Part shown: one piece after another, positions 1 through 64,000 of the stretch | How the letters are laid out: each line of letters starts with the position of its first letter | Position numbering within the stretch: the stretch's first letter is position 1 | Assembly: GCF_018449635.1 (NCBI RefSeq) | Contig: NZ_JAAVUV010000011.1 | Coordinates: 1-64,000, forward strand | Direction: 5' to 3' | Source: Caballeronia sp. dw_276 | GTDB lineage: Bacteria; Pseudomonadota; Gammaproteobacteria; Burkholderiales; Burkholderiaceae | DNA: 64,000 bases | Position numbers and translations under genes: made by a program | Notes under the pieces: generated by a model | Databases searched by the model: none | Seen by the model: only the letters and a program-made list of their open reading frames with translations | What the model was told of the DNA's origin: nothing

Positions 1-348
1 GGCCGGTGCGATCGATGTCGAGGCGAAGGTTGCGTTCGGGAAATGCGCGACGTCGAACCAGTCCTTGTCCTGCGCCTGCTTGTTGTAGCTGTCGTCGCCG
101 AGATCGTAGCTGGCGGTATCGATGTTGATGCTCGCGTTGCCGCCAGTCGGCTTGGCGGGATCGAAGTCGAGGGTTGCGGTGAACTTCTTGAACTTGCCAT
201 CGACGGGCACGTTCATTTGCTTGGACGTCGCCGTGACCGTGCTTTTGGCGGTATCGACCTGGGCTTGAGCGAACGCGGAAACCGTCGCGACCAGCGAAGC
301 AGCCGAAACGCCGGCAATCCACCAACGGGAAAATTTCACGTGTTTCAT
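1..348 (-). CDS. YceI family periplasmic protein, partial (C-terminus off the window)
   Basis: The start codon at 348 opens a cleavable signal peptide (MKHVKFSRWWIAGVSAASLV, then an Ala-rich cleavage region), so the product is exported. The following residues give the first strands of a YceI/lipocalin-like barrel (KFKKFTATLDFDP, then NINIDTASYDLGDDSYN-like text and WFDVAHFPNATF). YceI proteins bind long isoprenoid/ubiquinone-like ligands in the periplasm. About 116 residues are visible; the gene runs off the left edge. It lies downstream of a cytochrome b561 gene on the same strand, the same pairing as yceJ-yceI in E. coli. Family assignment is firm; the ligand is not known from sequence. Confidence 0.85.
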   Translation of the reverse strand, partial: MKHVKFSRWWIAGVSAASLVATVSAFAQAQVDTAKSTVTATSKQMNVPVDGKFKKFTATLDFDPAKPTGGNASINIDTASYDLGDDSYNKQAQDKDWFDVAHFPNATFASTSIAPA

Positions 349-504
349 GTAGGTCCTGGTGCGATGCGAATATTGAGACAAGCCGCTATTTGAGAATCAA
401 AAGCAAATCCGCGCAACCCGCCTGCGGGAAACTGGCTATCAACAACCAGGAATCAATAAAGTCCAAATTTCGGCGAATACACCCCGAATTTGCACGTATC
501 GGGC

Positions 505-1065
505 TTACCGAAGAAACGGGATCATGCGTGCGAGCAGGCCATCACGATCGACGAAATGGTGCTTCAGCGCCGCGAGCACGTGCATGGCAACCAGAACCAG
601 CAGCGTGTAGTTCAGGTAGATATGAACCATTTTCAGCGTGACTTTCAGCGCGTTGTCCGGCCCGATGATCGTCGGCAGCGGCAGCACGCCGAGATAAACG
701 ACCTGAATCCCGGCGGCCGAACTGTACAGATAACCCGAGATCGGAATGATCAGCATCAGTACGTAAAGCAGGAAATGCGTGAGATGCGCGACGCCCTTCT
801 GCCACCCCGGCATGCGCCGCGGCATGGACGGCGCCTTGTGCGTGCTGCGCCAGAGCACGCGGATCACGGCGAGCGCGAACACGGTCACGCCGATCCATTT
901 ATGCCACGAGAAGTACTTGAGTTTGGTTGGCGTGAAACCGGGGATGTCGGTCATGATCCAGCCGAGATAGAAGCCGCAGATAATCAATAGCGCGATCAAC
1001 CAATGAAGGCCGATTGCGGTGCGGCTGTAGTTCTCGGAGCTGGCGAAATTCGGGCTGCGTTCCAT
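505..1065 (-). CDS. cytochrome b561 (YceJ/CybB-type)
   Basis: A 186-residue, four-helix integral membrane protein. Helices lie roughly at residues 17-36, 53-70, 95-112 and 144-164. Conserved histidines sit in or next to them (LHWLIALL, FSWHKWIGV, LTHFLLYVL, MVHIYLNYT, AMHVLAALKHHFVDRD), as expected for di-heme b-type cytochromes that pass electrons between the quinone pool and superoxide or other acceptors in the inner membrane. It precedes the yceI gene by about 156 bp on the same strand, matching the yceJ-yceI arrangement. Length is normal for the family. Whether it is CybB or YceJ in function cannot be settled here. Confidence 0.9.
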   Translation of the reverse strand: MERSPNFASSENYSRTAIGLHWLIALLIICGFYLGWIMTDIPGFTPTKLKYFSWHKWIGVTVFALAVIRVLWRSTHKAPSMPRRMPGWQKGVAHLTHFLLYVLMLIIPISGYLYSSAAGIQVVYLGVLPLPTIIGPDNALKVTLKMVHIYLNYTLLVLVAMHVLAALKHHFVDRDGLLARMIPFLR

Positions 1066-1546
1066 ACGGTGTCCACCAGAAAAAAGTGCGGAATTGACGT
1101 TTCCGACCTATGGGTTTATCGCTGGCAAAAGGGCGGCAAACCGAGAAGCAGGTCTTAAGGCCGCCATCCTACCCGAACAAGTAAAAAACGGCTTTCGGGA
1201 GGGAAAGATTTGCCGATCAGCAGATGGCTTCAGGCTGACGCCGGGATGTCTTGGACATGACATTTCGCTGCCATGCTGGAAAAACGGACTGAACCGGCAT
1301 CGAACATGGTGGGAAAAGCGCCACCGCCGCGACAGCGGAACACCTCCAGGATTGATTGATCGGACCAAAACGTCCGGGCGCATCATATACCGGTGTGTTT
1401 CGGGCGCCGCCGTGCCTAGACGCGCCGAAGCGCCGCCGTTTGTTACCATGCGCGCTGGCCCGGCCCTTGCTCTTTTAAGCGGCTGCCCCGAACCAGGACG
1501 CAACACGACACTGAATAACACGCCCGCACGAGCCAGCATTCCACTC
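1066..1546. other. intergenic region between divergent cytochrome b561 and pqi operon
   Basis: About 480 bp without a convincing gene. The pqiA frame stays open upstream through this stretch, but the upstream residues show no PqiA homology and lack a credible ribosome site, so I treat it as non-coding. It must hold the divergent promoters. I see no strong sigma-70 pair, riboswitch consensus or terminator. Confidence 0.5.
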
Positions 1547-2344
1547 ATGGAAGAAGACGAACTGATTGCCTGCCACGAATGCGACACGCTTTTTCACAAG
1601 CGTGCGCTGCCCGCGCGCAGTTCAGCAAAATGCACACGCTGCGGCGCCACGCTCTATCCCAGCGTGGCATCGAATCTGGACAAGCTTTGCGCCATCACGC
1701 TCGCTGCGCTGATCACGTTTCTGATCGCGCAGGCGTTTCCCATCGTGGAGCTGGAAACGAACGGGATCACCTCGCAGACCACGCTGATCGGCGCGATCGT
1801 GGCGTTGTGGGGCGAGAACATGGAAGTCATCGCCGTGATGGTTTTCTGCGCGACGATCCTCTTTCCGCTCACCGAGCTCGTCGCCATGCTGTATCTCATG
1901 GTCGCGCTGCGTGCCGGGTTCGTGCCGGCCGGGTTCAGCCAGGTGCTGCGCGCGATCCAGTTCGTGCGCCCCTGGGGAATGATCGAAGTCTTCATGCTCG
2001 GCGTGCTGGTCACGCTGGTGAAAATGGTGAGCATCGCGCGCGTGATTCCTGAAGCCGCGCTCTTCGCGTTCGGCGCATTGACGCTGCTTTTCGCGGTGAT
2101 CCTGACTTTCGATCCACGCGCGCTCTGGGAAATCGCCGAGCGCCTGACCAAACGCGGTCCTCTCCGATACACCCCGTTCGGCGGCCTGCAATCCGGCATG
2201 GGCGCCGACCGGCAAACCGATCTCCAGGCCGAATCCCCGCTCGATTTGCTGCGGCCGCTTTCGCCGTCGGCAAGCACGCCGGCCGACGCATCCCCGGCCA
2301 ATGCCGCGTCGGCCAACGCCGCGTCCCCACAGCCGAAGCCATGA
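1547..2344 (+). CDS. pqiA: PqiA-domain membrane protein, first subunit
   Basis: The 265-residue product (from MEEDELIACHECD) opens with a zinc-ribbon-like CxxC...CxxC (CHECD, then CTRCG) and continues with four membrane helices typical of one PqiA repeat; the tail is a low-complexity Pro/Ala/Ser stretch. PqiA is the inner-membrane partner of the MCE protein PqiB in lipid transport across the envelope. E. coli PqiA is one chain with two such repeats; here each repeat is its own gene, this being the first. The start at 1547 is chosen because the zinc ribbon begins right after it. The stop overlaps the next start (ATGA at 2341-2344), implying translational coupling. Confidence 0.88.
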   Translation: MEEDELIACHECDTLFHKRALPARSSAKCTRCGATLYPSVASNLDKLCAITLAALITFLIAQAFPIVELETNGITSQTTLIGAIVALWGENMEVIAVMVFCATILFPLTELVAMLYLMVALRAGFVPAGFSQVLRAIQFVRPWGMIEVFMLGVLVTLVKMVSIARVIPEAALFAFGALTLLFAVILTFDPRALWEIAERLTKRGPLRYTPFGGLQSGMGADRQTDLQAESPLDLLRPLSPSASTPADASPANAASANAASPQPKP

Positions 2345-3036
2345 CTGACATACCCGCTTCACCGAAAGCCGAAGAAACCACGGAACCCGCGGAAAGCACG
2401 CCGTTCTACACCACGGCCTCGCGCGCCGGCCTGATTGGTTGCCACGCATGCAACCTCGTGCAAAAACGCGCGGTCACGGTCGAAACGCAGCGCTGCACGC
2501 GTTGCGGCGCCAAGCTTCACAGGCGCAATCCGGATTCCGTCGCGCGCACCTGGGCGCTGTTGCTCTCGGCCGCGATCCTCTACATTCCGGCGAATCTGTA
2601 TCCCGTGCTGCACACGTCGTCGATTGTCGGTTCCGAGGACGACACCATCATGAGCGGCGTCGCCATGTTCTGGAACGACGGCGACTATCCGCTCTCGGCA
2701 ATTATTTTTATCGCCAGTATCCTCGTGCCGATGTTGAAACTCGGCACCCTCGCCTATCTCACCTGGGCCACGCAAACGGCATCGAAATGGCGTCCGCGGC
2801 AGCGCACGACGCTTTATCGGATCGTCGAAAAAATCGGCCGATGGTCAATGCTCGATGTCTTCGTCGTCACCCTCACCGTCGCGCTCGTGCGCTTCGGGTC
2901 GCTGGCCGTGATCACGCCGGGGCCGGGCGCGCTGGCGTTCGGCTGCGTCGTGGTGCTGACCATGCTCGCCTCCATGCAATTCGACCCGCGGCTGATGTGG
3001 GATCACATCGAACCTTCAGGAAAGAAATATGACTAG
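2341..3036 (+). CDS. pqiA: PqiA-domain membrane protein, second subunit
   Basis: A 231-residue protein with a second CxxC...CxxC ribbon (CHACN, CTRCG) followed by four predicted helices (about 70-88, 117-135, 165-190, 195-210). It corresponds to the second repeat of E. coli PqiA. It starts within the stop of the first pqiA gene and overlaps the start of pqiB by eight bases, so the four pqi genes form one operon. By family it is an inner-membrane component working with PqiB and PqiC. Confidence 0.88.
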   Translation: MTDIPASPKAEETTEPAESTPFYTTASRAGLIGCHACNLVQKRAVTVETQRCTRCGAKLHRRNPDSVARTWALLLSAAILYIPANLYPVLHTSSIVGSEDDTIMSGVAMFWNDGDYPLSAIIFIASILVPMLKLGTLAYLTWATQTASKWRPRQRTTLYRIVEKIGRWSMLDVFVVTLTVALVRFGSLAVITPGPGALAFGCVVVLTMLASMQFDPRLMWDHIEPSGKKYD

Positions 3037-4699
3037 CCCGCAAGGCCCCTCCAACGATACGGCCAAGGGCCCCAACGAGCCTTCCCGAAATGCCGGCGGC
3101 GGCGGATTGCCGCCGAACCTGCCCGATCCCGTGATCGAACCGCGCAGCCGATGGATCCCGTCGCTCGTCTGGGTGATTCCGCTGGTCGCGGCGCTGATCG
3201 GCATTGCGCTGGTCGTGAAGTCGGTCGCCGGGCGCGGACCGACCATCACGATCAGTTTCGTGAGCGCCGAAGGGCTGGAGAACGGCAAGACGAAGCTGAA
3301 ATACAAGGACGTGGATGTTGGTACGGTCAAGAACATCACGTTGTCGAAGGACCATTCGCGTGTTCTCGTCGATGTCCAGCTGACCAAGGTCGCCGAGGAT
3401 TTCGCGGTGAAGGACACGCGCTTCTGGGTCGTGCGTCCGCGCGTGGCGGCGAGCGGGGTGACCGGGCTCGGCACGTTGTTGTCGGGCGCCTACATTGGCG
3501 TCGATGCCGGCAAGTCGAAGGAGGACGAGACGCATTTCGTGGGGCTCGAATCGCCGCCAGCGGTGACCGGCGACCAGAAGGGCCGCCAGTTCACGTTGCG
3601 CGGTGATTCGCTGGGTTCCATCGATATTGGATCGCCTATTTATTACCGTCGCGTTCAGGTGGGCCAGGTTGCAGGCTTTTCACTCGATAAGGACGGCACC
3701 GGCGTCACCATGCAGGTCTTCGTGAACGCGCCGTACGATCAATACGTGGGCACGAATGCGCGCTGGTGGCACGCAAGCGGCGTGGATCTGCGGCTCGACT
3801 CGAGCGGCTTCAAGCTCAACACGCAATCGCTCGCGACCGTGGTGCTCGGCGGCATTGCGTTCCAGACGCCGCCGAATCAGGAACCGGGTCAGCAGGCGCC
3901 CGACAACATGACATTCCGCCTCGGTTCCGACGAATCCGACGCCATGCGCGATCCGGATGGCCAGCCCATACGCGTTGTCATGAACTTCAACCAGTCGCTG
4001 CGCGGTTTGTCGGTGGGTGCACCTATCGATTTCCGCGGCATTTTGCTGGGCAGCGTGACGGGCATCGCGATTGAATACGATCCGAAATCGCGCGCCTTCC
4101 AGATGCCGGTCACCATGAACATCTATCCGGACCGCCTGGGCAAGCGTTTCCGCGATTCGGTTCCACGCCAGAACACCGTCGCCGGGCAGGAATTGCTGCA
4201 AAAGCTGGTCGCAAACGGCTTGCGTGGACAATTGCGCACCGGCAATCTGCTGACCGGGCAGCTTTACGTTGCGCTCGATATCTTCCCGAAGGCGGCGAAG
4301 GCCACGGTGGATGTCGCCGCCGATCCGCTCGAATTGCCGACCGTGCCGAACACGCTCGACGAACTGCAGTTGCAGGTCGCGGACATTGCGAAGAAGCTCG
4401 ACAAGATTCCGTTCGACGATATCGGCAACAACCTGAACAGCGCGCTGAAGAACGCAAACAGCCTCTTCAAGCAACTCGATACACAAGTGGCGCCCGAAGC
4501 GCGTGACACGCTGACCGCCGCGAAGAAGACCTTCACGGAAGCGCAAAGCACGCTGCAGCAGGATTCGCCGCTGCAATCGGACGTTCACCAGGCGCTGCAG
4601 GAACTCACGCGGACGCTGCAATCGCTCAATGCGCTCTCCGATTATCTGGAACGTCATCCGGAATCGCTGTTGCGTGGAAAACCAGGAGATAAGCCATGA
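3029..4699 (+). CDS. pqiB: MCE-domain intermembrane transport protein PqiB
   Basis: This 556-residue protein has a proline/glycine-rich cytoplasmic N-terminus, one transmembrane helix (about residues 43-66, WIPSLVWVIPLVAALIGIAL), three successive MCE/MlaD-type domains (about 70-170, 185-295, 310-415) and a long helical C-terminus (430-550). That is the layout of E. coli PqiB, which stacks MCE rings into a tube spanning the periplasm. The start at 3029 lies eight bases inside the previous gene and has an AGGAAAG ribosome site just upstream. Its stop overlaps the start of pqiC. Confidence 0.93.
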   Translation: MTSPQGPSNDTAKGPNEPSRNAGGGGLPPNLPDPVIEPRSRWIPSLVWVIPLVAALIGIALVVKSVAGRGPTITISFVSAEGLENGKTKLKYKDVDVGTVKNITLSKDHSRVLVDVQLTKVAEDFAVKDTRFWVVRPRVAASGVTGLGTLLSGAYIGVDAGKSKEDETHFVGLESPPAVTGDQKGRQFTLRGDSLGSIDIGSPIYYRRVQVGQVAGFSLDKDGTGVTMQVFVNAPYDQYVGTNARWWHASGVDLRLDSSGFKLNTQSLATVVLGGIAFQTPPNQEPGQQAPDNMTFRLGSDESDAMRDPDGQPIRVVMNFNQSLRGLSVGAPIDFRGILLGSVTGIAIEYDPKSRAFQMPVTMNIYPDRLGKRFRDSVPRQNTVAGQELLQKLVANGLRGQLRTGNLLTGQLYVALDIFPKAAKATVDVAADPLELPTVPNTLDELQLQVADIAKKLDKIPFDDIGNNLNSALKNANSLFKQLDTQVAPEARDTLTAAKKTFTEAQSTLQQDSPLQSDVHQALQELTRTLQSLNALSDYLERHPESLLRGKPGDKP

Positions 4700-5406
4700 G
4701 TCTGGCCGGAATGTTCAAGGCCGCCGGCGGCGCGTCGGCGCTCGCCTTCGTGGCGGCGCTCGCCGCATGCAGCAGTTCACCGCCCGCGCGTTTCTATACG
4801 CTGGGCGGCGCCTCCAGCGACAACGCCGTGAGGACGGCCGCGCCTGCATCGTTCTATCTGGAACTGGCGCCCGTGGATATGCCGCCGCAGGTCGCCAAAA
4901 ACCAGATGGTCGTGCAGGACGGCGCCGCGCAAGTGCGCGTGCTCGAGGACCAGCGCTGGGCATCGCTTCCTGCCGACGAAGTGCGGCGCGCGTTATCGGC
5001 GGATCTGTCGCAGCAGCTTGGCGCCATCGATGTCTATGGCACGCCGCATCCAGAAGGCGTGGCGGTGTATCGCGTGAAGGTGAATGTGCAGCGCTTCGAG
5101 TCGTCGCCGGGAAAACGCGCGTTGATCGATGCCGTATGGAGCGTGCGTGGCGTCAGCAATCAGGCGGTTTTGACATGCCGGACCGTGGCCGAGCAACCCG
5201 TTGCGGATGGGTATGACGCGCTGGTCGCGGGGCATCGGCAAGCCGTGGATTCGCTGGCGGGCGCAATTTCCGCCGGTGTGAAGACCGTGAGCTCGGCGCC
5301 CGCGCCGTTGACGGCTGCCGCGCCGGCCAAAGGCGCGAAGGCGGCAATCCCGACGCCGCCGCGCGTGTTGCCTTGTCCGGTGGCGGCCATGTCGGCGGCA
5401 CAGTGA
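4696..5406 (+). CDS. pqiC: PqiC-like outer-membrane lipoprotein (ABC-type transport auxiliary lipoprotein)
   Basis: A 236-residue lipoprotein. The signal peptide ends in lipobox LAAC with the acylated cysteine at residue 25, followed by SSSPPARFYTLGG, the typical opening of the YmbA/PqiC family. E. coli PqiC is the outer-membrane partner that docks the PqiB tube. The last 40 residues are an Ala/Pro-rich linker with a late cysteine. The start overlaps pqiB by four bases (ATGA), and a strong terminator follows, so this is the last gene of the pqi operon. Confidence 0.88.
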   Translation: MSLAGMFKAAGGASALAFVAALAACSSSPPARFYTLGGASSDNAVRTAAPASFYLELAPVDMPPQVAKNQMVVQDGAAQVRVLEDQRWASLPADEVRRALSADLSQQLGAIDVYGTPHPEGVAVYRVKVNVQRFESSPGKRALIDAVWSVRGVSNQAVLTCRTVAEQPVADGYDALVAGHRQAVDSLAGAISAGVKTVSSAPAPLTAAAPAKGAKAAIPTPPRVLPCPVAAMSAAQ

Positions 5407-5453
5407 TTCGGGTTCGACACCTGCATTAACCGTAGGCCAGCTGCCACTAATGC

Positions 5454-5488
5454 AACCCGGTTGCACCGAAAGGTGCGCCGGGTTTTTT
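5454..5488 (+). terminator. Rho-independent terminator of the pqi operon
   Basis: The inverted repeat AACCCGGTTGCACC / GGTGCGCCGGGTT encloses a GAAA tetraloop, has one mismatch, and is followed by a run of six T. It lies 48 bases after pqiC. Confidence 0.85.
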
Positions 5489-5589
5489 GTCGCCCGACCA
5501 CAACGCCCTAATCTCGAAATTAAGTCGGTACGCGCCGGGGCGGTTAAGATCGCTCTCCGTGACTACTCATTGCAGAATCCAAAATACAG

Positions 5590-6201
5590 ATGATGAAACT
5601 GATCGGTTCGCTCGCCAGCCCGTACGTTCGAAAGACGCGGATTGTGATGGCAGAAAAGAAGATCGACTGCGAACTGGTGCTCGAAAACGTCTGGGCATCT
5701 GATTCGAATATCCATGCTTACAATCCGCTCGGCAAGGTGCCTTGCCTGATCCTGGACGATGGCGAAGCGGTTTTCGATTCGCGCGTGATCTGCGAATTCG
5801 TCGATACGCTCACGCCGGTGGGCAAGCTTTTGCCACAGGAACGTCGCGAACGCACTGAAGTGCGGTGCTGGGAAGCGCTTGCCGACGGCATGCTGGACGC
5901 GGCCGTGCTGATCCGCCTGGAAGGCACGCAACGCGAGGAAGCGAATCGCAACGACGCGTGGATCGCCCGGCAGCAACGCAAGATCGACGACGGCCTGAAG
6001 GCGATGTCGAAGGGACTCGCCGCCAAGAACTGGTGCTCGGCGAATCACTTCACGCTCGCCGATATTGCTTGTGGGTGCTCGCTCGGTTATCTCGATTACC
6101 GTATGCCCGAGTTGAACTGGCGCGAGGATTACCCGAATCTCGACAAGCACATGCAGCGCCTGTCGTTGCGTCAGTCTTTCATCGATACATTGCCAGTTTG
6201 A
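5590..6201 (+). CDS. glutathione S-transferase family protein
   Basis: A 203-residue protein with an N-terminal thioredoxin-like domain (residues 1-80: KLIGSLASPYVRKTRIV, NPLGKVPCLILDDGEAVFDSRVICEFVD) and an all-helical C-terminal domain containing FTLADIACGCSLGYLDYR. Ser/Tyr near residues 8-13 is the expected glutathione-activating site, and the ES/DS motif that holds glutathione is present (FDSRVI). It resembles E. coli YibF. The start could be either of two adjacent ATG codons. It stands alone between two terminators. The substrate is unknown. Confidence 0.87.
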   Translation: MMKLIGSLASPYVRKTRIVMAEKKIDCELVLENVWASDSNIHAYNPLGKVPCLILDDGEAVFDSRVICEFVDTLTPVGKLLPQERRERTEVRCWEALADGMLDAAVLIRLEGTQREEANRNDAWIARQQRKIDDGLKAMSKGLAAKNWCSANHFTLADIACGCSLGYLDYRMPELNWREDYPNLDKHMQRLSLRQSFIDTLPV

Positions 6202-6219
6202 TTTCTGACCGGCTCGACG

Positions 6220-6247
6220 AAAAAAGCCCCTTGCGGGGCTTTTTTTA
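6220..6247. terminator. bidirectional terminator between GST and esterase genes
   Basis: AAAAAGCCCC-TTGC-GGGGCTTTTT is a GC-rich hairpin flanked by an A-run on one side and a T-run on the other, so it can serve both convergent genes. Confidence 0.88.
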
Positions 6248-6258
6248 TTGCAGCGTGA

Positions 6259-7284
6259 TTACTTCGCCAAAGCCTTCTTCAGTACCGTATTCGCCTGTTC
6301 GATCGCGGCGCGCGTGGCCGGCGTCTTCGCCAGCGCGTTGAGCATCACGAAGTCGTGGATCGTGCCTTCATAACGCACGGCCGTCACGCGGACGCCCGCC
6401 TGCGAGAGCTTGCGGGCGTAGGCTTCGCCTTCGTCGCGCAGGACGTCGTTTTCGTCGGTGATGACAAGCGCTGGCGGCAAGTCCTTCAACTGATCGAGCG
6501 TCGCCCGCAGCGGCGATGCCGTGATCTTCTCCCGATCGGCCGCGTTCGGCGCATATGCGTCCCAGAACCACTTCATCGCGTTCTTTGTGAGCCACGGGCC
6601 ATCGGCAAACTCGTTGTACGAGCCGTCGTCGAAGTTTGCGTCGGTGACCGGATAGAACAGCACCTGATAACGCAGCGCCGGGCCGCCCTGTTCCTTCGCC
6701 ATCAGCGTGACAGCCGCCGCCATGTTGCCGCCGACGCTGTCGCCCGCTACGGCCATGCGGGTCGCATCGACATTGAACTGTTTTGCGTGCTCAGCCACGT
6801 AGCGCGTCGCGGCGTAGGCCTGCTCGGTCGGCACCGGGAATTTGATCTCGGGCGAGCGATCATAATCGACGAAAACCACGGTCGCCTGCGCGCCATTCGC
6901 AATTTCACGGATCAGGCGGTCGTGCGTGTTTTTATCGCCGAGGACCCAGCCGCCACCGTGGAAATACATGATCACAGGCAGCACGCCTTTGGCATGCGCC
7001 GGACGCACGATGCGAAGCGCGATCTTGCCGGTCGGACCGGCATCGATCACGCGGTCTTCGACCTGCGCGGCCTCCTTTTCCACCGGCTGCGACTGGGCGC
7101 CGGCGAGGACATTGCGGGCATCGGCGGGAGACAGGGTGTAGATCGGCGGGCCTTTTTGCGCGGTGAGTGCATCGATGAACTGCTGCGTCGCCGGTTCGAG
7201 GACGGGCGCAGCGTGCGCGATGACGCTTGCGGTCAGCGTTGCAGCGACAGCGGATGCGATGGCAATAGACTTGAGCTTGAACAT
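6259..7284 (-). CDS. secreted alpha/beta hydrolase (hormone-sensitive-lipase-type esterase)
   Basis: A 341-residue exported hydrolase. Residues 1-25 are a signal peptide (MFKLKSIAIASAVAATLTAS...AHA). The HSL-family oxyanion-hole motif HGGGW is at 109-113, the nucleophile motif GDSVGG has Ser183, and the other likely triad members are Asp280 (in ENDVLRDEG) and His310 (in TIHDF). It should hydrolyse short acyl esters or lactones in the periplasm or outside the cell. The start at 7284 is preferred over a frame extension because it has an AAGGAG ribosome site and begins the signal peptide. Upstream lies an AT-rich region with operator-like sites shared with the neighbouring TetR gene. Confidence 0.9.
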   Translation of the reverse strand: MFKLKSIAIASAVAATLTASVIAHAAPVLEPATQQFIDALTAQKGPPIYTLSPADARNVLAGAQSQPVEKEAAQVEDRVIDAGPTGKIALRIVRPAHAKGVLPVIMYFHGGGWVLGDKNTHDRLIREIANGAQATVVFVDYDRSPEIKFPVPTEQAYAATRYVAEHAKQFNVDATRMAVAGDSVGGNMAAAVTLMAKEQGGPALRYQVLFYPVTDANFDDGSYNEFADGPWLTKNAMKWFWDAYAPNAADREKITASPLRATLDQLKDLPPALVITDENDVLRDEGEAYARKLSQAGVRVTAVRYEGTIHDFVMLNALAKTPATRAAIEQANTVLKKALAK

Positions 7285-7350
7285 GTTGACTCCTTGGATG
7301 GTGTTGGTGGTCAAAAAAACCAGATAAAACTTCTTGAATATCAAATGCAT

Positions 7351-7366
7351 CTACTTGTAGATAGAC
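7351..7366. promoter_or_regulatory. candidate TetR operator, esterase-proximal
   Basis: CTACTTGTAGATAGAC matches the two other copies at 7542 and 8294 in the outer halves (CTACT....AG.TAGA). It also sits inside the shorter perfect dyad ATCTAC-TT-GTAGAT at 7349-7362. It lies upstream of the esterase. Confidence 0.55.
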
Positions 7367-7541
7367 ATCAGTAGTTGATGCTCCGGTAAAGCATGGTGAA
7401 CATGAGTAAACTTTGATAAAGCAATGCCATTCGTAATGCGGCAGAAGACCTTTGGCGTTCTGCTTACGTTAATCCGGCTCTATCCTATTCAAATGCGGTA
7501 AAAAAGTGACACCGCTTTAAAAATCGGAAATCAAAATCTAC

Positions 7542-7557
7542 CTACTCAAAGGTAGAC
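7542..7557. promoter_or_regulatory. candidate TetR operator, central copy
   Basis: CTACTCAAAGGTAGAC is a CTAC-N6-GTAG dyad in the middle of the esterase-tetR gap. It shares CTACT..AAGGTAGA with the copy in front of tetR. Confidence 0.55.
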
Positions 7558-7669
7558 TAAGCGTGGTTAATTTCCATTAAATTTGATAAACGCTTATTCA
7601 TTCTTAACAATATTCCGAACAATTACTTTTCATTACAGCGTCACGAGCGCGAAGAATGCCAATTCCCGA

Positions 7670-8245
7670 TCACCGTTTCACGGTTTGCGTAACTTCATCG
7701 AGACGAACCTTGGAATGAAACAATCGACACGCTAACAGACTGCCCTGATACGCCGCGAACAATGCCCGCGCCGTTACCTCGGGCTTGCCGTTCACCCGCA
7801 GGGTTTCCTGCTTCTCGCCCTCGGCCAGCACTTTCGCCAGCCATGATTCATTCGCCTTGAAAAAGGCTTGAACCGCGTGACGAACGTCGTCGGGCAATGA
7901 TTGAATATCCGCAGCCAGCATTCCGCACAAACACACCTGATCGCCTTCGCCCACGATCTTGCCGAACAGCTTTACGTATCGATCGAGTTTTTTCTCGGCG
8001 GACGCCGAGCTGTCGATGGCGTAAATAGACGACATGACATCTGCGCTATAGGTATTCACCGCTTCGAGCACCAGATCTTCCTTCGACGGGAAGTAATAGT
8101 GAATGCTCGATGTCTTTACCCCGACCAGCGCCGAGAGGTCTCGATAACTGAAACCGTTATAGCCACGCGTCATCAACAGGATTTGCGCGTGATCGAGCAG
8201 TTGCTCGCGAACGGTATTCTTGTCTGGAGTTTTCTCGGTGTTCAT
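7670..8245 (-). CDS. TetR/AcrR family transcriptional regulator
   Basis: A 191-residue regulator with an N-terminal TetR helix-turn-helix (residues 12-58: REQLLDHAQILLMTRGYNGFSYRDLSALVGVKTSSIHYYFPSKEDLV) and a helical ligand-binding C-terminal domain with CLCGMLAADIQSLP, typical of the YxaF/LmrA-like C-terminal family. It is transcribed in the same direction as the esterase and about 385 bp upstream of it. A matching dyad lies in its own promoter region at 8294, so it probably represses itself and the esterase. The ligand is unknown. Confidence 0.9.
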   Translation of the reverse strand: MNTEKTPDKNTVREQLLDHAQILLMTRGYNGFSYRDLSALVGVKTSSIHYYFPSKEDLVLEAVNTYSADVMSSIYAIDSSASAEKKLDRYVKLFGKIVGEGDQVCLCGMLAADIQSLPDDVRHAVQAFFKANESWLAKVLAEGEKQETLRVNGKPEVTARALFAAYQGSLLACRLFHSKVRLDEVTQTVKR

Positions 8246-8293
8246 ATCGGGGTTGTTTCAACCTGCGGATACCTGCAATGAGTCGTAATTTAT

Positions 8294-8309
8294 CTACTAG
8301 AAGGTAGAT
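8294..8309. promoter_or_regulatory. candidate TetR operator in front of tetR
   Basis: CTACTAGAAGGTAGAT lies at the centre of the perfect dyad TATCTAC-N6-GTAGATA (8291-8310), about 48 bp upstream of the tetR start. It is the best copy of the motif found in this region. Confidence 0.65.
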
Positions 8310-8351
8310 AGTCAAGTAATTTTTAAGATTAAAGAAGATTAAGACGATCAA

Positions 8352-8375
8352 CAAAAAAGCGGGCCGCAGCCCGCT
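8352..8375 (-). terminator. Rho-independent terminator after mnmA
   Basis: On the minus strand the hairpin AGCGGGC-TGCG-GCCCGCT is followed by a run of T, 28 bases past the mnmA stop. Confidence 0.88.
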
Positions 8376-8402
8376 CTTCGACCATCCGCACGGCTATGCG
8401 CG

Positions 8403-9551
8403 TCATCGAGGCGTCAACAACGCCGCCTGAGCTTCGCGCCGCGCCGGCTGCGCCGTTGCCGCATGTTCGATGATGCCGCCGCCCAGACAAACATCGCCTT
8501 GATAGAGCACCGCCGATTGTCCCGGCGTGACGGCCCACTGGGCATCGTTGAAACGCAGCTCGAAGCGGCCATCCGCCTCCGATGCGCCCACCACGCAGGC
8601 CGAATCCGCCTGCCTATAACGCGTCTTCGCCGCGCACTCCAGCCCTTCAAGCGGCGCCGCGCCTGCAACCCAGCTCGTGTTTCCGCCAACGAGCGAATGC
8701 GACAACAGCCACGGATGATCGTGACCCTGCACCACATACAACGTGTTCGACGCCATGTCCTTGCCCGCGACGAACCACGGATCGCCGCTGCCGTCCTTGC
8801 TGCCGCCGAGGCCAATGCCCTTGCGTTGCCCGAACGTATAGAACGCGAGCCCGACATGCTCGCCGATCACCTTGCCATCGGGCGTTTTCATCGGGCCGGG
8901 TTGCGTAGGCAGATAGCGGTTCAGGAATTCGCGAAACGGCCGTTCGCCGATAAAACAAATCCCCGTCGAATCCTTCTTCGCCGCGTTCGGCAAACCGATC
9001 TGCGCCGCGATCTCGCGGACCTTCGTCTTCGGCATCTCGCCGAGCGGAAACAGCGTCTTCGACAACTGCGCCTGATTCAGCCGATGCAAAAAGTACGATT
9101 GATCCTTGGTGTGATCCGTGGCTTTGAGCAGCTCGAACAAACCGTCGCGTTCCCGCACGCGCGCGTAATGGCCGGTCGCGATGGTTTCGCCGCCAAGCGA
9201 CATCGCGTGGTCGAGGAAAGCCTTGAATTTGATTTCGGCGTTGCACAGCACGTCCGGATTGGGCGTACGGCCAGCTGAATATTCCCGCAGGAATTCGGCG
9301 AACACGCGATCCTTGTATTCGGCCGCGAAGTTGACCGCTTCCACGTCGATGCCGATCAGATCCGCTACCGACACTACATCGATCCAGTCCTGCCGGGTCG
9401 AGCAATATTCGCTGTCGTCGTCATCTTCCCAGTTCTTCATGAACAGGCCGATCACGTCGTAGCCCTGCTCTTTCAGCAGCCACGCGGTCACCGACGAATC
9501 CACGCCGCCCGACATGCCCACCACGACTTTCTGTTTTCCGGCCTTGCTCAT
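8403..9551 (-). CDS. mnmA: tRNA-specific 2-thiouridylase MnmA
   Basis: A 382-residue enzyme that thiolates U34 of Lys, Glu and Gln tRNAs. The PP-loop ATP-pyrophosphatase motif SGGVDSS is at residues 14-20. The two catalytic cysteines are in NPDVLCN (Cys103) and GICFIG (near residue 200). A C-terminal beta-barrel domain ends the protein. Length matches the family. It lies just downstream of a NudJ-like Nudix gene on the same strand, the same neighbour pair as in E. coli, so the two are probably co-transcribed. A terminator follows. Confidence 0.97.
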
Positions 9552-9587
9552 TTTGCTTTCTGCCTGATGCTTGAATAAATCCGAAAC

Positions 9588-10067
9588 TTAATCCCGCACC
9601 GGCGCGACCGAGTGCGTATGAATGAAGTCGAGCGGCACGCGCCGCCCGGCGAGGTAATGATCGAGACATTCCAGCACGGCCGGCGACCTGTGCCGCCCGG
9701 CGCAAGCGCGCAGTTCGTCGGCGGTCATCCACATGGCGCGCACGATGCCGTCGTCCAGTTGCGCACCCGCGACCGGGCCGGATGTCGTGCCACAAAACGT
9801 AATCCGCAGATACGTCGCCGATTTCCCCGGCCGCTCGAAATGCGTGAGATACGTGCCGACAAGCGCCTCCGGCTCGAAACGATGTGCCGTTTCCTCGAGC
9901 GTCTCGCGCTTCACGGCATCGACAAGCGTTTCCCCCGCTTCCAGATGGCCGGCCGGCTGATTAATCTTGAGTCCGTCGGACGTTTGCTCCTCGATCACGA
10001 GAAAGCGCCCGTCCCGCTCCACAATGGCCGCGACGGTGACGCGCGGTGTCCAGCGTTCAGTATTCAT
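9588..10067 (-). CDS. nudJ: Nudix hydrolase, NudJ-like phosphatase
   Basis: A 159-residue Nudix protein. The Nudix box is GHLEAGETLVDAVKRETLEE (about residues 40-59), with the REx2EE core intact and Ala in place of the usual Gly after it. It resembles E. coli NudJ/YmfB, which hydrolyses thiamine pyrophosphate and nucleoside phosphates. It precedes mnmA with a 36-base gap on the same strand, as in E. coli, which supports the name. The substrate is not fixed by sequence alone. Confidence 0.85.
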   Translation of the reverse strand: MNTERWTPRVTVAAIVERDGRFLVIEEQTSDGLKINQPAGHLEAGETLVDAVKRETLEETAHRFEPEALVGTYLTHFERPGKSATYLRITFCGTTSGPVAGAQLDDGIVRAMWMTADELRACAGRHRSPAVLECLDHYLAGRRVPLDFIHTHSVAPVRD

Positions 10068-10303
10068 GGGACCGTATTTTACCGTTTTGCGCGTTTTCCC
10101 GCCGTTCGCGGAGTTGATGAACGTTGTTGCCCGATGGCGTCAATTTTCGCGAATGTTTCGGTTACAGTGGCAATCAGTCGCAAAAATCAGCTTAAAGAAC
10201 CGCCCGCTGGACCGCTCATTCACGTGCGCAGGCGTCTCCACCCAGCAACAGCGCGAGCGACTGCACACGGCCATAACAGAACTAGAACGTGAGGAGGATA
10301 AAG

Positions 10304-11455
10304 ATGCATATCGGAGTGCCTGCCGAGACGCGGGCGAACGAGGCGCGCGTCGCCGCCACGCCCGAGACGGTCAAGAAGCTCGTGTCGCAAGGTCACCGGG
10401 TCACGGTGCAGCGCGGCGCGGGGCTGCCGGCGAGTTATATCGATGAAGCCTTCGCCGCCGCCGGCGCCGAGCTAGTCGATGCCAACACCGCATTCGCCGC
10501 CGATCTCGTCCTCAAGGTCCATTCGCCCAACGAAGCCGAATTGCCGTTGCTGAAACACGGCGCGGTCCTGGCCGGCATGCTCGACCCCTTCAACGCCGAC
10601 AACAACACGCGTCTCGCCGCGTCCGGCATCACCGCGTTCGCGCTTGAAGCCGCGCCGCGCACGACGCGCGCGCAGAGTCTGGACGTGTTGTCATCGCAGG
10701 CGAATATTGCCGGGTACAAGGCCGTGCTCGTTGCGAGCAACATCTATCAGCGCTTCATGCCCATGCTGATGACCGCGGCCGGCACCGTGAAAGCGGCGCG
10801 CGTGCTCGTGCTGGGCGCGGGCGTCGCGGGCTTGCAGGCGATCGCCACGGCCAAGCGGCTGGGGGCGGTCATCGAAGCGTCGGATGTGCGTCCTGCCGTG
10901 AAGGAGCAAATCGAATCGCTGGGCGCGAAGTTCCTCGACGTCCCCTATGAAACCGATGAAGAGCGCGAAGCCGCAGTCGGCGTCGGCGGATACGCGCGGC
11001 CAATGCCCGCAAGCTGGCTCGCGCGGCAATCCGTACTCGTCGCCGAACGCGCGAAGCAAGCGGATATCGTGATCGCGACAGCGCTGATTCCCGGACGTCC
11101 CGCGCCGACCTTGATCGCGGCTGAAACCGTCGCGCAGATGAAGCCGGGCTCGGTCATCGTCGATCTGGCCGCTGGACGCGGTCCCGAATTCGAAGGCCGG
11201 CGCGGCGGCAATTGTCCGCTGACCGAACCCGATCAGGTCGTGATGAAGCACGGCGTGCATCTGGTCGGCTACACCAATCTTGCATCGATGGTCGCAACCG
11301 ACGCCTCCGCCCTTTACGCGCGAAACCTGCTCGATTTCATCAAGCTGATCGTGACGAAGGAAGGCACGTTGAACATCGATATGGCCGACGACATCGTCGC
11401 AGCCACGCTCTTGTGCCGCGACGGCCAGGTCACGCGCGGGATCAAAGGAGACTGA
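10304..11455 (+). CDS. pntAA: proton-translocating NAD(P) transhydrogenase, alpha-1 subunit (NAD-binding dI)
   Basis: A 383-residue soluble NAD(H)-binding subunit (domain I) starting [17 protein letters not shown]. The alanine-dehydrogenase/PNT N-terminal domain comes first, then the Rossmann motif [22 protein letters not shown] near residues 165-185, and the [17 protein letters not shown] region. Start 10304 is chosen because GAGGAGG lies 8 bases upstream; an in-frame GTG at 10289 would overlap that ribosome site. It leads the three-gene pnt operon, which couples proton re-entry to NADPH formation. Confidence 0.96.
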
Positions 11456-11456
11456 C

Positions 11457-11783
11457 ATGGAACTGGTTAATCACACGGTCATCAACCTGATCATTTTCGT
11501 GCTCGCGATCTACGTCGGGTATCACGTTGTCTGGAACGTCACGCCTGCCTTGCATACGCCTTTGATGGCGGTCACGAACGCGATATCGGCGATCGTGATT
11601 GTCGGCGCGATGCTCGCCGCCGGACTCACCATAGGTGGCGCCGGCAAGTTCTTTGGCACGCTTGCCGTGTTATTGGCGGCGGTCAACGTGTTCGGCGGAT
11701 TTCTGGTGACGCGGCGAATGCTCGAAATGTTCAAGAAGAAAGCGCCGAAGCAAATCGCCTCGTCGAAGGAGATTGCGCAATGA
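11457..11783 (+). CDS. pntAB: NAD(P) transhydrogenase, alpha-2 subunit (membrane dII)
   Basis: A 108-residue membrane protein with three or four helices (about 7-26, 37-58, 62-84), matching the short membrane piece of PntA in bacteria that split PntA into two chains. It starts one base after the pntAA stop and overlaps pntB by four bases (ATGA), so translation is coupled. It supplies half of the proton channel. Confidence 0.94.
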
Positions 11784-13222
11784 GCATGAGCGTAGTCACC
11801 CTCCTGTATCTCGTGGCGTCAGTGTGTTTCATCCAGGCGCTCAAGGGTTTATCGAATCCGAAGACAGCGCGTATCGGCAACACGTTCGGCATGGCCGGCA
11901 TGGCGATCGCGATCCTCACGACCATCGCGTTGATCGTGAAGCAGGCTTCGGCGCTGGGATCGGATCTGTCGCTGGGTTTGGGATTGCTGTTTGCGGCGCT
12001 CGTGGTCGGCGGCGCGATTGGCGCGTACGTTGCAGCGAAAGTCGAGATGACGAAGATGCCCGAACTCGTCGCCGCCATGCACTCGCTGATCGGTCTGGCG
12101 GCGGTTGCCATTGCGTATGCCGTTGTTTCGGAACCCTCGGCATTCGGACTTGCCGCGTTGGGCGAGCCGATTCCCGTGGGCAATCGCGTGGAGTTGTTTA
12201 TCGGCACGTTCGTGGGGGCGATCACGTTCTCGGGTTCGGTGATCGCGTTCGGGAAGCTCTCGGGCAAGTATCAGTTCAGGTTGTTCAAGGGCGCGCCGGT
12301 GGTGTACGCCGGCCAGCACATGATCAACTTGCTGCTCGCCATCGCGATGCTCGGCTTCGGCATCATCTTCATGTTCACGCAGTCGTGGCTGCCGTTCGTG
12401 ATCATGACGCTGATCGCGTTTGCGCTCGGCGTGCTGATCATCATCCCGATCGGCGGCGCGGATATGCCGGTGGTTGTATCCATGCTCAACTCGTACTCCG
12501 GCTGGGCGGCGGCGGGCATCGGCTTCTCGCTGAACAATCCGATGTTGATCATCGCCGGATCGCTGGTGGGTTCGTCGGGCGCGATTCTCTCGTACATCAT
12601 GTGCCGCGCGATGAACCGCTCGTTTTTCAACGTGCTGTTGGGCGGCTTCGGTAATGAAGGCGGCGCGGCGGCAACCGATGGCGCGAAGGAACAACGACCG
12701 GTGAAATCCGGTTCCGCCGATGACGCCGCGTTCATGCTCGGCAACGCCGAAACGGTGGTGATCGTGCCGGGTTATGGATTGGCCGTGGCACGCGCTCAAC
12801 ACGCGTTGAAAGAACTCACCGATAAGCTCATCGAGAAAGGCATCGATGTGAAGTACGCGATTCACCCGGTGGCCGGGCGGATGCCGGGGCATATGAATGT
12901 GTTGCTGGCCGAAGCCGAGGTGGACTACGAGTTGGTCCACGAGATGGAGGACATCAACGGCGAGTTCCAGCAGACGGACGTGGTCCTGGTGCTTGGGGCG
13001 AACGATGTGGTGAACCCGGCGGCTAAAACCGATCCCAAGTCGGTGATCGCCGGGATGCCGATTCTGGAGGCGTATCGGGCGAAGACGATTATCGTGAACA
13101 AACGGTCGATGGCGGCGGGTTATGCAGGGCTTGATAACGAACTGTTCTATATGGACAAAACGATGATGGTTTTCGGGGATGCGAAGAAAGTGATCGAGGA
13201 TATGGTGAAGGCGGTGGAGTGA
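11780..13222 (+). CDS. pntB: NAD(P) transhydrogenase, beta subunit
   Basis: A 480-residue subunit. Eight or nine membrane helices occupy about residues 5-280 (domain II), followed by the NADP-binding domain III ([53 protein letters not shown]). Length is close to E. coli PntB. It is the last gene of the pnt operon, and a hairpin with a T-rich tail follows the stop. Confidence 0.97.
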
Positions 13223-13236
13223 AGTGCGCTATCGGG

Positions 13237-13275
13237 ATCGGCGTCTCAATTGAAACGCCGATTTCCAATTTTTCG
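13237..13275 (+). terminator. probable terminator of the pnt operon
   Basis: The arms ATCGGCGT and ACGCCGAT enclose a small loop that itself contains TCAATTGA; TTCCAATTTTT follows. The T-run is interrupted, so strength is uncertain. Confidence 0.6.
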
Positions 13276-13315
13276 ATGTTCATAAGTCTGGATTCTCAAC
13301 GCATATCCATGTACT

Positions 13316-13333
13316 ATCAGATTTTAATCTGAT
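13316..13333. promoter_or_regulatory. palindromic operator of the toxin-antitoxin pair
   Basis: ATCAGATT-TT-AATCTGAT is a perfect 8+8 dyad ending 12 bases upstream of the antitoxin start. This is the position and style of an autoregulatory site bound by Phd/YefM-type antitoxins. Confidence 0.65.
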
Positions 13334-13345
13334 TGGAATCGTACC

Positions 13346-13630
13346 ATGTTACTCGATCGAGCCGACCAAGCGATTTCGTCAACCGATCTACAGAAAAATA
13401 CGAAGGCACTTTTGGACCGTATTACGTCAGGCGAGCAAGACCGTTATGTCGTCATTCGCGACAACCGACCTGCGGCCGTTTTAATGCCTACCGAAAGGTA
13501 TGAGGCGATCATGAACGAGTTAGAGGATTTGAGGATTGACGCGTTGGCTCGGGAGCGACTTGCAACGCTGGACGAATCGACTAGTCTTTCGCACGCCGAC
13601 ATGCTGAGCTACTTTGAGAAAGCCGACTGA
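13346..13630 (+). CDS. type II antitoxin, Phd/YefM family
   Basis: A 94-residue protein with the Phd/YefM fold. The N-terminal DNA-binding part (ISSTDLQKNTKALLDRITSGEQDRYVVIRDNRPAAVLMPTERYEAI, residues 10-55) is followed by a charged, flexible toxin-neutralising tail. Codon use is less GC-rich than in the flanking pnt and rlmL genes, suggesting acquisition. It overlaps the toxin start by one base (TGATG). A perfect palindrome lies directly upstream and probably mediates repression by the antitoxin-toxin complex. Confidence 0.88.
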   Translation: MLLDRADQAISSTDLQKNTKALLDRITSGEQDRYVVIRDNRPAAVLMPTERYEAIMNELEDLRIDALARERLATLDESTSLSHADMLSYFEKAD

Positions 13631-13920
13631 TGGTGTGGACGGTCAAGTATCACCCCGCCGTGAAACGCGATTTGCTAAGCATGGGGCGCGTTGAAGCGGC
13701 GGCTATTCTGAAGGTCATCGAGACTCGCATTCTTCACGGTGAACCCGACAAGTCTGGTAAGGCGCTTAATGGTCCGCTGGCCGGGTGCCGCCGTATCCGC
13801 ACAGGGCAGACGCGAATCGTTTATCGCGTGAATGGACAACGCGTGGAGGTCCTGATAATTGCCGTCGGCATGCGTCGGGATAACGAAATATATGAAGCGG
13901 CGACAGACCGCGTCGACTAG
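13630..13920 (+). CDS. type II toxin, RelE/ParE family
   Basis: A 96-residue RelE/ParE-fold protein (VKYHPAVKRDLLSM... GCRRIRTGQTRIVYRVNGQRVEVLIIAVGMRRDNEIYEAA). The strand RIRTGQTRIVYRV and the C-terminal GMRRDNEIYE carry the Arg and Tyr positions that RelE-type mRNA interferases use. Whether it is a ribosome-dependent RNase (RelE-like) or a gyrase poison (ParE-like) cannot be told; the RRDNEIY ending favours RelE. It is coupled to the antitoxin gene by a one-base overlap. Confidence 0.88.
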   Translation: MVWTVKYHPAVKRDLLSMGRVEAAAILKVIETRILHGEPDKSGKALNGPLAGCRRIRTGQTRIVYRVNGQRVEVLIIAVGMRRDNEIYEAATDRVD

Positions 13921-14082
13921 CTGTCCGCCGTCAATCAAAACGCTCCGCCTATGGCTGGATCAATCCACGCCTTCTGTTCCTATCAAGTTAGTGCAAGTCC
14001 AGGACGCGCGGCGGGTCGATAAGCCCACCCCCGCCCCCGCGTACAATATCCCCCTTCGATTCCCCTAAAAAAGCACCGCCCC

Positions 14083-15420
14083 ATGGCCACTACTTTCCTT
14101 TTCGACTGGTTTGTCCCTTGCCCGCGCGGTCTCGAGGCGCCGCTCGCGGCCGAACTCGCCGAAATCGGAGCGAAGCATGTAGAAGGCTCGCAATTTCGCA
14201 CCGGCAAGGAAGTCCCGGGCGGCGTGCATTTCCGCGGCTCCTGGGCGGCCGGCATGGCGGCGAACCTGCATTCGCGCATCGCGAGCCGCGTGTTGCTCAA
14301 GCTCGCTCACGGTCCGTACCGGAGCGAACACGACATCTACGAACTCGCGTATCAGCAGCAATGGGAAAAGTGGTTCTCGCCGAATGAAACCATTCGCGTC
14401 GATATCACCGCCATCAAATCGCCGTTGCGCAGCCTCGAATTCGCGACCCTGCGCGTAAAAGACGCCGTCTGCGACCGCCTGCGCGAACTCACGGGAAACC
14501 GTCCGAGCGTCGATACCGCGCAACCCGACGTCCGCGTCTTCGCGTTCCTGACGCTGAATGAATGCACGCTTTACATCGATACCTCCGGCGATCCGCTTTT
14601 CAAACGCGGCTGGCGTCTGGACAAAGGCGCGGCGCCGTTACGCGAAAACCTCGCCGCCGGCATCCTGCGCCTGACCGGCTGGACGCCCGGCACGCCGTTG
14701 TTCGACCCGATGTGCGGCAGCGGCACCTTCCTCGCCGAAGCCGCGCAAGTCGCGCTGAACATTGCGCCGGGCGTCGAACGCCGTTTTGGTTTTGAAAAGC
14801 TCAAGCAATACGACGTAACCGCGTGGCAAAAGCTGAAGGGCGCCGCACTCGATGCAAAACACGCCGCGCGATCATCCGGCAAGGACTTGCAGATCTACGG
14901 CAGCGACATCTCCGGCGACATGCTCGACAAGGCCTATTCGAACCTCGAACGCGCCGGTTTGCCGGAACTATCGTTGAAACAGGTCGATGCGCGCCACATG
15001 ACGCCGCCGTCCGGCGAACCCGGCATCCTGGTCGCGAACCCGCCGTACGGCGAACGGATCGAAGTGCGCGGGCGTGGTCCGCGCGGCGAACTTCGCGAAC
15101 CGAAGAACCGTGGCCGCGATGAAGACGAAGAAGCGTTTCACCGCGCGCAACCCGATCCGGCCGATCAGGAATTCTTCATCTCGTTCGGCAACGCGCTCAA
15201 ACAGCGCTTTCCGGGCTGGCGCGCATACGTGCTGACATCGGATAGAAAATTGCCGGGCATGTTGCGCTTGCGCGAATCGACAAAAACGCCGCTTTTCAAC
15301 GGCGCGCTCGAATGCCGCCTGTTCCGCTTCGACCTGATTGCCGGAAGCGTGCGCAACCGGCCGGCCGCGGCGGAACCCGCGCCCGACCAAACTCCGGAAG
15401 CGCCCGAAGCGAAGGAATAA
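14083..15420 (+). CDS. rlmL: THUMP-domain 23S rRNA (guanine-N2) methyltransferase, RlmL-like
   Basis: A 445-residue protein. The N-terminal ferredoxin-like/THUMP RNA-binding region spans about 10-165. The methyltransferase domain follows, with SAM motif DPMCGSGTFLAEAAQVA near residue 210 and the catalytic NPPYGER near 318. E. coli RlmKL is a 702-residue fusion; here only the RlmL part (m2G2445) is present, as is usual in this group. An insert with FHRAQPDPADQEFF separates the NPPY motif from the end. A GTACAAT-like -10 lies about 40 bases upstream. Confidence 0.9.
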   Translation: MATTFLFDWFVPCPRGLEAPLAAELAEIGAKHVEGSQFRTGKEVPGGVHFRGSWAAGMAANLHSRIASRVLLKLAHGPYRSEHDIYELAYQQQWEKWFSPNETIRVDITAIKSPLRSLEFATLRVKDAVCDRLRELTGNRPSVDTAQPDVRVFAFLTLNECTLYIDTSGDPLFKRGWRLDKGAAPLRENLAAGILRLTGWTPGTPLFDPMCGSGTFLAEAAQVALNIAPGVERRFGFEKLKQYDVTAWQKLKGAALDAKHAARSSGKDLQIYGSDISGDMLDKAYSNLERAGLPELSLKQVDARHMTPPSGEPGILVANPPYGERIEVRGRGPRGELREPKNRGRDEDEEAFHRAQPDPADQEFFISFGNALKQRFPGWRAYVLTSDRKLPGMLRLRESTKTPLFNGALECRLFRFDLIAGSVRNRPAAAEPAPDQTPEAPEAKE

Positions 15421-15450
15421 CGCTGGGCCAAGCGGCGCTACAATCGCTGA

Positions 15451-16854
15451 ATGAACTCATCGACTGAAGCCCAATCCTTAAGCCTCGACGTTTATCGCAA
15501 CCGCCGCGAGCGCGTCCTCGCGGCGCTGCGTGAATCGGGCGGCGGCGTGGCGATCATCCCGACCGCGCGCGAAGTCATGCGCAACCGTGACGCCGATTAC
15601 CCATATCGCCACGACAGCTATTTCTACTACCTGACGGGCTTCACGGAACCCGAAGCCACGCTCGTACTCGACGCCAGCGCTCATCCTGACCAACCCGCGG
15701 CCATCCTCTTCTGCCGCGAGAAAAACGTCGAACGCGAAACGTGGGAAGGATTCCGCTACGGTCCCGAAGGCGCGCGCCTCGCGCTGGGTCTGGACGCGGC
15801 ATTTCCCATCGATCAGCTCGATGCCGAAATGCCTCGCCTCCTCGCCGATAAACCCGCCCTCCACTACGCGCTAAGCCGTTCCGCCGAACTGGATTCACAA
15901 ATTCGCGGCTGGCTCGCAGCCGTCCGGGCGCAAAGCCGGATTGGGGTGAAAGCCCCATCGAAAGTGGTCGATTTGCTGCCCGTGCTCGACGAGATGCGCC
16001 TGATCAAGGACGACCACGAACTCGCGATCATGCGGCGCGCCGGCACGATTTCGGCCGAAGCCCATCGCCGCGCAATGCAAACCTGCCGTCCCGGCATGCA
16101 CGAATACGAGATCGAAGCCGAGTTGCTCTACACGTTCCGCAAACGCGGCGCGCAAGCCCCGGCGTATGGTTCGATCGTCGCGGCCGGCGCGAATGCGTGC
16201 GTGCTGCATTACCCGGCAGGCAACGCGATTGCACGCGAAGGCGACCTGATTCTGATCGATGCCGCGTGCGAATTGGACGGCTACGCGTCCGACATCACGC
16301 GCACGTTTCCGGCGAGCGGGCGGTTCACATCGGCGCAAAGGGAGATTTACGACATCGTGCTCGCCGCGCAATACGCTGCCGTCGATGCCACCCGCGCCGG
16401 CGTGAGTTTCGATGCGCCGCACGAAGCGGCGGTGCGGGTCCTGTCGCAGGGATTACTGGACACGGGGATCATCGACCGAAATAAGTTTGCGACCGTCGAC
16501 GATGTGATCGCCGAACGCGCCTATCAGCGTTTCTACATGCACCGTACGGGTCATTGGCTCGGCATGGACGTGCACGACGCCGGCGATTATCGCGATGCAA
16601 ACGCACCGCTCGACGACCACGGCGCGCGCGCGTGGCGCACGTTGATGCCGGGCATGACGCTGACCATCGAGCCAGGTCTGTACATTCGCGCCGCCGCCGA
16701 CGTGCCGGAACGCTACGCGGACATCGGCATCCGCATTGAAGACGATGCCATCGTCACCGCCAGCGGCTGCGAGCTGACAACGCGCGAAGTACCCGTCGAT
16801 GCCGACGAAATCGAAGCCTTGATGCGCGACGCGCAATCTTCCGATGCAAATTGA
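15451..16854 (+). CDS. pepP: Xaa-Pro aminopeptidase PepP
   Basis: A 467-residue metallopeptidase. The N-terminal creatinase-like domain (PYRHDSYFYYLTGFTEPEA) precedes a pita-bread catalytic domain with all five dinuclear-metal ligands recognisable: two Asp in DAACELDGYASDITRTF, His in HRTGHWLGMDVHD, Glu in TIEPGLYI and Glu in RIEDDAIV. It removes N-terminal residues that precede proline. It overlaps ubiH by 11 bases, the same pepP-ubiH order as in E. coli. Confidence 0.95.
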   Translation: MNSSTEAQSLSLDVYRNRRERVLAALRESGGGVAIIPTAREVMRNRDADYPYRHDSYFYYLTGFTEPEATLVLDASAHPDQPAAILFCREKNVERETWEGFRYGPEGARLALGLDAAFPIDQLDAEMPRLLADKPALHYALSRSAELDSQIRGWLAAVRAQSRIGVKAPSKVVDLLPVLDEMRLIKDDHELAIMRRAGTISAEAHRRAMQTCRPGMHEYEIEAELLYTFRKRGAQAPAYGSIVAAGANACVLHYPAGNAIAREGDLILIDAACELDGYASDITRTFPASGRFTSAQREIYDIVLAAQYAAVDATRAGVSFDAPHEAAVRVLSQGLLDTGIIDRNKFATVDDVIAERAYQRFYMHRTGHWLGMDVHDAGDYRDANAPLDDHGARAWRTLMPGMTLTIEPGLYIRAAADVPERYADIGIRIEDDAIVTASGCELTTREVPVDADEIEALMRDAQSSDAN

Positions 16855-18061
16855 AACCACAGAAACCATCGGCCACGAATTGCCGGCCGATTATCACTTC
16901 GATATCGCTATCGTCGGCGCCGGTCCGGTGGGGCTCGCGCTCGCCGGATGGCTGGCGAAGCGCAGCGCGACGTCGCGTTTGTCGGTCGCGTTGATCGATG
17001 CGCGCGAACCAGGTTCCGCGTCGAACGATCCGCGCGCGATCGCGGTATCGCACGGAAGCCGCGCGATGCTGGAATCGTCGCTGGGTTTTCCCGCCGATGC
17101 CACACCGATCAAACGCATTCACGTGTCGCAGCGCGGCCGGTTCGGCCGCACGTTGATCGATCACGATGAACACGGTTTGCCTGCGCTTGGTTATGTCGTG
17201 CGTTACGGCTCGCTGGTTTCCACCCTCTCGGAAGCGGTGAGCAAGACCGGCGTGCACTGGTTCACGCAAACGACGGCATCCACGCCCTTGCACGATCACG
17301 ATGGCGTGACGCTGCCCATCCATTCACCGGCGGAGGGCGATCGCACGATTCGCGCGCGCATTCTGGTGAACGCGGAAGGTGGGTTGTACCAGGAAACGGA
17401 TGCATCGACTTCAGTCAAGAACACGCGCGATTATGGCCAGACGGCGATTGTCGGAACGGTCAGTGTGAGCTCGCCACAACCGGGCGTTGCGTGGGAGCGC
17501 TTCACGCCCGAAGGCCCGATCGCGTTGTTGCCTTCCGGCGGCGCGCGTCAGGCGGATTACGCGCTCGTGTGGTGTTGCGAGCCGGAAGAAGCGGTGCGCC
17601 GCTCGCAACTTCCCGACGACGCATTTCTCGCCGAGCTGGGCGCAGCTTTCGGCGAACGCATGGGCCGTTTCACAAAAATCACCGGCCGCGCGATGTTCCC
17701 GCTCGGGCTTAACGCGCTGAACGCGCTGGTCGACCGGCGGACGGTCGCTATTGGAAACGCGGCGCAAACGCTGCATCCGGTCGCGGGACAAGGCCTCAAT
17801 CTCGGTCTGCGCGATGCGCATGCGTTATGCGATGCGTTATCGACAAACGGCCCCACAACCGTCGCGCTCGGGCTTTTCGCGCAACGCCGCGCGCTGGACC
17901 GGCGGATGACGATTGGCGCCACGGATACGCTCGCGCGCGTTTTCACCATCGACTTTGCCCCGCTCGCTGCAATGCGCGGCCTCGCGCTGAGCGCATTGGA
18001 ACTCGTGCCGCCGGTCAAAACAGTGCTGGCCCGGCAGATGATGTTCGGACAGCGCAGATAA
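16844..18061 (+). CDS. ubiH: FAD-dependent ubiquinone biosynthesis hydroxylase, UbiH-like
   Basis: A 405-residue flavoprotein monooxygenase. FAD-binding GxGxxG motif IVGAGPVGLALAGWL is at about 25-40. The second motif is DPRAIAVSHGSRAML, and the family signature GNAAQTLHPVAGQGLNLGLRDA lies near residue 305. This group hydroxylates the ring of ubiquinone precursors; UbiH acts at C1. The start overlaps pepP, and the pepP-ubiH order matches E. coli, which favours UbiH over UbiF/UbiI, though specificity in this clade is uncertain. Confidence 0.88.
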   Translation: MQIETTETIGHELPADYHFDIAIVGAGPVGLALAGWLAKRSATSRLSVALIDAREPGSASNDPRAIAVSHGSRAMLESSLGFPADATPIKRIHVSQRGRFGRTLIDHDEHGLPALGYVVRYGSLVSTLSEAVSKTGVHWFTQTTASTPLHDHDGVTLPIHSPAEGDRTIRARILVNAEGGLYQETDASTSVKNTRDYGQTAIVGTVSVSSPQPGVAWERFTPEGPIALLPSGGARQADYALVWCCEPEEAVRRSQLPDDAFLAELGAAFGERMGRFTKITGRAMFPLGLNALNALVDRRTVAIGNAAQTLHPVAGQGLNLGLRDAHALCDALSTNGPTTVALGLFAQRRALDRRMTIGATDTLARVFTIDFAPLAAMRGLALSALELVPPVKTVLARQMMFGQRR

Positions 18062-18296
18062 CTGTGCGTGAATCGTTTGCTTTTAGGATCAGGTCCGCAC
18101 TTCGCGCCATACGGCCAAATCTGCTGAGTGGGGTGCCCGAAAAATCGAGCGTTCACTCTATGACGTTCGTAACTTTCATAGAAGATTTAACAACTTGCAG
18201 CGCGATTGGAACGAATTGACGCAGTGCGTTCGCGGTAAAATACGCGTTTTCCTCTAACGCTTTTGCGTCCTTTCAGATTCGGACGCTGCCAGTTTC

Positions 18297-19409
18297 ATGC
18301 CCATTTCCACACCGGCCATCGGCCCCCATATTTTGCGCAATAACCTGTTCGTGGCCCCTATGGCCGGGGTGACGGACCGCCCGTTCCGGCAATTGTGCAA
18401 ACGCATGGGCGCGGGGTACGCGGTGTCCGAAATGGTCGCATCGAACGCGCAGTTGTGGAAAAGCGAAAAGACCCTGCGCCGCGCGAATCACACCGGCGAG
18501 GTCGAGCCTATCTCGGTGCAGATCGCCGGCGCGGACCCGAAGATGCTCGCCGAAGCGGCGCGGCACAACGTCGCGAACGGCGCGCAGATCATCGATATCA
18601 ACATGGGCTGCCCAGCCAAGAAGGTCTGCAACGTGGCGGCCGGTTCCGCGCTGCTGCAAAACGAAGCGCTTGTTGCGCAAATCGTGCAGGCCGTGGTGAA
18701 CGCGGTGGGCGTAGGCCCGGACGCCGTGCCCGTCACGCTGAAAATCCGCACCGGTTGGAACCGCGAAAACAAGAATGCGCTGAATATTGCGCGCATTGCG
18801 CAGGACGCGGGCATTTCCATGCTGACCGTTCATGGCCGTACGCGCGCCGACCTTTACAAGGGCGACGCGGAATACGAGACCATCGCGGCCGTCAAAGCCT
18901 CGGTGCGAATTCCGGTCGTGGCGAACGGCGACATTGGCACGCCCGAAAAAGCGCGCCACGTGCTGGCCGTGACCGGCGCGGACGCCATCATGATCGGACG
19001 GGCCGCGCAAGGACGTCCGTGGCTCTTTCGCGAAATCGAACACTTCCTCCTGACGGGCGAACATCTGCCTGCGCCGCGTATCGACGAGATCCAGCAGCTG
19101 ATGAATGCGCATCTCGAAGATCACTATGATTTCTATGGCGAATTCACGGGCGTTCGCACAGCGCGCAAACACATCGGCTGGTACACTCGCGGCCTTTCCG
19201 GCGCCAACACGTTCAGACATCGGATGAACACGCTGGATTCCACACGAGAACAATTGCTCGCCGTGAACGAATTCTTCGACGCCCAAAAGGCGTTGTCCGA
19301 CCGTCTCGTCTATGTCGAAGAACTCGGCTCAGACGCTGATAACGGCGGCAACGACGCAGCGGAAGAATCGTGCGGCACGCAGAACCAAACAGACCGATTA
19401 GCCGCATGA
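18297..19409 (+). CDS. dusB: tRNA-dihydrouridine synthase B
   Basis: A 370-residue FMN enzyme reducing uridine in the D-loop. It has MAGVTDRPFRQLCKRMGAGYAVSEMV, the catalytic-cysteine motif INMGCPAKKVCNVAAGSALL, TVHGRTR, VVANGDIGTP and MIGRAAQGRPWLF in the expected order. The C-terminus carries an unusual acidic/Asn-rich tail (ADNGGNDAAEE). It overlaps fis by four bases (ATGA), the conserved dusB-fis operon. A TAAAAT -10-like element is about 65 bases upstream. Confidence 0.95.
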   Translation: MPISTPAIGPHILRNNLFVAPMAGVTDRPFRQLCKRMGAGYAVSEMVASNAQLWKSEKTLRRANHTGEVEPISVQIAGADPKMLAEAARHNVANGAQIIDINMGCPAKKVCNVAAGSALLQNEALVAQIVQAVVNAVGVGPDAVPVTLKIRTGWNRENKNALNIARIAQDAGISMLTVHGRTRADLYKGDAEYETIAAVKASVRIPVVANGDIGTPEKARHVLAVTGADAIMIGRAAQGRPWLFREIEHFLLTGEHLPAPRIDEIQQLMNAHLEDHYDFYGEFTGVRTARKHIGWYTRGLSGANTFRHRMNTLDSTREQLLAVNEFFDAQKALSDRLVYVEELGSDADNGGNDAAEESCGTQNQTDRLAA

Positions 19410-19639
19410 GCAGACACAACATAGAACAATGCGTCCGCCAGAGCCTGGACAATTATTTCCAGGACCTGGACGGCTCGAAACCGCACGACGTCTACGAAAT
19501 GGTGATTTCGTGCGTCGAAAAGCCGATGCTCGAAGTCGTGCTGAAACAAGCCGACGGGAACCAGTCGCTCGCAGCGGAGTATCTCGGCATCAATCGCAAC
19601 ACGCTGAGAAAGAAGCTCCAGCAGCACGGCCTGATTTAA
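19406..19639 (+). CDS. fis: Fis-family nucleoid-associated DNA-binding protein
   Basis: A 77-residue protein ending in the Fis helix-turn-helix (KQADGNQSLAAEYLGINRNTLRKKLQQHGLI), preceded by a dimerising helical segment. It is shorter at the N-terminus than E. coli Fis (98 aa), normal for betaproteobacteria. The start at 19406 overlaps the dusB stop; an in-frame upstream ATG lies inside dusB and is not needed. It acts as a chromosome-organising protein and regulator of stable RNA and other genes. Confidence 0.93.
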   Translation: MSRHNIEQCVRQSLDNYFQDLDGSKPHDVYEMVISCVEKPMLEVVLKQADGNQSLAAEYLGINRNTLRKKLQQHGLI

Positions 19640-19744
19640 GTCATTTGTCTCATTGATGTACCTCCCGGACCGTCGCGGCGTACGGCGGTCGATCCGAATT
19701 TACTGATTCCCTCGACTCCCCTACCGGCTTCCGCCGTTCCCATC

Positions 19745-21310
19745 ATGATCAAGCAAGCGCTCCTCTCTGTTTCAGACAAGTCTGGCATCGTCGAATTTGC
19801 GAAATCGCTGTCCGAGCTCGGCGTAAGCCTGCTTTCGACCGGCGGCACCGCAAAACTTCTTGCCGATGCCGGCTTGCCCGTCACCGAAGTCGCCGACTAC
19901 ACCGGTTTTCCGGAAATGCTCGACGGCCGCGTGAAAACGCTGCATCCGAAGGTTCACGGTGGCATTCTTGCCCGCCGCGACTTGCCGGAACACATGGCCG
20001 CGCTCGAGCAACACGACATTCCGACCATCGACCTGCTGGTGGTCAATCTTTATCCGTTCGTGCAGACGGTATCTAAGGAAGAATGCTCGCTGGAAGACGC
20101 GATCGAGAACATCGATATTGGTGGTCCGACCATGTTGCGCTCGGCCGCGAAGAATCATCGCGATGTGACCGTGATCGTCGATCCTTCGGATTACGCGACG
20201 GTTCTCGAGGAAATGCGCTCGGCCAACAACACGGTCAGCTACCCGACGAACTTCCGGCTCGCGACCAAGGTATTCGCGCACACCGCGCAATACGATGGCG
20301 CCATCACGAACTATCTGACGAGCCTGACCGAAGCGCTGGAACACAAGAGCCGCAACACGTTTCCGTCGACGTTCAATCTCGCCTTCACCAAAGTGCAGGA
20401 CCTGCGTTACGGCGAGAACCCGCATCAAAGCGCGGCGTTTTATCGCGATATCGCGACGTCCGCCGGCGCGCTCGCGAACTACGAGCAGTTGCAGGGCAAG
20501 GAACTGTCGTACAACAACATCGCGGATTCCGATGCTGCCTGGGAATGCGTGAAGACCTTCGACGTGCCGGCCTGTGTGATCGTGAAGCACGCGAATCCGT
20601 GCGGCGTGGCGGTCGGCGCGGACGCGCACGAAGCGTATTCGAAGGCATTCCAGACCGATCCTACTTCGGCGTTCGGCGGCATCATCGCGTTCAATCGCGA
20701 AGTGGATGAAACGGCGGCCCAAGCCGTTGCCAAGCAGTTCGTGGAAGTGCTGATGGCGCCGTCGTTCAGCGACGCAGCCAAGCAGATTTTCGCGGCCAAG
20801 CAGAACGTGCGTTTGCTGAAAATCGATCTTGGCGACGGCCACAACGCGTTCGACCTGAAGCGAGTGGGCGGCGGCTTGCTGGTGCAATCGCTGGATTCGA
20901 AGAACGTCCAGCCGCACGAATTGCGCGTGGTCACGAAGCGTCACCCGACGCCGAAGGAAATGGACGACCTGATGTTCGCGTGGCGTGTCGCGAAGTATGT
21001 GAAGTCGAACGCGATTGTGTTCTGCGGCGGCGGCATGACGCTCGGCGTGGGCGCGGGACAAATGAGCCGCGTGGATTCGGCGCGCATTGCGAGCATCAAG
21101 GCGCAGAACGCGGGTTTGTCGCTGGCGGGATCCGCCGTGGCGTCGGACGCATTCTTCCCGTTCCGCGATGGGCTCGACGTCGTGGTGAACGCGGGCGCAA
21201 CCTGCGTGATCCAGCCGGGCGGCTCCATGCGCGACGACGAAGTCGTCGCCGCTGCGGACGAACACAACATTGCGATGGTGCTCACCGGCACGCGCCACTT
21301 CCGCCATTAA
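19745..21310 (+). CDS. purH: bifunctional AICAR transformylase / IMP cyclohydrolase
   Basis: A 521-residue enzyme for the last two steps of purine synthesis. The N-terminal MGS-like IMP cyclohydrolase domain (1-195) contains [13 protein letters not shown] and [19 protein letters not shown]. The C-terminal transformylase domain contains [16 protein letters not shown], the catalytic [11 protein letters not shown] region near 280, and [12 protein letters not shown]. Length is standard. It follows fis by about 105 bases, and a terminator hairpin lies after it. Confidence 0.97.
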
Positions 21311-21327
21311 GCACGGTTGATCTTCGC

Positions 21328-21363
21328 AAAGCCCGGTGGCCAACAGGTTCTCCGGGCTTTTTA
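21328..21363 (+). terminator. terminator after purH
   Basis: AAGCCCGG and CCGGGCTT arms flank a 15-base loop and are followed by TTTTTAC. Confidence 0.75.
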
Positions 21364-21415
21364 CTTTCTGCGGCGCGCTGTTAGTATCGCAAGCACTACG
21401 TTCCAACGGCATTCC

Positions 21416-21958
21416 ATGAGAATTCTCGGCATTGACCCGGGCCTGCGCGTGACTGGATTCGGCGTCATCGATAAAACCGGCCACACGCTGACCTACGTGA
21501 CCAGCGGCGTCATCAAGACGGCGGACGCTGATCTGCCGTCGCGTCTGAATACGATATTCGAAGGCATTTCGACATTGGTCCGGCAACACTCGCCGGATCA
21601 ATCGGCCATCGAAAAAGTGTTCGTCAACGTCAATCCGCAATCGACTCTGCTGCTCGGGCAGGCCCGTGGCGCGGCCATTTGCGGGCTGGTTGCGAACGGC
21701 GTGCCGGTCGCCGAATACACGGCGTTGCAATTGAAGCAGGCCGTCGTAGGCTACGGCCGCGCAACGAAAGAACAGATGCAGCAGATGGTGGTGCGCTTGC
21801 TCGCGCTTTCGGGCGTGCCCGGAACGGATGCCGCCGATGCCCTCGGCATGGCCATCTGCCACGCGCACGCGGGTGGCGCGACGGCAATCCTCGGCGGCAT
21901 TGCGCCATCCCTGGCTAAGAAAGGCCTGCGCGTACGGCGCGGCCGCCTTGTCGGCTAA
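21416..21958 (+). CDS. ruvC: crossover junction endodeoxyribonuclease RuvC
   Basis: A 180-residue Holliday-junction resolvase starting [16 protein letters not shown]. Acidic metal ligands are seen at Asp7, Glu in AIEKVFVN (about 66) and Asp in [16 protein letters not shown] (about 140). The start at 21416 is chosen because it begins the conserved first strand; the frame is open upstream through the purH terminator. It is followed 21 bases later by ruvA and then ruvB. Confidence 0.95.
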
Positions 21959-21979
21959 CTCCATTACAAGTTCCTAAAC

Positions 21980-22561
21980 ATGATTGGTCGCATTGCAGGC
22001 GTCTTGCTTGAAAAAAACCCGCCGTATCTGCTCGTGGATTGCGGCGGCGTGGGCTACGAAATCGCCGTGCCGATGAGCACCTTCTACAACCTGCCGAACA
22101 GCGGCGAAAAGATCGTCCTGCTGACCCAGTTGATCGTGCGTGAAGACGCGCATTTGCTGTACGGCTTCGGCACGCAACAGGAACGCACGACCTTTCGCGA
22201 ACTGCTCAAGATCAGCGGAATCGGTGCGCGTATGGCCCTGGCGGTACTGTCGGGCATGAGCGTCCAGGAACTCGCGCAAGCAGTGACGATGCAGGACGCC
22301 GCGCGCCTGACGCGCACGCCCGGAATTGGCAAAAAGACGGCGGAGCGCCTGCTGCTGGAACTGAAGGGCAAACTCGGCGCGGATCTGGGCACGGCAGCAG
22401 GCACCGTGGCCGGCCCGGATCACGCGAGCGATATCCTGAACGCTTTGCTGGCATTGGGTTACTCCGAAAAAGAGGCGCTCATGGCGGTAAAGAATGTTCC
22501 TGCCGGGACAGGCGTTTCAGAAGGCATCAAGCTGGCCCTGAAGGCGCTGTCCAAGAGCTAG
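21980..22561 (+). CDS. ruvA: Holliday junction branch migration protein RuvA
   Basis: A 193-residue protein with the N-terminal OB fold ([31 protein letters not shown]), two helix-hairpin-helix motifs ([17 protein letters not shown] and [20 protein letters not shown]) and a C-terminal UBA-like domain III ([20 protein letters not shown]) that contacts RuvB. It is the middle gene of ruvCAB. Confidence 0.96.
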
Positions 22562-22649
22562 TGAGGCAAGTCTCCCACGCCGTTGATCCGGCCAACAGTC
22601 GGCCGATTGGCTAGCTTTCGGCGCTTTAGTCACGCGGTACAATCAACGC

Positions 22650-23714
22650 ATGATAGAAACCGACAAACTCGCCGCCGAACGCATCATCTCGGCCACTCCG
22701 GTCTCGCCGAACGAGGAAGTGTTCGAGCGGGCGCTGCGGCCGCGCCAGCTCGAGGAATACGTCGGGCAGGAAAAGATACGGGATCAGTTGCAAATCTTCA
22801 TCGAGGCCGCGCGCAGGCGCTCCGAGGCGCTTGATCACGTGCTGCTGTTCGGGCCGCCCGGTCTCGGCAAGACCACGCTTGCACACATCATTGCGCGGGA
22901 AATGGGTGTCAATCTGCGGCAAACATCGGGTCCCGTGCTGGAACGCGCCGGCGATCTCGCCGCGTTGCTGACCAATCTCGAAAAGAACGACGTGCTTTTC
23001 ATCGATGAAATTCATCGGCTGTCGCCGGTCGTCGAAGAAATTTTGTACCCGGCGCTCGAGGATTATCAGATCGACATCATGATCGGCGAGGGTCCTGCGG
23101 CGCGTAGCGTGAAGCTCGACTTGCAGCCGTTCACGCTGGTAGGGGCCACCACTCGCGCCGGCATGCTGACCAATCCGCTGCGGGATCGCTTCGGGATCGT
23201 GTCGCGGCTGGAGTTTTATACCGCGAGCGAATTGGCGCGGATCGTCACGCGATCGGCATCGTTGTTGAAGGCGAATATTGTCCCGGAAGGGGCGTTCGAG
23301 ATTGCCAAGCGCGCGCGGGGTACGCCGCGTATTGCTAACCGCCTGCTCAGGCGGGTGCGCGATTACGCCGAGGTGCGGGCGAACGGCAATATCACGGCGG
23401 ATGTCGCCGATGCCGCCCTGAAGATGCTCGACGTCGATCCTGTCGGCTTCGACCTGATGGACCGCAAGCTACTGGAAGCCATCCTGCACAAATTCGATGG
23501 CGGCCCGGTCGGCGTCGACAACCTGGCTGCGGCAATTGGCGAAGAGCGCGACACGATTGAAGACGTGCTGGAGCCTTATCTGATCCAGCAAGGTTATTTG
23601 CAGCGCACGCCGCGCGGACGCGTTGCCACGCTGCTCACGTATCGTCACTTCGGGCTCGCGGCGCCTGATGCAGGCCCTGTTCGGGATCTTTGGGACGCAA
23701 ACTCACCCGAATAG
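22650..23714 (+). CDS. ruvB: Holliday junction branch migration ATPase RuvB
   Basis: A 354-residue AAA+ motor. Walker A is GPPGLGKTT (about 70-78), Walker B region LFIDEIHRL, sensor-1 GATTRAGML, arginine-finger region [12 protein letters not shown], and a C-terminal winged helix ([15 protein letters not shown]). It ends four bases before the convergent phosphatase gene. Confidence 0.97.
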
Positions 23715-23718
23715 CGGC

Positions 23719-24381
23719 TTACCGCGGCACTTCCTTCAGGTCGTCGTCGCTGCTGGGCGCGGCCAGATGCGCAACGTCGCCCCACGCGACGACCTTCGCG
23801 TGACCATTCTCGAAGTCCACCGTGTTGATGCTGGTGTTCAGCAACAACCAGTCGCGTGGAACTTCGAGCGGAATCCCGCGCGCATACCGGTAAATGCAAT
23901 CCAGCACGCCACCATGCGCCACGCACGCAATCCGTCCGCCCGGATGCGCGGCCACGATCGGCTCAACAGCCTTCAACACCCGCTGCGAAAATTCTCTTTG
24001 AGACTCGCCACCCGGCGGCGCGAAATCGGGATCGTGGCTCTGCCAGACAGCGTGTTCGGCAGGAAATTTAGTCAGGATCTCTGCGCTATCGTGGCCTTGG
24101 AAGTCCCCGTACAGACGCTCGCGCAACCCTTCGTTCAGATTCAGCGATAACCCGAGCGCATCGGCAAAAGGCTTGGCCGTTTGCTGCGCACGTTGCAGGT
24201 CGCTGGAATACACCGCGTCGAGCCGCGCGCCGGATTGCGACTCGCGCAACAGGCGCTGTGCCAGCTGCTCCGCTTGCGCAACCCCGCTCGCGCCAAGCAG
24301 AATATCAATATGCCCCTGAATCCGCTTGATACGATTCCAGTCGGTTTCGCCGTGCCTGATAAAGAGGACTTGCGTAATCAT
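23719..24381 (-). CDS. histidine phosphatase family protein (phosphoglycerate-mutase-like)
   Basis: A 220-residue protein with the phosphohistidine motif LFIRHGETDWN (His10), the second conserved region YSSDLQRAQQTA, Glu in LNEGLRERLYGDFQG and the late His in IACVAHGGVLDCI. It could be a GpmB-type phosphatase or act on another small phosphoester. The start at 24381 begins the first strand of the fold. It follows dtd by 49 bases on the same strand and is the last gene of a tyrS-dtd-phosphatase run. Confidence 0.87.
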   Translation of the reverse strand: MITQVLFIRHGETDWNRIKRIQGHIDILLGASGVAQAEQLAQRLLRESQSGARLDAVYSSDLQRAQQTAKPFADALGLSLNLNEGLRERLYGDFQGHDSAEILTKFPAEHAVWQSHDPDFAPPGGESQREFSQRVLKAVEPIVAAHPGGRIACVAHGGVLDCIYRYARGIPLEVPRDWLLLNTSINTVDFENGHAKVVAWGDVAHLAAPSSDDDLKEVPR

Positions 24382-24430
24382 GGGGATTCCAAAAGATGCG
24401 CTCGGGCTGAGCCGGCGCTGTGAGAAGACA

Positions 24431-24889
24431 TCAGGGACGTACTTGCAGCCAGAACGTGACCGGCCCGTCATTCACCAGCGACACTTGCATGTCCGCGCCG
24501 AACTCGCCTGTCTCGACAATCGGATGCGCGGCGCGCGCCTGTGCAACGAAGTAGTCGAAGAGCTTGCGGCCTTCGTCCGGCGGCGCTGCGGGCGTGAAGC
24601 TCGGCCGCAAGCCGCTGGATGTATCGGCGGCGAGCGTAAATTGCGAAACCAGCAGCACGCCGCCCGCGCGCCCGGTGCCGTCGATATCGCGGACTGGCAA
24701 GTTCATTTTGCCGGCGGCGTCGCTGAAAACCCGGTACGCCAGCATCTTCGCAAGCAGCTTGTCCGCCGCCGCGGGCGTATCCCCGCGCTCGGCGCACACA
24801 AGCGCCAGCAGGCCTGCATCGATAGCGCCCGTTACCCGGCCTTCCACACGGACATCGGCGCGAAGAACGCGCTGAATGAGCGCAATCAC
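24431..24889 (-). CDS. dtd: D-aminoacyl-tRNA deacylase
   Basis: A 152-residue enzyme that frees tRNA from D-amino acids and mischarged glycine. It starts [19 protein letters not shown] and carries [19 protein letters not shown] and the C-terminal Gly-cisPro motif [10 protein letters not shown] that enforces chirality. It lies only four bases downstream of tyrS. TyrRS can charge D-Tyr, so the pairing makes functional sense. Confidence 0.95.
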
Positions 24890-24893
24890 GGAC

Positions 24894-26150
24894 TCAAGCC
24901 GTCAGCGTGACGCGCGCAAAGCGGCGTTTGCCCACCTGCACGACAAACTCGCCGGCTTCGACTTTCAGGCCCTTGTCGGACACGATCGCGCCGTCGATCT
25001 TCACGCCGCCTTGCTCGATATTGCGCAACGCTTCGCTCGTCGATGGAACCAGCCCCGCCTGCTTCAACAACTGCCCGATGGCAAGCGGCGCACCGCTGAG
25101 CGTCACCGACGCGATCTCGTCGGGCACCCCGCCCTTCGCTCGATGATTGAAGTCTTCAAGCGCCCGTTCGGCATCGGCCTGCGAGTGGAATCGCGCGACG
25201 ATTTCCTGCCCGAGCAGGACCTTGAAATCACGCGGATTGCGGCCGCCTTCGGCTTCGCTCTTGAAGCGCGCAATCTCTTCCATGCTTCTGAACGACAGCA
25301 GTTCGAAATAGCGCCACATGAGCGTGTCGGAAATGCTCATCAGCTTGCCGAACATGTCCGTGGGCTTCTCGCTGATGCCGATGTAGTTGTGCTTCGATTT
25401 CGACATCTTCTCGACGCCGTCCAGCCCTTCCAGCAACGGCATGGTCAAAATGCACTGCTGCTCCTGACCATATTGCTTCTGCAACTCGCGCCCAACCAGC
25501 AGATTGAACTTCTGGTCGGTGCCGCCGAGTTCCAGGTCGGCGTTCAGCGCCACTGAGTCGTATCCCTGCATGAGCGGATAGAGCAACTCGTGGATGGAGA
25601 TGGGCATGCCGCCCTGATAACGCTTGGTGAAATCCTCACGCTCGAGAATGCGCGCCACCGTGTAGCGCGAGGCAAGCTTGATCATTCCGTCGGCGCCAAG
25701 CGGCATCGACCATTCGCTGTTGTAGCGCATTTCGGTCTTCTCACGGTCCAGCACAAGCGCGGCTTGCTCGAAGTACGTCTTCGCGTTCGACTCGATCTGT
25801 TCGCGCGTCAGCGGCGGGCGAGTAGCGTTTCGCCCCGAAGGATCGCCAATGAGCGATGTGAAATCGCCGATCAGGAAGATCACCGTATGGCCAAGGTCCT
25901 GCAGCTGACGCATTTTATTCAGCACAACCGTATGGCCGATATGAATGTCGGGCGCGGTCGGGTCGAGGCCGAGCTTGATGCGCAGCGGCTTCCCGCTCAA
26001 CGCGCTGCGCGCGAGCTTCTGCGCGAACTCGGCTTCGATCAGCAGTTCGTCACAACCCCGTTTCGCGATGGCAAGCGCGGCCTGCACTTCGTCGGTAAGG
26101 GGCAAGGTTTTCGCAGCCGAAGCCGGAGAGTCGTTCGGTTCTGTGGTCAT
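24894..26150 (-). CDS. tyrS: tyrosyl-tRNA synthetase
   Basis: A 418-residue class I synthetase. The HIGH motif (PDIHIGH) is at 70-73, KMSKSKHNY near residue 258, and a C-terminal S4 RNA-binding domain starts at about 350 ([29 protein letters not shown]). The insert [20 protein letters not shown] marks the TyrRZ-type group. It begins the tyrS-dtd-phosphatase run. The intergenic DNA upstream holds a large inverted repeat. Confidence 0.96.
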
Positions 26151-26496
26151 GCTTGCAACTTTTCGGATGATTTATTCGGGACGGGGACAGGCGCGCAAAG
26201 GTAATGGTCGCGGCGCTGCGGCTCTCATGCAGTAATTCGCAAGCTCAAAAATCAGCGCGGCTTTTGCTTGGTTCAGGGATCGGATTTTACGTGATGTCGT
26301 GCGCGTTCGCCCCGTTTTCCCCACGCGTTAGCCATTCGGCCAGGTTTTCGACCCCAGAGACAGCGAATCCTGAACGTAAAACATGGCCGAATGGCTAACG
26401 CTGGGGTCGACGGCTTAACGCCCGGCGTTGATGCGTGGATAATTCATTCATGGCGGCCGTTCGGACCGCGGGATCGCATCGAAAAGGAGAGGCAAC
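26151..26496. other. divergent tyrS/anmK intergenic region
   Basis: About 346 bp with no gene. Its only striking content is an 18-bp perfect inverted repeat (26325-26342 / 26384-26401) with an additional complementary pair; see the repeat entry. Confidence 0.6.
26325..26410. repeat. large inverted repeat with alternative / pseudoknot pairing
   Basis: The arms GCGTTAGCCATTCGGCCA (26325-26342) and its exact reverse complement (26384-26401) flank a 41-base loop. Within the loop, TCGACCCCAG (26348-26357) is the exact reverse complement of CTGGGGTCGA (26401-26410), right after the second arm. In RNA this is H-type pseudoknot geometry; alternatively the two helices compete. It ends 87 bases before the anmK start. 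No T-run follows, so it does not look like a plain terminator. Confidence 0.8.
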
Positions 26497-27651
26497 GTGG
26501 CGCGACGTACCGAAGCAGGAGAAACAGGCAACGCAGCGGACGGCGTGTATTTCGGGCTCATGTCCGGCACGAGCATGGACGGCGTGGACGGCGTCGCGGT
26601 GCAATTCACGGAAGGCAGGCCGCCGGTTGTGCTCGGCGAGGCGCACGTCGGCTTCTCGGAAGGCCTGCGTGAAGCGCTCTTTGCCCTGCAGGCACCCGGC
26701 GAAAACGAACTCGAACGCGAAGCGCTGGCAGCAAACGCGCTGGCCACGCGGTACGCGGTGTGCTGTCACGAACTGGCAAGCATGAACGGTTATTCGGCGG
26801 CTAAAGTGCGCGCGATCGGCGTGCACGGACAAACTGTGCGGCATCGGCCGGAGAAGGGTTATACGCGGCAGATCAACAATCCCGCATTGCTTGCCGAAAT
26901 GACGAACATCGACATCGTTGCGGACTTTCGCAGTCGCGACGTCGCTGCAGGCGGTCAGGGTGCGCCGCTTGTACCGGCGTTTCACGCGACCATTTTCGGT
27001 TCGAAGAACGAAACGCGCGTGGTCTGTAACCTGGGCGGAATCAGCAATATCACGGTTTTATCAGCAGGTGGCGGAGTGCACGGATTTGATTGCGGTCCGG
27101 CCAATGCTTTGCTCGACGAGTGGGCGCACCGCCACCTGAACCGCCCTTTTGACGAAGGCGGTCATTTCGCGTCACAAGGACAGGTGAACCGGCCATTGTT
27201 GAACGCCTTGCTCGATGAACCGTTCTTCGAACAACGTCCGCCGAAAAGCACCGGGCGCGATCTATTCAACCCCGCATGGCTCGATGCGAAGCTCGCCGGA
27301 TTCGACGCGGTTTCACCCGCCGACGTGCAGGCGACACTCGTTGCTCTAACGGCGGTAACCGTTGCACGGGAAATCGAGCGCCACGCGTCCGATTGTCGGG
27401 CGGTCTATGTTTGTGGAGGGGGCGCACGCAACCCGGTACTCATGAGCGCGATCCAGCAGGCGCTTGCGGACACTGGTGTGACCGGCGTTCCTGTCATGAC
27501 TACGGACGCGCTCGGCGTGCCACCGCAACAGGTCGAGGCGTTGGCGTTCGCTTGGCTGGCTATGCGCTGCATGGCGCGCGCGACGGGAAATGTGGCAGCC
27601 GTGACCGGGGCTGCGGGTGAACGCGTTCTCGGCGCTATTTATCCGCGCTGA
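26497..27651 (+). CDS. anmK: anhydro-N-acetylmuramic acid kinase
   Basis: A 384-residue peptidoglycan-recycling kinase. The nucleotide/phosphate motif [16 protein letters not shown] (about 19-34), [36 protein letters not shown] and the C-terminal [11 protein letters not shown] are all in order. The chosen start is GTG at 26497 with AAGGAGA six bases upstream. It converts anhydroMurNAc to MurNAc-6-phosphate. Convergent with erpA and separated from it by a terminator. Confidence 0.94.
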
Positions 27652-27702
27652 GGACCACAGGAACATATCTAGGGTGACGGAAACAAATCCGTCCGCATAA
27701 AG

Positions 27703-27730
27703 AAAAACGGAGCCATAAGGCTCCGTTTTA
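27703..27730. terminator. bidirectional terminator between anmK and erpA
   Basis: AAAACGGAGCC-ATAA-GGCTCCGTTTT is a perfect hairpin with an A-run on the left and a T-run on the right, serving both convergent genes. Confidence 0.9.
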
Positions 27731-27762
27731 TCAAACCATCCAACCGCGTGCTCTAACCAGAC

Positions 27763-28128
27763 TCAAGCCGAGAACGACGATCCGCAACCGCACGTGCTGG
27801 TCGCATTCGGATTCTTGATCACGAACTGCGCGCCATTCAGGTCGTCCTTATAGTCGATCTCTGCGCCGACGAGATATTGATAGCTCATCGAATCGATCAA
27901 CAACTGGACGCCGGCTTTGTCCATCACGGTGTCGTCTTCGTTGATGGCTTCGTCGAACGTAAAGCCGTACTGGAAGCCCGAACAGCCGCCGCCCTGCACA
28001 AACACGCGCAGCTTCAATTCCGGATTACCTTCTTCGTCGATCAGTTGCTTGACCTTGTCAGCAGCTGCATCCGTGAAAACGAACGGCAGCGGCATTTCGG
28101 TCGTGGGGGTATCGGTGACAGCGTTCAT
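27763..28128 (-). CDS. erpA: iron-sulfur cluster insertion protein ErpA
   Basis: A 121-residue A-type carrier. The three cluster-binding cysteines are in [13 protein letters not shown] and TCGCGSSF, the latter four residues from the C-terminus. ErpA delivers [4Fe-4S] clusters to apo-enzymes including IspG/IspH in many bacteria. Length is typical. It stands alone between two terminators. Confidence 0.94.
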
Positions 28129-28283
28129 TCGAACTCTCCAAAAAAGCTTCTAGGGACTATTGTAGGGCTGATCTCAATATCGTGCTGGAAGCCCATGTAA
28201 TCAATAGGCTATCTCGCCACACTATTCCGAATTAGCCGCGGCTGCTTGTGCGTTGTTCACCAGGCGGTGTGCCACGCAAACGA

Positions 28284-28319
28284 AAAAAGCCGCCAGCGCA
28301 TACACGCAGGCGGCTTTTT
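28284..28319 (-). terminator. terminator of the rplM-rpsI operon
   Basis: AAAAAGCCGCC and GGCGGCTTTTT flank a 14-base loop; on the minus strand the T-run ends the rpsI transcript 41 bases past its stop. Confidence 0.87.
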
Positions 28320-28359
28320 GAGCCATTTCGCCGCCAGAGCGACGAAACCGCCAAACAGC

Positions 28360-28752
28360 TTAACGCTTCGAGAATTGTTTCCGGCGACGTGCCTTGTGGA
28401 AACCAACCTTCTTACGTTCAACTTCACGAGCATCGCGGGTAACGAAGCCAGCTTGCGACAGCGTGGGCTTCAGCGTTGCGTCGTAGTCCATCAACGCGCG
28501 GGTGATGCCGTGGCGAACAGCACCGGCCTGACCCGTTTCGCCGCCGCCGTTCACGTTGACCTTGATGTCGAACGTGGTGGCGTGGCTCGTCAGTTCGAGC
28601 GGCTGGCGCACGATCATCAGCGACGTTTCGCGCGAGAAATAATCAGCAATGGGCTTGCCATTGACAATGATCTCGCCCGTACCGGACTTGATGAACACGC
28701 GGGCAACGGCGCTCTTGCGGCGGCCCGTACCGTAATTCCAATTACCGATCAT
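28360..28752 (-). CDS. rpsI: 30S ribosomal protein S9
   Basis: A 130-residue S9 with [28 protein letters not shown] at the N-terminus and the basic [17 protein letters not shown] tail that reaches the decoding centre. It follows rplM by 11 bases, the universal L13-S9 order. Confidence 0.98.
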
Positions 28753-28763
28753 ATGGGCTCCCT

Positions 28764-29192
28764 TTAGATCTCGAGCGCTTTAGGCTGTTGAGCCGTATGC
28801 GGATGCGTTGCGCCAGCGTAGACCTTGAGCTTCTTGATCATAGCGTAGCCGAGCGGACCTTTCGGCAACATGCCCTTAACGGCTTTCTCGAACGCGCGGC
28901 CCGGGAAGCGTTCTTGCATCTTGTTGAACGTCGTTTCGTAGATGCCGCCCGGATAGCCCGAGTGACGGTAGTACTTCTTGTCAGTACCCTTGTTGCCCGT
29001 GACGCGCAACTTGCTGGCGTTGATGATGACGATGAAATCGCCAGTGTCGACGTGCGGGGTGAACTCGGGTTTGTGCTTGCCGCGAAGTCGGGCGGCCACT
29101 TCACTGGCGACACGTCCGAGAACCTTATCCGTCGCGTCAATCACGTACCATTCACGCGTCACCTCATGGGCTTTTGCGGAAAACGTCTTCAT
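28764..29192 (-). CDS. rplM: 50S ribosomal protein L13
   Basis: A 142-residue L13 starting [20 protein letters not shown], with [18 protein letters not shown] and the signature YRHSGYPGG...MLPKGPLG. Start 29192 is set by homology. The frame is open for 33 more codons upstream to an ATG at 29291, only about 15 bases after the predicted transcription start; that part is leader, not L13. In E. coli this operon is repressed by L13 binding its leader. A strong promoter is at 29313-29342. Confidence 0.97.
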
Positions 29193-29312
29193 GATCGATC
29201 CAAAAAATAATTCTGCCCTGCTTTGTCCCGCTTGTATGTTCGTGCGCATCGAGGCGCGTGCGGGCTCTCCCTGGTTCTCGTCCGCGGGCATGGTGCGGAT
29301 AGAGAACTTTGA

Positions 29313-29342
29313 ATTATAAGGGAAATTTCAGCGCGAAGTCAA
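29313..29342 (-). promoter_or_regulatory. sigma-70 promoter of rplM-rpsI
   Basis: On the minus strand TTGACT (29337-29342) and TATAAT (29313-29318) are 18 bases apart. The -10 is a perfect consensus. Predicted start is near 29306, giving a leader of about 114 bases. Confidence 0.85.
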
Positions 29343-29452
29343 AACAAGCGAAGACACACGCTGAAATGACATTTGGGGGAACCAAATTGCTGCAAATTTC
29401 GGCACGTTGTTCACCGTCTCGGCAACAGCGTCGTGCTTCGGGAAACAGGGGC

Positions 29453-29512
29453 GAAAAAAAGCCCGGGCCTTGGGCTCGGGCTGAATCCACCTAGGAGGAG
29501 GTGGAGGAGACA
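29453..29512 (-). ncRNA. candidate small RNA with anti-Shine-Dalgarno hairpin loop
   Basis: A minus-strand unit of about 60 nt. It has a sigma-70-like promoter (29519-29547), a first hairpin with a 7-bp perfect stem TCCACCT/AGGTGGA and loop CCTCCT (29486-29505), and a Rho-independent terminator AGCCCGAGCC-CAA-GGCCCGGGCT plus seven T (29453-29482). The 5' part also reads CTCC-TGTCTCC, so two C/U-rich anti-ribosome-site stretches are exposed. sRNAs with such CCUCCU loops are known in other proteobacteria, and I recall similar Burkholderia sRNAs, but the identity is not verified. No ORF fits. It lies between rplM and the OsmC gene. Confidence 0.7.
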
Positions 29513-29518
29513 GGAGCA

Positions 29519-29547
29519 AGTATATGAACTGGGTTTGTGCAAAGCAA
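29519..29547 (-). promoter_or_regulatory. promoter of the candidate sRNA
   Basis: Minus-strand TTGCTT (29542-29547), a 17-base spacer and TATACT (29519-29524). Start predicted near 29512. Confidence 0.7.
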
Positions 29548-29843
29548 GTAAATTTACATCGTGGGATTGAATTTCATAATGCAAAACAGTGAAATAAACC
29601 GTATTTCTCAGAAATATCGTTTGAAATCAATATTTTGAAGCAATAAGCCCGCAATCCGATGTTGCAGATTCCCAGTTATACACCCTTTTCGCGATAGGGA
29701 AATTCCCGATTTACCACCCTCATCGCGCTGCAACACCGCTATTGAAAAACGGTAATGGAAACGCCAGCTATGATTCCAGCAATAAGCTTAAACGCTACAA
29801 TCGGCGGGAATAGACAAGTGCCGGACGGCACCGGAGTTTTCTC
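29548..29843. other. AT-rich region upstream of the OsmC-like gene
   Basis: About 300 bp with no gene. It includes a TACAAT element at 29796-29801 that may be the -10 of the downstream gene, and a small GGGAAATTCCC palindrome near 29697. Neither is strong. Confidence 0.4.
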
Positions 29844-30266
29844 ATGGAATGCAAAGTTAGCTGGATGGGACAAGACGGAATGGCGTTCGCCGCAGAAACG
29901 GGCAGCGGCCATCTGGTCACCATGGATGGCGCGCCGGAGGGCGGCGGACGCAACTTATCCCCGCGTCCAATGGAAATGGTCCTTCTGGGAACGGGCGGCT
30001 GCACGGCGTACGACGTCGTGATGATCCTGAAGAAAAGCCGTCAGGAAGTCGTCGGTTGCTCAGTGACGCTCAAAGCCGAACGCGCGAGCGAAGATCCGAA
30101 GGTTTTCACGAAGATCCACTTTCACTTTACGGTGACGGGCAAGAACCTGAATCCGGCGACCGTCGAACGCGCAATTACGCTTTCGCACGACAAGTATTGC
30201 TCGGCGTCGATCATGCTCGCGAAGACGGCCGAACTCACGCATTCGTTCGATATCGTTCCAAGCTGA
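29844..30266 (+). CDS. OsmC/Ohr family protein (YhfA-like)
   Basis: A 140-residue OsmC-fold protein. It has the RNLSPRPMEMVLLGTGGCTAYDVVMIL helix with one of the two family cysteines (in GGCTAYD), and the second cysteine in HDKYCSASIMLAKTA. Two cysteines in these places make a peroxidase-type active site plausible. It resembles E. coli YhfA, a member without a settled function. A terminator follows 28 bases later. Confidence 0.88.
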   Translation: MECKVSWMGQDGMAFAAETGSGHLVTMDGAPEGGGRNLSPRPMEMVLLGTGGCTAYDVVMILKKSRQEVVGCSVTLKAERASEDPKVFTKIHFHFTVTGKNLNPATVERAITLSHDKYCSASIMLAKTAELTHSFDIVPS

Positions 30267-30294
30267 AAGCGCGTATCGAAGAAAAAGGATGAAA

Positions 30295-30323
30295 AAAGCC
30301 GGCGTCACCCTGACGCCGGCTTT
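30295..30323 (+). terminator. terminator after the OsmC-like gene
   Basis: AAAGCCGGCGTCA-CCC-TGACGCCGGCTTT is a perfect 13-bp hairpin followed by CTTTTT. It also lies just beyond the 3' end of RNase P RNA on the other strand. Confidence 0.88.
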
Positions 30324-30337
30324 CTTTTTGAAGAGTC

Positions 30338-30753
<416 letters not shown>

Positions 30754-30761
30754 CGGGTCGA

Positions 30762-30770
30762 ATTTTAACA
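30762..30770 (-). promoter_or_regulatory. extended -10 promoter element of rnpB
   Basis: Minus-strand TGTTAAAAT (TG-N-TAAAAT) lies directly before the RNase P RNA 5' end. I see no convincing -35, which fits an extended -10 promoter. Confidence 0.55.
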
Positions 30771-30796
30771 TGCGCCGGACTGGCTGATGCCGTAGA

Positions 30797-31663
30797 TCAA
30801 GGCCCGTTCCGACGACGGCCGGGACGGAAAACCTGCGGGTCATCGTAGAAAGAATGCGCTTCGTTTTCCGGCCACCAGCCCGGGACGCCCAGCACGGGGA
30901 GCGGCGTGAAGCATCGGCTGGAAATGGGTTCGGAATCGAGGCGGCAGGATACTTCGCGATCGAGAATCGCGCGGCGTTCGGTATCGGCGGCGAGGAAATA
31001 CGTCGGCTCGACTTCCACGATCCACGCGTGTCCCGTGCACGCCTTGTATGGCGCGATCAGCTTTTCGAGCAACGCGTGGCCAAAAATCCGCGCTTCGCAA
31101 GCCGTCCCCCACGCCGCCCGATGCTCGATAAACACCGCGCGCCAATCAAAAGCCCGAAGCGCCGCCGCGAGCGACGGGTCGGCGCAGGCAAACAGGATGG
31201 CGTTTTCATCGAACAGCGTGAGGGCATCGCGCGTGGCGCCGCGGCTCGAGCCGATACCGAGCGAATCGATTTCCGCCGCCTGGCGCGCGTTGAGGGCCGC
31301 CTTGATGCGCGGATACTGAAACCACATCGCGCCGTTGAAGAAATCGTGGAGGTTATGGCGCGTCGGCACGCATCCGGTTGCGGCAATGTGCCCTTCATAG
31401 GACGTGCCCGCCGGCAGATCATCTTGCGCGATAAATGCCAGCGGCTTGCCGCGCCCGGTCACCCGCGGTTCGGTGTGTGCATCGGCGTTCAGAGTGGAGA
31501 GGTATGCCGGATAACTATCGAGCGCTGCTTGCTGCCAGCGTGCGCCGCGCTCAGCCAAAGGCGCAAGCCAGGCACGCGACCAGTCGATATCCGCAAAGTC
31601 CGCCAGTGCGCGGGCATCGGACAATTTCGCCGGTCGCCGAGTGTTTCGAGCCGGATCAGACAT
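30797..31663 (-). CDS. DUF3025 domain-containing protein
   Basis: A 288-residue soluble protein of unknown function. It matches the DUF3025 pattern as I recall it: a Trp-rich N-terminus (DIDWSRAWLAPLAERGARWQ), then the conserved central block CVPTRHNLHDFFNGAMWFQYPRIKAALNARQA, then a C-terminal block ending PVLGVPGWWPENE. No catalytic motif is obvious; the conserved His, Asn and Asp in HNLHDFFN could form a site. It lies 15 bases downstream of pyrC on the same strand, and rnpB follows. Confidence 0.8.
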   Translation of the reverse strand: MSDPARNTRRPAKLSDARALADFADIDWSRAWLAPLAERGARWQQAALDSYPAYLSTLNADAHTEPRVTGRGKPLAFIAQDDLPAGTSYEGHIAATGCVPTRHNLHDFFNGAMWFQYPRIKAALNARQAAEIDSLGIGSSRGATRDALTLFDENAILFACADPSLAAALRAFDWRAVFIEHRAAWGTACEARIFGHALLEKLIAPYKACTGHAWIVEVEPTYFLAADTERRAILDREVSCRLDSEPISSRCFTPLPVLGVPGWWPENEAHSFYDDPQVFRPGRRRNGP

Positions 31664-31678
31664 GCAACCCGACGCGGC

Positions 31679-32749
31679 TTAAACCAGCCGCCAGCCGATT
31701 GATTCACCACCGCCGAGCGGGACGATCTCATTATCGCCGGCCATGAATTCAGCCGGCAGCGTCCACTCCTCGCGACGCAGCGTGACCTGCTCGGAAGCGC
31801 GCGGCAAGCCGTAGAAATCCGCGCCGTGGAAACTCGCGAAACCTTCGAGCTTGTCGAGCGCACCGGCTTGATCGAAGGCCTGGGTGTAGAGCTCGAGCGC
31901 GTGCAGCGCCGTATAACAGCCGGCGCAACCGCAAGCATGCTCCTTCAAGCCCTTCGCGTGCGGCGCGCTGTCCGTGCCGAGGAAAAACCGCGGATTCCCC
32001 GATGTCGCCGCCGCCAGCAACGCCACGCGATGCGTCTCGCGCTTCAACACCGGCAAGCAGTAATAATGCGGCCGAATCCCGCCGACAAACAACGCATTGC
32101 GGTTGTACAGCAGATGATGCGCGGTCAGCGTGGCGCCGGTCGGGCCGTCGGCGTCGCGGACATAGTCGGCGGCATCCTTGGTCGTGATGTGCTCGAACAC
32201 GACTTTCAGCGCCGGAAAATCGCGCCGCAAAGGCGTCATGACCCGATCGATAAAAACCTTCTCCCGATCGAACATATCGATGGCCGGGTCTGTCACCTCA
32301 CCATGCACGAGCAGCGGCAAGTCATGCTCCTGCATCGCTTCCAGCGTTTTTGCACACTTCGCGATGCTCGTCACGCCGGCATCGGAATTGGTCGTCGCGC
32401 CCGCCGGATAAAGCTTTACGCCATGCACGAAGCCGCTTTCACGCGCGCGGCGGATTTCGTCGGGCGGGGTGTTGTCGGTGAGATAAAGGGTCATCAGCGG
32501 TTCGAACTTCGCGCCCGGACCGTCCTTCGGCAATGCCGCCAGGATCCGCCCGCGATACGCCGCCGCCATTTCGGTCGTCGTCACCGGCGGCCGCAGGTTC
32601 GGCATGATGATCGCGCGGCCGAACTGGCGTGCGGTATGCGGCAAAACGGCGGCGAGCACGGCGCCGTCGCGCACGTGCAGGTGCCAGTCGTCGGGACGGG
32701 CAAGGGTGACGGAATCAACGGAAACTGCGGACGAAGAAGAAGCGGACAT
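31679..32749 (-). CDS. pyrC: dihydroorotase (class II, PyrC)
   Basis: A 356-residue zinc amidohydrolase of pyrimidine synthesis. Metal and substrate motifs in order: DDWHLHVRDG, MPNLRPPVTT, KLYPAGATTNSDAGV with the carboxylated lysine, LLVHGEVTD, VFEHITTKDA and FFLGTDSAPHAK. The start at 32749 is chosen by comparison with the family; the frame is open upstream without homology. Convergence with nothing; it is divergent from the amidotransferase gene. Confidence 0.95.
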   Translation of the reverse strand: MSASSSSAVSVDSVTLARPDDWHLHVRDGAVLAAVLPHTARQFGRAIIMPNLRPPVTTTEMAAAYRGRILAALPKDGPGAKFEPLMTLYLTDNTPPDEIRRARESGFVHGVKLYPAGATTNSDAGVTSIAKCAKTLEAMQEHDLPLLVHGEVTDPAIDMFDREKVFIDRVMTPLRRDFPALKVVFEHITTKDAADYVRDADGPTGATLTAHHLLYNRNALFVGGIRPHYYCLPVLKRETHRVALLAAATSGNPRFFLGTDSAPHAKGLKEHACGCAGCYTALHALELYTQAFDQAGALDKLEGFASFHGADFYGLPRASEQVTLRREEWTLPAEFMAGDNEIVPLGGGESIGWRLV

Positions 32750-32932
32750 GGGCGTGGTGACGATGAGAATATTCAGGATAGGCCGGGGGCAAGACAGACC
32801 TTCATTTTCCAGCCGCCCAAACCGGTAACTTTGCCTCGCCGCCAGCGCCCGCACCGTGGAAATTCAACAACGATGCCGCCCGCGGCCCGACGACGCGATT
32901 TTTTGGCGGTTTCGTCGGTGCTATGCTTTGGT

Positions 32933-32952
32933 TACCCGTATTGTAACGGGTA
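32933..32952. promoter_or_regulatory. perfect dyad upstream of the class II amidotransferase gene
   Basis: TACCCGT-ATTGTA-ACGGGTA is a 7+7 dyad ending 30 bases before the start codon at 32983. It is suited to be an operator or to overlap a promoter -10. The regulator is unknown. Confidence 0.45.
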
Positions 32953-32982
32953 GCTCCATTCACCCCGTCTGCAGCCCCAGCA

Positions 32983-33885
32983 ATGTGCCAACTTCTCGGA
33001 ATGAACTGCGCGGAACCCACGGACGTGACTTTCTCGTTCACCGGTTTCGCGGCGCGTGGCGGCGTGACCGACCATCACGCGGATGGCTGGGGCATTGCGT
33101 TCTTCGAAGACAAAGCGTGCCGGCTCTTCATCGATCATCAATCGTCGGCCAGTTCACCGCTCGCCGAGATGGTGAAACGTTATCCGATCAAGTCCAAGAA
33201 CACGATTGCGCATATTCGCAAGGCTACGCAGGGGCATATCCTGCTGGAAAATTGCCATCCGTTCATGCGCGAACTGTGGGGCCGGCACTGGATTTTCGCG
33301 CACAACGGCGACCTGAAGGATTACAAGCCTTGCCTGAACGGCCAATATCAGCCGGTCGGCACAACGGACAGCGAACTCGCGTTCTGCGCGTTGCTGCAAG
33401 GTCTGAGGCGCGAATTTCCCAGTAGCCAGCCGCCGCTCGATGAACTTTTCGCCGCACTTGAAAAGCTCACGCGCGAAATAACGCAATTCGGTGTATTCAA
33501 CTTCCTGATGTCGAATGGCCAGGCGCTGTTCTCGCATTGTTCGACGCATCTGTACTATCTGGTACGAAGCTGGCCGTTCTCGACCGCGCATTTGATCGAT
33601 GCCGACATGTCGATCGATTTTGCGAAATACACCACGCCCGAAGATCGCGTGGCAGTGATCGCAACCTCGCCACTCACCGACGATGAAATCTGGACCCGCT
33701 TCGAGCCGGGCGACCTGGCGCTGTTCCAGCACGGCGCGCTGCTGAAAACGGTCAACGTACCGGTTCCGGCGGATGTCGCGGAGAAAGCGCGCGAGCCCTT
33801 GTGCAAGGTTTGCGTTGAATCGGTGCTGCGCGCGGATACTATCGAAACAACCGCCGACGTGGAGACCGAACTCGGCATTGAATAG
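32983..33885 (+). CDS. class II glutamine amidotransferase (YafJ-like)
   Basis: A 300-residue Ntn-type amidotransferase with catalytic Cys2 exposed after Met removal (MCQLLGMNC). It has GGVTDHHADGWGIAFFED, NTIAHIRKATQG, the NCHPFMRELWGRHWIFAHNGDL block and GTTDSELAFCALL. No synthase domain follows, so it is a stand-alone amidotransferase-fold protein like E. coli YafJ. The natural substrate is unknown. Confidence 0.88.
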   Translation: MCQLLGMNCAEPTDVTFSFTGFAARGGVTDHHADGWGIAFFEDKACRLFIDHQSSASSPLAEMVKRYPIKSKNTIAHIRKATQGHILLENCHPFMRELWGRHWIFAHNGDLKDYKPCLNGQYQPVGTTDSELAFCALLQGLRREFPSSQPPLDELFAALEKLTREITQFGVFNFLMSNGQALFSHCSTHLYYLVRSWPFSTAHLIDADMSIDFAKYTTPEDRVAVIATSPLTDDEIWTRFEPGDLALFQHGALLKTVNVPVPADVAEKAREPLCKVCVESVLRADTIETTADVETELGIE

Positions 33886-33945
33886 CACTACACTTTGAAG
33901 ATCACCTGAACTCACGCTCGTTCCACCCATCCGGGAGCACATGCC

Positions 33946-34293
33946 ATGTCAGGAAAGTTCGTCATCGATAAAGCCCGCAACGGCCAGTTCTATTTCAATC
34001 TTCGCGCCGGCAACGGCGAACCCATTCTCAAAAGCGAAATGTATGTGACGCGGGCTTCCGCGGAACATGGCATTGCATCGGTGAAAACCAATGCGCTGCT
34101 CGACGAACGCTACGAGCGCAAGACCGATAAAAGCGGCGCGCCCTACTTCAATCTGAAGGCGGGGAATCACGAGATCATCGGCGTGAGCGAAGCGTATAGC
34201 AGCACGTCGGCGCGCGATGCAGGTATTGAATCCGTGAAGAAAAACGCTCCGGATGCGGTAACGCAGGACAACACAAAAGCGCACGACGAATGA
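33946..34293 (+). CDS. YegP family protein with two DUF1508 repeats
   Basis: A 115-residue protein made of two tandem repeats: GQFYFNLRAGNGEPILKSEMYVTRASAEHGIASVKTNA and APYFNLKAGNHEIIGVSEAYSSTSARDAGIESVKKNA. Both show the NLxAGN...G(I/V)xSVKxNA pattern of the YegP/DUF1508 fold. Function is not established. The gene stands alone, follows the amidotransferase by 60 bases and ends at a terminator. Confidence 0.9.
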   Translation: MSGKFVIDKARNGQFYFNLRAGNGEPILKSEMYVTRASAEHGIASVKTNALLDERYERKTDKSGAPYFNLKAGNHEIIGVSEAYSSTSARDAGIESVKKNAPDAVTQDNTKAHDE

Positions 34294-34294
34294 T

Positions 34295-34329
34295 AAAGGC
34301 CGTTCCAACGCGAGTTGAAACGGCCTTTT
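34295..34329. terminator. terminator between yegP-like gene and gltL
   Basis: AAAGGCCGTT and AACGGCCTTT flank a 14-base loop and are followed by TTTTTGC on the plus strand. It may also serve the convergent glt operon. Confidence 0.82.
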
Positions 34330-34374
34330 TGCATGAAGCGCCCGGAGCCTGAACGAAGCCCGGGCACGAACACT

Positions 34375-35100
34375 TCAGTGCAGGATCTTCGCCAAAAAGT
34401 CCTTGGCCCGATCCGATTTCGGATTGTCGAAGAACGCTTCCTTCTTGTCGTCTTCGACAATCAAGCCGCGATCCATGAAGATCACCCGGTGCGCGACTTT
34501 CTTCGCGAAGCCCATTTCGTGCGTCACGCACATCATGGTCATGCCTTCTTGCGCGAGTTCGACCATCACGTCGAGCACTTCGTTGATCATTTCCGGGTCG
34601 AGCGCGGACGTGGGTTCATCGAAGAGCATGGCAATCGGATCCATCGATAACGCCCGAGCAATCGCCACACGTTGTTGTTGACCGCCGGACAACTGGCCGG
34701 GGAATTTATCTGCTTGAGCGGAAAGACCCACACGATCCAGCAGCTTCAACCCCTTCGCCGTGGCTTCATCTTTCGAACGCCCCAGTACCTTGATCTGCGC
34801 GAGCGTCAGGTTCTGCACAATCGATAAATGTGGAAACAGCTCGAAGTGCTGGAACACCATCCCGACCTTCGCGCGCAGCTTCGACAGGTTCGTCTTCTTG
34901 TCGCCGAGCGATTGACCGTTGATGGTGATCTCGCCTTTCTGGAACGGCTCGAGTCCGTTCACTGTCTTGATCAGCGTCGATTTACCCGAACCTGAAGGCC
35001 CGCAGACCACGACCACTTCGCCCTTTTTGACTTCCGTCGTGCAATCAGTGAGCACTTGAAACGGGCCATACCACTTCGAAACATTCTTGAGTGAGATCAT
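34375..35100 (-). CDS. gltL: glutamate/aspartate ABC transporter, ATP-binding subunit
   Basis: A 241-residue polar amino-acid ATPase. Walker [10 protein letters not shown] is near residue 33, the Q-loop [13 protein letters not shown] near 85, the signature [15 protein letters not shown] near 135, Walker [16 protein letters not shown], and the H-switch CVTHEMGF. The start at 35100 overlaps gltK by four bases. It is the last gene of gltI-gltJ-gltK-gltL. Confidence 0.94.
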
Positions 35101-35774
35101 CGAGCGACCTTTTTCTGAAGACTTTTGACCAGACCGGATGCGGCCAGGCACACCACGAAATAACAGGCGCCGGCGAACAACACCATCTCGACGGTCGTCC
35201 CGTCGCGGTCACCCACGTTCGTTGCCGTGCGGAAAAAATCCGCGAGGCTGATCACGTACACAAGCGACGTGTCCTGGAACAACACGATGGCCTGCGTAAG
35301 CAGCAATGGCACCATCGCGCGAAACGCCTGCGGCAAGATGATGAGTTTCATCGACTGCATGTAGGTCATGCCGAGCGCGAACGCCGCGTTCACCTGACCG
35401 CGCGACACCGCCTGAATGCCCGCGCGAATGATTTCCGAATAATACGCAGCCTCGAAGAGCGAGAACGCGACCATTGCGGAGGCCAGACGAATATCGACTT
35501 CCGCCGACAAACCCAGCACATTCTGCAGGAATTGCGGCACGATCAAAAAGAACCACAGCAAGACCATGACGAGCGGGATCGAACGAAACAGCGTGACGTA
35601 GCCCTTCGCAAACCATACAAGCGGTTTCACGCCCGAAAGCCGCAGCAACGCGAGCACCGTTCCCCACAAGATCCCGAACACGAGCGCGAGCACCGTGATC
35701 TTGAACGTGATGATGGCGCCCGTCCAAAGCGTAGGCAGCGAACTGATGACGCCGCTCCAGTTGAATTGATGCAT
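35097..35774 (-). CDS. gltK: glutamate/aspartate ABC transporter, permease GltK
   Basis: A 225-residue HisM-type permease with about five helices and the ATPase-contact loop ([37 protein letters not shown]). It shares one base with the end of gltJ and overlaps gltL, so the subunits are translationally coupled. Confidence 0.93.
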
Positions 35775-36514
35775 TACTTGCCTCCAATGTAGCCAGGCAA
35801 CCGGGTTTTCGCTTCCACCCAGCGCATCAGTTGCATGACGATCAGATTGATCAGCATGTAGGCAAGTGTCACGGCGATGAACGACTCGTAGGACTGCGCG
35901 GTGTAATCCACGAGTTGCCGCGCTTGCGCCGACAACTCAAGCAGACCAATGGTCGACGCGACCGCCGAGTTCTTGAACACGTTCAGGAACTCGGACGTGA
36001 GCGGCGGCACGATCATCCGGTACGCGACCGGCATCAGGATGTACCGGTACGTCTGCCATTCGGTGAAGCCCATTGCGAGGCCCGCGGCGCGCTGTCCGCG
36101 CGGCAACGTGGCGATGCCCGAGCGCACTTGCTCGCACACGCGAGCACCGGTGAACAGCCCGAGACAGACAATGGATGATGTATAGAACTGCACGTTGGGC
36201 GGCAGTTGCTTGAACCAGTTGCCAATGGATGGCGGCAGCAATTCGGGTATCACCAGATACCAGATGAAGAACTGCACGAGCAGCGGGATGTTGCGAAAGA
36301 TCGCGACATAAACGGTGCCGATAGCCGCGAGCTTGCGATTGGGCACCGTGCGCAGAATGCCGAAAAGCGAACCCACGATGAGCGCCACGACCCATGACGC
36401 AAGCGACACGGTGACGGTCACCCAGAAACCCGAAATCAGCCAGCCGAGATACGTGGTCGGCTCGCCAGTCGAGACGGGGCTTAAGAAAACGCCCCAGTTC
36501 CAGTGGTAGGACAT
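35774..36514 (-). CDS. gltJ: glutamate/aspartate ABC transporter, permease GltJ
   Basis: A 246-residue HisM-type permease. The N-terminal [34 protein letters not shown] is characteristic of GltJ, and the EAA loop reads [37 protein letters not shown]. It follows gltI after a 70-base gap that contains a stable hairpin. Confidence 0.93.
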
Positions 36515-36531
36515 GAACTCCCTCCAAAAGA

Positions 36532-36560
36532 AAACGGAAGAAGCAGCGCTCCTTCCGTTT
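36532..36560 (-). promoter_or_regulatory. intercistronic hairpin between gltI and gltJ
   Basis: AAACGGAAG...CTTCCGTTT-type inverted arms on the minus strand are followed by CTTTTGG, a poor T-run. It could protect or partly terminate after gltI so that the binding protein outnumbers the permease. Confidence 0.6.
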
Positions 36561-36584
36561 CCATCAATCCAGACGAGATCGAGA

Positions 36585-37478
36585 TTAGTCGATGGCCTTG
36601 TCGTTCGGGCTCTTGAAAAGAGCCTTCATGTCATCGCTTTCCGGGAAGTTCAGGTTGAGGCCCTTCGGCGGAATCGGGCTTTCGAACCACTTCTTGTAGA
36701 TCTTGTCGCCTTCACCCGAGGTTTCGACCTTGGCGATGGCGTCGTCGACTACCTTCTTGAATTCCGGATCGTTCTTGCGCAGCATGCAGCCATACGCTTC
36801 ACGCGATTGCGGCGCACCGACGATCACGAAGTCCTGCGGATTGCTCGACTTCGCGCGTTCGCCGGCCAGCAACGCATCATCCATCATGAAGGCAACGGCG
36901 CGTCCCGTCGACAGCGTCAAAAACGAATCGCCGTGATCCTTGGCGCTGATGATGTTCATGCCCATGCTCTTGTCCTGGTTCATCTTGCGAAGCAGGCGCT
37001 CGGACGTGGTGCCGGCGGTCGTTACAACCGTCTTGCCCTTCAGGTCGGCAAAGTCCTTGATCCCCGAGTCCTTCTTGGTCATCAGGCGCGTGCTGATCAC
37101 GAAAATGGTGTTGGAGAACGCGACTTGTTGCTGACGTTCCAGGTTGTTCGTGGTCGAGCCGCACTCGAGGTCGATCTGGTTACCCGTCACGAGCAGCAGG
37201 CGGTTCTGCGACGTCACCGACTTCTGCTGGATCTTCAGGTTCGGCAGGTTGAGCTTTTCCTTGACGGCGTCGACCACCTTCAAGGCGAACTCATACGAAT
37301 AACCGATGACTTGTTGCTTGTCGTCGTAATACGAAAACGGAATCGACGATTCGCGGAAGCCCAGGTAGATATTTCCGGAATCCTTGATCTTCTTAAGCGT
37401 ATCGTTATTTTGGGCTTGCGCGCCTGAGGCAAAAACACCCAAGGCAGCGAGCAGCAGTGCGGCTTTTTTAAACTTCAT
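36585..37478 (-). CDS. gltI: glutamate/aspartate ABC transporter, periplasmic binding protein
   Basis: A 297-residue exported protein. The signal peptide is residues 1-22 (MKFKKAALLLAALGVFASGAQA). The family-3 solute-binding fold follows: DTLKKIKDSGNIYLGFRESSIPFSYYDDKQQVIGYSYEFA, then ECGSTTNNLERQQQVAFSNTIF, then FMMDDALLAGE. Start 37478 has GGAG upstream and begins the signal peptide. It heads the glt operon. Confidence 0.94.
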   Translation of the reverse strand: MKFKKAALLLAALGVFASGAQAQNNDTLKKIKDSGNIYLGFRESSIPFSYYDDKQQVIGYSYEFALKVVDAVKEKLNLPNLKIQQKSVTSQNRLLLVTGNQIDLECGSTTNNLERQQQVAFSNTIFVISTRLMTKKDSGIKDFADLKGKTVVTTAGTTSERLLRKMNQDKSMGMNIISAKDHGDSFLTLSTGRAVAFMMDDALLAGERAKSSNPQDFVIVGAPQSREAYGCMLRKNDPEFKKVVDDAIAKVETSGEGDKIYKKWFESPIPPKGLNLNFPESDDMKALFKSPNDKAID

Positions 37479-37654
37479 GGTTGTGATCTCCTTGAAAACC
37501 GGGGCAATTTTAGCAGGGTAATAAATTTGAAAGAATGAATGTTGTCCACACTTGATAATTTTGAGACACCTGCTGTACGCCTTGCGCAGCGCGCACTTTA
37601 GCGACTTTTCGGTCATTGCGCTTCGTCTCCTTTTGTTCTTTTACTTCTTACGCG

Positions 37655-37689
37655 AAAAGCCCGGAGAGTCGTTCAAGACGTCACCGGGC
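37655..37689 (-). terminator. probable terminator after glutamate dehydrogenase
   Basis: On the minus strand GCCCGG and CCGGGC flank a 19-base loop and are followed by TTTTCGCG. Weak but correctly placed, 71 bases beyond the gdhA stop and before the glt operon. Confidence 0.6.
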
Positions 37690-37759
37690 AGTTAATGCTT
37701 TTTCGCTTTATTGCGGCTTCATGAAAGTCTGTGCTCGCAAACGTTCGCAGCCATCAAAA

Positions 37760-39073
37760 TCATGGATAAAGTCCGCGCATTTCACGCGCTTGAAGAATCC
37801 GCGTACATGCCACGATAAACGCCGCCGTTCGCACCGACACCTTGTGCTCGCTCGCAACAGTCCACACCGCAGCGAATGCTTCGCGCATCACGCGCTCGAG
37901 TCGCTGGTTGATTTCATCTTCCGTCCAGAAGAAGCTCGAGAAGTCCTGCACCCATTCGAAGTACGAAACCGTCACGCCGCCCGCGTTCGCAACCACGTCG
38001 GGGATCACGAGAATGCCTTTGTCGTGGAGGATGTCGTCGGCGGCGGTCGTGGTCGGGCCGTTCGCACCTTCAACAACGATCTTCGTGCGGATCTTCGGCG
38101 CGTTTTCTTCCGTGATCTGGCCTTCGAGCGCGGCCGGAATCAGGATGTCGCTTTCGACGGTCCAGAACTCGTCCTTGCCGATCACGTCAGCGCCTTCGAA
38201 GCCGCTTACGCCTCCGTGCTTGCCTACGTAGTCAAACAGCGCGACTGCATCGATACCCGATGATTTGTAGAGCGAACCCGTGTGGTCCTGCACCGCCACC
38301 ACTTTCGCGCCGGCTTCCTGGAACAGGCGCGCCGCGATTCCGCCGACGTTACCAAAACCCTGCACGGCGATCCGCGCGCCTTCAATGTCAAAGCCGATGC
38401 GCCGCGCCGCTTCCGAACCGACCACGAACACGCCGCGTCCGGTGGCTTCCTTGCGGCCGAGCGAACCGCCGAGCGAGATTGGCTTGCCGGTGACAACACC
38501 CGTTGCCGTCTGGCCCTGGTTCATGGAGTACGTGTCCATCATCCACGCCATGATCTGCTCGTTCGTGTTGACGTCCGGCGCGGGAATGTCGGTATTCGGT
38601 CCGATAATGATGCCGATTTCGCTGGTGTATCGACGTGTCAGACGCTCCAGTTCACCACGCGACAACGTGCGCGGATCCACACGAATACCGCCTTTCGCGC
38701 CGCCGTACGGCACGTTGACCGCCGCGTTCTTCACCGACATCCACGCCGAGAGCGCCATCACTTCGGACAACGTCACGTCCTGGTGATAACGCACGCCGCC
38801 CTTGCCCGGACCGCGCGACATGTTGTGCTGGACCCGATAGCCTTCGAAGTGCGTGACGGTGCCGTTATCGAGTTCGATAGGGCAATCGACAATCAGAATG
38901 CGCTTCGGGCGCTTGAGGGTTTCTATCCAGCGGGAAAGCGAGCCGAGATACGGCGCGACGCGATCGACCTGCTGAAGATAGTTGCCCCAGGGGCCGAGAT
39001 GGGTGGAATCGAGATAGGAGGGAATGGCGTGCTGAACAGCAGGTGCAGTTTGTTCTTGTTGCTGCGGTGACAT
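37760..39073 (-). CDS. gdhA: glutamate dehydrogenase (Glu/Leu/Phe/Val family)
   Basis: A 437-residue dehydrogenase interconverting glutamate with 2-oxoglutarate and ammonium. Substrate-binding lysines are in [10 protein letters not shown] and [14 protein letters not shown], followed by [26 protein letters not shown] and the Rossmann motif [20 protein letters not shown]. The absence of a hexameric-type N-terminal extension and the 437-aa length suit the NAD-linked group, but cofactor choice is inference. The start at 39073 has GGAG upstream. A LysR gene and a palindrome lie upstream. Confidence 0.92.
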
Positions 39074-39148
39074 TGAAGCTCCAACGTTGTGTGGAATATC
39101 TTCATTGTCGAAAATTCGCTTATTGAAATCCAATGCCGTTTCATCATT

Positions 39149-39173
39149 GCGTTATGTTTTTCTTGCATAACGC
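39149..39173. promoter_or_regulatory. palindrome with LysR-box (T-N11-A) geometry upstream of gdhA
   Basis: GCGTTATG and CATAACGC form a perfect 8+8 dyad with a 9-base spacer, containing T-N11-A (T39155, A39167). It lies about 76 bases upstream of the gdhA start and just downstream of the LysR stop. No T-run follows, so it is unlikely to be a terminator. Confidence 0.55.
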
Positions 39174-39182
39174 CCCGAAAGC

Positions 39183-40151
39183 TTATGGAGTCTGGGTTTC
39201 AACCGAACGCGATATCTCTTCGCCTACCGCTTCCCAGAGATTTCGCATCAGCGCCTGACGCGGGTCGTCGCCCTTTGACGCCATCTTGTCACGATACAAA
39301 CGAATTTCCATGGTCAGCGTGAACTGACCTGCGGGCGTGCCGCGCGTTCCCCGGTCGAGACGGATCAGCAGGCCTTCATCGACTTCATTGGCTACCGCGC
39401 TGTGCGGCAGGAACGCCACGCCGTGACCGGCGAGGGTCATCGCCTTGAGACCTTCGGCCATGTCGGTTTCGTAGACCTTTTCGAGATACAGCCGCGCCGG
39501 CGATGTCGCAATGATCACCTCCGTCATGCGTCCAAGGTAGGCATTGGGCGTGTACGAAAGGTACGGGACGCGGGCATCGGCGGCGCCGGGCAACACGTAG
39601 CGCGCCCGGCCGCCCTTGTTCACCGATGAAAACGGGCTGATCAATTCGGCGCCGAGCGTGAGCATGTCGTAGCGCGCGGGATCGAGTGCGACCGGGTGGC
39701 TCGGATGGTGATAACCCATCACCAGATCGCAGCCGCCTTCCACCAGCGATAAAACCGCGTCGTGCACGTTGAGCGCACGCAAACGTGTGTTAATGCGGCC
39801 CAGCCGCGCTTCGATGTGCTGAAGCCATCGCGGAAAATAGGTCAGCGAGAGCGTGTGGGGAACCGCGAAGTCGATGGTTGCATCGGGCACGCCGGTCTGT
39901 CCGCGCAAGAGCGTGCGTGCTTCGTGGAATTGCGAAAGCATGGCGAGCGCTTGTTCGTAGAAAACCTGGCCGGCTTGCGTGAGGCGCGTTGGATAGACCG
40001 AACGGTCGATCAGGTCCGTGCCGAGCCACGCTTCGAGCGCCTGGATGCGTCGTGAGAACGCCGGTTGCGTGATGTGCCGCAATTCAGCCGAGCGGCTGAA
40101 ACTGCGCGTCTCCGCAAGCGAGACGAAATCTTCGAGCCATTTCAGTTCCAT
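39183..40151 (-). CDS. LysR family transcriptional regulator, HypT/YjiE-like
   Basis: A 322-residue LTTR. The winged HTH is at 1-60 (LEDFVSLAETRSFSRSAELRHITQPAFSRRIQALEAWLG), followed by a periplasmic-binding-like effector domain. The phrase PYLSYTPNAYLGRM and the TLSLTYFP start resemble the E. coli HypT/YjiE subgroup, which senses hypochlorite; that is a similarity from memory only. It is upstream of gdhA on the same strand and divergent from the nitrate transporter, so it could regulate either. Confidence 0.88.
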   Translation of the reverse strand: MELKWLEDFVSLAETRSFSRSAELRHITQPAFSRRIQALEAWLGTDLIDRSVYPTRLTQAGQVFYEQALAMLSQFHEARTLLRGQTGVPDATIDFAVPHTLSLTYFPRWLQHIEARLGRINTRLRALNVHDAVLSLVEGGCDLVMGYHHPSHPVALDPARYDMLTLGAELISPFSSVNKGGRARYVLPGAADARVPYLSYTPNAYLGRMTEVIIATSPARLYLEKVYETDMAEGLKAMTLAGHGVAFLPHSAVANEVDEGLLIRLDRGTRGTPAGQFTLTMEIRLYRDKMASKGDDPRQALMRNLWEAVGEEISRSVETQTP

Positions 40152-40241
40152 GCTGCGCCTTCGGGCTGGTTGGGGTGCGTCGTGGACGCATCGGCATTTT
40201 ACCGTTGCGCATGAAGCGCTCGCACCATTGTTACGCCGGGC

Positions 40242-40256
40242 GCACTTGCCCGGTGC
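40242..40256. promoter_or_regulatory. NtrC-like enhancer site
   Basis: GCACTTGCCCGGTGC fits the NtrC dyad GCAC-N7-GTGC. It lies about 124 bases upstream of the sigma-54 promoter at 40380, a usual distance for an NtrC upstream activating site. Confidence 0.55.
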
Positions 40257-40379
40257 TGCGGCGCAGCGTTACCGGTGCGCGCCCGCTCCCGTGCAGTTAT
40301 CGACTCGAACATCTTTGAACCGACGCAGAAGCGCGCCGCCATTCGCTTGCGCGGGCATCGGCGGAAAAGATGGATTTCA

Positions 40380-40396
40380 TTGGCATGATGCTTGCA
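40380..40396 (+). promoter_or_regulatory. sigma-54 (RpoN) promoter of the nitrate transporter gene
   Basis: TTGGCATGATGCTTGCA matches TTGGCACGNNNNTTGCA with the invariant GG and GC separated by exactly 10 bases. It lies about 43 bases before the start codon at 40439. Confidence 0.8.
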
Positions 40397-40438
40397 ATTT
40401 CTCGTCGGCCCCGCGCTGCAGCCCATCCAGAGGACCCG

Positions 40439-41830
40439 ATGAAAAACCTGATCACATCCTTGAAAAGCGGCAACTGGCGTTCGCTGGTTGCGTGCTTCCT
40501 CTACTTCGATACCGGCTTCACCGTCTGGGTGCTCTACGGTCCGCTCGCGCCCTTCATCAGCAAAGACATCACGATGACCGCCGCGCAACAAGGCTTCCTC
40601 GTCGCGGTGCCGGTCCTGGCCGCCGCGATCCTGCGCGTGACGCTCGGCAACCTGTATCAATCCACCAATGGCCGGCGCGTCGCGCTGATGGGCGTGTTGC
40701 TTTCATCGGTTCCGACGATTGTGTTGCCGCTGTTGTCGGGCACGCCGTCGTATTCGTTGTTGCTCGTGCTGGGCGTCTTTCTCGGCATGGGCGGTGCGAG
40801 CTTCGCCGTCGCGTTGCCGATGGCTGGCAGCAACTATCCGCCCAGAGTGCAGGGCCTGGTTCTGGGGCTGGCGGCGGCGGGCAACATCGGCGCGGTGCTC
40901 GATGGTTTCCTCTTCCCCCATCTCGCCGATGCCTTCGGCTGGAAGATGGCAACCGCCGCCGCATTGCCCTTGCTCGCGATCACGGCGATTGCATTGTTCG
41001 CGTGGGCGTCGGACGCGGGCGTAAAAAACGGCAGTACATCGCGCGCGATGGGCAGTTTCGTGATCACGCTGGCCGGGTTGATCGTGCTGGTTCTTGCCGT
41101 GCATGGCGGGGTGTTTGGCGGCGGACGTACTGGCGTTTTATTGCTGCCGGTGCTGGGCGCGCTGCTCGCAATCGCCGTGTTGCCAAAACATTACCGCGCC
41201 GTGCTCGGCGAACGCGATACGTGGGTCGTCATGCTGATCTACAGCATCACGTTCGGCGGGTTTGTCGGCATGTCTTCGTATGTGACGTTGCTGCTCACCA
41301 ATCTTTATCAGATGCCGAAGATCGAAGCCGGCCTCTTCATGGCGATGCTCGCCGCGCTCGGCGCTATCGTGCGGCCGTTTGGCGGGTACCTTGCGGATCG
41401 TGTGACTGGCGTGAGGGCGCTGCTGGTTTTGCTCGCGGTGATTGCTGCGGCTGATTTCGCGTTTGCCATCTGGATGCCGCCGGTGGCGGGCGGTATCGCG
41501 TTGCTGGTTTGTCTTTATCTTTGCTTCGGGCTGGGCAATGGCTCGACGTTCCAGCTCGTGCCGCAGCGGTGGAAAGGCAAGACGGGCCTGCTTTCGGGGA
41601 TTGTCGGGGCGGCTGGCGGAATCGGCGGGTTTTATCTGCCGGTGATCATGGGGATGGCTCGCGAAAGTACCGGCAGCTATCAGATGGGATTCGCGACGTT
41701 CGGCGTGCTGGCGGTGGTTGCGTTTGGGTTCCTGTTGGCGCTGCGTACGAAATGGTTGAGGTGGGCATCGCCGGAAATGGTGGGCGGTGCGCACGGCGGT
41801 TCCGGGACCTTGGTGCATGCGACCGAATGA
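40439..41830 (+). CDS. MFS nitrate/nitrite transporter (NarK/NasA family)
   Basis: A 463-residue transporter with about 12 helices. Nitrate-porter signatures are visible: GMGGASFAVALPMAGSNYPPRVQGLVLGLAAAGNIGAVL in the first half and CFGLGNGSTFQLVPQRWKGKTGLLSGIVGAAGGIGGFYLP in the second. The start at 40439 has AGAGG upstream. A sigma-54 promoter and an NtrC-like site lie in front, so it is probably induced under nitrogen limitation and used for assimilation rather than respiration. No nitrate reductase genes are in the window. It ends at a terminator. Confidence 0.9.
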   Translation: MKNLITSLKSGNWRSLVACFLYFDTGFTVWVLYGPLAPFISKDITMTAAQQGFLVAVPVLAAAILRVTLGNLYQSTNGRRVALMGVLLSSVPTIVLPLLSGTPSYSLLLVLGVFLGMGGASFAVALPMAGSNYPPRVQGLVLGLAAAGNIGAVLDGFLFPHLADAFGWKMATAAALPLLAITAIALFAWASDAGVKNGSTSRAMGSFVITLAGLIVLVLAVHGGVFGGGRTGVLLLPVLGALLAIAVLPKHYRAVLGERDTWVVMLIYSITFGGFVGMSSYVTLLLTNLYQMPKIEAGLFMAMLAALGAIVRPFGGYLADRVTGVRALLVLLAVIAAADFAFAIWMPPVAGGIALLVCLYLCFGLGNGSTFQLVPQRWKGKTGLLSGIVGAAGGIGGFYLPVIMGMARESTGSYQMGFATFGVLAVVAFGFLLALRTKWLRWASPEMVGGAHGGSGTLVHATE

Positions 41831-41845
41831 CGTCCGGTGAGTGCT

Positions 41846-41886
41846 AAAAAAGCGTCGATGCCTTCTGCCGGCATCGACGCTTTTTT
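41846..41886. terminator. bidirectional terminator between nitrate transporter and ABC exporter
   Basis: AAAAAAGCGTCGATGCC and GGCATCGACGCTTTTTT form a perfect 17-bp stem with a 7-base loop; it overlaps the ABC exporter stop codon by two bases. Confidence 0.92.
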
Positions 41887-43759
41887 ATGCGCGCACCGCT
41901 TCTATCGTGGCCTCCGGCTCCACTGCCTTCTGCTGCTGCAACGCCCACATCTGCGAGAACAACCCACCGGCGCGTACCAAATCCGCATGCGTCCCGCGCT
42001 CCACGATCCGTCCGTGATCCATCACGATGATCTGCTGTGCATGCACGACCGTCGATAACCGGTGCGCAATGATCAGCGTCGTGCGCTCCCGCGCGATCAG
42101 ATCGAGTTCATGCTGGATCGCGCGTTCGGATTTGGAATCGAGGGCGGACGTGGCTTCATCGAAGATCAGAAGCGGCGGATTCTTGAGCAACGTCCGCGCG
42201 ATCGCCACACGCTGCTTCTCGCCACCCGACAACTTCAATCCGCGCTCGCCGACCGGCGTTTCATACCCCGCCGGCAGACTTTCGATGAACTCATGAATAT
42301 GCGCCGCACGCGCCGCCGCGATCACTTCGTCGCGGGAAGCCGATGGCCTGCCATATGCAATGTTGTAATAGATCGAATCGTTGAAGAGCACCGTATCCTG
42401 CGGCACGATGCCAATCGCCGCACGCAACGAATCCTGCGTGACGTCGCGGATATCCTGGCCATCGAGCAGAATCCGTCCGCCTTGTTCGCGGTCGAGATCG
42501 TAGAAACGGAAGAGCAGTCGGCCGAGGGTGGACTTGCCCGAACCGCTGTGGCCGACAACGGCCGTCGTGGTCCCGGCGGGAATCGTGAAGTCGATGTTGT
42601 GCAGGATCGGCCGCGAACTTTCGTAGGAGAAACTCACGTTTTCGAAACGCACTTGCGCGCCATTGACGGCGAGCGGCAGCGCATTGGGCGCATCGGGCAC
42701 TTCGCGTCCTGCGCCGAGCAACGTGAACATGCGGTCCATGTCCGTGAGACTTTGCTTGAGTTCGCGATACACCACACCCAGAAAATTCAGCGGGATATAA
42801 AGCTGCAGCATGAATGTATTGATCAGCACGAGATCGCCGAGCGTGAGGCGTCCGGCAATCACGCCCTGCGTTGCGCGCCACAAGATGAAGACCAGTCCCG
42901 TGCCAATAATGAACTGCTGTCCGAAATTGAGCACCGACAACGAGCGCTGCGAGCGAATCGCAGCGGCTCGGTATCGAAGCAAATTTTCGTCGTAACGTTG
43001 TGCTTCCCATTCCTCGTTGCCGAAGTACTTCACCGTTTCGTAATTCAACAATGAATCGATGGCGCGCGAATTCGCCTTCGAATCCAGATCGTTCATTGTG
43101 CGGCGGAAATGCGTGCGCCATTCGGTGAGCTTGATCGTGAAGACCACGTAGGTAACCAGCGCAATCAGCGTGACGATGGCGTAATACGCTTCGTATTTCG
43201 TGACGAAAAACCCGAGCACGAGGCCGACTTCAACGAGCGTCGGCAAGATGCTGTAAAGCGAATACGAAACGAGTTGCTGAATGCCGCGTGTGCCGCGCTC
43301 AATATCGCGCGACATGCCGCCAGTCTGCCGCTCGAGATGAAACCGCAACGACAGCGAATGCAAATGCCGGAACACTTTCAGCGCGAGTTGCCGCACGGCG
43401 CTTTCCGTGACCTTCGCGAACAGGATTTCGCGCAGTTCGGTGAAAAGCGAAGTGGACAGGCGCACGATCGCGTACGCCACCACGAGCAAACCAACACCGC
43501 TGATGAGAATGATCGCCGCCGAATCCTGCGCGCGCCCGAGCGCGGTCAGATGCTGGATGGAACTGAGGCTGTCGATGACCTTCTTCATCACGATCGGCAC
43601 GCCCAGGTTCGCCACCTTCGCGCCGATCAGGCACGTGAGCGCAAACGCCACGCGCCACTTGTACGTGGTGAGATAAGGCAGCAGCGAACGAATGGTCTGC
43701 CAGTCGTTGCGCGGGCCGTGGGCTATAGGAACGGGTTCGGAGGGCGAATTGCGGCGCAT
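41885..43759 (-). CDS. ABC exporter, ATM1/heavy-metal type (fused permease-ATPase)
   Basis: A 624-residue half-transporter. The membrane domain (about 45-340) begins ATM1-like with LLPYLTTYKWRVAFALTCLIGAKVANLGVPIVMKKVID. The ATPase domain has Walker A GHSGSGKST near 410, signature LSGGEKQRVAIARTLL near 520, and Walker B LLIFDEATSALDS. ATM1-type exporters move glutathione-linked or metal-thiol compounds out of the cell; specificity here is inference. It stands alone and is divergent from yciA. Confidence 0.92.
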   Translation of the reverse strand: MRRNSPSEPVPIAHGPRNDWQTIRSLLPYLTTYKWRVAFALTCLIGAKVANLGVPIVMKKVIDSLSSIQHLTALGRAQDSAAIILISGVGLLVVAYAIVRLSTSLFTELREILFAKVTESAVRQLALKVFRHLHSLSLRFHLERQTGGMSRDIERGTRGIQQLVSYSLYSILPTLVEVGLVLGFFVTKYEAYYAIVTLIALVTYVVFTIKLTEWRTHFRRTMNDLDSKANSRAIDSLLNYETVKYFGNEEWEAQRYDENLLRYRAAAIRSQRSLSVLNFGQQFIIGTGLVFILWRATQGVIAGRLTLGDLVLINTFMLQLYIPLNFLGVVYRELKQSLTDMDRMFTLLGAGREVPDAPNALPLAVNGAQVRFENVSFSYESSRPILHNIDFTIPAGTTTAVVGHSGSGKSTLGRLLFRFYDLDREQGGRILLDGQDIRDVTQDSLRAAIGIVPQDTVLFNDSIYYNIAYGRPSASRDEVIAAARAAHIHEFIESLPAGYETPVGERGLKLSGGEKQRVAIARTLLKNPPLLIFDEATSALDSKSERAIQHELDLIARERTTLIIAHRLSTVVHAQQIIVMDHGRIVERGTHADLVRAGGLFSQMWALQQQKAVEPEATIEAVRA

Positions 43760-44026
43760 GGATTCGAGGTCTGCAGAGGTCCCGCGCCGTATAACGAAAC
43801 CACGCGGACACAGGATGTATTGCGGGCGGGCGCCCGTCTCAGAATGCGGGCTTTCCCGTACAATTCGATGCTTGCGCGGCGCCGCCGCCGGACAAAACCT
43901 GCGCAGCGCAGCGCCCTAAAAGCCTGCTAAACGATTCAAAATCGTTCAAGCGCGGGGCAACATCGTTTAATCCTGCATTGTCGCAGAAGGCGCCCTGCCG
44001 CGCTGACCGGCCGGACGCCACTTTTA

Positions 44027-44437
44027 ATGGAACTCAAGCTCGTGACCGAATCTCTGCAACTCCCGAACAAGCCGGTCGCGCTGCGCGTAGTACCGCAACC
44101 GTCCGATGCCAACGTCCACGGCGACGTCTTCGGCGGCTGGATCATGGCGCAGGTCGATATCGCTGGGTCCATTCCGGCGAGCCGGCGCGCGAACGGGCGC
44201 GTGGCGACCATCTCCGTCAATTCGTTCGTGTTCAAGCAGCCCGTGTTCGTGGGCGATCTGCTGAGCTTTTACACGGATATCGTGAAGACGGGGAATACGT
44301 CGGTGACGGTTTCCGTCGAGGTCTACGCGCAGCGCATGAGCCTCGCGCAAGACGTCGTCAAGGTGACGGAAGCAACGCTGACCTACGTGGCCACCGACAG
44401 CGACCGCCGTCCGCGCGCACTGCCCGCGCTCGACTGA
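44027..44437 (+). CDS. yciA: acyl-CoA thioesterase, YciA-like hotdog protein
   Basis: A 136-residue hotdog-fold thioesterase. The family motif DANVHGDVFGGWIMAQVDIAGSIPA (about 27-50) carries the catalytic Asp, followed by VNSFVFKQPVFVGDLLSFYTDIVKTGNTSVTVSVEVYA. It hydrolyses acyl-CoAs. The last 55 bases overlap the end of the convergent GGDEF/EAL gene. Confidence 0.92.
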   Translation: MELKLVTESLQLPNKPVALRVVPQPSDANVHGDVFGGWIMAQVDIAGSIPASRRANGRVATISVNSFVFKQPVFVGDLLSFYTDIVKTGNTSVTVSVEVYAQRMSLAQDVVKVTEATLTYVATDSDRRPRALPALD

Positions 44438-47400
44438 ATTGCGTTATCAAGGTTGGCAGCGCGCGCGGCGATCCGCATCTGATTGCTGAGCAAAAGCGCG
44501 GGGATATCTTCGGCGGGCAACGGCTGCGAGAAGAAAAAACCCTGCATTTCGTCGCAATCGCGGGCAATCAGGAAATCGAGTTGCGCCGCCGTTTCGACGC
44601 CCTCCGCGATCACTTGCAGTTCGAGCGAATGCGCGAGCGCGATGATCGCCGACGTGATCGTTTCATTTCCGCTCGGCGTGCCGATATCCGCAACAAACGA
44701 GCGGTCGATCTTCAGCCGGTGCACCGGGAAACGCTTGAGATAAGCGAGGCTGGAATACCCGGTGCCGAAGTCGTCGATGGCAATTCCAACGCCGAGCGTC
44801 GCGAGATCGGACAAGGTTGTCACGGCTTCGTCGGCGTTGTGCATGATCGCGCTTTCGGTCAGTTCAAGTTCGAGGAACTGCGGCTCGAGGCCGGTCTCCG
44901 TCAACACCGATGTCACCAGTTCCCGGATATCGCGCTGCTGGAACTGCCGCGCCGACAAATTCACCGACATCCGCGCGAGCGGCAAACCTTCGTCCTGCCA
45001 CGCCTTGTTCTGCCGGCACGCTTCGCGCAAGACCCATTCGGCCAAAGGCCCGATCAGCCCGCATTCTTCGGCAACCGGAATAAACGAACTCGGCGATACA
45101 AGCCCGAATTCCGGATCCATCCAGCGCACGAGCGCCTCCATGCCGACGACATCGCCCGTCTTGAGGTCGACTTGCGGCTGGTAGTGCAGCAGGAATTCGC
45201 CGTCGCGCAACGCACGCCGCAACCGCCGCTCGACGTTCATCCGCGCGCCCACGCTAGCGTTCATTTCCGGCTGATAGAACTGATACGTGTTGCGCCCCAT
45301 GTCTTTCGCGCGATACATCGCGAGGTCGGCTTTCTTGAGCACGGTCTCGGCGTCGGCGCCGTCCTGCGGGAACAGGCTCGCGCCCATGCTGCAGCCCACG
45401 TACAGTTCGGTTCCATCGAGCCACACAGGGTCTGAAATAGCACTGCGAACGCGCTCCATCCAGCCGATCAGCGCGCTCTCGCACGCAATATCGGGCAGCA
45501 CGGCGACGAATTCATCGCCGCCATGACGCGCGATGGTGTCGCCCGTGCGCCCGCAACGCGCGAGCCGCTCGGCGACGACGGACAGCAAACGGTCGCCGAC
45601 GCTGTGTCCCAGGCTGTCATTGACGTTCTTGAAGCCATCCAGATCGACGAAAACCACGGCGAGCGTCGTGTCCCCGGCACGCGCCCGTTCGATCGCTTCC
45701 TGCAGCCGGTCGCGCAGCAGATTGCGGTTGGGCAGGCGCGTGAGGGCGTCGTAGTTGGCCTGATATTCGAGTTGCTCCTGGTATCGGATGACTTCGGTGA
45801 CGTCGTTGATCACGCCGACGTGATGTGTCGTCTGGCCGTTTGCATCGGGCACGGGCGCGACCAGCAACTGGTTCCAGAACAGCACGCCGTCCTTGCGGTA
45901 ATTGCGCAGCACCGCGCTCACTTCGCGGTTCGCGGCGAGGCCTGCGCGGATCGCGTTGAGCCCTTCCTGGTCGAGGTCATCGCGCTGCAGGAAACGGCAA
46001 TCCCGGCCGACGATCTCCGTCGGGTCGTAACCCGTGATGCGTTTGAACGCCGGGTTCGCGTACTCGATCACGTTGCCTTTGCCCGTCGTCGCGGTGATCA
46101 GCACGGCGTTCACGCAGGCGTCGAGCGCCCGGCTTTGCAGGCGCAGCGCAAGTTCCGAGCGCTTGCGGCCGGTCGTGTCGTCGTAAGTACCCAGCACGCC
46201 GATAATCCGCCCCGCCCCGTCGAGCAACGGCAACTTGCTCGTCAGGGACGTACGCATCTCGCCGCGGACAAAAAAGTCGCGCTCCTGATTCATGACCGGC
46301 TGTCCGGTCGCGATGACCAGATTGTCCTCGGCGCGAAGCAGTTTTCCGGCCGCAGCCCAGGGCAGCGTGCAATCGGTCATGCCGATGACATCCTCCTTGC
46401 GGGCGAGCCCGGCATCGCGCGCGAACGCGGAGTTGCAGCCCAGATAGCGCGACTCGAGGTCCTTCCAGAAAATCCGCTGCGGAATGTTATCGATGAGCGA
46501 CTCGAGCATCTGCTTCGAGCGCCGCGCTTCGGTTTCCGCGTTGATCCGGTCGGTGACATCGTTGGCCAGCATGAAGATGCCCGGCTGCCCCGAATACGTA
46601 AGCGAATGCGACGAGATATCAGCGCTGACTTCCGCGCCGTCGTGCCGCTTGTGGCGCCACACGCCCGCTGAATGCTGGCTGCCCGGGTGATCTCCGGCGC
46701 TGCGCGCGAGCAACGCGGTGAACTTGTCGAAGTCGTTATCGGCGTGAAGATCGCGCACGGACATCGAAAGGAATTCGAGCTCGGTGTAGCCGTAATGCGA
46801 AAGCGCCGCCGGATTCACGGCGACGAACCGGTATGTGTCGCCATCGACAATCCACATGGGCACGGGATGCGCGTCGAACAGATCGCGGAAACGCTCGTTG
46901 CTGCGCTGCATGGCCCGCGCGATGCGCAACTTGTCGCGCGACGAACGCTCGTGGCTGGCGAATGTGTACATGAGTGCGGCGCCGCCAGCGAGCATGGAGA
47001 CGATCAGCAGGAACACCGCGCGGCTCGATGCACGGGCGGATTCATTCAGCGTGGCGGCAAGCGAGTCGGATTCCCGGGCGCGCAACTGCGCCAGTTCGAC
47101 ATCGAGCGTTTCCTGGTCTTCGCTCAAGCGCACGAATGCGGCGCGCGCCCAGTCACGCGTGGCGCCGGGTGCGTCGGCCGCGGCGCGTTCGAACGCCGAA
47201 TGCGCGTCGCGCTTGGCAATACGCGCGCTTTCCGCGAGGGCGTCGAAGGCGCCGTGCATGCCCGGCTCGAACGCGAACTGGGCGCGCAGGCCGCTTTCCA
47301 GCGCATCGACGTGTGATTCGAGATCCGCGCGGACATCGGCGGGTTTGAGCACGCCTGTCGCTTCATAGCGGCCGATTTCCGGAAGACTGCCGCCGAGCGC

Positions 47401-47568
47401 GCTTCGATATGCATCCAGGTCGCGCATCAGGCTGAGCGAGCGCCGGGTGCGGACGTCGGCGTTACCTTGCAGCCCGATCTGCTCGTAAGCGACGAACGCG
47501 TTCGCGCCCATCGCCACGAGGACGACCGCGATGTTGACCAGCAGGCGGCGCGAGAAGATTGATTTCAT
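44383..47568 (-). CDS. PAS / LOV-like / GGDEF / EAL cyclic-di-GMP signalling protein
   Basis: A 1061-residue membrane-bound sensor. Two helices (about 9-27 and 184-204) bracket a helical periplasmic domain. PAS domains lie at about 225-340 and 355-465. A third at 477-592 is LOV-like, with GRDCRFLQ (Cys524), NYRKDG (556-561) and FWN (564-566), but Ile587 where LOV proteins have a flavin-binding Gln. GGDEF (683-687, motif RHGGDEF) has an RxxD inhibitory site (Arg674, Asp677). The EAL domain keeps EALVRW (811), LELTES, DDFGTGYSSL and EGVET. Both catalytic sites look intact, so it may make and break c-di-GMP. It overlaps yciA by 55 bases. Confidence 0.93.
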   Translation of the reverse strand: MKSIFSRRLLVNIAVVLVAMGANAFVAYEQIGLQGNADVRTRRSLSLMRDLDAYRSALGGSLPEIGRYEATGVLKPADVRADLESHVDALESGLRAQFAFEPGMHGAFDALAESARIAKRDAHSAFERAAADAPGATRDWARAAFVRLSEDQETLDVELAQLRARESDSLAATLNESARASSRAVFLLIVSMLAGGAALMYTFASHERSSRDKLRIARAMQRSNERFRDLFDAHPVPMWIVDGDTYRFVAVNPAALSHYGYTELEFLSMSVRDLHADNDFDKFTALLARSAGDHPGSQHSAGVWRHKRHDGAEVSADISSHSLTYSGQPGIFMLANDVTDRINAETEARRSKQMLESLIDNIPQRIFWKDLESRYLGCNSAFARDAGLARKEDVIGMTDCTLPWAAAGKLLRAEDNLVIATGQPVMNQERDFFVRGEMRTSLTSKLPLLDGAGRIIGVLGTYDDTTGRKRSELALRLQSRALDACVNAVLITATTGKGNVIEYANPAFKRITGYDPTEIVGRDCRFLQRDDLDQEGLNAIRAGLAANREVSAVLRNYRKDGVLFWNQLLVAPVPDANGQTTHHVGVINDVTEVIRYQEQLEYQANYDALTRLPNRNLLRDRLQEAIERARAGDTTLAVVFVDLDGFKNVNDSLGHSVGDRLLSVVAERLARCGRTGDTIARHGGDEFVAVLPDIACESALIGWMERVRSAISDPVWLDGTELYVGCSMGASLFPQDGADAETVLKKADLAMYRAKDMGRNTYQFYQPEMNASVGARMNVERRLRRALRDGEFLLHYQPQVDLKTGDVVGMEALVRWMDPEFGLVSPSSFIPVAEECGLIGPLAEWVLREACRQNKAWQDEGLPLARMSVNLSARQFQQRDIRELVTSVLTETGLEPQFLELELTESAIMHNADEAVTTLSDLATLGVGIAIDDFGTGYSSLAYLKRFPVHRLKIDRSFVADIGTPSGNETITSAIIALAHSLELQVIAEGVETAAQLDFLIARDCDEMQGFFFSQPLPAEDIPALLLSNQMRIAARAANLDNAIQSSAGSARGRRSLSVAT

Positions 47569-47670
47569 GGTTCCGATAACCGTCCACGGCGCGCGCTTTG
47601 GGAGTGAACGCGAGCCGTCGGTTCGAATACAGGTTATCGGCAGGGAATGCGGGGAATTTAGAGTAAGCGC

Positions 47671-48147
47671 TTAATCAGCGAGACCGAACTCTTTCATGGC
47701 GGGGACGAAATCGTGGTTCACCTCGCTTTTGCGCGACAACTTGGCGAGCGCATAACGCTGGAAGGCGGACAGCTCGGACCAGCGGCCGAGGCTTGGCGAA
47801 CCGATGCCGCACAGGCTGCTCTGGCGGATCACGCTTTCCGGCACGACGTCCGTATGCGCCCAGATCGGGTCGCTGTCAGGGGCGAACGTTTCGGGTTTTG
47901 CATCGGCGTGCGTGCGCAGCATTTCGGCAATAGTTTGATCGAACGCGGGTTCGATGGCGGCGTCGTCCTCCACCGGAAAGCGCGCGAGCAATTCGCGGTC
48001 GCTGTGCGGCAGGCGGCGCCATTCATCGAGGGAAATGCGCTGTCCGAATCGATCCAGATTAAAACGCACGACGAGCGGGATGAAGCTCAGATTCTCAGTC
48101 GACTCCAGTTCGAATCCGAACAGGCGCGGAGCGTCGTAAAGTGCCAT
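47671..48147 (-). CDS. nitrate reductase-associated protein
   Basis: A 158-residue soluble protein. Its start (LFGFELESTENLSFIPLVVRFNLDRFGQRISLDEWRRL), the block EMLRTHADAKPE and the end (LSAFQRYALAKLSRKSEVNHDFVPAMKEFGL) match the small family annotated as conserved nitrate reductase-associated. The function is unknown; members often sit next to assimilatory nitrate genes. Here it neighbours fdhD, a molybdoenzyme maturation gene, and lies about 6 kb from a nitrate transporter. Confidence 0.8.
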   Translation of the reverse strand: MALYDAPRLFGFELESTENLSFIPLVVRFNLDRFGQRISLDEWRRLPHSDRELLARFPVEDDAAIEPAFDQTIAEMLRTHADAKPETFAPDSDPIWAHTDVVPESVIRQSSLCGIGSPSLGRWSELSAFQRYALAKLSRKSEVNHDFVPAMKEFGLAD

Positions 48148-48341
48148 GGCGAGTGCCTCGTGGGCGAGAGGGTCAAGGGAAGCGAGTGAGGCCGCTGTAG
48201 GTTATCGTAGGGCCTTGAACGGCTTGTAGTGTGTCTGTTGCACCATAAAGCAGCAAGCGTTATGCCCGGATTTCTCTTATAAATTCTTATAGGTAGCGGC
48301 TAAAACGCGACATCGTAAGCAATTAGCAAGAGAACCAGATC

Positions 48342-49181
48342 ATGAATGAGACAGATATCGACGATCAACCCGGTTACGTGGAACGTCAAGTCAAGCGTCA
48401 CAGAATGGGCGAGATCCGCGAGACCGCCGACGACGTTGGTCAGGAATGGCCCGTCGCGCTCGTCTACAACGGCATTTCGCACGCGGTGATGATGTGCACG
48501 CCGCGCGATCTGGAAGCCTTTGCGGTAGGTTTTTCGCTGACCGAAGGGATTGTCGAGCGCGGCAGTGACATTCACGACATCGAGGTGTTTTTCCACAACG
48601 CCGAGGGCGACACGCTGCCGCATGCCGAAGTGCATCTGCAGGTCGTGCAGCAGGCATTTGTCGCGCTAAAGCAGAAACGCCGGGCGCTGGCCGGACGAAC
48701 GGGTTGCGGCGTGTGCGGTATCGAAAGTATCGATCTGCTGGATTTGCAGCCCGAACGCGTGCCGGATACAGGCTTCCTGACCCGTCTCGCCGATGACGCC
48801 ATCGCCCACGCCGCGCGTGAACTGCCGGCGCACCAGCAGTTGTCGAAGTTGACGGGCGGATTGCACGCCGCCGCCTGGTGCGACGAAACCGGCGCCGTCA
48901 AATACGCTTTCGAGGACGTCGGCCGTCACAACGCGCTCGACAAGCTGATCGGCCATCTCGTTCTGCAACGCGTGGATACCACGCAAGGCTTCGTGTTTTT
49001 ATCGAGCCGGGCGAGTTATGAACTCGTGCGCAAGTCGGCACGAGTCGGCGTGCCGATGCTCGTAACGATTTCCGCGCCGACATCGCTGGCCATTTCCATC
49101 GCGGAAAAAGCCGGGTTGCGGCTGGTCAGTTTTGCGCGCGAGAACGGGTTTGTGGAGTACGGGCGCGTGCAAGGCATTTGA
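48342..49181 (+). CDS. fdhD: formate dehydrogenase accessory sulfurtransferase FdhD
   Basis: A 279-residue protein that passes sulfur from IscS to the molybdenum cofactor of formate dehydrogenases. The functional cysteines are Cys122 and Cys125 in GRTGCGVCGIES. It also has ALVYNGISHAVMMCTPRDLEAFAVGFSLTEGI, GGLHAAAWCD, EDVGRHNALDKLIG and SSRASYELVRKSARVGVPMLVTIS. The N-terminal leader is longer than in many FdhD proteins. No formate dehydrogenase genes lie in the window. It ends 15 bases before the convergent enoyl-CoA hydratase gene. Confidence 0.95.
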   Translation: MNETDIDDQPGYVERQVKRHRMGEIRETADDVGQEWPVALVYNGISHAVMMCTPRDLEAFAVGFSLTEGIVERGSDIHDIEVFFHNAEGDTLPHAEVHLQVVQQAFVALKQKRRALAGRTGCGVCGIESIDLLDLQPERVPDTGFLTRLADDAIAHAARELPAHQQLSKLTGGLHAAAWCDETGAVKYAFEDVGRHNALDKLIGHLVLQRVDTTQGFVFLSSRASYELVRKSARVGVPMLVTISAPTSLAISIAEKAGLRLVSFARENGFVEYGRVQGI

Positions 49182-49196
49182 TACGCGCCCTTCTGC

Positions 49197-49961
49197 TCAA
49201 TTAAACCGGCTGAAATCCGGCTTGCGCTTCTCGAAAAATGCCGTGAACGCCTCCTTCGCTTCGGGCGAAGTCAGCATGCTGGAGAAGTATTCCGCCTCTT
49301 TGGCCATCTGCGCGCTGACTTCATCGGCCTGACCGCCCTTCATCAACGCCTTCGTCGCCTTCAGCGATGCCGGCGGCAATGCCGCGAGTTTCCTCGCCTG
49401 CGCGAACGCAAAATCACCGACCTCCTCCGCCGATAAAACCCGGTTCACGATCCCCATATTCGCGGCTTCGTTTGCATCGAACGGTTCGCCAAGCAGCAGC
49501 TTTTCTGCCGCCCGTTGATAACCGGCAATGCGCGGCAAAAGCAGGCTCGACGCGGCTTCCGGACACAACCCGAGGTTCACGAACGGCAGCACGAATTTAG
49601 CCGTCGATGCGGCATAAACCAGGTCGCAATGCAGCAGCATCGTCGTACCGATACCCACTGCCCCGCCGGCCACAGCCGCCACGACCGGTTTCTGCGCCGT
49701 GCTGATCCGGCGCAGAAACTGGAATACGGGCGCGTCCGGCTTCGAAGGCGGCGCTTTCATGAAGTCTTCGAGATCATTGCCGGCGCTGAACGTATCGCCT
49801 GCAGCGCGAATCAGCACCACGCGCACTGACGGATCGTTTTCGGCATCGAAGAAAGCATCGGCCATGGTTTGATACATCTCGGCCGTCAGCGCATTTTTGC
49901 GTGCCGGGCGATTGATCGTGATGCTCAAAACGCCGTCGATGTGTTCCGTGATGATGTCCAT
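49197..49961 (-). CDS. enoyl-CoA hydratase/isomerase family protein
   Basis: A 254-residue crotonase-fold protein. Oxyanion-hole segments are AAGDTFSAGNDLEDFM and AVAGGAVGIGTTMLLHCDLVYA. One of the usual hydratase glutamates is replaced, so isomerase activity is possible. It is the last gene of the tetR-led beta-oxidation operon and hydrates or isomerises enoyl-CoAs. Confidence 0.88.
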   Translation of the reverse strand: MDIITEHIDGVLSITINRPARKNALTAEMYQTMADAFFDAENDPSVRVVLIRAAGDTFSAGNDLEDFMKAPPSKPDAPVFQFLRRISTAQKPVVAAVAGGAVGIGTTMLLHCDLVYAASTAKFVLPFVNLGLCPEAASSLLLPRIAGYQRAAEKLLLGEPFDANEAANMGIVNRVLSAEEVGDFAFAQARKLAALPPASLKATKALMKGGQADEVSAQMAKEAEYFSSMLTSPEAKEAFTAFFEKRKPDFSRFN

Positions 49962-50037
49962 TCTTGTCTCCTGAATGAATAACGGCTCGCGAACCGGAAG
50001 GCGCGCGAACCGTCGTTATGCCTTAACGGATTAGCGC

Positions 50038-51237
50038 TTACATCCGTTCGATAATGCCCGCCGCGCCCATGCCCGTTCCCACGCACATGGTCACCATGCC
50101 GTACTTGAGGTTGCGCCGGCGCAAGCCGTGCACGACCGTCGCGGCGCGAATGGCGCCCGTTGCGCCGAGCGGATGACCCAGCGCGATCGCGCCGCCAAGC
50201 GGATTGATCTTCGATGGATCCAGCCCCAGGTCCTGAATCACAGCCAGCGATTGCGCCGCGAACGCCTCGTTGAGTTCAATCCAGTCGATATCGTCCTGCG
50301 TCAAACCGGCCGCTTTCAACGCTGCGGGAATCGCTTCCTTCGGCCCGATGCCCATGATTTCCGGCGGCACGCCGCGCACCGCGAAACTCACGAAACGCGC
50401 GAGCGGCGTCAGGTTGAATTGCTTCAGGATCTTCTCGCTGACCACGATCAACGCGCCGGCGCCATCGGACGTTTGCGAGCTGTTGCCGGCCGTGACCGAA
50501 CCTTTCGCGGCGAAAACCGGACGCAATTTGCCAAGGCCTTCCATGGTCGTGTCCTGACGCGGGCCTTCGTCGTTCTTGATCTCGCGCGCGTTGACACGAA
50601 TCTCGCCCGTCGCCAGATCCGGGAAACGTTCGTTCAGCGTGAACGCGGCGATTTCATCGTCGAATTCGCCGGTACGCTGCGCTTCCAATGCACGCCGATG
50701 CGATTCCACCGAGAATGCGTCCTGCGCTTCACGGCTGATCTTCCAGCGTTCGGCCACGCGTTCGGCGGTCAAACCCATGCCGTAGGCGATGCCGACGTTT
50801 TCATCGCGATCGAAGATATGCGGCGACAGCGACGGCTTGTTGCCCATCATGGGCACCATGCTCATGGATTCACATCCACCCGCGATCATCACATCCGATT
50901 CACCGACGCGAATCCGGTCGGCGGCCATCGCCAGCGCGGTCACGCCCGATGCGCAGAACCGGTTCACGGTCACGCCGCCAACGGTGTTCGGCAAGCCGGC
51001 CAGCAATGCGCCGATACGCGCCACATTCAGCCCTTGCTCGCCTTCTGGAATCGCGCAGCCGATGATCGCGTCTTCGATCAGCTTCGTATCCAGCCCGGGC
51101 ACTTGCGCGACCGCTGATCGGATCGCGTGGACCAGCAGTTCGTCTGGGCGCGTGTTCTTGAAAATGCCGCGCGGCGCCTTGCCGATAGGCGTCCGGCTCG
51201 CGGCGACGATGTATGCGTCCTGCACTTGTTTGCTCAT
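50038..51237 (-). CDS. acetyl-CoA C-acyltransferase (thiolase)
   Basis: A 399-residue thiolase. The acylated cysteine is Cys95 (NRFCASGVTALAMA), the second conserved block is GGAIALGHPLGATGAIRA, and the C-terminal cysteine is in MCVGTGMGAAGI. It catalyses the last step of fatty-acid beta-oxidation. It follows the HAD/ECH gene by 30 bases. FadA/FadI equivalence is likely by context. Confidence 0.93.
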   Translation of the reverse strand: MSKQVQDAYIVAASRTPIGKAPRGIFKNTRPDELLVHAIRSAVAQVPGLDTKLIEDAIIGCAIPEGEQGLNVARIGALLAGLPNTVGGVTVNRFCASGVTALAMAADRIRVGESDVMIAGGCESMSMVPMMGNKPSLSPHIFDRDENVGIAYGMGLTAERVAERWKISREAQDAFSVESHRRALEAQRTGEFDDEIAAFTLNERFPDLATGEIRVNAREIKNDEGPRQDTTMEGLGKLRPVFAAKGSVTAGNSSQTSDGAGALIVVSEKILKQFNLTPLARFVSFAVRGVPPEIMGIGPKEAIPAALKAAGLTQDDIDWIELNEAFAAQSLAVIQDLGLDPSKINPLGGAIALGHPLGATGAIRAATVVHGLRRRNLKYGMVTMCVGTGMGAAGIIERM

Positions 51238-51267
51238 TTGCAGCTCTCCAAAAGTCCTGCCCGCGCC

Positions 51268-53703
51268 TTAGTTACGAACCGGCTTGCCGGTCTGCAACAT
51301 GCCCATGATCCGTTCCTGCGTCTTCGCAGTGCCGAGCAAGTCGACAAACGCGCGACGTTCGAGCGCCAGCAACCATTCTTCATCGACGAAACTTCCTGCT
51401 TCCACGTCTCCGCCGCACACCGCTTCCGCGATACGGCTCGCGATCAGGAAATCGTGATCGCTGATGAAGCGGCCGTCGCGCATGTTCACGAGCGACGCCT
51501 TGATGGTCGAGATCGCCGAACGCCCGGCCACCGGAATCTGCGTGTTACGCAACGGCGCACGATAACCGGCCGCTGAGAGCGCACGCGCCTCCTTCTTCGC
51601 GATATCGAGCAATTCGTGCACGTTGAAAACGATCGTGTCGGATGGCTTGAGATAACCCATCGAGCGCGCTTCCAAAGCCGATGCGGAGACCTTCGCCATC
51701 GCGGCGTTTTCGAACGATCTCTGCAGGAATTTCAGCAGATCGCTCGTCGCATTCACGGCGGTAGCCGCGGTCGCCGCACGCAACGCCGCTTCCTTCAAGC
51801 CGCCGCCGGCAGGCACCAAACCCACGCCCACTTCCACCAGCCCCATATAAGTCTCGACGTGCGCAACACGCTTGGCCGAATGCAGCGCGAGTTCGCAACC
51901 GCCGCCAAGCGCAATGCCCGACACAGCCGCGACCACCGGCACGCTCGCGTACTTCACGCGCAACATGCCTTGCTGGAAGTTCTTCACAAACGGTTCGATG
52001 CCCTTCGCGCCGCCCATCATGAACGCGGGCATGGCTTCTTCGAGGTTCGCGCCGGCCGAGAACGCGCCGCCCGGATTGCCGAGTTTCAACGCCGACGTTT
52101 GCCAGATCACGACGCCCTTGTAATCGGCTTCGGCCAGTTCGATGGCCTTCGTCAGGCCTTCGATCACCGCCGGTCCGATCGTGTTCATCTTGCTCTTGAA
52201 CGATACGATCACGACGTCGTCTTCGCCCGCGCGGTCATCGACCCAGGCGCGCACGGCATCGGTTTCGAACAGCGTCTTGCCGTAGGTTTTCGGATCGACG
52301 CCCGCTTCGCCAATCAGCGGCGCGCGGAAAACCTGCTTCGTGTAGACATCGAGCGATGAACGCGGGATGAATTTCGATGCGCTCGGCGACCACGCGCCTT
52401 CAGCGGTATGCACGCCGCCCTTCTCGGCCACGGGACCATCGAATACCCACGATGGCAGCGGCGCCTTCGACAACGCCTTGCCTGCATCGATATCTTCCTT
52501 CACCCATTGCGCGACCTGCGTCCAGCCCGCCGCTTGCCATCCTTCGAACGGGCCTTCGTTCCAGCCGAAACCCCAGCGAATGGCGAGATCGATATCGCGC
52601 GCGTTATCCGCAACGGATTCCAGATGCACGCCGATGTAATGAAACACATCGCGGAAGATGGACCACAGGAATTGCGCTTGCGGATGCTGCGATTCACGCA
52701 GGAGCTTCAGGCGTTCTGCAGGCGGCCGCTTCAGGATGCGGCCGACGAGTTCATCCGCCTTGCCGCCGCCATCAACATACGTTCCCGTCTTCGGGTCCAG
52801 CACCTTGATGGCCTTGCCTTCCTTCTTGTAGAAACCCGCGCCCGACTTCTGTCCCAGTGCGCCGTTCTTCACCAGCCCGGCAAGCACCGCCGGCGTCTCG
52901 TACAACGCGAAGAAAGGATCGTCGGGCAGGTTGTCCTGCATCGTCTTGATGACGTGCGCCATGGTGTCGAGACCGACCACGTCCGCCGTGCGGAACGTCG
53001 CCGATTTCGCGCGACCGAGACGGGCGCCGGTGAGGTCATCGACTTCATCGAAACGCAGTCCGAACTTCTCGGCTTCCGCGATCACCGCGAGAATCGAAAA
53101 CACGCCCACGCGATTCGCGATGAAATTCGGCGTGTCCTTCGCGCGCACGACGCCCTTGCCGACCACGCTCGTCAGGAAGGTTTCGAGCTGATCGAGAATT
53201 TGCGGCTGCGTGGTATCGGTCGGAATGAGTTCGACCAGATGCATGTAGCGCGGCGGATTGAAAAAGTGCACGCCGCAAAAACGCGCTTTCAACTCGTCCG
53301 AAAAGCCCGTCGACAACTCCGTGATCGACAACCCCGACGTGTTCGTCGCGAAAATCGCCTTCTCGCCGATATACGGCGAAACCTTCTTGTAGAGATCGTG
53401 CTTCCAGTCCATGCGCTCGGCGATGGCTTCGATCACGAGATCACACTCTTTCAGCTTCTCGATGTCGTCGTCGTAATTCGCGGGCTGAATATATTGCGCG
53501 TCTTCCTTCACGCCGAACGGCGCGGGCGACAGCTTTTTCAGATTCTCGATCGCCTTCAACGCGATGCCGTTCTTCGGACCTTCTTTTGCCGGCAGGTCGA
53601 ACAGCAGGACCGGCACCTGGGCGTTGATCAGATGCGCAGCGATCTGCGCGCCCATCACGCCGGCGCCGAGCACCGCCACCTTGCGTATGTTCAGATTGCT
53701 CAC
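51268..53703 (-). CDS. 3-hydroxyacyl-CoA dehydrogenase / enoyl-CoA hydratase fusion
   Basis: An 811-residue bifunctional enzyme. The NAD-binding dehydrogenase part comes first (VAVLGAGVMGAQIAAHLINAQVPVLLFDLP, residues 8-38; HFFNPPRYMHLVELIPT) with its C-terminal dimer domain to about 400. The crotonase hydratase domain follows in the second half (FSAGANLEEAM, GIALGGGCELALHSAKRV, GLVPAGGGLKEAAL). This is the reverse of E. coli FadB/FadJ domain order, a known form in Burkholderia-Ralstonia. It lies between acyl-CoA dehydrogenase and thiolase genes in one operon. Confidence 0.92.
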   Translation of the reverse strand: MSNLNIRKVAVLGAGVMGAQIAAHLINAQVPVLLFDLPAKEGPKNGIALKAIENLKKLSPAPFGVKEDAQYIQPANYDDDIEKLKECDLVIEAIAERMDWKHDLYKKVSPYIGEKAIFATNTSGLSITELSTGFSDELKARFCGVHFFNPPRYMHLVELIPTDTTQPQILDQLETFLTSVVGKGVVRAKDTPNFIANRVGVFSILAVIAEAEKFGLRFDEVDDLTGARLGRAKSATFRTADVVGLDTMAHVIKTMQDNLPDDPFFALYETPAVLAGLVKNGALGQKSGAGFYKKEGKAIKVLDPKTGTYVDGGGKADELVGRILKRPPAERLKLLRESQHPQAQFLWSIFRDVFHYIGVHLESVADNARDIDLAIRWGFGWNEGPFEGWQAAGWTQVAQWVKEDIDAGKALSKAPLPSWVFDGPVAEKGGVHTAEGAWSPSASKFIPRSSLDVYTKQVFRAPLIGEAGVDPKTYGKTLFETDAVRAWVDDRAGEDDVVIVSFKSKMNTIGPAVIEGLTKAIELAEADYKGVVIWQTSALKLGNPGGAFSAGANLEEAMPAFMMGGAKGIEPFVKNFQQGMLRVKYASVPVVAAVSGIALGGGCELALHSAKRVAHVETYMGLVEVGVGLVPAGGGLKEAALRAATAATAVNATSDLLKFLQRSFENAAMAKVSASALEARSMGYLKPSDTIVFNVHELLDIAKKEARALSAAGYRAPLRNTQIPVAGRSAISTIKASLVNMRDGRFISDHDFLIASRIAEAVCGGDVEAGSFVDEEWLLALERRAFVDLLGTAKTQERIMGMLQTGKPVRN

Positions 53704-53777
53704 GTTTGTCTCCGGGAGGGATATTCGGTATGACGATGCGCCACGTCCATCAGGACGAAGCGCATAGCAAAAGAGGC

Positions 53778-55565
53778 CTAGAACAAGGCTTCGTCGTATT
53801 CCATCAGCGTCTTCGATCCGGCGCGCGCGGCGCGAATCGTCGATGCCGTTTCAGGCAGCAACTTGGCGAAGTAGAAACGCGCAGTGGCGAGCTTCGCCTT
53901 GTAGAACGGATCGCCTTCGGCTTCTTTATCCAGCGCGATACGCGCCATGCGCGCCCAAAAATACGAGAACACCAGATGCCCGACGGTGCGCAGATAAGGC
54001 ACGGCAGCGGCGCCGACTTCGTCCGGATTCTGCATGGCCTTCATGCCGATTTCCATCGTCAGTTTCTGCACCTTGTCGCCAATGTCCGCGAGCGGGTTGA
54101 TGAATTCCTGCATCTCCGGCTTTACGCCTTCCTCTTCCACGAAGTCCGTCACAAGCTTGCCGAACTTCTTCAGCTTCGCGCCCATATCGCCAAGAATCTT
54201 GCGGCCGAGCAGGTCCAGCGCCTGAATCGAATTCGTGCCTTCGTAGATCATGTTGATGCGGGCATCGCGCACGTATTGCTCCATGCCCCATTCGGAGATG
54301 AAGCCGTGGCCGCCGTAGATCTGCATGCCCATGTTCGTGCCTTCGAACGCGTTATCGGTCAGGAAGGCCTTGATGACCGGCGTCAGCAGCGCGACCAGGT
54401 CGGCTGCGTCCTTGCGTGCGGTTTCATCGGCGTGCGACAGTTCTTTATCGATGTTGAGCGCCGCCCAGTACGTGAACGCACGGCCCGCTTCGGCGTAGGC
54501 CTTTTGCGTGAGCAACATGCGACGAACATCCGGATGCACGATGATCGGATCAGCGCCCTTCTCAGGCGCTTTAGGCCCGGTCAGCGAGCGCATTTGCAGG
54601 CGTTCCTTCGCATACGTCAACGAGTTCTGATATGCGATTTCCGTCAGCCCGAGCCCTTGCATGCCGACGCCCAGACGCGCGGCGTTCATCATCACGAACA
54701 TGGCGTTCAAGCCCTTGTTCGGCTCGCCGACAAGCCAGCCCTTCGCCGAATCCAGATTGATCACGCACGTTGAATTACCGTGAATGCCCATCTTGTGTTC
54801 GATGGAACCGCACTTCACGCCATTGCGTTCGCCGGGAGCGCCGGCATCCGTCGGAATGAATTTCGGCACGATGAAAAGCGAGATGCCCTTCGTGCCATTC
54901 GGTGCGCCCGGCAAGCGAGCCAGCACCAGATGCACGATGTTCTCGGCCAGATCATGCTCACCGCTGGAGATGAAAATCTTCGTGCCGCTGATGGCGTAGG
55001 AACCGTCGCTGTTCGGCTCCGCCTTCGTGCGCAGCATGCCGAGGTCCGTGCCGCAATGCGGTTCGGTCAGGCACATCGTGCCGGTCCAGGTGCCATCGAC
55101 GAGTTTCGGCAAGTACGCTTTTTGCAGCTCGGGCGCGCCGTGCGCGTGCAGGCACTCATAGGCGCCATGCGAAAGGCCGGGGTACATCGTCCAGGCCTGA
55201 TTCGCCGAGTTCAGCATTTCGAAGAGCGCGTTGTTCACGAACGCCGGCAAACCCTGGCCGCCGTATTCCGGATCGCAACCGAGAGCAGGCCAGCCCGCTT
55301 CCACGTATTGCTTGTAGGCTTCCTTGAAGCCCGCAGGCGTGCGCACGACGCCATCGCCTTCATACGTGCAGCCTTCACGATCGCCCACCTGGTTCAGCGG
55401 GAAGAGCACTTCGGCGCAGAACTTGCCGGCTTCTTCCAGAACCTGATTGATCGTGTCGGCGTCGAGGTCCGCATGCTTAGGCATGTTCTTGACCTCGTTT
55501 TCCACGTTGAGCAATTCGTGCAACACGAATTGCATGTCACGCAGCGGCGCTGTGTACTGTCCCAT
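53778..55565 (-). CDS. acyl-CoA dehydrogenase with C-terminal domain
   Basis: A 595-residue flavoprotein of the longer acyl-CoA dehydrogenase group. It has MYPGLSHGAYECLHAHG, TMCLTEPHCGTDLGMLRTKA, the middle beta-domain, IYEGTNSIQALDLLGRKI, which carries the likely catalytic Glu, and an extra C-terminal domain. It catalyses the first beta-oxidation step. It follows the tetR gene by 93 bases on the same strand. Confidence 0.92.
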   Translation of the reverse strand: MGQYTAPLRDMQFVLHELLNVENEVKNMPKHADLDADTINQVLEEAGKFCAEVLFPLNQVGDREGCTYEGDGVVRTPAGFKEAYKQYVEAGWPALGCDPEYGGQGLPAFVNNALFEMLNSANQAWTMYPGLSHGAYECLHAHGAPELQKAYLPKLVDGTWTGTMCLTEPHCGTDLGMLRTKAEPNSDGSYAISGTKIFISSGEHDLAENIVHLVLARLPGAPNGTKGISLFIVPKFIPTDAGAPGERNGVKCGSIEHKMGIHGNSTCVINLDSAKGWLVGEPNKGLNAMFVMMNAARLGVGMQGLGLTEIAYQNSLTYAKERLQMRSLTGPKAPEKGADPIIVHPDVRRMLLTQKAYAEAGRAFTYWAALNIDKELSHADETARKDAADLVALLTPVIKAFLTDNAFEGTNMGMQIYGGHGFISEWGMEQYVRDARINMIYEGTNSIQALDLLGRKILGDMGAKLKKFGKLVTDFVEEEGVKPEMQEFINPLADIGDKVQKLTMEIGMKAMQNPDEVGAAAVPYLRTVGHLVFSYFWARMARIALDKEAEGDPFYKAKLATARFYFAKLLPETASTIRAARAGSKTLMEYDEALF

Positions 55566-55658
55566 TCTTCATCTCCAAGTGTCCAGGAAGCTTGGGCCCT
55601 GAGCGCCGCCGAATCCGCTGCGTTACCGCGTTCTGCTGATTAGCTGATTCGTCGACGC

Positions 55659-56276
55659 CTAATGGCCGTTGCTTTGATACGAAACAATCGTTTTTTCCAG
55701 CGCGTCCCGCGTCAGTTGCACTGCCTCCGGTAAATGCAGGAAGCGCGCGTCATGATGCAGACCGAGCGTGAAACTATAGAGTTCAAAAAGCATCAGCGCA
55801 GGATCGGTGTCCGCACGCAAATGGCCTTCGTCCTTCGCCTGGTTGATCGCGCGCGTCAGCGCTGCTCGCCAAGTCGTCACGCTATGCACGAGTTGATCAC
55901 GCACTGCACTGTCGGCGCGATCGTCGTACTCCACCGCACCGCTGATGTAGATACAGCCCGTCGTCACTTCCTCGATGCGCTTTTCCATCCAGCGCGCCAA
56001 CATGGAACGCAAACGCGGCAAACCGCGTGCTTCGCGAAGACTCGGGTAAAACACTTCGTCTTCAAAGCGGCGGTGATATTCCTTCACCACTTCGACTTGC
56101 AGATCCTCGCGCGAACCGAAGTGCGCGAACACGCCGCTCTTGCTCATCTGCATCCGCTCGGCCAGCAAGCCGATCGTCAATCCCTCAAGTCCGTCCCGGC
56201 TAGCCAGGTCCAACGCGGCGTCGAGGATTGCGACTCGTGTCTGTTCGCCTTTTCGCATGATTTTTACCGTTTTCAT
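55659..56276 (-). CDS. TetR family regulator of the fatty-acid operon
   Basis: A 205-residue TetR protein with HTH at about 10-60 (RVAILDAALDLASRDGLEGLTIGLLAERMQMSKSGVFAHFGSREDLQ) and a helical ligand domain with GCIYISGAVEYDD. It leads the operon that goes on to acyl-CoA dehydrogenase, HAD/ECH, thiolase and enoyl-CoA hydratase. A near-perfect 20-bp palindrome 14 bases upstream of the start suggests autorepression relieved by acyl-CoA. Start is ATG 56276 or the in-frame ATG at 56258; neither has a clear ribosome site. Confidence 0.9.
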   Translation of the reverse strand: MKTVKIMRKGEQTRVAILDAALDLASRDGLEGLTIGLLAERMQMSKSGVFAHFGSREDLQVEVVKEYHRRFEDEVFYPSLREARGLPRLRSMLARWMEKRIEEVTTGCIYISGAVEYDDRADSAVRDQLVHSVTTWRAALTRAINQAKDEGHLRADTDPALMLFELYSFTLGLHHDARFLHLPEAVQLTRDALEKTIVSYQSNGH

Positions 56277-56289
56277 TTAATCGAAATAA

Positions 56290-56309
56290 AATCGAACGGC
56301 CGTACGATT
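56290..56309. promoter_or_regulatory. candidate operator of the beta-oxidation TetR regulator
   Basis: AATCGAACGGCCGTACGATT is a 20-bp palindrome broken only at one symmetric A/A pair. It lies 14 bases upstream of the tetR start, so a bound repressor would block the operon promoter. Confidence 0.7.
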
Positions 56310-56441
56310 ATTGTAGCCGACCGTTCCTGAAACAAGCTTTTTATTAGAAACCGGGGTCTAACTTTTCATCGCGCCGATGGGACACGGCTCAAGTTTGTGC
56401 CGGTTTGTGGTTCCGAGGCCAGTGGGGCTGGCCCGAGCACG

Positions 56442-57719
56442 TCAATCGTAGCGGCCGATGGTGAGCATTTTCATCATCGTTCGATACGCGTTGTACGCGA
56501 GCCAATTAAGCAGACGCTCACCAGCCGGACGCGCCGCATATTGCTCGAGTGTGATCGGCCGGGCGTCTTCGTAGGCCACGAGGATCGAGTCGCGCAGCTT
56601 CACGATCTCGTTCTCGTGGTTCACCAGCACCATATTCGCCTCGTTGTTCAGCACGAGGCTCAGCGCGTCGAGATTCGACGAGCCGACCGTCGCCCAGTTC
56701 GAATCCACCACGGCCACCTTCCCGTGTAACATGGTTTTCTCGTACTCGGCGATCCGCACGCCCGATTTCAGCAAGTTCCGATACAGAAAAGGCGTCGCGT
56801 AATCCAGCGCGACAAACTCCTTCCTGCCGATCACCAGCGTCACGCGCACGCCGCGCTGCGCGGCGCGAACCAGCGCGCGCCGTAGTTTGCGGCCCGGCAT
56901 GAAGTACGGGTTCGCGAGCATCACCTCTTTTTCGGCGTGCGAGATGGCCGCCAGATACGCCTTTTCAATAGCGCGCCGGTTCAGGAGGTTATCGCGGGCG
57001 ACAAACGCCACGCACGGCCGGTCAACGGCGTGAATCATGCCCCGCCGCGCCCGCAGACGCGCCCGCAGCGCGCGCCGGCTGCTTCGGGATGAATCGCCGG
57101 GCTTCGCGTTTTGGTCTTTCACGCTCGAACTGCGCGGCTTCACGCCGAGACGAATTCGCTGCCATTGAAGATCGAAGGCTTCGCGCACATCGGAAACTAT
57201 TGGCCCTTGGGTCTCCAATGCAAAGTCCCATCGCGCGAACTCGATCCGCACGCCGTTCTGCTCGTAGTCATCGACTATGTTGATGCCACCGCAAAACGCA
57301 ATCTGGCGATCGATCACCGCCAGCTTCCGATGCGTGCGCGAGAACCCGAGCTGCCCGAACAAATGCGGGTTATAAATGCGATGCTCGACGTTCGCCGCGG
57401 GCCATTCATCGAAGAGCGGGAGCTTCGCCGTGCCGATGCCATCCGTGATCACGCGCACATGCACGCCCCGCCGCCCTGCGTTCATCAACGCAGCGGAAAC
57501 GGCACGGCCGGCCGCGTCGTCGCAGAAAATGTAGGTTTCGAGCGATACCTCGTGCTTCGCGGCGTCGATGCGTCCGATCAAATCCGGGAAAAACGCATCG
57601 CCGGATTTGAGCAATTTGACCGTGTTGTTGATGGTGAAGCACAACCTTCCCGGGCGGCGCCCGCGAAACAACGCCTGCTTGAGCCGCGCAAAGCGACGAG
57701 AAGGCCCGCCGAAACCCAT
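56442..57719 (-). CDS. phospholipase D-domain protein, cardiolipin synthase-like
   Basis: A 425-residue protein with two HKD motifs: HRKLAVIDRQIAFCGGIN (about residue 150) and HGKVAVVDSNWATVGSSNLD (about residue 340), both followed by the usual GG/GSSN. A basic linker (RSSRRALRARLRARRG) separates them. It probably joins phosphatidylglycerols into cardiolipin, or acts as another PLD-type transferase (ClsB-like, with no N-terminal membrane helices). Its ATG overlaps the nudB stop by one base (TGATG), so translation is coupled. Confidence 0.88.
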   Translation of the reverse strand: MGFGGPSRRFARLKQALFRGRRPGRLCFTINNTVKLLKSGDAFFPDLIGRIDAAKHEVSLETYIFCDDAAGRAVSAALMNAGRRGVHVRVITDGIGTAKLPLFDEWPAANVEHRIYNPHLFGQLGFSRTHRKLAVIDRQIAFCGGINIVDDYEQNGVRIEFARWDFALETQGPIVSDVREAFDLQWQRIRLGVKPRSSSVKDQNAKPGDSSRSSRRALRARLRARRGMIHAVDRPCVAFVARDNLLNRRAIEKAYLAAISHAEKEVMLANPYFMPGRKLRRALVRAAQRGVRVTLVIGRKEFVALDYATPFLYRNLLKSGVRIAEYEKTMLHGKVAVVDSNWATVGSSNLDALSLVLNNEANMVLVNHENEIVKLRDSILVAYEDARPITLEQYAARPAGERLLNWLAYNAYRTMMKMLTIGRYD

Positions 57720-58216
57720 CACCGGCTGTGCTCCGCGAGGCGCTCGGGCAATTGCAGAATCGCCTCGCGGTTCGATGAAGAAAAACATTTCGCCGCCGCT
57801 TCGCGAAACGGCAGCCACAGAAACGCGGTGTGTTCGCGCGGCGCGAGCGTCACTGGAATGCCGTGCGGCACGAGCAGGCTGAACTGGTGCTCGACGTTGC
57901 GCACGACGCCTTCGGCGTATCGATGCCGCCATTCCGGATAAATGTCGTACTCAATCTGGTGATGCCAATCGATGAGCGAGCGCTCCGGCACGCCCGGGCT
58001 GCCGACCACGATGCCCGTCTCCTCCGCCACTTCGCGCGCGGCGGTGAGCGAGAAGGGTTCATCGACGTGATCTTTGGAGCCGGTCACCGATTGCCAAAAC
58101 CCCGGCCGATCGGCGCGCTCGATGACGAGCACGTCCATTTCGGGCGTGTGGATTACAACGAGAACGGATTCAGGGATTTTCGGCGGATTGAGCATTTTTG
58201 GAGACGGTGCGGCCAT
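57719..58216 (-). CDS. nudB: dihydroneopterin triphosphate diphosphatase (NudB-like Nudix)
   Basis: A 165-residue Nudix hydrolase close to E. coli NudB: PESVLVVIHTPEMDVLVIERADRPGFWQSVTGSKDHVDEPFSLTAAREVAEETGI. The core REVAEET is intact; the G-x5-E half is altered (GSKDHVDE), as in E. coli NudB. It also has HQIEYDIYPEWRHRYAEGVVRNVEHQFSLLVPH. NudB converts dihydroneopterin triphosphate in folate synthesis. The start may instead be the ATG seven codons further in. It follows aspS with a terminator between. Confidence 0.9.
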   Translation of the reverse strand: MAAPSPKMLNPPKIPESVLVVIHTPEMDVLVIERADRPGFWQSVTGSKDHVDEPFSLTAAREVAEETGIVVGSPGVPERSLIDWHHQIEYDIYPEWRHRYAEGVVRNVEHQFSLLVPHGIPVTLAPREHTAFLWLPFREAAAKCFSSSNREAILQLPERLAEHSR

Positions 58217-58247
58217 TCATGGAAGCTGGCCGACGAATGTAACCCAA

Positions 58248-58282
58248 AAAACGAAAAAGGCGCATCAAGCGCCTTTTTCGTT
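58248..58282 (-). terminator. terminator after aspS
   Basis: AAAAAGGCGC-ATCAA-GCGCCTTTTT with further complementary flanks (ACG/CGT); on the minus strand the stem ends in a T-rich run 20 bases past the aspS stop. Confidence 0.85.
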
Positions 58283-58301
58283 TCGGATGTTGCAGCCGAA
58301 C

Positions 58302-60104
58302 TTACTGCACCTTCGGCTCCGGCTGACGCAAACGAATGTGCAATTCCTTCAACTGACGTTCGTCCACTTCGCTCGGCGCTTGCGTGAGCAAGTCAGTCGC
58401 GCGCTGCGTCTTCGGGAACGCGATCACATCACGGATCGAATCCGCACCCGCCATCATGGTGACAATCCGATCCAGACCAAACGCAATACCACCATGCGGC
58501 GGCGCGCCGTACTGCAGTGCGTCGAGCAGGAAGCCGAACTTGATCCGCGCTTCTTCAGCGTTGATCTTCAGCGCGCGGAACACCTTGCTCTGCACTTCTT
58601 CCTGATAGATCCGCACCGACCCGCCGCCGATTTCCCAGCCGTTCAGCACCATGTCGTACGCCTTCGCGAGGCATCGGCCCGGATCGGTTTCCAGATATTC
58701 CAGATGCTCGTCCTTCGGGCTCGTGAACGGGTGATGCGCGGCCACGTAGCGGTTGTCTTCTTCATCGAATTCGAACATCGGGAAGTCGATAACCCACAAC
58801 GGCTTCCAGCCCGATTCGAACAGCCCGTTCGCGCGGCCGAATTCCGAATGGCCGATCTTCAGGCGCAGCGCGCCCAAGCTGTCGTTCACCACTTTCGAAC
58901 GATCCGCCGCGAAGAAAATGATGTCGCCGTTCTGCGCGCCGGTCCGCTCGATGATCGCGGTGATCGATGCGTCGTGCAGGTTCTTCACAATCGGGCTTTG
59001 CAAGCCGTCGCGGCCCTTCGCGATGTCATTCACCTTGATCCAGGCCAAGCCCTTCGCGCCGTAGATCCGCACGAATTCCGTGTAGCCGTCGATCTCGCTA
59101 CGCGTCATCTCGCCGCCACGCGGCACGCGGATCGCCGCCACGCGGCCATCCTTGGAGTTGGCCGGCGTACTGAAGACCTTGAAATCGACGTCGCGAACGG
59201 CATCGGTCAGATCCGTGAATTCCAGCTTCACGCGCAGGTCCGGCTTGTCCGAACCAAAGCGGCGCATGGCTTCCGAATACAGCATGACCGGGAATTTCTC
59301 GTCGAGCGAAACGTCGATGGTCTTCTTGAACACATGACGGATCATCGCTTCGAACAGATCGCGAATTTCCTGCTCGCTCAAGAACGACGTTTCACAGTCG
59401 ATCTGCGTGAATTCCGGCTGACGATCGGCGCGCAGGTCTTCGTCGCGGAAACACTTCACGATCTGGTAGTAACGATCGAAGTTCGCGACCATCAGCAACT
59501 GCTTGAACAATTGCGGCGACTGCGGCAACGCGAAGAACTGACCCGGGTTCGTACGCGACGGCACCAGGTAATCGCGCGCGCCTTCCGGCGTGCTCTTGGT
59601 CAGCATCGGCGTTTCGATGTCGATGAAACCCTGCTCGTCCAGATACTTGCGCACTTCAATTGCCACGCGATACCGCAAGCGCAAGTTCTGCTGCATTTGC
59701 GGACGGCGAAGGTCGAGCACGCGATGCGTGAGGCGCGTGGTTTCGGACAGGTTGTCGTCGTCGAGCTGGAACGGCGGCGTGACCGACGGGTTCAGCACAT
59801 TCAACTCGTGGCACAGCACTTCAATCTTGCCGCTCGTCAGCCCGGCGTTCGCCGTACCTTCGGGACGAGCGCGCACAACACCCTTAACCTGCACGCAAAA
59901 CTCGCCGCGCACGCCTTCGGCAACCTTGAACATGTCCGCGCGATCCGGATCGCACACAACTTGAACGAGGCCCTCACGATCGCGCAGATCGATAAAAATG
60001 ACGCCGCCGTGGTCGCGCCGGCGATGTACCCAGCCGCACAGCGAAACGCTTTGGCCCAGAAGGGCTTCGGTCACCAGACCGCAGTATTCAGATCTCATCG
60101 ACAT
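58302..60104 (-). CDS. aspS: aspartyl-tRNA synthetase
   Basis: A 600-residue class IIb synthetase. It has the N-terminal OB-fold anticodon domain ([27 protein letters not shown]), motif 2 region [27 protein letters not shown], the bacterial GAD insertion (about 310-420) and motif 3 [15 protein letters not shown]. Start is MSMRSEYC at 60104; MRSEYC two codons later is also possible. Bacteria of this group often have a non-discriminating AspRS; that cannot be judged here. Confidence 0.96.
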
Positions 60105-60181
60105 GATGTTGTGTCTTTCGTTATTCATTGATCAACGGCACGCACGAACACGCTGGAAACGATGTTCGCGGCACGCCGGCA

Positions 60182-60838
60182 TTACAGCGGCGGGTCGACG
60201 GGACGGCGCGGCGCGGCCTGCGCTTGCGGCATGGACGGCGCGACTACTCCCATTGACACGATGTACTTCAACGCAGCGTCGACGGACATGTCGAGCTCGA
60301 TGACTTCGCTTTTCGGCACCATCAGGAAAAAGCCCGAGGTGGGATTCGGCGTGGTCGGCACGTAGACGCTCACATGATCTTCGGTCAGGTGATTGACTAC
60401 GTCGCCGCCAGGAACACCCGTCAGGAAACCGATGGTGTACGAACCCGAATGAGGATAACGGATCAGCAGTGCCTTGCGGAACGCGTTGCCGCTGCTCGAA
60501 AGCAACGTGTCCGACACTTGTTTCACGCTGGTATACAGCGGTCCGACCACGGGAATGTGACGCACGATCACATTCCACCACTCGACCAGTTTCTGGCCGA
60601 TGAAGTTCTGCGTGAGCAAGCCCACGACAAAAATGAACGCGAGCGTCAGCACGGCGCCGAGACCCGGCAAATGAAAACCGAACACGCGCTCAGGCTGCCA
60701 CGATTCCGGCAGGAGCAGCAGCGTCTGGTCCATGGTTCCGATCACGAGCCCGATCACCCACAAGGTGATGGCGAGCGGCACCAGCACCAGCAAGCCGGTT
60801 GCGAACACGGATTTCAACGTAGTCTTTTTGGTCGTCAT
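60182..60838 (-). CDS. DUF502 domain-containing membrane protein
   Basis: A 218-residue protein. Two hydrophobic helices (about 13-33 and 55-77) bound a short loop, and a soluble C-terminal region follows (GFLTGVPGGDVVNHLTEDHVSVYVPTTPNPTSGFFLMVPKSEVIELDMSVDAALKYIVSMGVV). This is the DUF502 pattern; function is unknown. It lies between FmdB-type and aspS genes, an order common in Burkholderia. Confidence 0.9.
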   Translation of the reverse strand: MTTKKTTLKSVFATGLLVLVPLAITLWVIGLVIGTMDQTLLLLPESWQPERVFGFHLPGLGAVLTLAFIFVVGLLTQNFIGQKLVEWWNVIVRHIPVVGPLYTSVKQVSDTLLSSSGNAFRKALLIRYPHSGSYTIGFLTGVPGGDVVNHLTEDHVSVYVPTTPNPTSGFFLMVPKSEVIELDMSVDAALKYIVSMGVVAPSMPQAQAAPRRPVDPPL

Positions 60839-61037
60839 TTACACAGCCGGAAGGCCGCACCGCAGGATTTCACGGTTTGGCTGGTTCGCCGCCCGAGGTG
60901 CATCTTGAGTTTCGGGCGGACATCTGCGTGCGTGCGATCGGACAGATCGAGCGGTTGAGCGCGGTGAAATTGCTCGCGCGGGTCGGGCTTCGTTTCCGTT
61001 TCAGACTTCGCGCTTCGTTTCGAGACTTCGGCGAGCG

Positions 61038-61430
61038 TCAATTAGATGCCGGAGCAGCCGGTTTCGATGCCGCCGGCGTGGACGACGTGCTGCTCTTAGA
61101 GCTATCCGATGACGCCGGTGCGCTCGCTGTCGACGATTCGCTTTTTGAGGCGTCCTTGCCCGAACTGCCCGAATCCGATGCGCCTTCGCTCTTCGTTTCG
61201 GCCTTCGCGCCATCGTCCTTCTTCGCCGCCGCGGGCGCGCCGTTGTTACCGCCACGGAAATCCGTCACGTACCAGCCCGAGCCCTTCAGTTGAAAGCCTG
61301 CTGCAGTGACTTGCTTGACGAACGTGTCCTTTCCGCATTGCGGACAGGTGGTGAGCGGCGCATCGCTCATTTTCTGGAGCGCGTCTTTTTGAAAGCCGCA
61401 TGACTCGCAGCGGTACGCGTAGATCGGCAT
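61038..61430 (-). CDS. FmdB-type zinc ribbon protein
   Basis: A 130-residue protein. The first 60 residues form a FmdB zinc ribbon with CxxC pairs Cys8-Cys11 and Cys29-Cys32 (MPIYAYRCESCGFQKD). The remaining half is an unusual Ser/Ala/Lys/Asp-rich low-complexity tail (about 70-130), likely disordered. FmdB-like proteins were named from amide/formamidase operons, but the role here is unknown. It lies upstream of DUF502 and aspS on the same strand. Confidence 0.9.
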   Translation of the reverse strand: MPIYAYRCESCGFQKDALQKMSDAPLTTCPQCGKDTFVKQVTAAGFQLKGSGWYVTDFRGGNNGAPAAAKKDDGAKAETKSEGASDSGSSGKDASKSESSTASAPASSDSSKSSTSSTPAASKPAAPASN

Positions 61431-61668
61431 GGCACTCTTCCTACGGATTAACGTTTCGGCGCTTGCAAAGCCTTGAATTATAGCCGCAAACCATCAGCGC
61501 CCCCCTAAATTCGGCCGGGCGCTGGCAGGTTTGCGACCCGTTGCAACAGGTTGATGCGTGTTTTCTATCGCTGAAACGTAACGCGCACGCCTGTGGAACA
61601 TTTCTCCCGCGCATCAAATATCGGCATCTTATTTTGTGGCGGTACCGGCTGTTTTAAAGACAGGCGCC

Positions 61669-62301
61669 TTAAACTTTTGATCGGCGTCGCCAAGTCAGCC
61701 AGCGCTCGCGCCCGGCGAATACGCTGATGGAGCCGGTCACGTCGTGCTCTTCGACCAGCTCGAAATGCGGTGTGAGCAATGCATCGAGCGCATCCCTTTC
61801 GATACCGAACGGTGGCCCGTTGGGTATCGCGCCAAGGAAATAGAAGCCGGCGAGCAACGCGCCCGGACGCAGGAGCGCCGCCATGCGCGTGGCGTAATCG
61901 GGCCATCGTTCACGCGGCAAAGCGCAAAGGAATGCGCGCTCGTAGATCCAGTCGGGCTCAAAAGGCGGCTCGTACGAAAAGAAATCGGCCTGCTCGACGA
62001 GCTTTGCATGCTCGCCCAACTGCAGCCGAGCCGCGCTTACGGCGCTTGGAGAAAAGTCGATGGCCTTGACCTGCCATTTTTCCTGAGCCAGCCAAAGCGC
62101 TTCATACGCGCTGCCGCAGCCGGGAATCAGCACGTTTTTCAACGCCTCGCGATGCTCAAGCGCAAACGCCAAAAACGCCTCGGGCACGCCGGCCTGATCC
62201 CACGGCATGAAGCGCCGGTCAAAACGTTCGTCCCAGAACTCGGGCGAATTGGCGTCGCGCGTAGCGAACGTCGGGACAGCGGGAGTGGGCTTATCGGCCA
62301 T
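61669..62301 (-). CDS. TPMT-family SAM-dependent methyltransferase
   Basis: A 210-residue class I methyltransferase of the thiopurine-methyltransferase type. It has FWDERFDRRFMPWDQAGVPEAF, the SAM motif NVLIPGCGSAYEALWLA (about 56-72), VKAIDFSPSAVSAAR and ERAFLCALPRERWPDYATRMAALLRPGALLAGFYF. Substrates of bacterial members include thiol, selenium and tellurium compounds, but this cannot be fixed here. It follows ubiB after three bases. Confidence 0.86.
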   Translation of the reverse strand: MADKPTPAVPTFATRDANSPEFWDERFDRRFMPWDQAGVPEAFLAFALEHREALKNVLIPGCGSAYEALWLAQEKWQVKAIDFSPSAVSAARLQLGEHAKLVEQADFFSYEPPFEPDWIYERAFLCALPRERWPDYATRMAALLRPGALLAGFYFLGAIPNGPPFGIERDALDALLTPHFELVEEHDVTGSISVFAGRERWLTWRRRSKV

Positions 62302-62304
62302 GGT

Positions 62305-63882
62305 CTAGCCTCCGTATGCGAACGCCTGCCAAAATTCCGCGAGCACAGCGCCCGCGCCAACGGCTAGCCCAAAGATCAGCAACGCCTGTAGCAATCGGTT
62401 GGTCCGTTTCTGCTCGAGCAGGATCATGCGCATCATTTCGTCGTTGCCGCCACGCGACGAGTCGTGTTGGTTTGCCAGCACCTGATGGATCAGGCGCGGC
62501 AACTGGGGCATGGTCTTGCTCCATTGCGGGGCTTCGAGCTTGAGCCTCTCATACCAGCCGCGCCAGCCGACTTGCTCGTTCATCCACCGTTCGAGATACG
62601 GCTTGGCGGTCTTCCACAAGTCGAGATCCGGATCGAGCGAACGCCCCAGACCTTCCACGTTCAGCATGGTTTTTTGCAACAAAACAAGCTGGGGCTGAAT
62701 TTCGACGTTGAAGCGGCGCGAGGTCGAAAAGAGCCGCATCAGCACCTGACCCAGCGAGATATCTTTCAACGCGCGATCGAAATACGGTTCGCACACGGCT
62801 CGAATCGCGCTTTCCAGTTCCTCGACGCGCGTAGTCGGCGGCACCCAGCCCGACTCCAGATGCAGCGTGGCGACACGGTGATAGTCACGCTTGAAGAACG
62901 CCAGGAAGTTCTGCGCGAGATAGTTTTTATCGAAGTCAGAAAGCGCGCCTACGATCCCGAAGTCCAGCGCGATATACCGCCCGAACGTGTCCTCCGCCAG
63001 ACTCACCTGAATGTTCCCGGGATGCATGTCGGCGTGAAAAAAACCGTCGCGGAAAACTTGCGTGAAGAAGATCTCGACACCTTCCTGCGCCAGCTTCGGG
63101 ATATCGACGCCAGCCGCCCGCAACACTTCCACCTGACTGATCGGCACGCCGACCATGCGCTCCATCACGAGCACGGCGGGCGCCGAGTAGTCCCAGTACA
63201 TCTCCGGCACCATCAGCAAATCGAGGCCGGCAAAATTGCGCCGTAACTGGCTGCCGTTTGCAGCTTCGCGCATCAGGTCGAGTTCGTCGTGGAGATATTT
63301 GTCGAACTCGGCGACAACTTCTCGCGGTTTCAGACGTTTGCCATCGGCCCACAACCGCTCGGTCCAGTAAGCAATATCGCGCAGCAGCGCCAGATCGGAG
63401 TCGATCACTGGCAGCATGTTCGGCCGCAACACTTTCACCGCAACCGGTTTGCCCGCGTGCGCGCCCGTCTTGATCTTCGCGAAGTGCACCTGCGCAATGG
63501 ACGCGCTCGCCACCGGCACGCGCTCGAAATCATCGAACAACACGTCGATAGACGAACCCAGCGACTTTTCGACTATCGCGATAGCCACGTCCGAATCGAA
63601 CGGCGGTACCTGGTCTTGCAGCTTGGCGAGTTCATTCGCGATATCGACCGGCAGCAAATCGCGACGCGTGGACAGCACTTGCCCGAACTTCACAAAAATC
63701 GGACCGAGGCTCTCGAGCGCCAAACGCAGCCGTACGCCACGCGCGACCTCGAACTTGCGGCCGAACGTGGTCACGCGCATCAGCATGCGAACGCGCCGGT
63801 CCTGAATGCCGCTCAGCACCAGTTCATCCAGGCCGAATCGCACTACGGTGAAAAAGATCTTGAGGAAACGCAGAAAACGCAT
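62305..63882 (-). CDS. ubiB: ubiquinone biosynthesis regulatory kinase-like ATPase UbiB
   Basis: A 525-residue protein-kinase-like ATPase. The KxGQ motif (KFGQ, Lys65-Gln68) replaces a typical P-loop. [19 protein letters not shown] and LDFGIVG provide the catalytic and Mg-binding residues. One or two C-terminal helices (about 495-520, [21 protein letters not shown]) anchor it in the inner membrane. It is needed for ubiquinone assembly. It lies 11 bases after a partial gene that is probably ubiJ. Confidence 0.95.
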
Positions 63883-63893
63883 GGTTCAGCCCA

Positions 63894-64000
63894 TTACTTG
63901 CTCGTGCCGCGCGCTGGCGCGGCGCCGGGCGCTGACGCGCCACGGGCTTCGGCTTTTTGTTCGAGTCGCTCGATGCGTTTTTCGACGCGCGCGAGCGCGT
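63894..64000 (-). CDS. ubiJ: probable ubiquinone biosynthesis accessory factor UbiJ, C-terminal end (partial)
   Basis: Only the last 35 codons are visible: a charged coiled-coil-like stretch (ALARVEKRIERLEQK) followed by an Ala/Gly/Pro tail and TAA. UbiJ (SCP2-like) proteins end in such a coiled coil and precede ubiB in proteobacteria, so the position and shape fit. The name rests on context; the sequence alone is too short to prove it. Confidence 0.5.
   Translation of the reverse strand, partial: ALARVEKRIERLEQKAEARGASAPGAAPARGTSK

Follow-up and report, generated by a model that had tools for sequence, protein, structure and literature searches.

What is the short, strongly folded element that lies between rplM and an OsmC-like gene in Caballeronia sp. 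dw_276, and how would the 5′ end of its RNA product be formed? In the window, by which we mean the whole 64,000-nt stretch of DNA that was analyzed, the element sits where the original prediction had placed it, with rplM as its downstream neighbor (ribosomal protein L13, from open reading frame and translation; 28764–29192, minus strand) and the open reading frame of an OsmC-like protein as its divergent neighbor (29844–30266, plus strand). The same region contains a bacterial class A RNase P RNA (RF00010, 277.9 bits; 30336–30752, minus strand) near the osmC-like gene. Read directly along the minus strand, the order is TTGCTT-N17-TATACT, 7 nt, and then GTCTCCTCCACCTCCTCCTAGGTGGATTCAGCCC..., with GTCTCC beginning at 29511. 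The −35 element occupies 29542–29547, the −10 element lies 17 nt from it at 29519–29524, and the 7-nt gap between the −10 and the mature 5′ end, at 29512–29518, is the site of a leader in relatives; the promoter proposed from the sequence alone is present at 29547–29519 and is conserved in orthologues, and the proposed gap of about 7 nt follows it. A covariance match places the RNA at 29453–29512 on the minus strand, and, since transcription ordinarily starts 6 to 8 nt after the −10, we place the predicted +1 at about 29511, on the G of GUCUCC, for an RNA of about 59 to 60 nt. The predicted fold (MFE −25.9 kcal/mol; z = −4.19, with an equally good fold in 1 of 200 dinucleotide shuffles) leaves a free 5′ tail, UGUCUCC (29506–29512, minus strand), as the first putative anti-RBS site, followed by a first hairpin (29505–29486) whose perfect 7-bp stem, UCCACCU/AGGUGGA, exposes the loop CCUCCU as the second. 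Conservation supports both of these elements, and the terminator call and the fold agree on an intrinsic terminator at 29454–29482, made up of a hairpin at 29482–29460 and seven T residues at 29454–29460. The stem, the loop, and the strong terminator with its seven-base T-run had all been anticipated.

The family to which this RNA belongs is identified by a scan of the window against Rfam, in which two matches exceeded the curated cut-off, namely the RNase P RNA and RF02278, "Betaproteobacteria toxic sRNA," a name in which "toxic" is said to come from Kimelman 2012. The RF02278 match covers the full model (1–64) with 65.9 bits against a cut-off of 50 (E = 4.8e-11 in the window, 1.2e-12 genome-wide), and the fold and the model alignment together contain its features: two hairpins, the unpaired UGUCUCC tail, and a CU-rich first loop. 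Three other families that touch the same stretch were set aside as falling below their cut-offs: anti-hemB (RF02837, 25.3 versus 49.5 bits), NmsRb (RF02877, 22.4 versus 52 bits), and SorX (RF02784, 20.9 versus 46.6 bits). The match supports the earlier reading of the element as an independent sRNA gene that ends in its own terminator and exposes anti-Shine-Dalgarno sequences. The genome of the window itself holds six RF02278 matches at E ≤ 0.001, three of which exceed the cut-off; throughout the genus a match is present in 58 of 58 genomes and over the cut-off in 57, and the cut-off was exceeded in none of 14 control genomes. Two copies, L001 (G000:C2:113125–113188, plus strand) and L004 (C2:115023–115081, minus strand), lie less than 2 kb apart on opposite strands, and L004, which at 39.9 bits is below the cut-off, retains the 5′ tail but not the CU-rich loop. 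Nine genomes of the genus smaller than 5 Mb (G003, G005, G009, G019, G026, G027, G044, G045, and G050) have 1 to 5 copies, compared with 4 to 13 elsewhere, the count for G027 coming from a genome that is only 60% complete; G026 has no copy over the cut-off, and a copy in G044 (L087) has an altered tail.

The closest described relative is probably NcS27 of Burkholderia cenocepacia. The available text of two studies of strain J2315 gives four RF02278 RNAs, ncS03, ncS05, ncS27, and ncS62, and places NcS27 at complement(3666557..3666648), between BCAL3348a and BCAL3349 (PMC4603805, PMC5688073). A re-annotated start at 3666965 is given there for BCAL3349, and BCAL3348 is classed with the ribosomal protein genes. 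These coordinates, on which our assignment of orthology rests, agree with an rplM/osmC locus and suggest that the window copy is the orthologue of NcS27; the Burkholderia examples that the original prediction mentioned with reservation are real, as the RF02278 match attests, and the locus is apparently that of NcS27 itself. From the coordinates, 317 nt separate the NcS27 5′ end from the BCAL3349 ATG. In Burkholderia metallica the distance between the osmC ATG and the core is about 349 nt, and a leader of about 32 nt precedes the core; given a spacer of equal length, the 5′ end of the 92-nt form would fall about 32 nt ahead of GUCUCC and 6 to 7 nt after TATAAT. NcS27 is reported to be expressed as a transcript of 92 nt, from which a short form can arise by processing (PMC4603805, PMC5688073). 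It shares with the window copy its membership in RF02278, the inferred locus, the two hairpins, and unpaired CU-rich stretches complementary to RBSs, but it would have a leader, by our estimate of about 31 to 32 nt, that processing removes, whereas the window copy is leader-less and has a predicted direct start. The paralogues ncS03, ncS05, and ncS62 resemble the window copy in their double-hairpin layout of 57 to 67 nt but lie at other loci and are not the rplM/osmC orthologue. Because these paralogues are already short, the RNA product does not represent a new type, and the window RNA is a real, conserved sRNA of an already known family.

In Bordetella pertussis, S17/S17S is reported to have a 5′ region 2 nt different from that of the RF02278 member bdhR1 and is termed homologous to the RF02278 RNAs by its authors; it too pairs with RBSs through single-stranded sites, but it is made as a precursor of 190 nt that RNase E trims to 67 nt, lies at the BP3151/coq7 locus, and is abundant in the Bvg+ mode (PMC11722255). 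Its Site 1, listed for nine of the 11 genes in Table 1 of that paper (PMC11722255), would, as we understand the text, be the counterpart of the tail of the window RNA. In Herbaspirillum seropedicae, Hsnc059, Hsnc063, Hsnc086, and Hsnc107 are RF02278 members among the sRNAs found by RNA-seq, but are longer, at 93 to 115 nt, with 24 to 47 nt preceding the family match (PMC7011215).

Which part of the RNA is held constant at this locus was read from the osmC locus of 137 genomes, comprising 53 of the 58 genomes of the genus (two having no osmC match and three a partial match only were left out) and 84 others, which were hand-chosen from listed rows with genera g3, g12, and g24, among others, unsampled. 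The sRNA core adjoins osmC in all 137 loci, and rplM, whole or partial, was recognized in 130 of the 137 locus fragments. Of the 137 loci, 136 carry the 5′ tail GTCTCCTCC without a change, the exception being L087 from a 3.9-Mb genome; CCTCC occurs downstream of the tail, within the hairpin, in all 137, and the other loop positions vary. On this comparison of sequences the tail is conserved, not the loop alone. The original prediction had centered on the loop and had also noted a second C/U-rich 5′ stretch; that stretch, (U)GUCUCCUCC, is confirmed as a candidate site, with the refinement that it is more invariant than the loop, and its near-invariance suggests that the tail is a main site of pairing. 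Loss of the loop and promoter in close relatives, which had been named as evidence that would count against the gene, was looked for and not encountered. Within the window clade (10 loci, including its own), the 60-nt core has a mean pairwise identity of 0.993, compared with 0.555 and 0.443 for the flanks, and among the 53 loci of the genus the core value is 0.864, compared with 0.343 and 0.348. It is highly improbable that the element is no regulatory RNA but an isolated terminator or inverted repeat preserved for some other purpose, for example as the end of an unseen transcript; it does end in a strong terminator, but the tail, the loop, and the promoter are conserved as well, and family members are reported to be expressed and active (PMC4603805, PMC5688073, PMC11722255). 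Among 80 named osmC loci, the core adjoins the gene in 56, which belong to Burkholderia, Paraburkholderia, Caballeronia, Trinickia, Pandoraea, and Cupriavidus; in the remaining 24, mostly from Massilia, Janthinobacterium, Rugamonas, and their relatives, no core was found within the stretch examined. Five Cupriavidus loci (L221, L223, L227, L229, and L252) keep the core beside osmC and have a 75-nt upstream sequence unlike that of the other genera, and no similar promoter was seen within that distance; the Cupriavidus leader may be much longer, as in Bordetella S17.

We consider it very likely that the locus encodes a trans-acting sRNA of the RF02278 family, the orthologue of NcS27, in which an RNA of about 60 nt uses its tail and loop to block the RBSs of catabolic and transport genes, and which is here started directly. 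The RNA, about 60 nt long, would be transcribed from a vegetative-type promoter and stop at the terminator of the gene itself. Its single-stranded tail, (U)GUCUCC, and its CCUCCU loop are similar to the anti-Shine-Dalgarno sequence; both could base-pair with ribosome-binding sites rich in purines (GGAGGAGACA or shorter variants), and this pairing would block the translation of catabolic and transport genes and so slow growth when nutrients are short. In the window species the primary transcript would start at the mature 5′ end without processing; most relatives would make a longer primary transcript that carries a hairpin leader, and such a transcript is cleaved in NcS27 and S17, the two cases that others have studied. 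For the window organism, transcription, the start site, the use of Hfq, and the targets are all put forward here as predictions.

Candidate targets were sought in the genome of the window as complements of the tail placed before a start codon. The pattern GGAGGAGAC-N2-9-ATG occurs at 13 sites, compared with 0 for the reversed control, and all 13 open reading frames have at least 116 aa; for naming them, ten were scanned with Pfam and ten with NCBIfam, seven with both. They include a maleylacetoacetate isomerase, a 2-hydroxy-3-oxopropionate reductase, an S-methyl-5-thioribose kinase, a tricarballylate dehydrogenase, an oxalyl-CoA decarboxylase, an acyl-CoA dehydrogenase, an MFS transporter, a sigma-54 activator, and glyoxalase-like, metallo-beta-lactamase-fold, and FAD oxidoreductase proteins, together with a phosphotransferase-like and a sugar-binding-like protein whose matches are below cut-offs only. 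As candidates, these would fit the themes given for NcS27 in a 2024 review, phenylalanine and tyrosine catabolism and carbohydrate transport (PMC10987360), as well as the sigma-54 regulator BP2158, which is reported to be directly repressed by S17 at its ribosome-binding site (PMC11722255). The simpler pattern GGAGAC-N2-9-ATG has 435 sites in the same genome, compared with 66 for the reversed control, and the 13 sites, with their preceding GGA, make up about 3% of this common RBS type; specificity is therefore not claimed for them. With so common a type, ribosome-binding sites in this genome often match the sRNA tail. Among 45 GGAGGAG-N4-11-ATG sites, GGAGGAG runs on into AC in 13; the reversed control of this pattern has 18 sites. 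Targeting centered on the loop was dropped, AGGAGGAGG-N2-9-ATG having 3 sites compared with 2 in the reversed control.

The abundance of GGAGAC-type RBSs complementary to the tail also bears on the idea that the sRNA is mainly a general translation brake or growth-arrest factor, its 16S-like segment competing broadly for Shine-Dalgarno sequences. The segment CACCUCCU within the sRNA is also part of what we take to be the 3′-end pattern of 16S rRNA, a pattern that occurs once in this genome. We regard such a general role as possible but unlikely. The family is reported to inhibit the growth of E. coli when cloned, from which it takes its name (PMC4603805, PMC5688073), but S17S is described in the Bordetella study as leaving the exponential growth of E. 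coli unimpaired, so that "toxic" may not describe the natural role; deletion of S17 raised 92 genes, 70 of the 92 having RBS complementarity (PMC11722255). Over-expressed NcS27 is reported to slow the growth of planktonic cells, antisense to it accelerates their growth, and in biofilms it is given as having no significant effect (PMC5688073, PMC4603805); the slowing on over-expression is confined to some substrates, others being unaffected (PMC10987360). The CU-rich stretches of NcS27 are noted to match RBSs (PMC5688073, PMC4603805), and 55 to 80% of the predicted interactions of the B. cenocepacia RF02278 RNAs lie around gene starts (PMC4603805, PMC5688073).

The direct start predicted for the window species is read from the distance between the −10 and the mature 5′ end. 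This distance (to GTCTCC) is 30 to 48 nt in 100 of the 137 loci, which we call leader-bearing, and 6 to 7 nt in the other 37, including the window with 7 nt; no intermediate spacing was found among the 137. In L101 the −10 was hand-set to 37 nt, in L046 two candidate hexamers overlap (giving 32 or 38), and L156 and L157 have a weak −10 hexamer only, the class being unchanged for all four. At 130 of the 137 orthologous loci, the best −35 has TTG as its first three bases and is separated from the −10 by 17 nt; the −10 is TATACT, TATAAT, or a near form in most, with a few weaker or hand-set. A generic promoter scan did not list the sRNA promoter of the window, whose −35 equals the consensus at only three of six bases; we regard the promoter as supported because it is conserved across orthologous loci.

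In single-sequence folds the leader of the long form makes a hairpin of the type GGUUG...CAACC. With the pair register hand-set from these folds, 85.0% of cells in an alignment of 69 distinct leaders pair, compared with a shuffled mean of 76.9, and two-sided changes occur in six of the seven pairs (47 cells); the covariation score was reached by 0 of 500 shuffles, and shifting the partner by 1 to 3 columns lowers pairing to 33 to 52%. RNAalifold, on the other hand, returned no consensus structure for the 69 leaders, which counts against the hairpin, and for a subset of 41 gave a 6-pair hairpin with a small covariation term (−0.13). The mean folding z is −2.1 over the 69 leaders, −0.77 in the 16 of the window's own genus, and −0.86 in the three of g16. 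It is as if the leader hairpin, already weak in the long-form members of the genus, had decayed before the losses considered below.

How often the spacing changed was read from trees built from osmC and rplM only, in which seven rows have osmC alone and many g11 rows have partial rplM. A 137-row tree from a quick search needs four changes, three of them forced by well-supported branches, and a 99-row tree from a careful search (genera g1, g20, g10, and g13) needs three, with a bootstrap range of 3 to 5. In the latter, each short group lies on one side of a single branch: the window clade (10 rows, 86/94), a second short clade of the genus (25 rows, 90/87), and a g20 pair (99/92). The quick tree has six long loci inside the second short clade, implying regain, for which the careful tree has no need. 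A single origin of the two short clades of the genus was rejected by the AU test (p = 0.00098; 0.00015 on an earlier alignment). Spread of a short allele between clades was also rejected, each short promoter being nearest to long-form promoters and not to those of the other short clades, with mean best identities of 0.948, 0.934, and 0.965 to the former versus 0.74, 0.69, and 0.72 to the latter. Change counts alone cannot separate gain of the leader from its loss, and we take the long form to be the ancestral one, since it is present in 82 of the 84 loci sampled beyond the genus, among them those of the outgroup g10. On that reading the three or more changes would be three losses of the leader, and each of them would have brought the predicted start to the conserved 5′ end.

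The same comparisons bear on whether the short form might instead start upstream, from an unseen promoter, and be processed as in relatives, with the 7-nt spacing incidental. The poor −35 and the blank in the promoter scan are what this would lead one to expect, and relatives are reported to form the 5′ end by cleavage, but in sister species the long form has an almost identical promoter in front of it (the 0.948 of the window clade), the spacing is 6 to 7 nt in 37 of 37 short loci with nothing between the two classes, and three separate clades have reached it; we judge an upstream start to be quite improbable. In favoring a direct start, we think it probable, with moderate confidence, that a covarying 5′ hairpin leader was lost at least three separate times, turning a cleaved sRNA into a directly started one with the same 5′ end, and that selection holds the exact tail, the leader, its cleavage, and the resulting 5′ monophosphate being dispensable.

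The exact 5′ tail would then be what selection keeps. In the literature searched, which did not cover the main NcS27 paper, we found no description of a leader-less form of this orthologue, and the leader loss may be a modest, testable, and possibly new addition to what is known of the family. At this one locus, behind a near-identical promoter, some of the related species have the leader and others lack it, which amounts to a natural experiment, and a comparison of the two forms could tell whether processing and the 5′ monophosphate matter in themselves or whether processing merely sets the 5′ end.
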